Assembly: GCA_009602725.1 (NCBI GenBank)
Contig: WELB01000106.1
Location: forward strand, 88,486 to 152,485
DNA length: 64,000 nucleotides
Source: Spirogloea muscicola
Lineage: Eukaryota > Streptophyta > Zygnematophyceae > Spirogloeales > Spirogloeaceae
Reading direction: 5' to 3'
Numbering within the stretch: the stretch's first letter is position 1; each line of letters starts with the position of its first letter. Shown here piece by piece: positions 1 through 64,000 of the stretch. The position numbers and the translations under genes were made by a program. Under the pieces are notes generated by a model. That model was not told the origin of the DNA, ran no database searches, and was given only the letters and a program-made list of their open reading frames with translations.

Positions 1-113
<113 letters not shown>

Positions 114-351
114 CATTGCCGAGCGACGGCAGGCGCCCGGGCTGCGCCGCCCTAGCCGGGTTGAGGGCGAGCCCGGAGCCGCCGCCGCTGCTGGAGGACC
201 GGCGTCGGCGGCGGGGGGCTCGCACGCTGGCTCGCGGCACGGGAGCCGCCACCGAAGTGGCTCAGGCTGCGCCCGCGCTTGGCGCTGGTGCGTCCTGGTG
301 CTCCCTGAGACATGGTGCAGGATCTTGCCTCAGTTAGCCAGGTCAGGATTC
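114..351. other. GC-rich segment, no recognised gene
   Basis: Very GC-rich, resembling the first exons and promoters elsewhere in the window. The minus strand has a short ATG-initiated frame (313 down to 152) coding a Ser/Arg/Pro-rich peptide, compatible with the start of a gene running leftward away from the seryl-tRNA synthetase. It is too short and low in complexity to name, and no splice partner is visible because the window ends in poly-T. Confidence 0.3.
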
Positions 352-739
352 AGGGCTCAATGCTAGAAAAAAGAAAGAAAGCGGCTGCTGATATGAAAGA
401 ATCGGCTGTGAAATGCCAGCCAGATGCATACAGGTGTTCATGACGGAGCCAAAGGCTAGGCAGACAGGGCGCCCTCAATACCCCCGTGTCAGCAGTAGGA
501 AGTCAGATGAGCTGAGGGGAGGAAGAGCAACCCCGCTGCGCTCAATGCTTGTGGGAGCCAGGGTTCAGAGCTCAGGGTTCAGTAATCAGGGGGCAGGGTT
601 CAGGATCCAGGGTTTAGGGGTGCAGGGTTCAAGATTCAGGGGTTTAAGGTCCAGTGGGGGGGTTCCAGGGTTCTGGGTTTAAGGGTCCAGGTTTTAGGAT
701 TACAGAGCTTGGGGTTCAGGGTTCAATTCCAGGATGTAG
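352..739 (-). repeat. telomere-like array plus conserved unit (copy 1)
   Basis: Read on the minus strand, about 540-735 is a degenerate heptamer array mixing CCCTAAA and CCCTGAA. It is followed by a conserved block at about 370-535 that aligns along its length with 41855-42035. Shared landmarks include TCAGCTCAT, GACACGGGGGTA, GCGCCCTGTCTGCCT, TGTATGCA, CTGGCTGGC and ATATCAGC. The block ends in a GGCTGGC...CAGCC-like hairpin related to the LINE tails. It lies directly upstream of the seryl-tRNA synthetase start. Confidence 0.75.
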
Positions 740-3700
740 ATGTACAGGTCACTAGCTCCGTCCGCTCAGCTGAGGCTGAGAGGCCAGCTCCGCCGGTGGC
801 CATGGCGGCCTCCAGACGGCGCAGAAGGCACGGCTGCGTCGGAGCCGCCGCCGCCGCCGCCGCCGCCGCCGGTGGCGTGGAAGGCCGCCATCGACTTCCG
901 GTGGATCCGCGACAACCGCGACGCCGTGGAGCGCAACGCCGCGCTGCGGCGCTCCACCGCCGACGTCGGCAAGGTTGTCAGCCTCTATGAGGCCTTCTCC
1001 CAGAGGACGGCGGTAAGCTTATGTAGTTCCCGTTCTTGGGATGCGATCGTCTGGAACATGTCAAGCTCTTGATTTCATTCAGCACCAAAATTAATCCCAG
1101 GACATAGGATATATGGATTAGGATTCCGCTTGAGTCAGGAGGCTGTGACTTTGTTCGTAGATGAATTCCCTGATCTCTAAGCTTCTACTTAGCCTCAGTG
1201 CTTCATTTTGTATGCTCTATCTCATACTTTTATTGCCATACTGGCCACAAGAGCTGCCTGGAGCTGGCGGTCGTTGAGCCAGGTACAAGAGCCATGCTGG
1301 TTGCAGCTCCACCTGGACTGCTCATCCCAATTGGCGGCTAGTCCCTCCGCTTGCTGATGTGCAGGCTGTGGACAAACTGCGTGCGGCTCGCAATGCCGTT
1401 GCCGCCTCCATGAAGGGCAAGCTGGGCGCGGCAGAGCGGGAGACCCTCATTGAGGAAGGTGAGTTGAGCTCACTGCGTGGCCCAGAGGAGGAAGAGGCCT
1501 CGTGCTCCATTGCAGCGGCTTTGCTGCTGAGTCCGCCGCTTGACGATGACGTCCGGGTGCCGCTGCTGCGGGCAGGGAAGCGCCTCAAGGACGAGCTGGC
1601 GGGGCTCGAAGCGGAGCTGACGGAGCTCACGGACGAGCTGCAGCGCGAGGGCCAGCGCATCCCCAACATGACGCACCCCGACGTGCCGGCTGGCGGCGAG
1701 GACGTCGCCGCGCTCCGGAAGATGGTCTGTGGCCCCGTCGCCTCGAGGAGCACCAAAGCGAGGCCCTCGCAGCGGCAGTTGTGCGCCTGTCACATAGCAG
1801 GCGATGGGCAGAGGGGTCCCTCCAGGAAGGCTGTTATAGTGGACTGCTAACGTAGCAGAGTCAGCGGGTTTGGTACTAAGAATCCAAGAATATGAGAGTA
1901 ATGTTTGGGAACCATAGGATTGCCATTGCTGACTCTTGGCTGGTCTCTGGTGGAAGACCAGGTCGGCGCCAAGCGAGAATTCGACTTCCCTGTCAAGGAT
2001 CACGTTGAGCTGGGCCTTGCACTGAACCTCTTCGACTTCGACACTGCGTCCGAGGTGCGCCATCCATGCGCAGTCCACCACCCTCGCGCACCATAGCTGT
2101 TTGTGCTGGAGTGGTTGGCAGGGCTGCCACTGACGCCATGAGCTGCTTCAGCACGCCAGGTCTCCGGAACCAAGTTCTACTACCTGAAGAACGAGGCTGT
2201 TCTGCTCGAGATGGCGCTCGTCAACTGGGCTTTGTCGCAGCTTGTTGCACGTGGGTTCATGCCGCTGAGTACGCCGGACCTTGCGAGGGCGAGCGTTGTA
2301 GATAAATGCGGTTTCCAGCCGCGCGCTGAAAACACACAGGCAAGTTTCTGAGTGTCTCCTGAGCCTGAAAGCTGGATTCGCACACAGAGGGCATTGACTG
2401 ATGAGCAACACAAAGTCAGGTTGTTGGATCCTGATTTGGCAAGGCTTGACTTGCAAATTATTTTCATCGTCATACTTACAGGTCACCAATGTAATTGTGC
2501 GTTGTCAGATATATGCGATAGAGGGTATGGACCTCTGCCTGGCGGGAACGTCAGAAATTCTTGTTGGGGGGATGTTCATGGACAAAATTCTGGCGGAGGC
2601 GGACCTCCCCATGAAAGTCGTGGCTTTCTCCCACTGCTTTCGCACAGAGGCTGGCGCCGCTGGCCGCGACACCAGGTCCGCGGCAGTGATGTTCGAGGTG
2701 CAGCTCCTTTGGGCTAAGGCTCACTTCATGTGCTTCTAGAATTTGGGGTTTTTGTTAAATCTGAGGAAAGAGGAGTCCAGGGTCAAGTTGGATCGTGTGA
2801 CCTTGCTGTGGCGCTTGGCCAGCGGTGCGGCGTGTGGCATTGACCCGCATGCCACGTTGGTGTATCCACTGCCGGCAGGGGGCTGTACCGCGTTCACCAG
2901 TTTAGCAAGCTGGAGATGTTTGCGCTGAGTGCGCCCGAGGACAGCGATGCTTTGCTCGAGGAGCTCATTTGCATCGAGGAGGAGCTCTACTCGTCTCTTG
3001 GCCTGCACTTTAAGTGAGCGGCCGACGCTCACCTGCTGAAGCGGCTGAGACGAACCAGGGGCAACTTGTTGATAGATCAGAGATGCTGGAACATGCTGCT
3101 GCTTGCAGTAAAGTCCCCTAGCACTAGACCCAAATACGATGATGCTTTTGCAGCTCTGTGTGCACTTTGGATCCGTGGCATGAGGGCAGCTCCATTTAGA
3201 CGTCAGGTCAAGCACAACGCATGCTTTTTGATTGCGGAGCTTCACTCATCAAGCTTGCATGCTATGCAGGACACTGGACATGTCCACCGAAGACCTCGGC
3301 GCCCCAGCGTACCGCAAGTACGACGTGGAGGCCTGGATGCCCGGGCTCGACCGCTATGGCGAGGTATGTGCGCAAGCACCCAGCAGGGACCTCGAAGCTG
3401 ACTCTCAAGAAGCCCTAGCTCCAAGCTTTCGTGACTCTTGACTTTGAAATTCGTGCACAAGATGAACTTGACTTTTGTCAGCTGCATCTGAAATTATTGT
3501 GTGGCTCACTGTGCATGGCTGCAGATTTCAAGCGCCTCCAACTGCACTGACTACCAGGCCCGCCGGCTCAACATGCGATACCGGCCGGCCATACCTGTTG
3601 CTGGGAGTAGCGGCAGTAGTGCTGCCGAGGTGCCCGCTAGGAAGGGCAAGGCAAATGGCGCGCAGCAGCCGCCGCGATTCGTGCACACACTGAATGCGAC

Positions 3701-3827
3701 AGCAGTAGCAGTGCCGCGAATGATCATTGCCATCCTGGAAAATTTCCAGGAGGCGGATGGGTCAGTGACTGTTCCCCAGCCGCTCGTCCCCTTCATGGGC
3801 GGCTTGACATCCATAAAGAGGTCATGA
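740..3827 (+). CDS. SRS: seryl-tRNA synthetase, organellar type
   Basis: Class II synthetase charging tRNA-Ser with serine. Nine exons can be read: 740-1012, 1365-1458, 1576-1724, 1962-2054, 2160-2339, 2509-2675, 2879-3013, 3270-3363 and 3525-3827, giving about 495 residues, close to the plant plastid/mitochondrial enzyme. The N-terminal tRNA-binding coiled coil has the hallmark [16 protein letters not shown]. The catalytic core follows, with [20 protein letters not shown] (motif 2), [13 protein letters not shown] and the C-terminal motif 3 region around [10 protein letters not shown]. The ATG at 740 starts an Arg/Ser-rich, acid-poor leader and a Pro run, which fits an organelle presequence. 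A downstream ATG at 802 is out of frame. The fifth intron uses a GC donor (CAG|GCAAGT at 2340). The bacterial-type sequence and the leader argue for an organellar rather than cytosolic enzyme; this is inference from family knowledge. Confidence 0.93.
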
Positions 3828-5220
3828 AGAAGCGCAATCTTGGTAGCCTTGCGTATGTCATTGTATTCCTGCAAGATCTATACTGAAAACAATGTGGTTG
3901 TCAAGAGCCAAGTGATGGGTGAATCTGGTCTTTCAATCGCCAGCTATGTCACAGCAAGGAAGCACGACAAGGACCTGAGACAAATAGTTATCAATGCCCA
4001 TACTGAATGTGAGGTTGAAGGCTTGCCCTGGTTGGTCAGCGGGTCAGTATCAGGTACTTCAGCAGTCCACTGTGTGAAGGGCAGCCACTAAGGCTGCTTC
4101 AGGGCAAGAGTTAGTGCTGCCACATGATGGAAACCTGTATCTTCTGGCATGTGTCCATGGGCATGTGCAGTCTTGGACTCGGACTGTCATGCTCTCAGGT
4201 CCGCTTTTACTGTATGGACGTCTGTGACTACTACACCATGTCGGCCTGGGTACAGGCAGTTTGCAGCACCTGTTGCTCACTTCAGGTCAGGGGCCTATCC
4301 GTTTGTGATGGTGAGCTTGAGTAAGCAATCTTGAGTCGCTTGGAACACCGAGCCCCACTTTCACAACAGACTTGCTCACCGTGGCCGCCAGAAGTCGACC
4401 CAAAATTCAGCACCTAATGGTGCTATCTGACACCTAGAGCCTACCTCAGCGGAGGGTGAAGATCTCTGTTTTGACTACTGACTGCTTTAAGAAACCGCCT
4501 CTCCTTCAAAAAGGTGACATTGCAGATAGCATGTGCTGCACAGCGAGTCAAATGCAGCTGCTTTTGCTCACTGGTAGGTGAAATTCCGGTCCCCTTATAT
4601 ACAGGTACTTGCGACAACTCATTTCCATCTTAAGAGTTCCTACATCGTGTCCAACGCATAAGGGCTTCACTGAGCATGAGGAGGTCGCATTACATAAAGT
4701 ATCAGTGCAAAAATCTCTGTGACCCGTGATGAAAGGCGGGTAAAGCCATGAATGTCCTATGTTGCTGCAGGTTGTGAGTTGCTGCAGGCCCAGAGACCAC
4801 AGCCTCTGGGCCTGACTGTGTTGTGATCATTTTCTGCTGCAGTCAATACATCTGAAGAGGGACACAGCTAGGGAAGTCCTACAATTCTGCAGACTGGGGG
4901 TTGCTGCAGACCAGAGCCTGTGGCCCTTCCTTTGATGTGACCACTTTTCCTTCTCAAATCAAGTCCACAGTCAAGCAAGTACTTACTCCTCCCGGCACGA
5001 AGCTCTCTAGCGGCCGACGTGCCCAGCACAGCAATCTGCCAACTAGCCTTCGCGAGCACAACCTCCTGCTGTGAATGATTGAAGCACAGAGGATCACATC
5101 AAAGACGCCAGGAGCCTCAAAGTGTGGTTTGCTGTGATGCCTTGCGGCAATGATGAAGTGGGCGGTTTGGAGTTGACAGTTGTCAGACTTGGGCAGGAGT
5201 CTATGGATCCCTTGGGTCCG
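3828..5220. other. intergenic, nothing recognised
   Basis: Downstream of the synthetase stop. Moderate base composition, no extended coding signal on either strand and no clear repeat, apart from locally repeated CTGCAG-rich words around 4770-4920. It probably includes the 3' UTR of the preceding gene. Confidence 0.5.
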
Positions 5221-5224
5221 GCCC

Positions 5225-6035
5225 TTGTTAGACCTTGTACAGTCCTTTGGGCTGACCTTCCACAGCCATTGCCTTACTTTTTTAAAAGAGCTGTTTGTCT
5301 TTCGGATCTTTCTGACCCAGGCGCATTTGTCGACATGACATGACAGTCCTCCGTGAGCCCTGCGGAGGCCAAGCTTGTGAGGATGGCAGGCGAGCAGCAG
5401 GGCCGAAGACGGGGCCTGGAGGCAGGCAGGCGCTGGAGTCATAGCCTGCATCGTGCGCCAAAGTAGCCAAGTACAAGGCGAGCACATCTGGGGGGGCACA
5501 AGGGCGCCGATCTCGAGGACCACAGGTGGCCCACTGAGGTGCGCAGGAGGTCAGCGCCATTGCGGGCCAGCCTGTTGGACGACCATGAAGGCGGGGCACG
5601 CGGTCGGCATTCTCATTGCACTTCTTCCAGTGCCTCTTGCGGGTGGGCTGACAGAAGAAAGGGCTCGCCCATTGAGGAGAGGGGCTGGACAAGCCAGCCC
5701 AAAAAGGAGTGAACGAAGTACGAGCAGGGGGCTGACAGCTCTTTCTGGCACAAGCTTCTGCAGCAGTGGGCTCCATCACATGTATAGCCCGACTGCTGTC
5801 GATTTGTAACCCAGGAACGTGCGCCTTGCGCTCTTCGCAGCATTCCACTCACCTGTTCTAGGCCCTGTGATTGGAGTCAAGGGCTAATGGTGTTCCTTAC
5901 CTAGCATGTATCCGTGGCGTAGACCTTTCCTTCTCAGTTCCAGCTTTAGCGCATTTCTGGCCCTTTCGAAGTGTCTTCAATTCATTCTCGGCTGGCCAAT
6001 GACAGCCTTCGCCCTCCACTGAAAGAGTCGTCTTC
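5225..6035. repeat. cluster of LINE 3'-tail hairpin remnants
   Basis: Several short pieces carry the GGGCTGGC...CAGCC hairpin found at LINE 3' ends: 5245-5275 (+), 5655-5715 (minus, with GCTCGCCCATTGAGGA) and 5985-6025 (+). About 5455-5490 matches the family B tail word GCCAAGTACAAGG. No host gene is recognisable between them. Confidence 0.6.
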
Positions 6036-6164
6036 CAGCCAGTTGCCAAAGATGGCCGCAATGGTCCCAGCTAGGCAGGTGTGACGGCCGGGCCAAAAAG
6101 CGACCATGCAAGAATCCATCACTTTGGCACCTCCCCTGCAGGAAACAAGTCGTATATTTGGAAC

Positions 6165-6760
6165 AAACGAAGGCCAAAATGGCCAAGTACGAAGGCAAAC
6201 ACATCTAATGACGTACATCACCCACAGCAGATTGACCCGCTCAGTTACCACAGGTCAGTACATAAAGGTCGCTAATCGATGCCTGAATACTAGGCGGCAG
6301 ATACAAAGCCCTTCTGCCACCAACTAGAGCTCCCCCAGCTTTCTGGGTGCAAAGCATTAGCCTGAGCACGCTGCTAACAGGCCGAAACTTGTCGTCGAAA
6401 GAACGACAGATATGCAGCTGGCAAGCCCATCTCGGCCGGAAACATATCTGCACGTCGTGCATAGCCTAGATTGGCAATATTCTGAAGGAGAGTGTGGAAA
6501 CGAGGACCTAAACAGCCAAAGACGTCGACTGCAGCTGGCAGGAGCTGATCGCATTGGGGGTGATCGAAGTAGTGCTGCAGCTTTCTTTGTTCTGCACTGC
6601 CCACTGCGTGGCCAGCGATGTGTGTCGATGCTGGACCTTCGGAAGCCTCCGTAACAACAACATCAACCAAGGCCCGTGGTCCTCCAGCAGGTTGCACGCC
6701 CACAATGTCAAGTGTGCAAAGGCCGAAACTCGTCGTCGCAAGAACGACAAATATTGTAGC
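6165..6760 (-). mobile_element. family B LINE fragment (endonuclease end)
   Basis: Minus-strand translation matches the family B copy at 52.3-53.2 kb, with GGPRALVDVVVTEA (restriction-like endonuclease core), HYFDHPQCDQLLPAA, GCLGPRFHTLL and the C-terminal LYVLT end near 6241. The 3' UTR carries the family B terminal hairpin GGCCAAAATGGCC at about 6172. It is 5'-truncated, and the frame is broken at least once between the 6374-6703 and 6241-6462 open stretches. Confidence 0.75.
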
Positions 6761-6764
6761 GGAT

Positions 6765-7000
6765 CGGGCTAACCGCCAATCAGTAGATAGCGGCCAGCTA
6801 TCTAATGATTAGCGGCCAGCGGATGAAATGAAGAATGACGATAGAATCCGGGTATCTGGCAAGTGTCGCACCCTACGGGCTACCCTGTCCGCCCTGGACC
6901 TCTTGCCCGCGACATTGGTGGAGACGCCGCGGGATCGATTCTTCGGGCGAGCAAGTTGGATAAAACCGGACTCGGTGTCGCGCGCCACGCGAGGGCGCGG
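6765..7000 (+). repeat. dispersed repeat D, copy 1
   Basis: Shares TAACCG...AATCAGTAGATAGC, GCGGAT...GATGAA, AATCCGGG and CCTCTTGCCCG with 10135-10440, and the latter half is inverted at 7622-7712. The central part is open in all three copies and codes a similar peptide (TLRATLSALDLLPATLVETP here), so it may be a decayed piece of an element's coding region. Not assigned to a known family. Confidence 0.5.
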
Positions 7001-7309
7001 CGCCGCTGGTTTGCCTAGACGCCCCTGAGCAACGTGGGGGGCACTGCCTGCGCAGGGGCCTCCACGACGCCCCACAGCGCGGCGATGCTCCAGGCTACGC
7101 CATTCATCGCCGTGATCAAAGAAGAAAGAGCTCGCCCGTGATCCCCACACTGCATGTGGCGCTGGGGGGATTCACGGCGATGTCGTCCTGAACGGCGTAC
7201 CGCTGGATCATCGCCGCGCTGTGGGCCGTCCTGGAAGCCCCGCGGAGGCTGTGCCCCCGTCGTTGCTGAGGGCCGTCCAGAAGCCAGGCAGGCCGGCGGC
7301 GCCGAGCCT

Positions 7310-7445
7310 CCGCTTGGCGCGCGATGCCGAGTCCGGTTTTTTCCAACTTGCTCGCCCAAAGAGAAGGCGCGCAAAGCGCATGAAATGTAAGAGAGGCCAT
7401 TTCGTGCCAATACATTGTTCAAGCAGAATCTAGTGCAGGATAAAC
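7310..7445 (+). repeat. dispersed repeat C, copy 1
   Basis: Carries GCGCATGAAAT, GAGGCCA, CCAATACATTGTTCA and CTAGTGCA in the same order as 16478-16540 and 58525-58590, and in reverse orientation at 24612-24700. These matches define a short interspersed family distinct from the LINE tails. No coding potential is evident. Confidence 0.55.
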
Positions 7446-7498
7446 AAGGCTACATAAATCGGAGCCCTATGTTAAATGTCAAAGGTAACAGGGTGACG

Positions 7499-7895
7499 TT
7501 AGTACCCACGGGTGAGCACGTGCAAATTCGACAAGCTAACTTGGGGAGCCGGAGCGCCGCCACGGAAGCCGTTGGCCTGACTTAGAGCAAGCCCGTTGAT
7601 GAAGTGCCCGAGCTCGCCCGGGGGATCCATCCTGTACTCGGCGTCTCCACCAATGTAACGGGCAAGAGGTCCTGAGCGGACAGGGTACCCCGTAGGGTGC
7701 GACACCCGTCCGGGGCTCGGCCGGGCGAGCGGCCCCCGGGGAGCTGAGGCTCCTGAGGGAAGAAAGTGCGCGCCCATAGAGAAGAGGGGATGGCAGAGGC
7801 CAGCCCGAAAAGAATGGACAAAATCCAAAGAGCCAAAAAGATGCCGACAAGAAAAATGATACAGCTAGACACAAGACAACGCAACGAGATACTCA
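7499..7895 (-). repeat. mixed remnants: family B end, repeat D, hairpin tail
   Basis: The minus-strand end at 7499 codes NLHVLTRGY, the C-terminal signature of family B. 7622-7712 is an inverted copy of repeat D (TLSAQDLLPVTLVETP in one frame). 7765-7820 is a LINE-tail hairpin in minus orientation. This is nested debris downstream of the LINE A copy. Confidence 0.55.
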
Positions 7896-7896
7896 G

Positions 7897-10020
7897 AAAA
7901 CCCCTGCTAAGCAGTCGCAGGTCGGAGAAGCTGGGCTCCTGGATGCGGGTCCCCAGGCCAGAGCCAGAGGCCGCAGCAAGGGCACGACCGGCATGCAAAT
8001 GCAACGCGTGAGCCATGGACCTCTGCAGCGAGGCGGACTGGCGCATTCGATACACCAGTGCGAGCGAGCCTGCAACAGGGAAGTCCACCGGCTCCCCATG
8101 GTAGCGGCGGGAGATGGCGTGGCGGGCGAGCTGGTTGAGCAGCTCGAGCCACCGAGCACCCTCCACACACTGAGTGTCGTTGGCGAGAGGGAAGAACTCG
8201 TCTTCCTGTGGATGGTCCGCATATTTCAACTCCTTGGCCCCGGCTGCGCAGGCAACGCATACCCAGCCTTGGAGGCACATTGCGAGGGGTGCCAGCGGTC
8301 GTAGGAATTCGTTGTCACCACGTCCAAGATAAGACGTGGCCCGCCAGCCAATGGGGTGGCCAAAAGGTCGACGCGGCCGGCGTGGAGACCGTCCGCCCGC
8401 TGCTGCAGCGGCATGCCTGCGGAGTTCTCGGAGGCAACCGAGAAGCCGGCCTCCACGAGGATGCCATGCATGGCATCACGGAGGAGGTCATGCGCAGCTG
8501 TCCGCTCCCCAACGAGGGCACAGCGCAGAACATGGGCCGCCAGCTCCCCAGGCTCGGCCCCCCGCTCGCCGCATTCGCACTGAAGCACACCCTGGAGGCA
8601 TGGCGGCGGCAGACCGAGGAGCCGGTGAACGGCACTGCCAAATACCTCGTCCAGGAGGGTGAGGGCGTCGGTGAGGGGGAGGGCCTGGAGCCACGCCGCT
8701 GCCCCAGGGGAAGAGGCCGAGTGGAGTCGTGCGCGCCCACGCAGGTCGGCCTTCAGGAGCTGCTGTGTGGCGGTGGCGAGGCTGCCCTGTCCATCACGGC
8801 CGCGAAGCGCGCTTGAATGCGCAGGTCGGCGGTGTGCACGAGGTGCTCGAACGAGATCACCTGTCCCGCAAGATCCGAGTGCACCGCTAGCAGCTCCCGG
8901 TGGGCTGAGCTTAGCGACACCTGGAAGGGCAGCCCACCCGTGTTGACCTCCACCACCGCCTGCTCCAACACACTCTGGCTGTGGACCAGGATCCGCTGGG
9001 ACATGGAGGCGGCTGTCTGCGCCCAGCGGCCCAGGTATGCTGCCCTGCAGGAACGGACGAGCGGATGAAGGCCGAGACCGCCGTAGCCGAGGGGCAGCGC
9101 TGCCTGGTGAAGAGCGGCAGGCGACTGGGGGAATCCCTGGTGGCGGACCAGGGCCGCCAAGCTCGCTACCATACCTGCATCGAATCCCGCGTACGCCGCT
9201 AGCGCACCTGGGGACGGCGGGGTGGCCCTCGCCCAGTATTCGGGCCTCTGCGCAGCGGCCTTTGTCAGCATGGCTTAAAGCCAGCTGCATATCTTATAGC
9301 TCGGAAAGTCGGGCCGCAGGCTGGAGGTGCTCCTCGAGTTGGGCGCGCAGCTGCCCCTCCACGAAGGTCGGCGCGCCCAAGGGGACCCCCAGGAGGGTGA
9401 AGCCGTCTGCAGGAGTCAGGCACCCGGGGGGCAGCGCCAGGGTGGATGGGAGGCCGCAGGAGGACCAAGCCGCACACTTCTCCGCCCGGGTGGACAGGCC
9501 GAGGGTGGCCAGCTGCTGCTCGAAGGTGAAGGCCGCCGCCACGTCTGCCGGGGGCCCGACCAGGGTGGTGTCATCGGCGAAAGTGGGCAGCAGGACCCCT
9601 GGGTGTGCCGCCGCGGTGGCCTGCAAGGCCCGATTGTGGGCGAGCGCAAAAGAGGAATCCGGCGAGGGGGTCCCCTTGCCGGGTGCCCCTCTGGGACTGC
9701 AGGGACCTCCACCGTGTCGCCCCCTGTCCTCCAGAGAAGGTCGCTGGGCTGGCCGTACCCGAGGCGGAAAAAGGGTAGCAGGGAGGGGAAGGCGCCCGCA
9801 GCTCTTCCGCGATGCTGTCGCGCCCCAAGCAGTTGAATGCGTTGCGCACGCCTACGGCCAGTACCATCCACCCTGGGTGCTGGTCCAAGGTTGCGCGGAC
9901 CCCGTGAGCCACGGCCTCGCCACCACTCCGCAGCCCCGCGCCGTACTGATGGGGCGCCAGGTGCGTCTGCGCCTGCCCCGCATGCTGCAGCCAGAGGACG
10001 CGGCTCAGAGGACGCGGCCC
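7897..10020 (-). mobile_element. family A LINE, 5'-truncated, RT plus endonuclease
   Basis: Non-LTR retrotransposon copy. Reading down the minus strand, the reverse transcriptase palm starts near 10000 (PHQYGAGL, then VRNAFNCLGRD at about 9849, then QRGTRQGDPLAG) and the catalytic FADD lies at about 9581. A thumb/connection region follows (LGVPLGAPTFVEGQL). Next come a cysteine-histidine finger (CECGERG...ELAAHVLRC), a restriction-like nuclease segment (RVDLLATPLAGGPRLILDVV) and the terminus SFSDLRLLSRG near 7905. The open stretches change frame several times and the 5' part of the element is missing, so the copy is dead. The C-terminal nuclease rather than an N-terminal APE places it among RLE-type LINEs; the clade is not assigned. 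Confidence 0.82.
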
Positions 10021-10054
10021 TCAGGGGCGATGACCTCTTGGCGGCGGCGGCGGA

Positions 10055-10125
10055 GAGGCGACGGACGCCGGAGACGCGATGGACGCCGGAGACGCGGCGG
10101 ACGCCGGAGACGTGACGGAGGGTCA
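10055..10125 (+). repeat. GACGCCGGAGACGC minisatellite
   Basis: About three to four tandem copies of a 15-17 bp GC-rich unit at the broken 5' edge of the family A LINE. Confidence 0.7.
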
Positions 10126-10134
10126 GCTAAACTG

Positions 10135-10440
10135 AGAGTAGTGTAGCTAACCGATAATCAGTAGATAGCTATCAGCCGATAGCGGCGGATAATGTGATGA
10201 ACAATGCCCCATAAATCCGGGACCCGGACGTGTCTCCATCGAAGAAAGCTCGCCCATAGAGAAAGAGGGGCTGGCAAAGCCAGCCCAAAAAGAATGGACA
10301 ATGTCCAATGCCGAAGAATGAGATGCCGAGGAAGGACTCCTCTACGCTACCAATCACGACAACATACTAGGGAAGCTCAGTACCCGCAAGGTAACCCATC
10401 CTACGGGTTACCTTGTCCGCCCTGGACCTCTTGCCCGTCA
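10135..10440 (+). repeat. dispersed repeat D, copy 2, split by a hairpin tail
   Basis: Matches 6765-6930 at both ends (AATCAGTAGATAGC and the CCTTGTCCGCCCTGGACCTC segment). A LINE-tail hairpin at 10242-10303 (GAAAGCTCGCCCATAGAG ... AGCCAGCCCAAAAAGAATGG) lies between the matching halves, which reads as a later insertion. Confidence 0.5.
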
Positions 10441-10934
10441 CATGGCGCGCGGATCATAGCCGATGTAGTCACCACCGATGTGGTCGACCGCTCCAACCTG
10501 GGGCTCTCTGCCTCGCGGGCCGGCCACGCTGCCTCGAAGGCCGCTCGCTGCAAGGCGGCCAAGCACTCCGACCACCCACCTGCCGACGAGTTCGTCCCCT
10601 TGGCGGTGGACGTGCACGGGGCTCTTGGGTCCTGACCTATTGGCTAGGCTTGCGCGGCGGGCTGTGTCCTGCAGACGCGGCGAGCCAGCCGACTTCAACG
10701 CCGCGGGCTCGTGGGCTCAGGTATATCGGATGCGCCTCTCTGATTCCGTGCAGCGGTCCATGGCCCACGCTCTGCATCTGCGAGCTGGCCGTGCTCTCGC
10801 TGCGGGCTCTGGCTTTCGTCAGGGTGATAGCTTCCCGGCCGCTAGTCTGTCGGATCTGAGGCTCCTCACTCGTACTTATTGAGTGATCCATCCTCCCCCT
10901 GTTTTACCATTGCATCCTCAGGCCCCTTTGTAGC
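10440..10934 (+). mobile_element. family A LINE, C-terminal fragment with 3' UTR
   Basis: The plus-strand frame ending at 10882 codes VYRMRLSDSVQRSMAHALHL and SLSDLRLLTRTY-stop, the conserved last about 60 residues of family A. The upstream nuclease segment (VTTDVVDRSN) is partly out of frame. The 3' UTR continues with GAGTGATCCATCCTCCCCCT and runs into the terminal hairpin at 10975-11025. Confidence 0.75.
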
Positions 10935-11270
10935 TGCTCACCGCTCTTAGGCCCCTCTGAACCTTTGTGAATTCTTTTTGGGCTGGCTTTTCGCAGCCCT
11001 TGCCCCCATTGGGAGTGCCACTTCTTTCTTTTGCCCGTCACAATATGCAGCTGGCAAGCCCATCTCAGCCAGAAACACGAAGAAGAAGTGGCACTCCCAA
11101 TGGGGGCAAGGGCTGCGAGAAGCCAGCCCAAAAAGAATTGACAAAGGTTTGGAGGGGCGATTAGCGGCTACAAAGAAGAAGAAGTGGCACTCCCAATGGG
11201 GGCAAGGGCTGCGAAAAGCCAGCCCAAAAAGAATTCACAAAGGTTCAGAGGGGCCTAAGAGCGGTGAGCA
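10935..11270. repeat. perfect 92-bp inverted repeat of LINE tails
   Basis: 10935-11026 and 11179-11270 are exact reverse complements over 92 bases, each holding the LINE 3' hairpin GGGCTGGCTTTTCGCAGCCC. The 152-base spacer holds a third, slightly diverged tail copy (about 11086-11152, minus) and a piece of family B (ATGCAGCTGGCAAGCCCATC at about 11044). The identical arms imply recent formation or gene conversion. Confidence 0.85.
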
Positions 11271-11279
11271 ACTACAAAG

Positions 11280-11345
11280 AAGAAAGAAGAAAGGGCTCGC
11301 CCATTGAGGATATGGGCTGGAACAGCCAGCCCAAGAAAAAGAATG
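11280..11345 (-). repeat. LINE-tail hairpin
   Basis: A short copy with GGGCTCGCCCATTGAGGA and GGCTGGAACAGCCAGCCC, in minus orientation, abutting the family A copy that starts near 11375. Confidence 0.65.
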
Positions 11346-11374
11346 AACACAGGTCAATGAACACAGGCCGGCCA

Positions 11375-12401
11375 GGCGGTCTCCTTAGTGCACCTCGCGC
11401 ACACCGCGGACCTGCGGGTCCAAGCGCGCTTCGCGGCCGTGGTCGACAAGGCCGCCTCCACCACCGCCGTGCTGCAGCTCCCCGAGGCCGACCTGTGCGG
11501 GCGCGCGAGACTCCACTCGGCCGCTTCCCCGGGGGCAGCGGCGTGGCTCCAGGCCCTCCCACTCAACGACGCCCTCGCCCTCCCGGACGAGGTATTCCGG
11601 AGTGCCGTCCACAGGCTCCTCGGCCTGCCGCCGCCATGCCTCCAGGGCGTGCGTCAATGTGAGTGTGGTGAGCGTGGGGCCGAGCAGGGGGAGCTGGCCG
11701 CTCACGTTCTGCGCTGCTCGCACGGCGGAGAGCGGACAGCGGCCCATGACCGCCTCCGGGACGCAATGCACGGCATCCTGGTGGAGGCTGGCTTCTCTGT
11801 GGCAGCGGAGCACTCTGGGATCATGCCGCTCCAGGACAGGGCCGACGGTCTCCACGCCCGTCGTGTGGACCTGGTGGCCACCCCACAGGTCGGCGGGCCA
11901 CGTCTCCTCCTGGACGTGGTGACTACCGACGCATTCGACCGATCCCACCCGGCCCAGTGTGCAACCAAGCCTGGGTATGCGGTCGCCTGCGCCGCTCGTG
12001 CCAAAGAACTCAAGTACGCAGACCATCCGCCAGCTGACGAGTTCTTCCCGCTGGCCATCGACACACACGGGGCGTTGGGTGCCCGGTGGCTCGAACTGCT
12101 CCACCAGCTTGCCCGTCACGCCGTCGCCCGCCGCTTCCATGGGGAGCCGGTGGACTTCCTGCAGCTGGGTCGCTCGCCCAGGTGTACCGCATGCGCCTGG
12201 CCGTCTCGCTGCAGAGGTCAATGGCCCGTGCGCTGCACCTGCGTGCCGGCCGAGCCCTCGCTGCTGCCTCTGGCTCTGGCCAGGGGACAAACTTCCAGGA
12301 GCATAGTCTCTCTGACCTGCGACTGCTTAGCAGGGGTTACTGAGTGATTAGTAGCTGCTTTGTTTCTTCTTGTGTGCTTGTCTTTCTTAGTGCTTCAACT
12401 A
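11375..12401 (+). mobile_element. family A LINE, 3' half
   Basis: A long open stretch (11388-12347) covers the region after the reverse transcriptase: HTADLRVQARFAAVVDKA, the finger CECGERG...ELAAHVLRC (C-x1-C-x12-H-x3-C), then the nuclease segment RRVDLVATPQVGGPRLLLDV with candidate acidic residues, then DHPPADEFFPLA. Near 12170 the reading moves to another frame, which carries VYRMRLAVSLQRSMARALHL and ends SLSDLRLLSRGY-stop at 12343. The copy therefore has one visible frame break and lacks the RT half. The 3' UTR begins AGTGATTAGTAGCTGC. Confidence 0.82.
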
Positions 12402-12690
12402 CAAAGGGGCCTGAGGATGCTATGGTAAAACAGGGGGAGGATGGATCACTCAGTAAGTACGAGTGAGGAGCCTCAGATCCGACAGACTAGCTGCCGAAAG
12501 CAGCTACAAAGAAGAAAGAGCTCGCCCATTGAGGATAGGGGCTGGAACAGCCGGCCCAAAAAAGAATGGACAAAGTACGCTACAAAGGGGCCGGAAGATG
12601 CTGTGTCAGAACAGGGGGAGGATGGATCACTCAGTAGGTACGAGTGAGTAGCCTCAGATCCGACAGACTAGCTGCCGGGAAACTATCCCC
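12402..12690 (-). repeat. tandem LINE 3' tails, inverted
   Basis: Two minus-oriented copies of the family A terminus and 3' UTR (12402-12500 and 12582-12690; both contain GGGGGAGGATGGATCACTCA and GACAGACTAGCTGCCG) flank a hairpin copy at 12510-12575. Together they show the order ORF end, short 3' UTR, hairpin, repeated head to tail. Confidence 0.75.
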
Positions 12691-12810
12691 TAAAACACAT
12701 GTGCACGTCGTGCATAGCATAGCCTAGAACGGCAGTATTCTGAACGAGAGTGTGGAAACGAGGACCTAAACAGCCAAAGTTATCGACTATAGCTGGCAGA
12801 CTTCCGGGCA
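12691..12810 (-). mobile_element. family B LINE fragment
   Basis: Aligns with 6440-6545 (GCACGTCGTGCATAGC, GAGAGTGTGGAAACGAGGAC, CTAAACAGCCAAAG). It is a short remnant immediately upstream of the GC-rich start of the CCB1-like gene. Confidence 0.65.
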
Positions 12811-13034
12811 CCCCCCTCAACCCGCCTCTTTCCTCACACAGGGCGGCCACGTGTACAGCCCCCCCTCTCTCTTTCGTCCCTGACCAGCAAGCCCGGGAGC
12901 CTGCGTCGCCGGGGCCGCCATGGCCGCCATGGCCGCCGCCGCCGCCGCGNTGGCCGCGCCCCGAGGCGGGCGACGTGCGCGCCGCGCGGCGCCGACCGGC
13001 CGCAGTGAACACCGCCGTGCTCGCGATCAGCTCG

Positions 13035-14658
13035 ATGGCGGCCCGAGGCTGCGCCGGACGAGCGCCGGCCTGGCCAGTCCGCGGCGATAGCCTCCAGCCG
13101 GCAAGCGCGTGCGAAGCCGCAGGTCACTGAGTGAGAGCGTCGCTGTGCTGCAGGAGGAGCGGCGCAGCTTTCCGCTGCCTCCACCGAGCTGGCAGCGGCT
13201 CGACAACTCGTTGCCGTAAGCGGCCATTGGTCCCGCTCGGTCCTTGCCAGCGTCGTCGGCCATGCTGTAGGACCTTTCATAAGGTACAGCCGTCGTCGGG
13301 AGTGCAGGAAGGTGAGCAGCTGCCTTTCACTCCAAGCGGTAAGAGCACTGGCGTTGACGCGATCGTTAAGGTGGCTGCATCATGCAGATGGCTCAGCGGG
13401 ATTGCCAGTTGCACATGTGGAGCAAGCGGAAGAGCTGCCGGTCAAGGACAGGGCAGGCAGCCCTGGAGACGCGGCTGCCTCGTCGCCGTCCATCCTCTAC
13501 AGTTCCGCGGCGATGGTGATCTACGCCCTGGCGGCGGAGGGCCCCGGCTACTCGCAAGCGAGCTACTACACGTCCCTCGGCCTGTTCCTCCTCTCCCTCC
13601 CGGGGCTCTGGTCCCTCATCAAGCGGTCGACCAAATCCAAGGTCTTGATTCGCCTGACCATCGCCGGCTCTGCTACTTTCACTCCGTGCAATCAAAGTAG
13701 GCACAATCATCTCGACTTGTTTGGTTATACCGACTGAGCTGTGCTGTGCTGCAAGCAGATTGTCAAGAAGACCTTTGAAGTCCCGGGGCCTAAGGCCAGC
13801 GAATCGAAGCCTCTCAACCAGATTGCAGGAGAGATCACCTCTCACTTCACCCGCAACAACTATACCCTCGGTCGGAAGCAGGACGACGTAGTTGTGTGAG
13901 CCATTTCACCATTCATAAGCGCCCTCTCTTTCTACTGCTCTATTTCTCTGTTCAGGCTCTCAGCGAGCTTTCGCAGTCTCTCCTCCCTCTCCCTCTCTGT
14001 TGCTGCCGCCGCCTGTCAGGCGAAAACGAAGTATCCTCACAAGGCACTGATGGAAGTGGCTGCCGGTTGTTCAGGTTTGAGGGGATTCTGACACCGAGCA
14101 GGAGTCAAGCCGCATTTTTGATTTTCTGTTCAGCCCTCAGCCTGGCCAGTGTGGGTCTTGTACTCACAATCACGTTCCCCCAGGTCGGGAGCAACTGGTA
14201 CTACCTGACTGTACTCAGCCCCCTTTCGTGAGTTCACTCCCAGCAAGCTCTGCTTCTTTTAGTTGCTAGATTTGATGCTTTTGGTCTCTCTCCCTCCTCT
14301 ATTCCTTTGCTTAATAATCTTGCCAAGAATGGCAAGCACATCCTGCAAGAGAACTGCAGAATCTGCTATGTTTCTTGCCTTTTCTTTGTCTGTGACAATG
14401 GGTCGCTGTGCAAGGTATATTGAAGCTTCATGTGAGCCACTGATTCTATGGTGGATGTCTGTGCTGGGCAGTGGCATCTACTATTGGACCCGGGCTACAC
14501 GCAAAGAGGAGATCAAGGTCAAGATGGTGGTTGCAGATGACGAGCAAACGGCTGATGTCATTGTACAGGGGGACGATGAGGAGGTCAATAGATTACGACA
14601 GGAGCTGGCGTTGATGGAGAAGGGCATGGTATACGTCAAAGGCCTCCTTGAACGGTAA
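13035..14658 (+). CDS. CCB1: CCB1-like cytochrome b6f haem-assembly protein
   Basis: Plastid membrane protein of the CCB system (complex C), which attaches haem ci to cytochrome b6. Readable exons are 13035-13122, 13154-13215, one ending at 13641, 13759-13895, 14075-14227 and 14472-14658. The 5' edge of the third exon, somewhere after 13380, is not resolved. Signature stretches are YSQASYYTSLGLFLLSLPGL (first membrane segment), IKRSTKSKIVKKTFEVPGP, SRSQAAFLIFCSALSLASVG and LVLTITFPQVGSNWYYL (second and third membrane segments), YYWTRATRKEEIKVKM and the terminal EKGMVYVKGLLER. The leader is Ala/Arg/Ser-rich, as expected for a transit peptide. A second possible ATG at 12920 is in a different frame and separated by an N at 12951, so the exact start is uncertain. 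Family assignment rests on remembered similarity to plant CCB1. Confidence 0.85.
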
Positions 14659-16960
14659 TTGAGATATCGATTCGTGACAATCTTTGCTATCAGTGACGCT
14701 GTGTCACTGAATTATTCTTGTACCTCTCGGTGGTGCATACAGAGTTTTGCACTTTCGTGGTGCACAAGGTTGTTGCACCCCAAATCGCAACAAGCGCTAG
14801 TGTGGCCTATTTTCAAGAAAATACTAGCTGCCAATTTTGCTGTGTGGCGTTCTTTCGCCAACAGTCCAATAGAGATCGGCATTGTCTGCTGCATGTTCGC
14901 ATGCAATTGGCACATCCAGGCACTGGGGATGGGTTCAGGATATTGCGCAGCACATTTGCATCTCTCGCTAGTAAGTGGGATGTTGGCATCTTACCAACAG
15001 AAGAAGAAAGAAAGAGGCAGACACTTGTGGCTCCTCAGACTTGCAGCTCTTGTTCCCACATGCTTGAGGCATTGCCCTCTAAGCCTTTCGTTGAAGTAGC
15101 TCTTTCCTTCGAGAAGGACCAGTGCAAGGGGAGGGAACATGTGCTTCACACCCGTCATCGAAATCAGCAGTGGAGCAGTAGGAGCCCAGTATGGCCCAAA
15201 TGTCAGACAGACACAAAGTGGGGTAGAAGCTCACGGATGGGAGTAGTGTTGCTGTGTGGCTTGCTTACAAAGAGCCAACAAGAGTTTTTTGGATGCCAAG
15301 AGGTGGGAATTCCTTATCCCACTTGTTGAGCAAAGCAAGTGGCTAAGTCAACAGGCCGGTGTGTGCCTCAACAGCAGGATTCCTCAAAGCGAAGATGCCC
15401 TCAACGATTGCAACAGTACGATTGCAACAGAAGCGTCAGTAGCTTAAGAGCAGGAAAGAACGATCTCAAAGAAGACCTGCGAGCTCCTCCAAGGAGACCA
15501 TGACTGTCAGTGTCAGTGGCCAACCCAATGCACATATCTGACTAAGTACGTGATCATGTAGGGCGCCAGTGGCTGGGAGCCCGAGAAGATTGTGGGAATC
15601 GATATTGAGGATATAGGGCGCCAGCAGATAAGGCCATGGCAGCTCACCAGGAGCATAGAATACTCTTGTGCTTTGATTAGTCACCATGTGGTCAATAGTG
15701 TTGAATATAGAAATATGGTGAATCAGTGGGTCGGTAGAATCACCCACTATGCCTATTATTCTATGCCGATGAGAAACTCCCTAGATAAGGGGAGGCCCCG
15801 GCTGGGCCCATTTTTGGCCCAAACACTCTTGCGGCTCTGTGTGCGGCAAGGCGGCGCTGTGTGCGCGGCGGCTCTGTGTGAGGCAAGTCGGCGCTGTGTG
15901 CGCGGCGGCTCTGTGTGAGGCGAGGCGGCGCTGTGTGCGCGGCGGCTGTGTGCGCGGTGAGGCGGTGCTGTGCGCGTGGCAGTTCTGTGTGCGGCCAGGT
16001 GAAGCTGAGTGCTCGCCGGCTCTGCGTGTAATCAGGCAACCCCTTTGTGATACTCTCAACTCTTTGTGATCATGTACGCATTTGCGTCAAAACGAGGGCT
16101 GGCAGAGCAAGAATTCCAACAAATAGTGTGCTTGCTACCAGGCTTCTGTGAGAGGCATTATTGAAGAGGAGCTAGACGGAAATGTGGGGAGAGTTTAGGG
16201 AGTGGGAAAAGTGGAAAAGTCGAGGACGTTGGCCAATTGCATGGCGGCTTTGGAGGGAGATAGAGATGGTGCTGTTCTACGAAGGGCAGTGGCTGAGAAG
16301 GTCAAGCATAAGAGTAGACGAGTGTCTGAGAGGAAGCCCCAACAAGATGGACAATTTGCGCTGCGGCGCAACATGAAGACATCACGCCAGCCGCAGTTGC
16401 AGCTGGAAAGCCACGTGTTAGATGTGGCCTGTTGAACGTCCCTCCCCACCCCAACCATTGGGAAGGTGCACAGTGCGCATGACCAAGGGAGGCCATATGA
16501 AGCCATTCCACTGTTTGGGCAAAACTAGTGCAAATTTTGGGTTACACAAGGAGAGGCCCTTATGCCAAGGAGAAAGAGAAGCCTTATTTCAAGGAGAAAA
16601 AGAAGTGAGAGCTCTTACAAGGGGGTCGGGGACTGTGGGGGCTAAGGTAACAGCGCGAGAGACTGCTGACGAGGAACTTACGGTACTCACAAGTGAGCAT
16701 GTACGGATATATTTGACAGGCTAATCTGGGGAGCCGGGGAGCACCGTAAGGGTAGAGATGTCCCGGCTGTCCAATTCAGACAAAGCCGGGGTTCAAAACA
16801 GATATATTATTATCTTTGAAGTTCTCTCATCTATCGTCTTAGCCAGCTCATTACCCAGTTACCAGGACATTTGTAAGGCTAGAATTGACCTCCAATTCAA
16901 TTTCATGCGCACCGCGCGCCTTCTCTTGCGACGGCAGCAGCAGCCGCAGTAGGGGACACG
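14659..16960. other. intergenic with minisatellite and repeat scraps
   Basis: No host gene recognised. It holds the 15832-16000 minisatellite, repeat C pieces (16478-16540, and reversed at 16855-16925 with TTTCATGCGCACCGCGCGCC) and a decayed family B 3' end at 16680-16750. A plus-strand frame at 16202-16435 is Lys/Arg-rich, with no recognisable domain. Confidence 0.55.
15832..16000 (+). repeat. 37-bp GC-rich minisatellite
   Basis: About four to five imperfect tandem copies of a unit of roughly 37 bp built from GGCGCTGTGTGCGCGG and CTCTGTGTGAGGC. Apparent ORFs across it on both strands are repeat translations, not genes. Confidence 0.85.
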
Positions 16961-17376
16961 GTGTCACCTTTTAGGCCCCTCCCTATTGGTAGTAGTAAGC
17001 ATCAGCTACGTTGCCTGCTCGGCCAGCTGCGACGCAGCTCGGGTCCGCCAAACCCCCCCAGCGCTTCCCCCGCTTCCCACATTGGCAGGCGCCTCTCGTT
17101 CCCGAGGCTCGGCCGCGCGCCGCCCGCGGCTCCAGCGGCGCTGCCTGCAACAAGGCTTCATCCAGCTCCCGACGGTGCTGCGGATGCAGCACGGCGCTTG
17201 ACATACGGCCTCGCAATGCGGGAGCTGCTGCCTTTCGCAGCAGGGTCCCGAGCTCTGGCGCAAGGCTTGCCGACAGCTCCTGAGCTGCAGCTGCGGCCTC
17301 CGACGAACTCCTGCAGTATGCGGCCGCTCTAAGGGCTGCACTTCGAGGCCGAAAGCACGGTGCCGGGGGCTGTGCA

Positions 17377-20300
17377 ATGGCTTCTCTGGCAGGGCCCGTA
17401 ACGGGAGCGGGTCTATCTGGCTGCTGTCTCAGCCCCTCTGGCGGTCACCGCTGCAGGCGGCTAGCATGTCCGCGTCGAGTTCCGGCTCGACTGTCACAAA
17501 TTCCCTTGCAGCTGGCAATTGCACAGGGAAGCTATGGCAGCGGAGCTTCCAGCAGGCAAGGTGCAGCTTTGACGGCTGCTGAAAGTCCTGGCTTCCCTGC
17601 AGAGCAACTTCCCTTGCTGTACAGGGAAACCCCGCTGGTGACCACTGCGGTCAGCAAATTCGTGCCGTTCTCTGGTGTCAAGGACCGTGATGACACAGAG
17701 GACTGGATAGTGGACACACAGGGACTGGAGGTACCAGCAGTGCTCGACATCATCTTGGGGCTGTCCGAGCCCAAATTCTTGGCTCCAAGGGGCCGCAGAC
17801 GCAATCTGGACCTCATGGTCTATGTGCCGGGCTTGGATGGCACGGTACGAGACCACTGCTGTACGAGACCACCATGCGCTGATGAGCCTTCATCTTTGGG
17901 ATGAGCGCAGGTGTCTCATTGCTGCCTCGCTGTAAGACTTCATATCCCTGCTGTGCTCTTGTGCAGGGCTTGTTCTTGGAGAGGCACCTGGCAGAGCTCG
18001 AAGCTGAGTACGACATACGGTGCCTTTCCATTCCGCCAACTGACAGCTCATCATATGCAGACCTTGCTGACAGGTGAAATTGGTGTCACTATCTCTACAT
18101 CTCTTATGCAATTACACAGGACTATGTCCTCATATACTCCTTCACATGCGTGTGCACTCAATCCACACGTTTAACTTAAGCCATTGGAGGCATGCTAGAT
18201 GTCTATGAATCTGCAGACAGTCTGAACATGGTCACTGCCACCTTTGACCTGCCGTTTTCAGCCTCTTGGAACAGACTGGCTTCGATGATTGAAGACGAGC
18301 TTCACTGGCATGAAAGAAACGCCAAGGAAAGAGTAGCCTCAGCAGCACTGATGTCTGGTAGCTCCCAGGACTTCATGCAAAACGTCAGTGGAAAGACTCC
18401 GAAGGCTGCAAAGAGGACCGTGACTATCATTGCAGAGAGCTTTGGAGCTGGAATAGGCGTGGCACTTGCTGCACAGAATGCTGAACTAGTTGATTACCTA
18501 GTCTTCATCAACAGGTCTTGGTCACAGCCTTCACTTCTCTGAGAGTACAAGACTCATCCTCTCATATTCAGCTGAGATGTATTCTTCTATCTTGAGGATT
18601 CGACTGCAATCTGCTTCATTGAAGGTCGTAGAAGTGTTATGACAACTTGCGAATATTGTCATAACATCTCCATGAATTAGTCATGGAGGTTTTGGAGGTG
18701 TAACACTTGAACTGGCAATTCACCTGCCTGACTTGCTGTTGAATCACACCTAGCAGCTCAGCTGAATGTGTGCGACTGACACTGCAGCGGGAGCGGATTT
18801 AGGCGTCGGCCATTACTGCTGCTTGGCTCTCGCCTGGTGCGTCTACTTGCACCATGTTACGTAGCACTCATAGCTGGTCTTCATGATGAGAGTATCAAGC
18901 TGAGGCTTTGACTCAGCTACACAGCAGTATTTAGCACAGAATCCACGCAGAGTATTACTACTCTGATCCAGATACTTGTTACCCTCCTACTACTAGACTA
19001 AGAAGCCTGACTGCAGCCTGACTCATGTACTGCGAGAGTCTTATGCTTCCTCTCAGGTTCCATATGCACCTGCAATTCCGTACCTGCATGATCTGAGCTC
19101 CATTGCGTTGGCACCTTTACTTACCAGCTGGCGGCGAGTAGCTGAGACCAGCCAATACATGATCTTGCCTCCCTTTAGGTACTTGGCAGCTCTCAGTATA
19201 TAGTACAGGAGATATTAAACTTTTGAAGCATGTCAAGCAGCTCACCACATGAAGTACATCACTGTGAAGTACTGTCAATTGACTTCCATATATGCACTTT
19301 CTGGCTACCTGCTTTCGCAGTACGCAGCTGCTCAAACAGGATGTGGTGTCGCGGAGGCTCAACATGATGGCTGCCTGGCAGCCTTCTGATGCTACGCTGT
19401 CGGCCATCACAGCAACAACCCTCCTTGTTGCCAGGTAATGTTGGAGACAAGAGAGCTTGTAAAATTTCTGAGGCATGGCCGAGCGCTTGGCACCTTGGTA
19501 AGTGCACATTGGGTCTGCCATGTCACATCTTGGCTTCCGCTGTTGGACACGGAAAATGTCTCGTCTTCTGTTCTACATGTCTATCCAAGACATGATGCTC
19601 AATCCAGCTCATTTGATGAATAGCAGAGCAGAATCTCAGGATTCTGATTTGAGTTCTGCTTATATAGCGCCATTGTGTCACCTTGATGATAGCTGAGGTT
19701 GCTTGTATACTGTTTGTACAGTGGTGCCGACAGACTTCTTCCGTCGGTGGAGGAAGCCTATGGACTTGCCACCTGCATACCAAGTTGCCAAATCCACGTT
19801 CTCCCATTCTCAGGCCACATTCCTCTCCTCGAGGTCGAGTGTGGCACTGACCTATGCCTTCACTGGATGGCACTATTTATGACTTACTTGAGGGATTGTA
19901 GTAGTCCAGAGGATGGTGTAGTTGGGCTAAGGCGTTCGTACTGTTGCGGTGCAGGAGGATGTCAATCTGGTTAATATATTAGCAGGGGCTCGATTCTTAC
20001 CATCGCAAAGTCATTCTCTGAGCGGAGGACATCAGCACCAAGACGAGGTCTGATTATTCTTCAGTCATGGCCTTACAAGACATTGCTGTTCAAAGCTGTT
20101 CAAAGCTTGTTGTTATTGTGACTTGCTGCTGCTTTGATTCAAAGTGTTTTATGTTGTCATAGCTTTGTTGCAGAGCATTGCGTCTCCTTTCTATCCTACA
20201 ATCGCCTCAAACAAGGCTTTGGAAGACGTCGCACAACTAGGTGTTGGCTTTTCAGCCTCAGGCTTAGCATACAGCTCAACAGACACACCTGCAGAAGTCA

Positions 20301-23300
20301 TAGATGGAGCAGCTGTTGTTCTCTCTCTGCAAGTAGAGGAGCCCGCAATCTTCAAGACAGCTTCCACTCATGCAGCTGCAGGTCCTGCAGAACGTGTGAG
20401 CTTGGCTGAGGACGATGATGCCTGCATAGAAGTTTCAGGTCCCACTGAGGAGCTCCTGGCCAGCCAGGCTGTGGGTGGGCAAGAGGAGGAAGAGGGGGTA
20501 GATGGGCTTGTCAAGGCATGGGCGCTGGCCAGGGTAAAGGGGAGAAGTAGTCAGGATAGAGAGTGTCCTCTGGATGCCTTTCTGGTTCTGAACAAGGAGA
20601 GAGGTGACAAGGCATGGATGCGATGGATGTTCCCATACTCGTCCATTCAGGACAGAGCTGTGCAGCGCTCCTTGCGCCTACTTCCAGATCAAAGGAGTCA
20701 GCCTGGCAGCAATGCTACTCCAGGAGTTACCCCTGACACAGGCTCGGACCAGCTGCAAGGCGATATGGCAGAATCATCAGCAAATAGGACAGAGGGGATC
20801 ATTCAGCAGGATCAGCAGGTCGACTCTCAGATCAAAGATGTTGACAGTGGCTCAAAAGTCACGCTAGGACAACCAAGCGAGGAGACGAAGAATGAAGGTC
20901 ACAGGGGGCTTGGCATGGCCCATGCTGCTGAGGGAATGTCCTTGTCTCAAGCACTCCCTGATGAGAACCTAGAGAGGCAAGGTGTGACTGGCCTTACCTG
21001 GAGCAGGGCAGGGGCAGAGCCAGAGACTGGTCTTGCAAGGAGAGACAGGGGAGATATTGTGCCAATCCAGAGGAAAAATGGAAAGCTAGCTATCATTGAA
21101 CGAGGCTCTACACGCAGCAGGATCTCAGCAGCAGAGGCTGGCGCAAAGTTAGAGCGCTTGTTGCTTGACATCCCTCAATACCGTGTCTGGAATTGGTTGA
21201 CGCGGCCACAGTTCTCTGGTAAGTGACTGGCTCCGCCTATGGCCAAGCCTTTCCAGGTGTTGGTCCCATATGAGATGTGCTATTTCACAGTCCCCCTTTC
21301 TATGCAGGACTGGAGAATGTTCCAACCCATGAGCGGCCTCTTCTTTTTGTTGGAAACCACACAATCTTTGGTATCTATGACATGTAAGAGGTCGTCCTCT
21401 GACATGTCTATCTAGTTGCACCAGAATGGTCACATGCAGACAATGTCCTTTATATCATGTTCATCAAAGCCATCACCTCAGAAAATGTGCTGCTCACATC
21501 CTAGAACGAGCCTGCACATGCATGCACAGGTAGTTAGTCACTGATCTGCTCCCTCTTGTTGTAGGCCTCTTATGTTGATGGAGCTTCAGAAGAGAAAGGG
21601 GCTGACTTTGCGAGGACTGGCTGACCCACTTCATTGGGCTACTCCTTTCGGAGCAATTCTGGCTTCATATGGGGCAGTAATGGTCAGTGTAACAATTGTT
21701 GCAGAGCATCACGTGTTTCTTATCTATAGGTCCTTTATGCTTTCTTGCACACTTGTATAAAATAAGTATTAGGAAGGTGTTGGTCACGGGCAGCACCTGC
21801 ATGTACTGCAGGTAGCATGTAGATTGTGCATGCCCGTCACTTCGGGCAGGCCATGCAGCTAATATCTATTCTTGTAGATGGTTGACAAGTGTCAACTCAT
21901 GTGCTACAGGCATCGCCAAGGAACTGCTTCAAGCTGCTGCAAGAGGGTGAGTGCGTCCTGCTCTACCCAGGTGGCGGCAAGGAGGTTGCCAAGAGGAAAG
22001 GCCAGAAGTACAAGCTGCTGTGGAAGGAGCAAACAGACTTTGTACGGCTTGCCATGCGCTTTGGCTGCACCATTGTCCCATTTGCTGCACTTGGTGTAGA
22101 GGATGCCTTCGACATCCTCATGGATCCTGAGTGCGTTGCTCCTGTCCAAGTCAGAAGCCTTGTTGTTGACATCTGTGGTACTGTTGAATTGCTCCTGGGT
22201 TTCTGCTCGCTCTGCTTGTGTAATTTTCAGTCGGTGCAAGAACCAAGGTGGTCGATTGATTGTCAGATGAACCAGTGAAGCCCTTCCTGGCATTTAAGAG
22301 GAACAAAGGCAGGATGCTTCTCTGTTGCACAGTCAGACAATAATCATGCTGTGCAACTGTCTAATTATACCTTTCCTGCTCTCAGGGAGATAATGGCGAC
22401 ACCGCTTGGCAACATTATACGTCCCGTGCTGCAGGCTGCTGGTAGTCTTCCGCATTGGGCATGCCTGAGCCGTATGTGAGGGGGACAAAAGCATGCGGGG
22501 CTTAAGAGGGAGAGTGGGGTTCAGACTTGTGGAAGGGGAGTGGTATCAGGCCTCATTCAATCCGTGTTCACATCTTTGCAAGTTGCTCATCAAAGCTGAT
22601 GGTTTACGTCTGTGCCTGGTGATGGTACTGTGACTTCACAGGTCTCACTGAAGAAGTCCTCCTTCCACTTACATCCACTGTTGGCCTGCTACCACGTCCA
22701 GAACGTCTTTACTTTCACTTTGGTCAGTGAGTAATGAATGACTGGGTTGCTGGTCTGACTTGCTTACAGAGGAGAAGTACGGCGTCTTGTGCCAGTCATG
22801 CAGGGACCCTGTTTGACAAGCAATGGTGGCAAGTGTGGGCAAGGGTGCAGGGGAGCCTATCAGGACAGACAGGTTCTCTCGTGCAACCCTGGCTGATCGA
22901 GAGGCATGCAGTCAACTGTACCAGGTGAAGACCGTTGCAATGAGATATCCTGCCTGTCTTGGAAATTAGCAAAGTTATCCTCTATCACCCTCGTGGGAGC
23001 TTATAGAGAGGGCAGTCTTTCATCTGCTTATCGCGTAGCATGCTCTCCTTCAGTGGCAGAGCAGCTTTTGGTCTCCAGAGAGGCGGGAGCAGGTAGTATG
23101 ACCATGTAGGGAAGGTGCCATAGGCGTTGACCTGATGTATGCCAGAATGAATGTTCCACAGACGGTGAGGCAGTCAGTGGAAGACGGCATTAGGCTTCTT
23201 CAAAGCAAACGGGATAAGGATCCCCTCCGCGACCTGTTTTCTCGTACTTTGGTACGACCTATGCCTTTATCGTTATCGTGCTTTTGTGTTTCTGGTTCTC

Positions 23301-23377
23301 TAGAGGTAAAAGCTTATCCCTCCACTAGGCTGACTTCATCATTATACTGGACATCTGGAGCAGATGAATGTCTCTGA
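17377..23377 (+). CDS. PES: phytyl ester synthase/DGAT-type hydrolase-acyltransferase
   Basis: Plastid enzyme of the esterase/lipase/thioesterase family (Arabidopsis PES1/PES2), which makes phytyl and acyl glycerol esters in plastoglobules. Exons: 17377-17844, 17967-18073, 18275-18514, 18788-18836, 19057-19178, 19321-19434, 19722-19833, 19955-20047, 20174-21218, 21308-21383, 21565-21682, 21910-22130, 22386-22441, 22642-22726 and a last exon ending by 23377; phases agree through 22726. The start MASLAGPVTG is transit-peptide-like. Hydrolase marks: LMVYVPGLDGTGLFLERHL, nucleophile elbow AESFG (Ser at about 18438; the usual first Gly is Ala) and PFSGHIPLLE. Acyltransferase marks: RPLLFVGNHTIFGIYDMPLM (His at about 21358), LLYPGGGKEV and GLLPRPERLYFHFGQ. 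The exon at 20174-21218 inserts a long acidic, low-complexity linker between the two domains. The final exon boundaries are unresolved. Confidence 0.87.
18636..18688. repeat. two consecutive perfect hairpins in an intron
   Basis: GTTATGACAA (18636-18645) pairs perfectly with TTGTCATAAC (18656-18665) across a 10-base loop. CTCCATGA (18668-18675) then pairs with TCATGGAG (18681-18688) across a 5-base loop. Both lie in the intron 18515-18787 of the acyltransferase gene. Confidence 0.8.
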
Positions 23378-24385
23378 AGGATGGGATGGCTTATAGGACA
23401 GACTCCCGTTTAACGATCAAGGAAAGAGCACCTCAGAGTTCACTGCATTGCCTTTGGAATGAGCAACACATTGTATGTTTCCTTGTCTCTCGCTTCTCGC
23501 CTTCCGAATTCCTTGTCTCTCGCTTCTCGCCTTTCAAATACATATTGTTGGAATAGGCTGTACAATACGTACTGTCTTGTCTCTCTTGCTTCTCGCCTTT
23601 CAAATACAAACTGTATGCCACGGTACTTCAAGATTCGTGAATGTGGTATTTCATGGCGTTTAGCCTTAGGCGCATCTAATACTCTCATGGTGCAATGTGT
23701 TGATGTTGTACACGCTTGCAGTAAGTGGACGTGGATGACCGTTGGTATACACGGCGTGGTTGCAGGATGCAAGGACAGGTGGATTTTGCTGCAAGCACAA
23801 GAGAGGGGCTTGCTGATCAATGCCACGTTTTCTCCCAACCAAGCTCCTGTCCTGTGTCGGTACAGTAACTTCAATGCCCTTATGGGCGAGGTAAATGCTG
23901 GCTCTTGATGGAACCCGAGCATTCTCACATGTGAGGTGCTCGGTCACAGGAGTCACAATGACTAATAAGGAGTGAGCTCGCTCTCACCAGTACGGACTGT
24001 GGGGTGCAATCCTTTACATTCTTTAAATGAGGAGCAATATGCCGTTTAGCAGCAATTTATATCTGCCCACTGAGACAGGCAGTGCACGTCTTTCACGCCG
24101 CAACAAGACATGCTCTCGCTTAAACAAGCATGCAGCTTGTTGCTTCCCTGAAGTGGCTCCAGTCCTGCAGTTGCAGACATGTAGCTCAAGCAGCGCCACG
24201 CCTGTCCTCCACTCATTGTCACGTCGTTAAGTTACATGACGAGCTGAACACCTATGCGGCTGAGGCACCTGGCCCCTTGTTTACTGCCTTATGCCATCCC
24301 GCCCACCTCCTGCTACTCGACAGTCCAGGCCAAGCCACCGCCCACGTTCAAGGAACCGCAGTCCCCACAGTCCTGGGACCTGAAA
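23378..24385. other. intergenic with a short tandem repeat
   Basis: Three copies of CTTGTCTCTCGCTTCTCGCC-like sequence at 23482-23600, each followed by TTTCAAATACA or a variant. Otherwise no gene is recognised on either strand. Confidence 0.6.
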
Positions 24386-24389
24386 TTCA

Positions 24390-25130
24390 CTTTGTCTACT
24401 CATTGTGGGCTAGCCTTTCACAGCCATCGCGCTGTTGGAAGGCCCTCGTCAAAAGTAGGCCAGGCTTCCATGGCGACGATCTAGCTCCATACATTAGCTT
24501 ATGTCAGGTTGTATGTGCTAACTGGTGGCTTCTGAAGTCTTTTCAGCTGTATGTTCGCCCTGTTACCTTGAGCCTCAGATTGCCTAGGGCTTCGCTTTGT
24601 GAAGCACAGTGGTTTTTCGGTCATTTCTGCCTGAACAAGTCTGTATTTTCTACTGGATCGACTTGGCCTCCGTGCTATTTCATGCGCACCGTGCACGCCT
24701 ACCTCTCTGGGAGGTGCTTCCAACATGGAAAGCTCTTCCCAGAAGATGGCAATGGCTGTGGAAGGCCAGCCCAGAAACGCTGTCCATACTTTCGGGCTGG
24801 CTCTTCACAGCCCTCGCCTCTCCTCCACATGAGCTTACAAAGACAGGGCGACGTCTTTCCGCCGGCTAGCTATTCAGGCCTGCATCTCTTGACGAGAGGT
24901 TACTGAGAGTCTCGTTGCTGCTGTCTTAGTCCTTAGCACTCCGGCTTCTTCAGACCTTGTCCATTCCTTTGGGCTGGCCTCTCCCAGCTACCAGTCCATC
25001 TGGCCGCGCTTGAAGTTTGTAGCTGCTACACGCTTGTAGGCCACTCCGAACCTTTGTCATTTCTTTTTGGGCTGGCTTTTCGCAGCCCTTGCCCCCATTG
25101 GGAGTGCCACTTCTTCTTAACAAAGAGAAT
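24390..25130 (+). mobile_element. LINE 3'-end fragments, tails and repeat C
   Basis: Plus-strand pieces: a hairpin at about 24408-24450, reversed repeat C at 24612-24700 (TATTTCATGCGCACCGTGCA) and hairpins at 24740-24830. A LINE C-terminus codes SGLHLLTRGY-stop at 24906. It is followed by a 3' UTR with TTTGGGCTGGCCTCTCCCAGC at about 24978 and a second tail at 25065-25118 nearly identical to the 10975-11026 arm. All are truncated and the coding part is scrambled. Confidence 0.68.
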
Positions 25131-25404
25131 GGAGGTCCGACGAGGCCGGCAAGCGCTGAAGCATACAGCTGCGCAAGTGGCTACCACGGATGAGTGCTCC
25201 ATACACACATCAGCAGCCGCAAGTCCGATTACCTTGAGAAAGTGTCATTACGTCGATAGTGAGAATCAGAAGCCAAAGCCCGCGCTTTGGCTCAGATCAG
25301 TCGCACGGAACGGCGACGAGCGTGAGAAGGAGAAAAGCGCTGGACGGAACGCCGCGCCGCGCCAGGGGCTCGGATCCCGGGCAACGGGCGCGTGGCCGGG
25401 GGCT

Positions 25405-25683
25405 GCCACGTGGCGTGCGCCTGCCCGGTCCCGCGGGAGCGGGAGATACGGGGCGGTTGGCGCCTACACGTGGCTGGAGGCCCCGTGCGCCCGCGTGCCG
25501 CGTCGCGCGCCCATTGGCCCTCGCGGCTGGAGGTGGTCCCCCCCCGGGGGGCTCAAAGAATCCGGCCGGGCGCCAGATCGGCGAGCACCCCCCCGCACCG
25601 GCGGGCGCGAACGTTCGCAGCGGGGGGGGGGTCCAGATTTATTGTGCATTCCGAATTCCGTGAACCAATACGGTGCGGCCAAT
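25405..25683 (+). promoter_or_regulatory. upstream region with ABRE/G-box and CCAAT motifs
   Basis: GCCACGTGGC at 25405-25414 and CACGTGGC at 25467-25474 are G-box/ABRE cores (ACGTGGC). CCAAT occurs at 25665-25669 and 25679-25683. They lie about 290-570 bases before the SRPP-like start codon in a CpG-rich tract. The motifs are seen; a stress or ABA role is inferred from their known function in land plants. Confidence 0.5.
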
Positions 25684-25971
25684 CACGCGGCCCCCCCGCA
25701 GCTCACCAACATAAACCCAGTGACCAGCGGAATAGTGACCATCGAAGCCTTTCACCCCGACGTCCGGCGGAAATGCCGAGCGGAGTGGCGGGCAGCCGCA
25801 TCGAACCCCCCACCTCTCGGACTGACGGCCCAGCTCCGGTGGTACAGGCCCCGCCACCCCTCCAGCTCCGCAACCCTTGCCTGCCACGTTCCGCAGCGCC
25901 TCTCCACAGCCCCCCGCCGCCGTCGCCGCCGTCGCCGACGCCGCNCCGCCGCCGCCGCCGCCGCCGCCGCC

Positions 25972-27253
25972 ATGGGCGACGCCGCGCCCTCCGCGCCCCA
26001 CGCCGGCCTCCCGCAGGTCAGCGGCCGCCTCCCGGATGGCATGCCACCCCCTGCTCTCCGTTGCCCGCTGGCCGCGATGTGCAGCTCGCCAGTCGAGTCA
26101 GGCCACCGAGTGACTGCCGCAGCCGTCGGCCCGCAGCTGTGAGCGCGGCATCTCTTTGTCAGGAAGCCACCGCAATGAATTCCTTGCAGATGTAGTCTGT
26201 ACCCCATGTGCTTCTTCACTAGTCCGCAAGCTAATTTGACATTCACTTTACCCGCCATCCTTGCTCTTTCAGAGGAACCTCAAGTACTTGGGCTTCTTCC
26301 AGGACGCGGTCCTCAAGGCTGTTGCCTACCTGACCACGCTCTATGATTACGCCAAGGACAGCTCCGGCCCCCTCAAGCCCGGCCTTGAAAATGTCGAGGG
26401 CACCGTCAAGACCATCGTCGGGCCCGTGTACAACAAGATCGATGGCAAGCCGGGCGAGCTCTTGCAGTTTGTCGACGCCAAGGTAGCTATGGAGATTGTC
26501 TTGAGTTGGATGTGAAGGCTATGTCTCTTATTGGTCAATGGAAATTCTCGTCTGTCTGCTTAGCTCTTTTGGTGCAGAACGCTGACCACAGCATCACTTT
26601 GGCCCAAAATACGTACTTGTGGCCACAACTATGTGTTCGTCTATCGTAATTTCCAACAGTGTTAGTGGTCGTCGATGAGCTCTGTCATTGAGGACTTTAC
26701 CTTGAATGGCACTTTAAAGCAAGGTAGAGTTGAAGCAAGGTAGAGTAGCAATGTGTCGTGGTATAACCTGTGTTCAATTCAATCTGTGCATGGCTACTCA
26801 CTGCTCATTGAAATGTTGCAGGTTGACAAGATCTTCACTCTCTTGGACAAGTATGTGCCTCCCTACTTCAAGGAGAAGGCGAACCAGGCAGCCACGCTCG
26901 TGAAGGAGGCCCCCGCCAACACCAAGGCTTTGTTCCACGATGTGCAGAGCAAGGGCATTTTCACTACCGTACACGAATACTCTGAGAAGTACCAGCCGGT
27001 GGCCGAGAAGGAATTCTACTCTGCCTGGAAGTTTTTCTTGACTTTCCCGCTGGCACCTCAGGTGGTCTCCTTCGTGGCCCCCACGGCAATCTTTGGCGCG
27101 GAGAAGTACAATGAGGCTGTGGTTTATTTCAAGAAGAGCGACATCCCCATTGCCAAGCCGGTGGCTGGCTACCTTCCTCTGGTGCCTACTGAGAAGATTG
27201 AGTCCACCGTTAAGTCTGACACGCAGGATGCCCTCAAGGTGCATGCCCACTGA
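25972..27253 (+). CDS. LDAP: REF/SRPP-family lipid-droplet-associated protein
   Basis: Small rubber particle/rubber elongation factor-like protein. In plants without rubber these coat lipid droplets (LDAPs) and respond to stress. Three exons, 25972-26016, 26273-26482 and 26822-27253, all in phase 0, encode 228 residues, the usual family size. The first exon codes only MGDAAPSAPHAGLPQ. Family hallmarks are YLGFFQDAVLKAVAY, YDYAKDSSGPLKPGLENVEG, VKTIVGPVYNKI, VDKIFTLLDKYVPPYFKE and LPLVPTEKIE near the C-terminus. No signal peptide or membrane span is seen, which fits a surface-coating amphipathic protein. An N at 25945 sits in the (GCC)n tract just before the start, so the 5' UTR length is uncertain. 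The gene converges with NUP210, whose stop lies about 490 bases downstream. Confidence 0.92.
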
Positions 27254-27739
27254 GTGTGTGTGGACTAAGCTATGATCACGCATGGCATGCGTGGAGATAC
27301 TAGGGAGGGCTTCTGTCGATGTCAACTACCTTCATTCAACAAACCCAGCAGACCCAGCAGGCACTAAGCCTTCATGTAATTATGTAGACTGCAATGTGGG
27401 CAGTGAGCTGCTCCATGTCATGTTGTGTTTAGGTCAAAGTGGGATGTTAGCTTCACTCCTATCTCTCCCCTTCTCGTCAGGATCGTCTTTAGTTCACTGA
27501 ATCTAGTGCAGGATGATTTTGCTATTCATGGAACCAACTTTTTTGTGCACGATGTGGTTTTTCCTGTAAGATGAGTGTGTGTAAAGTGTGAATTTGCAAA
27601 TCTGTCTTCTGGCGCACAATTGACTGGTTTGCTTGGTGATGTTCATGACACTGAAATCATGTAAATCTGTCAGCACTCTGTGATGCTTGGACAAGTAAAA
27701 GAATGTACTCCAAATGAAAATGTGGCTTGCATGTGCCTA

Positions 27740-41604
<13,865 letters not shown>

Positions 41605-44600
41605 TCGAGCCGGCTCTGGCGCAGAGCTCGGGCGGGGCGGCGGGCGGGGGGGCCCGGGCGGGCGCGCGCGCGCTGAGCGCCGCCTTCCTGCTCGTCTTCC
41701 TGGCCTTCGGCGCCGCCCAGAACCTCGAGAGCACGCTCAACCAGGTGCGCGCGCGCCGCCTCGCAGGGGCTCAGGGCTCAGCGGCCTGAACCCCAGATCC
41801 TAAGCCCCAAAGCCTAAACTCTAAACCCTGAAACCTAAACCCTGAATCCAAAACCCTTTCCTGGGGTTCTCATTCCTCTTCCTCCTATCAGCTCATTTGA
41901 CTTTCCAATCACTGACACGGGGGTACTGAGAGCGCCCTGTCTGCCTCGCCTGTGGGTCCGCTGATATGGTCATGAGCACCCCCTGTATGCACACCTGGCT
42001 GGCTGTCACGGCCGCTCTTCCAATATCAGCCGCCGCATTTGTGCTTTGCTCATCCCCCAGAAAGCTGGCCGAGCCTTAGCTGGTGGTGGTGGCACATGGG
42101 CTCGTCAGTTTGCCGTCCGGTCGTCGGCCACCAGTTTGCGTCCTCTACGTGCTGACTCGTGGTTACCGCGAGCGGGTCAGCTTAGCAGCAGGCGATGTAC
42201 ACCTGTCAGTGTGCTTGCCTTTGGTACTTGGCCACTCCGGCCCTCCATCCCTCAGCACCACTCCATCTCCTCCTCCCCTCCCGTCCTCCCCGCATTCCAT
42301 GGCTGACTGCTGCGTCGGCTGGCCTGGCGGCGCGGCGGCAGGACGCCGGCCTGGGCTCGGCGGCGCTGGGCCTCGTCTACTGCGCCCTCACGGCCTCGTC
42401 GCTCGCCGCGCCCGCCGCCGTCGCGCGCCTGGGCGCCCGCCGCGGCCTCCTCCTCGGCCTCGCCGGCTACTGGCTCTTCATGGCCGCCAACCTCCGCCCC
42501 TCCTGGTCCTCCCCGCCTCCACTGGGCGCCCTGCCTCGTCTCCAGTCTCGGCTTTGCCACCACGGCAGTCGCCCTCTGAGGACAATCCGAGTCGTGCGTC
42601 CCTGAGACGGGCGCCCAGCTGCTGGCGCAGCACGGGCTCGCCATGCGGCCAGGTACACCTTGCCGCCAGCGGCCCTGCTGCTGGGTTGCACGGCCTCCGT
42701 CCTCTGGGTGGCCCAGGTAGCCCCCCTTCTCTCCGAAGAACGACTAGGGGTCAGGGTTACATAGAGCAGAGGTTTACGCGTGCAAAGTCATTAGACTGCC
42801 GCTGTATATCTTTTACATAGTTGCAACTCTGCATTGCGTGGCCGGATGGTGAGAAATTGGTCTTGCTGCAGCCAACCTTGGCCTTGTGGTCCTGTCTTCA
42901 GGGCACCTACCTGACGCTCTTAGCTAAGAGCCACGCTGCAGCCAGCGGCATATCCGAGGCCACTGTGCTGGGGCAGTTCAACGGGGAATTCTGGTCGATC
43001 ATGGCCAGCAATCAGGTACATGACAGGAAATATGCAGTTGTCTCCTGCTTGCATGCTTTCAGTGAGCCAGCCAGCCAGCTCAGTGCTGCCAGTTACTTAA
43101 CTTATACTGAAAGCAAAGCGTAGATCCGCTGTGAATGTCTTATACATGTAAAGGCATCTGACGCAGTAGGAAACGCTGCTGACTTTGCTGTCCTTGCCTC
43201 TGTCCTTCCTGCAGCTACTTGGGAATCTGCTGGCCATGCTGATCCTTTCACACAATGTAGGTTCACTGACCTACCCATTCATTGGCAGAATGCAGATCTT
43301 GGCGGGTATGGCCCTTGCCTGCATCATTCTGAATCCAGTTCTCAATTATGACCCTCAGTCACATCCTCGTTCAGCCACCATACATCAGACATACTGACAA
43401 TCAACTACGCAGCTATTATGACCTGACTCAAAAAATTCTGCTTTCAAGCAGGGAAAAGCAGGTGCCATTTCGCCGGGTACAATGAGGCTGCTGTTCCTCG
43501 CTTTCCTTGTGTGCATGACATTTGGGACCATCATCATTGCCCTCCTCAGGGAGCCAGCGGCAAAGCAGCACCAGTTGCCCGTTGACGATCTCAAAGAGCG
43601 TGAGAGCACGCTTGTAACCATGCTGGGGCTGCTCAAGTCGAGGAGGACCCAGCTGCTTCTCCCTGTAATGGTGTACACAGGACTGCAGCAGGCTTTTATC
43701 TGGTGCAACCGATTGCCTGCAACATTGTTTTAGCAAGTCCCTTGGAAGATCAACTACAAGACCCTCATTATCCAATTCATGTTGCTCATACTCCTTGACC
43801 CTCTTCTGTGCCAAAGTTTGGTCTTACTTACACTGTCTGCCTTAAGGGCAGTTTGGTACTCACTCTGTGTTGGTCTGACACAGCATATCCTGCACAATAT
43901 GGGGAAGGTTGACTCATCGTTGACCTGTCCATGTGCTCTGCAGGGGTGATTTTACAAGGGATATCATTAGTCCCCACATGGGACTTGCTTGGGTTCCTGG
44001 TGTCATGGCCATCTATGGAGGATCGGATGCCATCGTGAGCCCACCCCTTGCTGCCACTTACTTGGCCAGACTGGATCTGTACACAGTATTCTGGCTCGTG
44101 ATGGATACAGTTGACACCAGTAACAGAGCTGCACATACATCACAATGTCATGGTGGCTTTGTCTGCAGAGCTCCGCTGCTGCGGGCTTTCTTGCATCAAG
44201 CATCAAATCCCTTTGTTGGATTTTCGCCATTGGCATCGTTGCACAGCTTGTGGTGATGCTCCTCCTCTTCTGGCATCGGTAAGAACGTAATCTCCTGTAT
44301 AGTGTCAAACCAAGTCATCTTGTCAGCCGGTCTAGTGGATAACTACCTGCGTCAATGCATGACTGATTTATTGCCGAGGAGTCGGACTTTATATCTTCTG
44401 GCTGCAGCACGTTCAGATTGCAGTTACATATTGTCTTGTACTGTCTGCGTGCTTTGTGCTCTGCTTAGCTCTTCTGGCACTCTTTTGTGCCTCTGCTTGC
44501 AGCTGGGAGCCGGTGTCCATTATCCTCTCTGCAATCCTGTGGGGTATGGGTGATGCAGTTTGTAACACAAACATGAGTGCACTTCTGGGAGCACTCTACT

Positions 44601-44986
44601 CTGGCAGAACAGTATGCTCTTGTGCCCGCACTTGTGCTCGAATCTTCTAGCATCTTCTGGTATCTGAAGGACTCCTGGAATAATGGTACGATTCATCTTA
44701 GAGTGCCAAAGCTTTGCCGTTTGTGCGGCCTGTGTTGCTCAAACGCCCCGGCTGTTCCCAGCTAGAACCGCTGTTCTCACCCGATCTGTCTTTGTCAACT
44801 CAACAGGAGGCAGCGTTTGCCCAGTGGAGGACCTGGCAGAGTGCAGCTACATCTCTCGTCTTCTTTGCCAGCCCGCATGTATCAATGCCTTGGAAGCTCC
44901 TGACGTTGGGGACGCTTGGTATCTCTTCCTTGGCAGCCCTCTTGGCAGTAAGGGGTACAGATGATGACATGGCTGGGCCAGGCTGA
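41605..44986 (+). CDS. UNC93-like major facilitator protein, 5' end in gap
   Basis: Multispan membrane protein of the UNC93 branch of the MFS; plant members are linked to potassium homeostasis. Exons: up to 41744, then 42342-42505, 42653-42716, 42902-43015, 43215-43256, 43452-43702, 43944-44034, 44169-44278, 44503-44611 and 44807-44986; phases agree throughout. Family signatures are LSAAFLLVFLAFGAAQNLES, then LGLVYCALTASSLAAP, GYWLFMAANLRPSW, SVLWVAQGTYLTLLAKSHA, VLGQFNGEFWSIMASNQ, GLQQAFIWGDFTRDI, MGDAVCNTNMSALLGALYSG and FAQWRTWQSAATSLVFFASP. Repeated hydrophobic segments fit about 10-12 spans. The start codon and the first residues are lost in the N gap. The first intron carries a telomere-like composite and a LINE 3' end. 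The transport substrate is not known from sequence. Confidence 0.9.
41780..42050 (+). repeat. telomere-like array plus conserved unit (copy 2)
   Basis: 41785-41855 is a degenerate CCCTAAA/CCCTGAA array. 41855-42040 is the conserved block also found inverted at 370-535. It lies in the first intron of the UNC93-like gene and runs directly into a family B LINE terminus. Confidence 0.78.
42050..42265 (+). mobile_element. family B LINE 3' end
   Basis: Codes KAGRALAGGG, then in a second frame VLYVLTRGY at about 42166, the family B C-terminus. The 3' UTR contains GCGGGTCAGCTTAGCAGCAG and the terminal GTACTTGGCCACTCCGGCC hairpin. The coding part is very short and shifts frame. Confidence 0.72.
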
Positions 44987-46349
44987 GCAGACAAGCATGC
45001 CTCGTTTGTGCTGACAGGCAGCTGCAAGGTGAGATGGAGCCTCTTGTGGCTTTGGCTGGCTAGAGCTGCCTCCTGCTTACTCTTGACTAGATAGAGTTGC
45101 CTCTTCTTTGGGCTGTTCTAGCTGGGCACAAGAGGCTAAGAATTTTAGCAAGCTTGCACAGCTGACTGCAGTAACTTCTGCAAGTCACGTGAGCAGTAAT
45201 CTTCTGTGGCTTCAGCTTTATCAGCACTTGATGGCAACTAACAAGAAAAATGATAGTGCAATAAGATTTTGCAGGCCAGGACATGTCTACTCTGGGGGCA
45301 ACCAAGCGCATCCGGCCTTTAAATGGACGTCGAATGGATAGGCGCACTTCCCACCTTGTTCCCAAGTGTCGGCCAGCTCAGGGAGCTGCAGCTAGTCGGC
45401 TTCACAGAGTGCGCTCGCCAGCTTGCCTGCGTGTTCTTGGTATGAGACTCTCAGTATGTACCTGGTTTATGCGACTGCCTCTGGAATCTCTCCCAGGGCT
45501 AGTGGACGCAGCCACCGTCCGATCTGGCTGCGGAAGGTGGTCCATCATCAGAGTGGAGGTGACCGACACATTGATGAGGCGGCCACTGGCCCGGACGGCA
45601 GTGGAGGTGGCCATGTGTGTCCTTGCCAAGGCCTTGCATCCTCCTCCTGAGTAGGACCCTGCAATCAATCAGCTTACGCTGCTGCTTGTGCTTGATATGT
45701 AGTGGCCAGCGCTTGGCAGCAGATTTTACTGATAAGATTCACAACATCGGAGAGTTGTCTGGGTGGCCAGTGAAGGGCGCTCGTTGTTGGTCTGCCCTCA
45801 TGTCGCCTGCCTTTTGTAGGCACCTTGCCTACATTGTCGTCATGTGAGGCGCAGCTCTTCGCACTTTGATGACCAGCGCGGGACACAGTGGCCGAGCCAC
45901 GTGGTCCAGCATACCAGTTCCTAGAGTTGAATCGCTTATTGGCAAGCTATAAGAGACCATTCTCTTGGTGTTGCTTAAATTCCTGAAGTCTCCTCGCAAT
46001 GACGATGGGTGCATGCTCATGTGTCGGTGATTTGTGCTCCTTGCGTCTCAGGTCTTCCTTGTCAGCTGGCTCTGCTGTGCTTGGTCACACCTGTAATAAG
46101 GACATATGATGTGAAACTCGTTGCAACACGTTGCAACGAGTTTGCGCAAGTTCTGCTTCCAGCAAGTTTAGGGTTGAGCACTGAGCAACGGGAATCCAGT
46201 TGTAAGCGCCGAGGCCATACAAGACCATCATGCTCATATGCAGCAATATATGCCGGTCTGCATCGTGTACTGGCCACAGTGTATCAGGGAGCATGCAGAG
46301 CTATTGGCAGACGAGATGTATTCACAGGCTCCCCTGGTCTGTCGTCCAT
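44987..46349. other. intergenic, one unrecognised ORF and LRR-like piece
   Basis: An ATG frame at 45283-45654 would give 123 residues without recognisable domains. In another frame, 45323-45439 begins MDVEWIGALPTLF, continues with QLRELQLVGFTECARQL and ends at a good GTATGA donor, reminiscent of the last repeats of plant F-box/LRR proteins. No continuation was found. Either could be a decayed gene or chance. The rest shows nothing. Confidence 0.3.
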
Positions 46350-47130
46350 TCCATTCCTCAAGCTGGCCTTTCACAGTCATTGCCAACTTGGAAGAGCTTC
46401 TTTCGCCCAAGCAGCATGAGAGCCACGAGCTCCCGTACTGACCCTGTTCCTTCCTTTCGAGCTGTCCTCTCACAGTCATCGCCTTACTTTATGAGAGAGC
46501 TGTTTCATATTTCGTATGCCGCAGGCAAAATAAGAGGCCTCTTACTTGGGCCGCCAACCGTAGGACCAAAACGCAGCATTAGTAGCAAAGAGGAGAGGGC
46601 TCCTCCCAAGGGGGCAACGGTGGTAGAAAGGCAGCCCAGAATAATTAGACAAAGGGCCGAAAGGGTGCTAAAACCCACAGCTATGCAAGAAAGTGGTTTC
46701 CAGTGTGCATGTGAGCCTTTTCGTGGTTATTGCACCTTCCGGCCCTTTCAGACCCAGTACTTCGCTTTGGGCTGGCCGCCCATACCCGCTGCCTCACATT
46801 GGAAGAGCCGCTTTCTTGGCCGTCTCGCTGCAGAGGTCAATGGCCCGTGCGCTGCACCTACGTGCCGGCCGAGCCCTCGCTGCTGCCTCTGGCTCTGGCC
46901 AGGGGACGTCCTTCCAGGAACATAGCCTCTCTGACCTGCGACTGCTTAAGCAGGGGTTACTGAGTAGTTAGTAGCTGCTTTGTTTCTTCTTGTGTGCTTC
47001 TTTCTTAGTGCTTCGCCTTAGTGCTTCGCCTGGCCCCCTTCTTCTTGGGCTTCTTGTACTCTGCTCATTCTTTTTTGGGCTGGCTATTCCAGCCCCTATC
47101 CTCAATGGGCGAGCTCTTTCTTCTTTCTTT
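46350..47130 (+). mobile_element. family A LINE terminus and tail hairpins
   Basis: Hairpin scraps lie at about 46352-46400, 46455-46490, 46590-46650 and 46768-46810. 46818-46962 codes the family A terminus (AVSLQRSMARALHLRAGRAL, FQEHSLSDLRLL), then a 3' UTR. The intact tail follows at 47060-47125 (TTTTTTGGGCTGGCTATTCC ... CCTCAATGGGCGAGCTC). This is the clearest case showing that the dispersed hairpin is the LINE's own 3' terminus. It ends about 480 bases before the HSP90 start codon. Confidence 0.78.
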
Positions 47131-47353
47131 TCCTTCTCACTGAAGCGGCTGACGAGCCAGCGAAGGCGAGCGTGGCCGAGAACGCCGTCCCCGCGCGACG
47201 GCGAGCCCGTCGCCGCGCCGTGCCGTTCGACGAGCGTCGCGCTCGAAGGGAGGGGAGGGGCTCTCGGGGTTTGGGGGGGGCCCTCGTGAGGGCCACGGCC
47301 CGCCGTCCGATCGGCGGCTGTGCGGCGGGCGATGGGCTCCCGGGAGGCCTCGA

Positions 47354-47361
47354 GAACCTTC
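47354..47361 (+). promoter_or_regulatory. possible heat-shock element
   Basis: AGAACCTTCCAG contains GAA-CC-TTC, two inverted HSE pentamers with a partial third, about 250 bases upstream of the HSP90 ATG in a GC-rich promoter. A two-unit match can occur by chance. Confidence 0.35.
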
Positions 47362-47610
47362 CAGGCCCGCGGCGGAGGGGAGGAGGGAGGGAGGAGGGAG
47401 GTGGGGGGGGCTGGGGGAGACGAGCTTCCTCCCGCCAAAGCCCCGAGCTGGTCGTCTCCCACAACCCCGCGAGTCCCCATCGCCTCCCGCCGCCCCGCCC
47501 CCGCCGCCGCCCTCAGCCCCTCCTGCGCCGCGCACAGCCCGCTTCGACGCTCCTGCTTCGCCTCTACCTCTGTTAGCCGGCGCTGCCGCCGCCGCCGCTG
47601 CTGGGTCAGG

Positions 47611-50600
47611 ATGGCCGCGATGGAGGACGCCAGCGGCGAGGTGGAGACGTTCGCCTTCCAGGCCGAGATCAACCAGCTGCTCAGCCTCATCATCAACACC
47701 TTCTACAGCAACAAGGAGATCTTCCTCCGGGAGCTCATCTCCAATGCCTCCGATGTGCGCCATGACTTGACTCTTGCCGCCTCTGTGTACTTTCTGCACT
47801 CGCTGATCGGATTGCAGGGAGCATCTGAGCCAGTTAGTTGTGTTGTCGTGTCTATGCACGGACGGCTCACCTGGTTTTCACTCCTTCGCGTTGCGCAGGC
47901 CTTGGATAAAATTAGATTCGAGGGCCTCACAGACAAGAGCAAGTTGGAGACTCAGCCAGAGCTTTTCATTCACATCATCCCCGACAAGACTAACAACACC
48001 ATCACGATGGTGGATTCTGGAATCGGCATGACCAAGGCTGGTACGAATCTCTTAGCATTTACTTCTCAAGTGCAGGGCTCTGCAACTTATTTTTCTATTG
48101 TATTCTAAGATATAGGATTGTGAATGAGGCGTTGCTGGCTTGCGTAGCCCAGTATTCAAGATTACTGACGAGCTTGGCGGGTGTCGAATTGCAGACCTTG
48201 TCAACAACCTCGGGACCATTGCTCGGTCTGGGACAAAGTCCTTCATGGAGGCGTTGTCTGCTGGTGCTGATATCAGCATGATTGGCCAGTTTGGTGTTGG
48301 ATTCTACTCTGCATACTTGGTGGCAGAGAAGGTGGTCGTGCACACCAAGCACAACGATGATGAGCAGTACATCTGGGAGTCCCAGGCTGGTGGTTCCTTT
48401 ACCGTCAAGAGAGATCCAGGTGAAGCACTTGGGCGCGGAACCAAGATCATCTTGCACCTCAAGGAGGATCAGTTGGAGTATCTGGAGGAGAGGCGGTTGA
48501 AGGACTTGGTGAAGAAGCACAGTGAATTTATTAGCTACCCCATCTCCTTGTGGACGGAGAAGACCACAGAGAAGGAGATTGATGAGGATGAAGATGAGGA
48601 GGAAAAGGATGAGGAGGAGGGAAAGATCGAAGAGGTAGATGAGGAGAAGGAGAAGAAGGATAAGAAGAAGAAGAAGGTGAGCTGACACTACTATTTATCA
48701 CACTAGGAGCTTGATGCTCATGGCCAATAGAGTACGCAATTGCAGCATTCATGTCTGATATATTAGGTGCACTTTTGGTGCAGGTGAAGGAAGTGTCGCA
48801 TGAGTGGTCCCTTATGAACAAGCAGAAGCCCATCTGGATGCGGAATCCTGAGGATGTGACCAAGGAGGAGTACGCTGCTTTCTACAAGAGCATCACAAAT
48901 GACTGGGAAGAGCACCTTGCAGTCAAGCACTTCTCTGTCGAGGGCCAGGTAGGGAGGACTGCATGCATGGCGTCAGCAATGCTAGAGCTACTGTTGAGCC
49001 TAGTCTAAGTCTGTCAGGCCAAGCGTATCCAAGTTTTTGTCGCATTTGATTTATTGGTACAAGCTTGACTATTTACGTGCCCAGAATGTGTGTCAATCCT
49101 GCTAACATGACATGCTTCTTGTGCAGCTTGAGTTCAAGTGCGTGCTGTTTGTACCTAAGCGGGCTCCATTTGACTTATTCGACGGCAAGAAGAAGCTGAA
49201 CAACATCAAGCTTTATGTGAGGAGAGTATTCATCATGGACAACTGCGAGGAGCTTATCCCTGAGTATCTGGGCTTTGTGAAGGGGGTGGTTGACTCTGAG
49301 GACCTTCCTCTTAACATTTCCCGTGAAATGCTTCAGCAAAATAAGATCTTGAAGGTAAGCAGCCAGGATTAACTAAAGGATTAACTAACCTGTGATTATA
49401 CTGTACCTCGTTTTACTCGCATCACTTGCTTTGGAGCGCACAACTGGTATATGTCTCTCTAAGGTTGGTGGTCATCTTCATTATCTTTCTCACAGTCAGG
49501 TTATTTGTTTGCGCCCAGGTCATTCGGAAGAACATTGTGAAGAAGTGCGTTGAGTTGTTCAACGAGATTGCAGAGAACAAGGATGACTACACCAAGTTCT
49601 ATGAGGCCTTTGGCAAGAATCTCAAGCTTGGCATTCATGAAGACTCTCAGAATAGGTCGAAGTTGGCAGGTGTGTGGTTGTACTTACTGCTGCTGGGCAT
49701 GGCTACTTTTTTTGTTGATCATATTGGTGAAAGCAAGCATAGTCCTGTTGTCACCACATTTTGAGAAGTTTGGATTACAACCACGTCTTGAGATGTCTGA
49801 CTCATCAGTGATACTCCTTACTACATTGCAGACCTGTTGAGGTATCACAGCACCAAGTCTGGCGAAGAGCAAACTTCGTTGAAGGATTATGTCACCAGGA
49901 TGAAGGAAGGCCAGAAGGACATCTACTACATTACTGGTGAAAGCAGGAAGGCAGTTGAGAACAGCCCCTTCCTTGAGAAGCTGAAGAAGAGAGGCTTTGA
50001 GGTACTCTTCATGGTTGATCCCATTGACGAGTACGCCGTGCAGCAGCTCAAGGAGTATGATGGAAAGAAACTCGTCTCAGCTACCAAGGAGGTGAGCAAC
50101 GTTTCTGCGTTTGTGCCTGTCCAGAACATCTGTATACTGTGGATGGACGTACTGTACTAGAATATTCTAGAGTTTCTCCCAAGCTCACTTTCCAGGTGGT
50201 ATTTGTGATTGTAAATAGGGGTTGAAGTTGGAGGAGACCGAAGATGAGAAGAAGAAGAAGGAGGATGTGAAGCAACAGTTTTCAGAGCTTTGTAAACTAG
50301 TCAAGGTAGGCCTACAATAAGACTGGAAACATGGGTAAAATGCTATGAGGCAGTTAGCTTGATCTCCTATGCTTAACCTGTAGTACTACATTGATGAGCA
50401 CCTTTTCCAAGCCTGTGGAGTGCCTTACAGTCAGCAACATCATGCCAACATGACGTCTAAGGTAGCATTGCATGAAATGTGATGGTGATGTTTACAACAA
50501 GGCGCAATCTGGATCTGGTATTGCAGGACATTCTTGGTGAGAAGGTTGAGAAAGTGGAGGTGTCTGACAGGATCGTCGACTCGCCTTGCGTTCTGGTCAC

Positions 50601-51376
50601 TGGCGAGTAAGCCTCGACCTCATTATGATGCCTTTACCTTCTGCAAGCATTTGTATAGGATGTACACTGATTGAGGTGCTCAGCTTTACTTGTGACGTGT
50701 CATGGTTGTGTGATGAGTTTATTTTGTTCTTCACTCTTTCAGATATGGCTGGAGTGCAAACATGGAGAGAATCATGAAGGCACAGGCACTGCGGGATAAC
50801 AGCATGAGCAGCTACATGAGCAGCAAGAAGACACTGGAGATCAATCCTGACAATGCTATCATCAATGAGCTCCGCAAGAGAGCTGATGCCGACAAGTCAG
50901 ACAAGACCGTCAAGGATCTGGTGCTATTGCTCTTTGAGACTGGTAGGCCGCCCTTGCCTTTTATGACTCTCAATGCAAGTGATATATAAGCTGACTAATA
51001 TTTAAGGGGTGCTTTAGCTTGGCAAAATGAAGAGTTAATTGCAATTCATTGTGTCACCCATGCTACATGTTGACCTGCAAGCTGATTGCAATTCAATGTG
51101 TCAACCCATGCTATATATTGACCTGCAAGCTTCTCATGGCCCCTTTGCTAGCCTCGTACTTCCACTGAAATGTCAACACCACATCTTTGTTGTGCAGCCC
51201 TTCTTACTTCTGGGTTCAGTCTGGAGGAGCCCAACACCTTCGGCAACAGGATTCACAGGATGGTGAAGCTGGGTCTCAGCATTGATGAGGATGCTGCGGC
51301 CACCGAGGAGGACGACGCAGACATGCCTGCTCTGGAGGAGACTGATGAGGGCTCTCGCATGGAGGAGGTCGATTAA
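47611..51376 (+). CDS. HSP90: cytosolic HSP90 chaperone
   Basis: ATP-dependent dimeric chaperone. Eleven exons (47611-47754, 47899-48040, 48195-48676, 48784-48948, 49127-49354, 49519-49669, 49832-50091, 50219-50305, 50527-50606, 50743-50942, 51198-51376) join in phase to 705 residues, normal for cytosolic HSP90. The N-terminal ATPase has [18 protein letters not shown] (ATP-binding Glu/Asn), [31 protein letters not shown] and [15 protein letters not shown]. An acidic/Lys charged linker follows at about 48570-48676. The middle domain has [24 protein letters not shown] and [10 protein letters not shown]. The dimerisation domain includes [18 protein letters not shown], and the protein ends in MEEVD, the TPR co-chaperone docking motif of cytosolic forms. 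No signal or transit peptide. Such intron density is high for this gene. A possible HSE lies upstream. Confidence 0.98.
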
Positions 51377-52200
51377 ACTCAGCGCTGCTATGATTAGTTA
51401 GTTGCCCCTAGCACCTGCCATCTCTTCGTGACTGTTTCTTCCTTAGTAAGGTTTGCTCGTCCTACTATTGAGAGTGTCAAATGTGAGAACATGGTAGCAC
51501 CTGACTGGGCTCCCTAATTGAGCTACTTTGAAAGCTCTGGCCTTGCCATAAGACCCTTTGGACCTTCCTTATTCTGACTCTGCTACATCATGCACATGTA
51601 AGCAGACACATGACAGATTCTGTATGTTTTGGGTTCTGCTGGTTATTCACTCCCAGCAACAATTTAGTGCCTAGTTCCTCTCACTTGTCCAGCAGTCTAG
51701 CAACTATTCTTTTTGAACCATTATACAAAAGCCAGTGCAGCTTGGTTGTAAGAATTAGTAAGGGGGCAGTGCCAATGCAGACTAAGACCAGATGATCATA
51801 CAATCATGGGAATACTTTCTAGAAAGTATAAGGTGGTGAACATAGGGGGACCAGTCAGCAGTTAGCTTTCATGGCCATCCTGAAGTATGAGAAGCCAACA
51901 TTCCTCTCTTGCCTACTCAACGGCGATAATTGTGGGAAAGCACAGTGGGCAATGCATGCCAGGACATACTGGCGACCACCTCATGGGCTGCACACTTACA
52001 TCAGTAGCAGTGCAGCTGGGATGCGCTTTAGATTGGCATCACCAGTGTGTATAAGTAAGCACGTATCTGGGACGCGCCTTAGCTTGGCATCATCAATGAG
52101 TATGGCGAATTTGCTGCTGTCGCCAAGAGCTGGACGGACCTGTGGTAGCGTCGCAAAATGTACACAGTAGCTTGAAGTCAGAAAGCCGCAGCATCTGCCG
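51377..52200. other. HSP90 3' flank, nothing recognised
   Basis: AT-richer DNA without a gene. It contains a local tandem duplication around 52010-52100 (GATGCGCTTTAGATTGGCATC-like and GACGCGCCTTAGCTTGGCATC-like segments). Confidence 0.5.
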
Positions 52201-52229
52201 TACTCCAGTGAAATTCTGGAGAGAAGAGG

Positions 52230-53169
52230 AAAGAGAGTGTATTAATAAAAGATGGAGGGCCATGTGTGGCCAAGTACAAAGGTAAGCACATTGACAAATG
52301 TACGTCACCCTGCTGCTAAGCTGACCCGCTCAGTAACCACGAGTCAGCACATAGAGGTCACTAACTGATGCCCGAATACCGGACGGCACTCGACAACCTC
52401 TAGAGCTACCAGCTAAGGCTCGACCAGCTTTTTGATGCAATGCATGAGCCTGAGCTCGCTGCAGACAAACTGATACTCGACGTCGCAAGAACGACGAGAA
52501 GGCTGCCGGCATGCCCAGCTGAGCTGGAAGCATATCCTCACGACGTGCATATCCCAAGCTTGCAATCTTCTCCAGCAAGGTGTGAAAGCGAGGGCCTATG
52601 CAGCCGAATGTGTCGATGGCCGCCGGTAGGAGATGATCGCTGCGGGGGGAGTCAGAGTAGTGTCGGAGCTTTCTCTGCTCAGCACCTCCCACCGCGTGGC
52701 CAGAAATATGTGTCGAAGCGGAACTCTTGTATGCCTCTGTCACCACCACGTCAACCAAGGCTCGTGGGCCTCCGCCAGGTTGTACACCCACAATGTCCAG
52801 GGTGCGACGGTGATGACGTCCCTGGGAATTCGTGGTGATGGGCATTACATTGCTCACTTCCACGATGGCGCGGTAGCCGGCGTCGCGCATGAAGCCTGCC
52901 AGGGCGTCCCGTAGGAGATTGTGGACGCCAACCACCTCAGGGCCTGTGGGACACCGCAGCATGTGGGTGGCAAGGTCTCCACCCTCCGCACGGAAGCCGC
53001 ACTCACATTGCGTCACTCCAATTAGGCAGGTCGGGGGCAGGTCGGGGGGTGTGGGATTGTTTTTGGGGTGGATGACTGGCGCAGATGCAGAATGGTGCAT
53101 CAAGGGATGTCCAACGAACTGTGCCTTACACGCACGTATGCATGCGCTCCTCCCCCTACCCCAAGCCAA
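52230..53169 (-). mobile_element. family B LINE, finger and endonuclease region intact
   Basis: A minus-strand frame open over 279 codons covers the C-terminal region of a non-LTR element. The finger C-x1-C-x11-H-x3-C (Cys55, Cys57, His69, Cys73) starts at CECGFRAEGG. A restriction-like nuclease core follows, RRTLDIVGVQPGGGPRALVD with VVVTEAYK, giving candidate acidic residues Asp125 and Asp140. Then come GCIGPRFHTLLEKIASLGYA and the terminus VSDLYVLTRGY at 52330. The 3' UTR includes TTGGCCACACATGGCC (hairpin) near 52262. The reverse transcriptase half is not recognisable upstream, so the element is truncated although this domain is unbroken, suggesting a younger insertion than the other family B pieces. 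Confidence 0.82.
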
Positions 53170-54830
53170 CCGACACCACCGGGTTCTTCAGAGCTGCATT
53201 CTTGCACAATCTTGCATCTGCAGTGCACAATTCAGAGGGTATTGTACAGCCGCAAGTGACAATGAAGCGGACAAGTCACAAGGAGAGAAAGATAGAGTCA
53301 AACCTAGCTCTGCTCGACAACCGCCACAACTCTTGCAGCTTGTCAGAAGCAACATGGCCATCCTCGTCAAGGTAGCTACACTGCATCCCAAGTTCGACCG
53401 TGCGTGCTTGTTCAGTAAAGGAATTTAGCGATATGCAATTATCCTGGCTGTTCTGGAAGAGGTAGGAATGAAGGCCAAAACCATCGCAAATGGCAGAGAC
53501 GATGACTGCAGATTGATTGACTGCAAAAGAGGTCACACGGCTTGAAAGGTGCAGCGGCCATGAGTGTTACAGCAGAACAGAGCACTAGCTGCACGGACTG
53601 CGCAGCTACCAAAGTAGGGGGGCCGGCAGACTCGTACAAGAGCCTGACAAGTCATCCTGCCTGTGGTGGAAGACAACTTGAGAGGACATGGCAAGGGTGT
53701 TGCACAAGGACTGCCAATCCCTGAAACTGTGCGACAGCGCCAGCATGGACATCCATGAGGCCTTGAAGAGGAGAAAAATCACCGCACGATGATGATGTAG
53801 TGCAGCCAGTGAAAATGGCGAATCCTGGAAAGCGAAGAGCTGGGCCACCCATCTAGTTGGTCTTGGAGCCGCTCACGGGCCGCCACAAGTCTAGGGACGC
53901 CCAGCTTGAACGGTGTTCAGGTGGAGGAGTCTGGCACTTCTCTGGCAGTAGGAGAAAGAGCGGCATGCTGTGTGGTGACAACGCGGCACACTTGGTGGGC
54001 GAAATGGTGAGGCCCAGATAGCCAAGTCCTCGAGCATATTACTGTAAGGCGTGAGGAGATGGTGGGTGAAGCTGACAAGGCTGTCGACTCAATGTTGAAG
54101 GAGGACGCCGGCATAGGTGACGGCAGTGGCCCAGTCGGCCTGGCGGTGCATGAAGGCTGAGCATAAGCCGGCAGCAGTTTCTCCCAGCCATGTGCCAAAG
54201 CTTTGGCTTTGGCATAGCCAACATAAGTGCACGCTTCATGCCGCCACCAAAGTGCGCTGGCCTCGCCGTACATCGCTAATGGGACAGTGGAAACGGAGGC
54301 GCAGCGCTCCTCCACTACAGCGCCAGCATAGTAGATAGTATTGAAGGAGAACCATAAGCATTGAGAAGGCAAAACAACTGCTTAGGCCGTGCTTCACTCA
54401 GTCCCATAGGCTATAAAGGTCGGCTCCCCTCAGCAGCACAAACGAGCACCAGAGAGGAAGTGAGTGCAGATGGTCGCCATGTGACCGTGGAAGACCACGC
54501 CTGACGACTAGAACATGACCTCCACCGCAACGAGTCCTGAATAAAGCTGATGGACGGCACGCCCAACTGGGTATCTGCAGGCCCGTCGAAGGCTGGTGGG
54601 AAGCACCCCTGAGTATGTCCAAGGGCAGGTGCTTACACATCAAGTATAAGCAGACCCGCAAGAAGGTGGTGAACAGTGCCGCGTTGCCTTCAAGGTTCGT
54701 GAGGAGCATACCACAAGCAAAGCACAAGCGGACCCACCAATAACCCCTCCTCTTTCTGCATTGCAGGACTACTCGTCGTGTATCGGCTTCCGTGTCACCT
54801 ACATTTTAAATGCAAGGGGCTGGGCGTCGG
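53170..54830. other. unassigned region upstream of the family B LINE
   Basis: Minus-strand open stretches (53276-53536, 53606-53852, 53917-54372, 54398-54727) follow one another in different frames. They may be the decayed upstream half of the same LINE, but no reverse transcriptase motif could be identified. No host gene is recognised. Confidence 0.35.
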
Positions 54831-55128
54831 CGGTCAAAGCTCTTTCAGAAAGCAGTCACGTATTGTATCCTCCATAAGAAGGGGGGTCCGAGGAGCTTGC
54901 TGGGGTGAGCGAAGCTGAAAGCACGCCTGAGAGGCATCGCTAGTGGGGTTGCTGCTGCGGCCCCACACGGCTGAAAGTGGTCGGGTGGCAGCCGGATTGT
55001 TGTGATCCGTCAAGAGGCTCGTTCTTTCGCCGGTCTCGACCGCTTTTCGTGCATGAGCTGCCGATTTGGACCTTCTAGCCGCTCGGCAGGAACTGGTCGC
55101 CCCTCAAGAGCAATATGCCTCGGTGGGC

Positions 55129-55277
55129 ATGGCTGCAGTCACGCCGTGCTCTCTGCGAAGTGGGGACAGGATCGAGGACAACAGCCAGGACGAGGGGTAC
55201 CTGGAACACTACGTTCCTGACTCTACCGCCTTGACTCGGCCGCCCCATCCGGAAGTGCTGGCCGCTCCAAACGGAAA
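55129..55277 (+). CDS. unrecognised candidate first exon
   Basis: The ATG at 55129 opens an acidic, low-hydrophobicity peptide (SGDRIEDNSQDEGYLEHYVP, then PPHPEVLAAPNG) ending at a consensus donor AA|GTAAGT at 55278. Base composition resembles the GC-rich first exons of the real genes in this window. No downstream exon was recognised, so it may be the start of a decayed or very divergent gene. Confidence 0.3.
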
Positions 55278-55724
55278 GTAAGTGCAAGCCTGCTACGCCA
55301 CGGTGCGCGGAGCTTCGCTGGGCGTGCGATCGCCGGTGCAGAAGGGGGGAAGGGACTCAAGCCAGCAGCAATTGTGGCGCTTCGGCTACTTCTGCGGCGT
55401 GGTGGTGGCGCAGCTGGAGTGCCGCGGAGCGGGCGGCGGGTGGCGGGCGGGCGCCGCAGGAGCGGCCATGATTGCAAGGACGAGCACGTGGGGCGATCAT
55501 GAGGATCGTGGTTGGCGAGGGGGCTCTGGGCGCGACCTTTGCGTTGACTTGCATCGCTATCCGGGGTGTTTAGCTGACAACGCGTGTCCCGGAGGTGGGC
55601 GCGACGGGCGCGGAACTTGCCATTAGCCACTGAGTTGGAGTCATTGACTTCATCCTCCTATTTATCGGTAGAGAGAATATCCTGGAGGTGGCGGGGTCCA
55701 CAATTCATAGCCCCCCTATTGCGC

Positions 55725-56180
55725 TTTTTTGGGCTGGCCTCTCCCAGCCACCAGTCAATCTGGCCGCGCTTGTTCTATTGCGAAGCCCACCTCGCGCGCA
55801 CCAATGTCGCTACGCAAAGTCAGTTCTCGCGGTCTAGTGAGTCCGCTCCTCTGCAACGCTGTTATGAAATGTATCATCGGCCGCTTATTGCTGTCGATCT
55901 GACAAGGCATCTGAGGTGGCACGTCACACGTGGACATCTGAGGCACGTCACCTATCAATTCAGTATTGAAAGGATTCGCGAACACGGCACCTCCAGCTCA
56001 GCTCCGGTCAGGAAAGCTGCGTATCTGCCGCTGCGAGCCGTAGATCTGGCATCGGTGAGAGCCGCCATCCTGCCGCCCGAAGGGCTCAAAAAGGCAATAA
56101 CTAGTGCGTACCTGCCGCTGAGCCGTCGATCTGGCATCGGCGGGCTTACCCCATCCCACCGCCCGAAGCACTCGAAGAAG
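55725..56180 (+). repeat. LINE-tail hairpin and an 87-bp-spaced direct repeat
   Basis: The hairpin copy at 55728-55775 (TTTTTTGGGCTGGCCTCTCC, CAGTCAATCTGGCCGCGCTT) also occurs at 58288-58335. CATCTGAGG...GCACGTCAC is doubled at 55907-55950. 56021-56093 and 56108-56180 are two diverged copies of a 73-bp unit (TGCCGCTG...GATCTGGCATCGG...CCGCCCGAAG). Confidence 0.6.
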
Positions 56181-56411
56181 CCCGAAGAGAAGCCCAAAAA
56201 GCCCTAAGCCCGCTTCGATGGGTGTGACCCACCTTGACGAGTGATGGCATTTCGGCCAGGCTAGCGGCGGGTAAAGGTTGGTAGTGGGGGAATTAGTGGT
56301 CCCAGGCTACACTGGCCTTGGGGATCAAGGGTGGAGGGGGAGCCAAATGGGCCAAAGAGCACGCTACAACAAAGCAAAACAACTCCACTCATTCCGACCG
56401 AGGATAAGTGA

Positions 56412-56669
56412 GCGAAGGGCTGGGACCGAGCATTCCGACTCGGTCCAATCTCTTTCTTTAGCCGATTCGCCGCTTACGCCGTCGTCGCTGCTGTCGTCGT
56501 CGCTGCCGCTGTCGCCGCCGCCGTCGTTGCTGCCACTGCCGCGCCGCCGCCACCGCTGACACACCAGCGGGCATCGAGCCCGCGTCCCGGACGTGCCAAG
56601 AAGGCACGGGCAGGCAAACTGGACCGGACTGCAGCTAAAGAGCCTTCTACCGACGAGATCCGTGAATCG
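56412..56669 (+). CDS. unrecognised candidate exon, Ala-rich then basic
   Basis: An open frame of 86 codons without an ATG. It codes an Ala/Val run, then a Pro-rich and basic segment (SSPRPGRAKKARAGKLDRTA) and EPSTDEIRES, ending at a good donor (TCG|GTACGT at 56670). PGRAKK vaguely resembles an AT-hook. It could be an internal exon, or a first exon whose start was lost. No family recognised. Confidence 0.3.
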
Positions 56670-56821
56670 GTACGTAGATTGTCACATTGGCAAGGCGCAC
56701 TTGTTCTTGCTTGACTTGGCGCTCCGAACATAGTCTCGGAAGCCGTCTATTCTGTGGTAATTAAGTCAGTGCTATATGCAGTGTTTGTATTGAGTGCATC
56801 TTTGCAAACTCCGTACTTAAA

Positions 56822-56945
56822 AAGACCCTTCATTGGGCGTCATTCAAGCTACCGGGCACTAAGACCCTTACTTGAGCGAACTTTGGTTACTGGGGACTAA
56901 AACCCTTAATTGGGCGAACTCGACTTACCGTGCACCAGACCTGTG
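56822..56945 (+). repeat. 38-39 bp tandem repeat, three copies
   Basis: Units begin at 56822, 56861 and 56899, each AA(G/A)ACCCTT.(A/C)(T)TTG.GCG followed by a variable middle and TACCG(G)GCACT or similar. Confidence 0.8.
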
Positions 56946-57290
56946 GGGATCCTTATCTAGGTTCGGATCTGATTCATTGCATTGCTGTTGATTGCTTGGT
57001 GTCTCCACCGACTTACCACTAATCTGAAGTCATCCATCACAGGCTCGAAATGTCTTATGATGTCGTTACTAGGCTATCTATTTGTACATGTTCCTGTTCT
57101 CAAACAAAAGACTACCCAAATTTATCGCTTTTCATTTCCATTAACAATGTGTTGCGATGCCGGCCACGTGGACTCTGACGTCTCACCTGAACTCCCTACC
57201 AATCTGCCATATCGACATTACCTGCCAATCAGTACTGTGTGGCACAACAACACCCCCCTGCCGCCGCCGCCTGCGCCGCGGCTGCGCACC

Positions 57291-57365
57291 ATGGCTTCCG
57301 CTAGCCTCACGGTGATGACCCCGCTCGCCTGTGCTCGTCTCGCACCAGCGTCTGCTCCCTATTGA
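57291..57365 (+). pseudogene. orphan transit-peptide-like start
   Basis: An ATG in good context (CACCATGGCTTCC) after a CpG-rich leader codes a 24-residue Ala/Ser/Thr/Leu-rich, acid-free peptide (starts MASASLTVMTPLACA) and then stops in ordinary repeat-like DNA. It looks like the beginning of a nuclear-encoded plastid protein whose body is gone or lies in unrecognised exons. Confidence 0.35.
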
Positions 57366-58600
57366 CACCAATAACAAACAATGACGGCACGCCAGAACCC
57401 TTCACTGCGCTCATGCAGATTGATGTGAAACACAGCAATCTGTGCATAACTCACACTGCGAGGTGCTTGCTGAGCACCATATACGGACCCAAGAGCTAAG
57501 CAGGAATGTCTGTCCACTTGCACAGGAGCTAGAGGACTGGTGGAGGACGGTTCTCGTTGTTGGAGCGCATGTTGCTGGAAACTGGTGGTAGTGCCCACGG
57601 TCGCTGATGGCTGCCCACGCGACAATGGAGTAAGGCAGAGAGTGCTGGCATGTCCTGAGGTCCGTGCTTCGCAGGTTGCCGGCTAGCTTTGTCGTGGTGG
57701 CCGCTCACCAGACGGATGGGTCACCCGTACAAAAGGGGGCGGCGCGCTCACAGGCTGCAGGTCGTTGGGTAGGGCGCGTGCTGGCATCACCTTCCGGTGC
57801 CGAGGACCTTGCGTGCCCCTCGCAGGCGACAGGCGGGCATGGGGGGGTGCAAAGAAAGACTCTCTCAGGAGGCGATGGCTGTGAGAGGGAAGGAGAGAAG
57901 GAAGCTCTTTGACTAAGGGCCGATAGGTCGAAAAGAAGTATAATTGCCAAAGGGGCGAAGGAGAGAGCCAGCATGAAAATGAATGACAATATCTATAGAG
58001 GAGAGGGCAGGCCACGAAACATTGGACAAAGGTCGAGGGTTGGAGCAGGCACAGGGTGCCTGTCTGGGGGCTTGGCTACTGTCCGATGCCAGGCATACCT
58101 TTCAGTCTCCGTGGGTGAACGGGACTCGCGTCAGATCGAAGCAAGAAAGGACGCTTCCAGGAGAGGGCGGTGGCTGTGAGAGGCCAGCCCAGGAAAAGAA
58201 TGAAGGAAGTCTGAAGGGTCCAGAGAAAAGCCCTAGAGCACACGGGATCAAACAGCTACGAAACTCTCAGTGACCCCTCTGATCCGCCTTTGGGCTGGCC
58301 TCTCTCAGCCACCAGTCAATCTGGCCGCGCTTGCTTCTGAGCAGCCGCAGGTCGAAGAAACTAATCTCCGGGTAGCGGGGAAAGGTCTGAAGGAGCCGAA
58401 GAAAGTGCGCGGCCATAGAGAAGAGGGCTGGCAAAGCCAGCCCAAAAATTACGGACAATGGCCTCATCCAGAAGAGCGCGATGGCAATGATTGGCCAGCC
58501 CAGAAAGAGAGGAAGGCGCGCGGTGCGCATGAAATTAAAGCGAGGCCAATTCAAGCCAATACATTGTTCAGACAAAAACTAGCGCAAAGATAAGGGGGCC
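57366..58600. repeat. LINE-tail hairpins and repeat C
   Basis: Hairpin copies in both orientations: 58165-58215 (minus), 58285-58335 (+), 58402-58460 (minus) and 58470-58515 (minus). Repeat C lies at 58525-58590 (GCGCATGAAATTAAAGCGAG, CCAATACATTGTTCA). The 57370-57980 stretch shows no gene. Confidence 0.6.
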
Positions 58601-58799
58601 TTGTTATAAGGGGGCCTTGTTGACCCATCAAACGACCACTGCTGGAGCTGCGGGGTGAGTGGGGCAGCAGCAGTGGCAGAAGGGATGACAGGGGTGGTAA
58701 AGAGGGTGGTAATGAGGGAAAGAAGGAAGAAAGATTGAAGGGGCCAGAAAAGCGCTAAGCACACGGCGACTCGAGTGGCCACTGAGTACCTAGTATCCC

Positions 58800-58990
58800 C
58801 TATTGAGCAGCTACAGGTCAGAGAAACAAGTCTCCGGGTAGCGGGGTGCCCTGCCCATAGCCCGAGGCTGCAGCCAAAAGCGCGAACGGCACGCAGATGC
58901 GACGCGTGTGCCAATTTGACCGCTCATCGATACTGACAGGCGGATCCGATAGACCTGGATCCGTCGCGCCGCGGGCCGAGTCTCCGTATC
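58800..58990 (-). mobile_element. family A LINE C-terminal scrap
   Basis: Minus-strand words VYRIRLSVS, MAHASHLRAVRAFGCSLG and, in another frame, ETCFSDL correspond to the VYRMRLSVSLQRSMAHALHL ... SLSDLRLL terminus of family A, with frame changes. Confidence 0.5.
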
Positions 58991-59125
58991 TTTCCGCCCG
59001 TCACCCCGACTCCCGAAACACCAAACCCCCCGGACGCCGCCCCGCGCCGCCGCCGCCTGCCGCGCCCGCGCTCGGCGGCCTGGCCGCGTCGCAGCCAACC
59101 CCGGCGTTCGGAGGGCGCGCCGCTT

Positions 59126-59192
59126 CTCCCTCCGTATGCACCTGGCTGGCTTTCACAGCCGCTCGTTTACTATCGGCAGCCGCATTCTTCGT
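59126..59192 (+). repeat. conserved unit, partial copy 3
   Basis: GTATGCACCTGGCTGGCTTT, CACAGCCGCTC and ATCGGCAGCCGCATT match 41972-42040 and the inverse of 370-437. It lies in the upstream region of the receptor kinase, about 180 bases before its ATG. There is no telomere-like array beside this copy. Confidence 0.65.
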
Positions 59193-59371
59193 CTTGCGGG
59201 CCCTGCCCCATCATCCCGCCGCCTTCGACGCCATTGCCATCGAAGCTGCGTCCCGCCGCCGCCGCCGCAGCCGTCGCCTTTCACTCGCGAGGGCGCCCGC
59301 TGTTCGCCTGGGCTGCACTGCTGTTGAGCCGCCCTGGTAGCCGCAGCCGGCGTCGCGGGAGGCAACGGGCC

Positions 59372-62300
59372 ATGAAGTTGCGGTGCCTCCTGTTGGCTAC
59401 GCTGCTGGCCGTGATGGCCGCCCAGGGGCTCGCGAATCCTGGTGTGCAAGAGCATCCTGTGTTGTAGTTGGCGTGCATCCTATCCCTCGCGGTCGCAAGC
59501 CAAGCTGATGTCAACTGGCTGGGGCAATCCATGGAACGACACTGTCTTTGCCGTATTGCTCGCGCTGCACATTGAACTGAAGAGAGGCCGGACGGCACGG
59601 CACTGCTGTTCACGTAGCTCCTCTTTTCTTCTTCACGTTGGCACGGTGCTGATTCGCTTGCTGCCTTGACCACTCGCCTACAGCAGGGAGCACACTCATC
59701 AATTGCGGAGGGCCAGACTTCACAGACGTGGCACCCTATGCTCGCAACTGGACTGCTGACAGTAATACTTTTGGCATCCCAGAGAAATCTTTTGTCTCGA
59801 ACATGACCAACCTGGTCTTCGCAGGCTTGGAGCTGTACCAAACGGCCAAGTATACTGACGCCTCCGTCCCACTTTCGGTGCTTCCACATTCTATCCCCCC
59901 ATCCCTACTGCTTGAAGCGTCATTTGCTTGATCATTGCGGCCTCGCCATTGGCCCCGCGTGTGAATCTGATGTCGCAGTCCCTACTTGGCACCACAATGC
60001 TGGCGCTTCATGATGGTTCTCAGTTGTTTTATTCTTATGACTGGATATTTCATGTTCTTCACTTCACACGCTTTGGTGCTGGGAGTGAGCATGTTGGTCG
60101 TACGCCAAGTGCAGGGCCAGGCACAGCCGTAAATTATGTTCCCGACTGTAGGGACACAGTTATTTGAGTACTTAGTCATTTCTAAGTCGGAGCTACCACA
60201 GAGCGACTCATCTCAGGCACCTCTTACATGTGCGTGCCTGCAGTATGTCTTCGAGTATGTTCTTGTGGAGTTCTACTTCATTCGCTTGCACTTTGCTGCT
60301 ATCCAGCCCCAATCTGGAGCTTTCCCTGATCCCTCCAGGGCCCTCTTTAATGTCACTGCCACCTATCCCAGCCCTGGTGATGGTGTCTACATCACAATGC
60401 CTTTGCTCATCAATTACAATGTCACTCAGCAAGCATCTGCGCAGGTAAGCTTGTGAGAGATTGCCCTGCGCTGGACCAAGTGCCTCCATCACTATGCTTG
60501 CTGCTCTTCTGGCTCGTGTTTTTGAGGATACTACTTGCCGGTGTTGCAGTTCAATGGAGACGGGTTGGCAGTGGCCATCATGGAGGAGTTTTTTCTTCCC
60601 CCCCCCCCNTTTTTTTTTTTTTTCCCCCCCCCCCCCCCCCCCTTTTCTATTCAGGAAATATCTTTGCAAGCCAGAAGCTCAGTATCACTTTTACTCCCAT
60701 CGCTGACTCCTTCGCCTTTGTGAACGGCATCGAGCTGGTGCCTTCTGATGAAGACCTCTATAATCAGCAGCCCCGTCTTGCATCCAATCACAGAAGTACA
60801 AGTGTGATCGATGGCAAGGTTTGTGCTGATCAATCACGCAGTGGGCCTACGAGGTTGGAATGTTCTGCACAACATCAGCAGCATGCTGGCATGCAATCTC
60901 CGCAAGTTTGTGCATGTCCTGTGCCCTCGATGTCAGCCGTCTGTGTATAGCCTGGGTGGTCGAAGAAGGTGACGCTGATGAGGAGGACTTCTGCGTTCCT
61001 CCCTTTCCTTCACTGTGTCCAGCTATTGAAGCGTGAATACAGGCTAAATTGCGGTGGACTTATTGTATCTTCTACTTCCGACAACTTCTACCGAACTTGG
61101 ACAAAGAATGATGCGGACTTCCTCGACCCTATCTCAAAGTCAGACACGGTTCTTATTGAGGTTGATGCGGCGGATATGACGGCAAATCGCTCTAACACGA
61201 CACCGCGACGCCACGGACACCACAACACCACGACACCACCACACTTGATAGTGACCACTCCAATACGTAACACGGACGCTCCTCCGTATTACACGCCGTT
61301 GTAAGCTTCCTATGATGGGCATGTTATGAATCATTATGCCATGCCCAGATGGATAAGAATGTGAGCAAGTCATTCTGACATTTCAAATCCTAATATTACC
61401 AAAGTTTCACACTGGTATGGCAAGCCATCTGAAGGTCCCAATACTACATCCTTTGACATCTGCAGAGCTGTTGCCCAGAGTGACCGCAGCCTCCCGCAAA
61501 ATACTAGTATATTATCCGCTCAGCTCACCTACAGATTACCTCTTGATGATAACTGGAATTACCTAGTCCGACTTATCTTCAGCGAGAATGTGTATTCATT
61601 GCCAAATCAGCGCGTGACGAATGTCTTCCTTGACATGGTCTTTGTTGGAGAAGTACGTGCCTGCAGACAATGTGAAGTTGATCAAACCCAGTTGCCAGTT
61701 GTTGCTTCTATGCTCTTGCTTGCCACCATCGGAGTAGCCAGTGAAGATGGATGGAGGACAATCGAAACAGGACATGGCATTGCTACTGCATATAGTTGCT
61801 CTTGTTTCGTACTTTGGTCTGGCTTTGCAGCCATTACTGACACCTCGTCAACCAGTCCTTCCACAGTATGACATTGCCTATTTGGCAGGAAAGAACAGCG
61901 CCTATGTGGTAGATTTTGTTGTCAGCCTTCCTGTGGGACAGAGTGAAATGCGACTTGATCTTGGCATTTCTAGCAAGTCTATGGTGCGTAAAAGCCAGGT
62001 TGCGTCTGCTTCGTGAATTTGACATGCAAGAATTGAAGCTTGTCTTGATGACACTCGGACCTAGCTTATGAACCGTACCTACTGCTTGTGTACATCACTG
62101 CTTTCTGCCATTTGCTGCAGTGGACTGATGTGGCTATATCGGGCATCGAAATTTTGAGATTCGCTTCAGCGAAAGCCATGGCGCCACATTTCCTCTCACG
62201 CCCTCCTCGTGACACACCAGCTCCTCCATCTCCAAGTCCTCTTCCTCCACCTCCAAGTCCTCTTGCGGCCCCTCCTCCTACCTCAGTTGCCCCTTCTATG

Positions 62301-64000
62301 CCAAGCGCCACTCCTCCTCCTCAGACACCACCTTCTCCTACTCGAACCTCCCCTCCTCCTGCGGGCACACCGGCTCCTCCTAAAGGGCCGCAGGGGAAGA
62401 GCTCAAGCTCAGCAGCCGTGATTGGGGGGGTAATTGGAGGATTAGCAGTGGCGCTCATTCTCGCCACACTTGCATGTTACTGCTGCATCAGAAAGCGCAA
62501 GCAGGATAAGCACTCACTTTCCGAAAGCTCAAAGCCATCAATATCCAGAAGTACCCCCCCTTCCCTTCCTGGCAAAGGGCACAAGAAGCTGCCTGGTGAG
62601 CTCTGGTCAGCGCAAACCACTTGTGATTTGCGTGCAAGCTTGATTCAGAGCAAGCATTCACATGTCAAGTATGCGCCTGTGGTGAAGCCCGACAATCTTA
62701 TAAAATGTGACAAAGTGCATCAAGGCCAACTATACAAGATGCAGCCATTGTAGATACAGGCCTATGGTAAGGCCTGATGGGGTTGCATAAGCATGCTAGT
62801 GACCTGTGGTTGAAATTGCATCCTTCCAGCAAGCTTGTCTGGCTGCTTTTACAGAAATGGACGTGGAGACTTGTTATGCAAACAGGACCGCTTCATGTGC
62901 TAACTGCAACTTGCGCAGGTATAGAGACAGGCAAGCAGGTTGGGAGAGAGTTCTCGCTCCAGGAGCTAGTTCTGGCTACCAATGACTTCGCCGACGATTT
63001 GTTGCTAGGTGTTGGCGGGTTTGGCAAGGTTTTCAAGGTAAGAGAGTGCTCATGAAGTGGCAAATATCTGTCAAGGCAACATCCACCCTGTTGCTAAGGA
63101 CTTGCTCCTTCAGCACCTTATGCACTAGCAGCTTACTTTCCGTAGCACTAGCAGCACTAGCAGCTGATGTTCCACTCCACCCCAATTGACCAGCGCTCAC
63201 GTTGAAAGGGCCACCATGCTGCAGGGTGTTCTAGAAGATGGCACAAAGGTTGCCGTGAAAAGGTGCAGCCCTGATTCTCGCCAGGGCATTGTGGAGTTCC
63301 ATACAGAAATCAAGCTGCTCTCCCAGCTAAGGCACCGTCACCTTGTGTCTCTGATTGGCTACTGCGAGGAGGGCTTGGAGAAGCTACTTGTGTACGACTT
63401 CATGTTGAATGGCGTCCTACGGTCTCACCTTTATGGTAAGCACTTACCTGTTGACTGTAACCCTGCTCGTTGCAGTCTTTAACTACAGAGCAAGACTTGA
63501 GCGTCCTTCATCCCAAGCAGCAGACTTCTTACAGAAGAAAACACTTGAATTCTTCACCCATCCATGCATCTTGGGACTGGCAGGCACGGATGCGGTCTTA
63601 CACAACGTCCTTTCCTGGAAGCAGCGCCTTGAGATCTGCATTGGGGCTGCCCGTGGTCTTCACTACCTTCACACTGGTGCAGCTCAGAGCATCATCCATC
63701 GTGACATCAAGGTGTTGCTTCTCAGTTGCAATGCTTTGCCGTCTGGGCTCTCATGTACCCAGTGCTTTGTAGCATAGCTGTGGGTCTACGTGATACACCA
63801 GTATGTAGACAATGGGGCTTTCTCTTACCTGGTCATCCACTACTTGAGGAAGCAGGCTGCACAGCTTTGCAAATTCCGAACAAGGTTGAGTAACCTCTTT
63901 GTCTTTTGGGGGGCTGGCAAAGCAGAGCACAAATATCCTACTGGATGACAACTTTGTGGCAAAGGTCGCTGATTTTGGTCTCTCGCGTATTGGACCTGGC
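59372..64000 (+). CDS. CrRLK1L-like malectin receptor kinase, 3' end outside window
   Basis: Plasma-membrane receptor kinase; land-plant relatives (FERONIA, THESEUS) sense cell-wall state and RALF peptides. Exons: 59372-59441, 59687-59877, 60244-60444, 60550-60818, 61023-61300, 61466-61652, 61867-61983, 62121-62595, 62919-63037, 63225-63435, 63584-63711 and 63926 to the end. The signal peptide is [20 protein letters not shown]. The malectin-like ectodomain has [75 protein letters not shown] and [10 protein letters not shown] Pro/Ser-rich stretch with SPxPPPP motifs (about 62205-62385) follows, then one span ([20 protein letters not shown]). The kinase has [26 protein letters not shown] and DFGLSR, so catalytic residues are present. 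Exon 4 is interrupted by a C/T homopolymer with an N that breaks its frame, probably an assembly fault. The gene runs past 64000. Confidence 0.9.
60594..60646. other. C/T homopolymer block with N inside an exon
   Basis: Runs of C, an N at 60609, T and C again, placed between the coding pieces [14 protein letters not shown] and [10 protein letters not shown] of the receptor kinase. Related proteins run continuously across this point, and no convincing donor is visible before the block, so it most likely replaces real coding bases. Confidence 0.7.

Follow-up and report, generated by a model that had tools for sequence, protein, structure and literature searches.

TRAS and SART in insects and Zepp in Chlorella are LINEs that target telomeric repeats, so that in these systems a retroelement comes to lie next to telomere-like DNA by design. 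Telomere repeats have also been described at internal sites of chromosomes. In mammals, interstitial telomeric sequences have been shown to be inserted at double-strand breaks, with examples from primates and rodents (PMC2246262) and from human and horse (PMC7215372). In the available text of these two reports, the insertions are accompanied by deletions, additions or duplications of the flanks, show microhomology to the repeat and carry fewer mismatches when they are young (PMC2246262; PMC7215372). The available part of a review states that such sequences are often flanked by mobile elements (PMC6410037), and an available portion of a further report places interstitial telomere repeats in Chlamydomonas (PMC6549138).

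At the locus considered here, a conserved block adjoins a degenerate telomere-like array upstream of a seryl-tRNA synthetase gene. It lies in the window, the whole stretch of 64,000 nucleotides that was analysed (C106:88486-152485 in G000), which comes from an assembly of 153 Mb in 471 contigs and whose introns and telomere repeats identify the DNA as that of a eukaryote. Two parts of the window, 740-1500 and 40300-41260, are each found twice more in the genome, on C10 and C163, where the stretches keep the order that they have in the window at an identity of 85-88% (Table 1). Three syntenic copies of window parts suggest, from the few stretches compared, a polyploid, triplicated or uncollapsed genome. 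The seryl-tRNA synthetase gene has a putative ATG at 802, and the exon that follows the piece listed in Table 1 (1374-1724) matches PF02403 above the cut-off (E 5.8e-7); a second gene is called UNC93-like after the preliminary description of this DNA, and its match to PF05978 is below the cut-off (E 0.015). Pure T runs occupy window 1-113 (113 bases) and 41379-41502 (124 bases), the latter directly 5' of an N gap, with A runs beside N near the corresponding place in both syntenic copies; both T runs are possibly gap-filling artefacts.

A motif scan of the window finds three degenerate TTTAGGG/TTCAGGG arrays, at ~498-750 (+), 40726-40865 (-) and 41732-41910 (-), coordinates that include a 120-bp scan margin. 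At the three higher thresholds 20 dinucleotide shuffles contained no array, and at the lowest they averaged 0.1, which confirms that the window arrays are far above chance and that the preliminary description was right to see a telomere-like array here. The arrays measure ~75-190 bp, and on either side of them the sequence is collinear in the syntenic copies. The array upstream of seryl-tRNA synthetase ends ~67 bp before the putative ATG. The second array (40738-40855) is present in C106 and C10 and absent from C163, and the third (41785-41858) is present in C106 and C163, with C10 having other LINE-like sequence at that place. At 4/4 array sites examined the three syntenic copies differ in array presence or length. 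Across the genome, one degenerate form, taken as a 17-mer, is found at 20 places spread over 19 contigs (control 0), and runs of five perfect units yield 552 overlapping matches.

At the start of contig C22, CCCTAAA repeats are followed by a degenerate array and then by a LINE-like tail, and this start probably represents a chromosome end. Repeats of the same unit at internal sites make the window arrays interstitial telomeric sequences, and they resemble those of mammals, as these are described in the available text, in being short internal repeat stretches that can be defined against an empty orthologous locus (PMC2246262; PMC7215372). Such an empty orthologous site is found both for the array at 40738-40855 and for a gain of repeats in C163 that is described below. 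Two other places with perfect repeats were observed. Inside contig C7, perfect (CCCTGAA)n repeats run for at least 700 bases, from ~259666 to 260377 and further; they lie next to N and are either a genuine variant array or an artefact of assembly. On C9 at ~1167054 (L056), a perfect TTTAGGG stretch inside the contig lies between two copies of GGGGCGACCC, which may be a flank duplication made when telomere repeats were inserted.

The block beside the first array (368-541) is a dispersed repeat. A search of the genome with 352-739 gave 45 matching stretches, with 40 scored of 2059 candidates, and all 45 were fetched with their flanks; since the 40 best-scored first-look candidates were used, the aligned copies are biased towards an intact block. 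At 38/38 other aligned loci the block continues into more LINE sequence and not into telomere-like repeats. At these 38 loci, the 5' truncation falls at varying points between 206 and ~1000 bp away from the tail, and the tail end is nearly constant (the right end is hidden by N in 8/39 copies). An exact 35-mer from the LINE 3' end occurs 354 times genome-wide (178 on the + strand and 176 on the - strand; control 0). Copies that share a nearly constant tail but break off at different points on the other side are typical of LINEs truncated at the 5' end, here with their sense on the window minus strand, and the block is the reversed 3' end of an abundant, 5'-truncated LINE-like retroelement.

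Target-site duplications are found across the family. Of 39 copies examined for a flank match, 8 with N at the right end were dropped, and 20 of the remaining 31 have a match of at least 6 bp, as against 15.9% of mismatched pairs; the mean match is 6.8 versus 4.6 in mismatched pairs, and the highest of 300 shuffles reached 5.14. Counted among these 31 are the compound copies L011, L015 and L023 and also the window copy, for which block position 174 was chosen by hand as the right end. With many copies, a nearly constant tail end and duplications, the proposal of a mobile retroelement is borne out, in that the block belongs to a family of such elements whose 3' tail is of the LINE type, and the occurrence of the block across the whole assembly (with its 354 exact tails) points to a mobile element and not to a local duplication.

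In longer copies, the C-terminal part of an ORF is found, with its stop codon within the block. A 296-residue piece of this ORF gave 144 matching stretches (best 132 of 19599 candidates scored); many of the better stretches are in open frames of 1,340-1,490 residues, among them a frame of 1,488 residues at C105:397310, and three are in longer frames (1,554, 4,757 and 13,193). The C-terminal domain has no match in Pfam or NCBIfam, and none in the PDB, at E up to 1, and its predicted structure (three window rows) has a mean pLDDT of 38.4 and was set aside. In a related window copy, the C-terminal domain is 47% identical to that of this family over 173 residues; directly upstream of it, on the strand that encodes it, a FADD motif is present at 9297-9851(-), with an RVT_1 match below the cut-off (E 0.14). 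None of the best 150 listed RVT_1 places (985 candidates) coincides with the listed places of this family when compared by eye. Because the RVT_1 match is weak and in a relative only, the assignment to LINEs comes mainly from anatomy and target-site duplications. Like other non-LTR retrotransposons, the element has a nearly constant 3' end that closes in a short simple-sequence tail, 5' truncation at varying points, target-site duplications that differ in length and long open frames around the matched C-terminal domain; it differs from them in that this domain is not one that Pfam or NCBIfam recognises and in that reverse transcriptase is a weak match in a relative only. Degraded related LINE-like copies were also observed in the window at 7897-9851 (-), 11478-12134 (+) and 52333-53040 (-), with C-terminal domains ~46-50% identical. 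A 96-bp unit repeated x1.8 at 11079-11254, beginning GAAGAAGAAGTGGCACTCCC, probably belongs to a further LINE family as its 3' tail; in L097 a tail like it lies against a GGGTTCG array.

Table 1. Coordinates of the features discussed, in window positions unless a contig or locus is given.
Feature	Position	Strand	Basis or remark
Left stub of telomere-like array, ending in the left target-site duplication copy	345..364	+	
Left target-site duplication copy, GCTCAATGCT	355-364	+	
5'-truncated LINE 3' end	365..541	- (sense)	dispersed-repeat matches; nearly fixed tail end, variable other end
Right target-site duplication copy, GCTCAATGCT	540..549	+	flank comparison
Degenerate TTCAGGG/TTTAGGG array, G-rich on +	550..735	+	TRF period 7 at 559-725
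Seryl-tRNA synthetase exon piece, N-terminal domain	872..1009	+	PF02403, E 1.1e-4, below cut-off
Degenerate telomere-like array, C-rich on +	40738..40855	-	motif scan; absent from the preliminary description
Degenerate array, C-rich on +, UNC93-like first intron	41785..41858	-	TRF 41816-41857
Old LINE 3' remnant, UNC93-like first intron	41873..42047	+ (sense)	76% identical to block 368-541
56-bp LINE 3'-tail scrap	59134..59189	+	84% identical to block positions 8-64
Syntenic counterparts of window stretches	C10 409.6-446.4 kb; C163 226.9-260.5 kb		~85-88% identity
41-bp gain in old LINE remnant	L091:525-565 = C163:225924-225964		three perfect TTTAGGG units and a cut fourth

Upstream of seryl-tRNA synthetase, the LINE piece consists of the final ORF codons with the stop, the 3' UTR and a short (CTTT)n-like tail adjoining 365, and its final two bases overlap the right target-site duplication. 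It is 98-100% identical to the 39 other best-scored matches in its own genome and agrees with two fetched copies (L009 and L010) at every position over 174 bp, so that the insertion looks recent. The 10-bp duplication sits within the array, with only the LINE piece between its two copies, and telomere-like sequence, GGATTCAGGGCTCAATGCT, is also found on the far (left) side of the block.

The decisive result for the order of events comes from the empty sites. At the corresponding place on C10 (L092) a collinear array is found without the LINE block, and on C163 (L093) the array is shorter and likewise without it. When the window flanks are joined computationally, the C106 array aligns to the C10 array across the insertion point. 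As both syntenic copies have the array without the LINE piece, the array is older and the LINE inserted into it; the insertion, of ~175 bp, went into an existing array and made the 10-bp duplication. Arrays of the same kind lie at several gene-proximal places and vary between syntenic copies, with one gain of 41 bp. These observations are very probably to be read together as a LINE insertion into a pre-existing degenerate array and as dispersed arrays that are interstitial telomeric sequences, presumably laid down at breaks, with no single mobile unit and with a LINE subfamily that has no preference for telomere-like DNA. Array and LINE tail come from two unrelated, ordinary processes that overlap by chance.

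The preliminary description had instead taken array and block to move or be copied as one piece, possibly as a non-autonomous retroelement that carries telomere-like DNA, on the ground that the same junction recurs in two copies. Array and LINE tail are indeed in contact at two places in the window, as a composite retroelement with telomere-like DNA fused to a LINE tail would have them, but the breakpoint is not common to the two. The LINE piece of copy 1 reaches as far as block position 174, where the target-site duplication follows, and in copy 2, in the UNC93-like intron, homology stops near block position 163 and different sequence follows (TGAGAACCCCAGGAAAGGG...). The recurrence of the block in copy 2 stands in so far as this sequence is related to it; it is an older LINE remnant, 76% identical, and a remnant is found at this position in all three syntenic copies. 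Similarly, a third piece that had been reported is a real LINE-tail scrap (59134-59189), and a motif scan of the window finds no telomere-like array beside it.

Other copies of the remnant point the same way. Among divergent copies matching 41790-42060 (best 40 of 1328 scored, compared by match coordinates only, with simple repeats skipped), 40/43 rows end at or before query position 188, the block edge, and none of them reaches the array; of the other three rows, one comes from the window itself and two from the syntenic C163. A composite element is also contradicted by the 38 other loci, all of which run on into LINE sequence, by the arrays without block on C10 and C163, and by the duplication that encloses the LINE piece alone, and is hardly credible as an explanation. 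In the form that requires a common junction it is rejected because of the differing breakpoints, and for the copy upstream of seryl-tRNA synthetase it is refuted by the empty sites, provided that these are not errors of assembly: the LINE landed in an older array, and the new element that had been proposed does not exist as described. A literature search found no earlier report of a fusion between such an array and a LINE tail, which is no proof of absence.

A LINE that meets telomere-like DNA by design, like TRAS, SART or Zepp, would account for the contact in another way. The locus is like these systems in that a LINE lies next to telomere-like repeats, and the G-rich strand is the one antisense to the LINE in the window copy and in both L058 and L097, as expected if the 3' end of the G strand primes reverse transcription; this orientation was read by eye in three cases, two of which are from another LINE family with inferred tails. 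It differs from them in that insertions of this LINE are dispersed and not telomeric. The telomere-like octamer AGGGYTYA was found within 30 bp of a LINE tail only twice genome-wide, as against 354 exact 35-mer tails (the octamer search used a 23-base LINE word contained in the 35-mer, so that its base of copies is at least as large), and the tail-side flanks of the other fetched copies look diverse and not like telomere repeats. One of the two is the window copy and the other, on C25, looks like a chance match, the rest of the spacer there not being telomere-like; about 0.7 such cases would be expected at equal base frequencies, by estimate. Telomere targeting is thus rejected for this LINE subfamily, whose insertions are dispersed, and is very improbable as the origin of the contact.

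Contact of LINE and array occurs elsewhere. In 119.8 kb of fetched sequence (40 loci) two arrays were found, the window's own and one ~600 bp from the LINE copy L018, and LINE-like tails from a different family abut telomere-like DNA in L058, where a contig begins, and in L097, which is close to the end of a contig and is one of three degenerate-array places fetched out of 20. From L058, L097 and L018 it follows that such contact is not unique, and it is perhaps mostly found near chromosome ends.

How the arrays themselves arose is less certain than the order of insertion, and the clearest example is a difference in C163, where an old LINE remnant has 41 bp that are mostly TTTAGGG repeats, with GGCT on both sides and no companion sequence. 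The insert is absent at 42/42 matched sites in fetched LINE copies, the window's included, and from the C106 and C10 remnants, and the difference is therefore polarised as a gain. The gain is what would be expected if telomere repeats were added at breaks. In the sequence of events proposed, chromosome breaks would receive short telomeric repeats, from telomerase or from telomeric DNA copied at the broken 3' end, end joining would close the break, and the repeats would decay by mutation into the CCCTGAA-rich degenerate form; the 5'-truncated LINE copy of ~175 bp was inserted into one such older array, upstream of seryl-tRNA synthetase. Several traits of the mammalian cases, as given in the available text, are shared here, namely fewer mismatches in younger examples, some duplications of the flanks and insertion within repetitive elements (PMC2246262; PMC7215372). 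The present case differs from these in its TTTAGGG unit, in coming from a non-mammalian eukaryote and in being a comparison of syntenic copies within one genome, with one clean gain. The origin by break repair is uncertain because it is drawn from one clean gain and from presence or absence of arrays, and slippage or exchange of subtelomeric DNA could do likewise.

Birth of the arrays as ordinary microsatellites that grow by slippage, with no part for telomerase, would fit a flank of the C163 gain (TGTGGCT TATGGCT) that roughly shares its 7-bp register with the repeats, and also the long perfect (CCCTGAA)n array on C7. It is unlikely all the same, since the unit is that of the C22-start repeats and recurs at unlinked sites, and since the only period-7 row in the TRF list of the window is the array upstream of seryl-tRNA synthetase. 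Still less probable is an origin of the arrays in subtelomeric DNA, which the preliminary description had named as a second possibility, brought inward through exchange or duplication of segments and not by insertion at breaks. Translocation of telomeric DNA is allowed for in the available part of a review (PMC6410037), and DNA of this composition, with CCCTAAA repeats, degenerate array and LINE-like tail, does exist at a contig end, on C22; against this stand the shortness of the window arrays between collinear flanks and the size of the C163 gain, 41 bp, with no companion sequence.

A gene-directed role of the arrays, like that of a telo-box, is not favoured either, because the arrays come and go among syntenic copies and have opposite strand bias at two genes, being G-rich relative to the coding strand before seryl-tRNA synthetase and C-rich in the UNC93-like intron.

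With insertion into older telomere-like DNA established by the empty sites and the target-site duplication, the claimed new class of element is removed, and what remains is for the most part ordinary, its most interesting part being the fresh gain of 41 bp in C163. Comparison of three copies makes the gain of telomere repeats in genic DNA countable within a single genome. It may be, although this is put forward tentatively, that this genome often adds short telomere-repeat tracts to its genic DNA, so that telomerase or copied telomeric DNA would routinely be used to patch breaks in introns and promoters, of which old LINE remnants would preserve datable examples.
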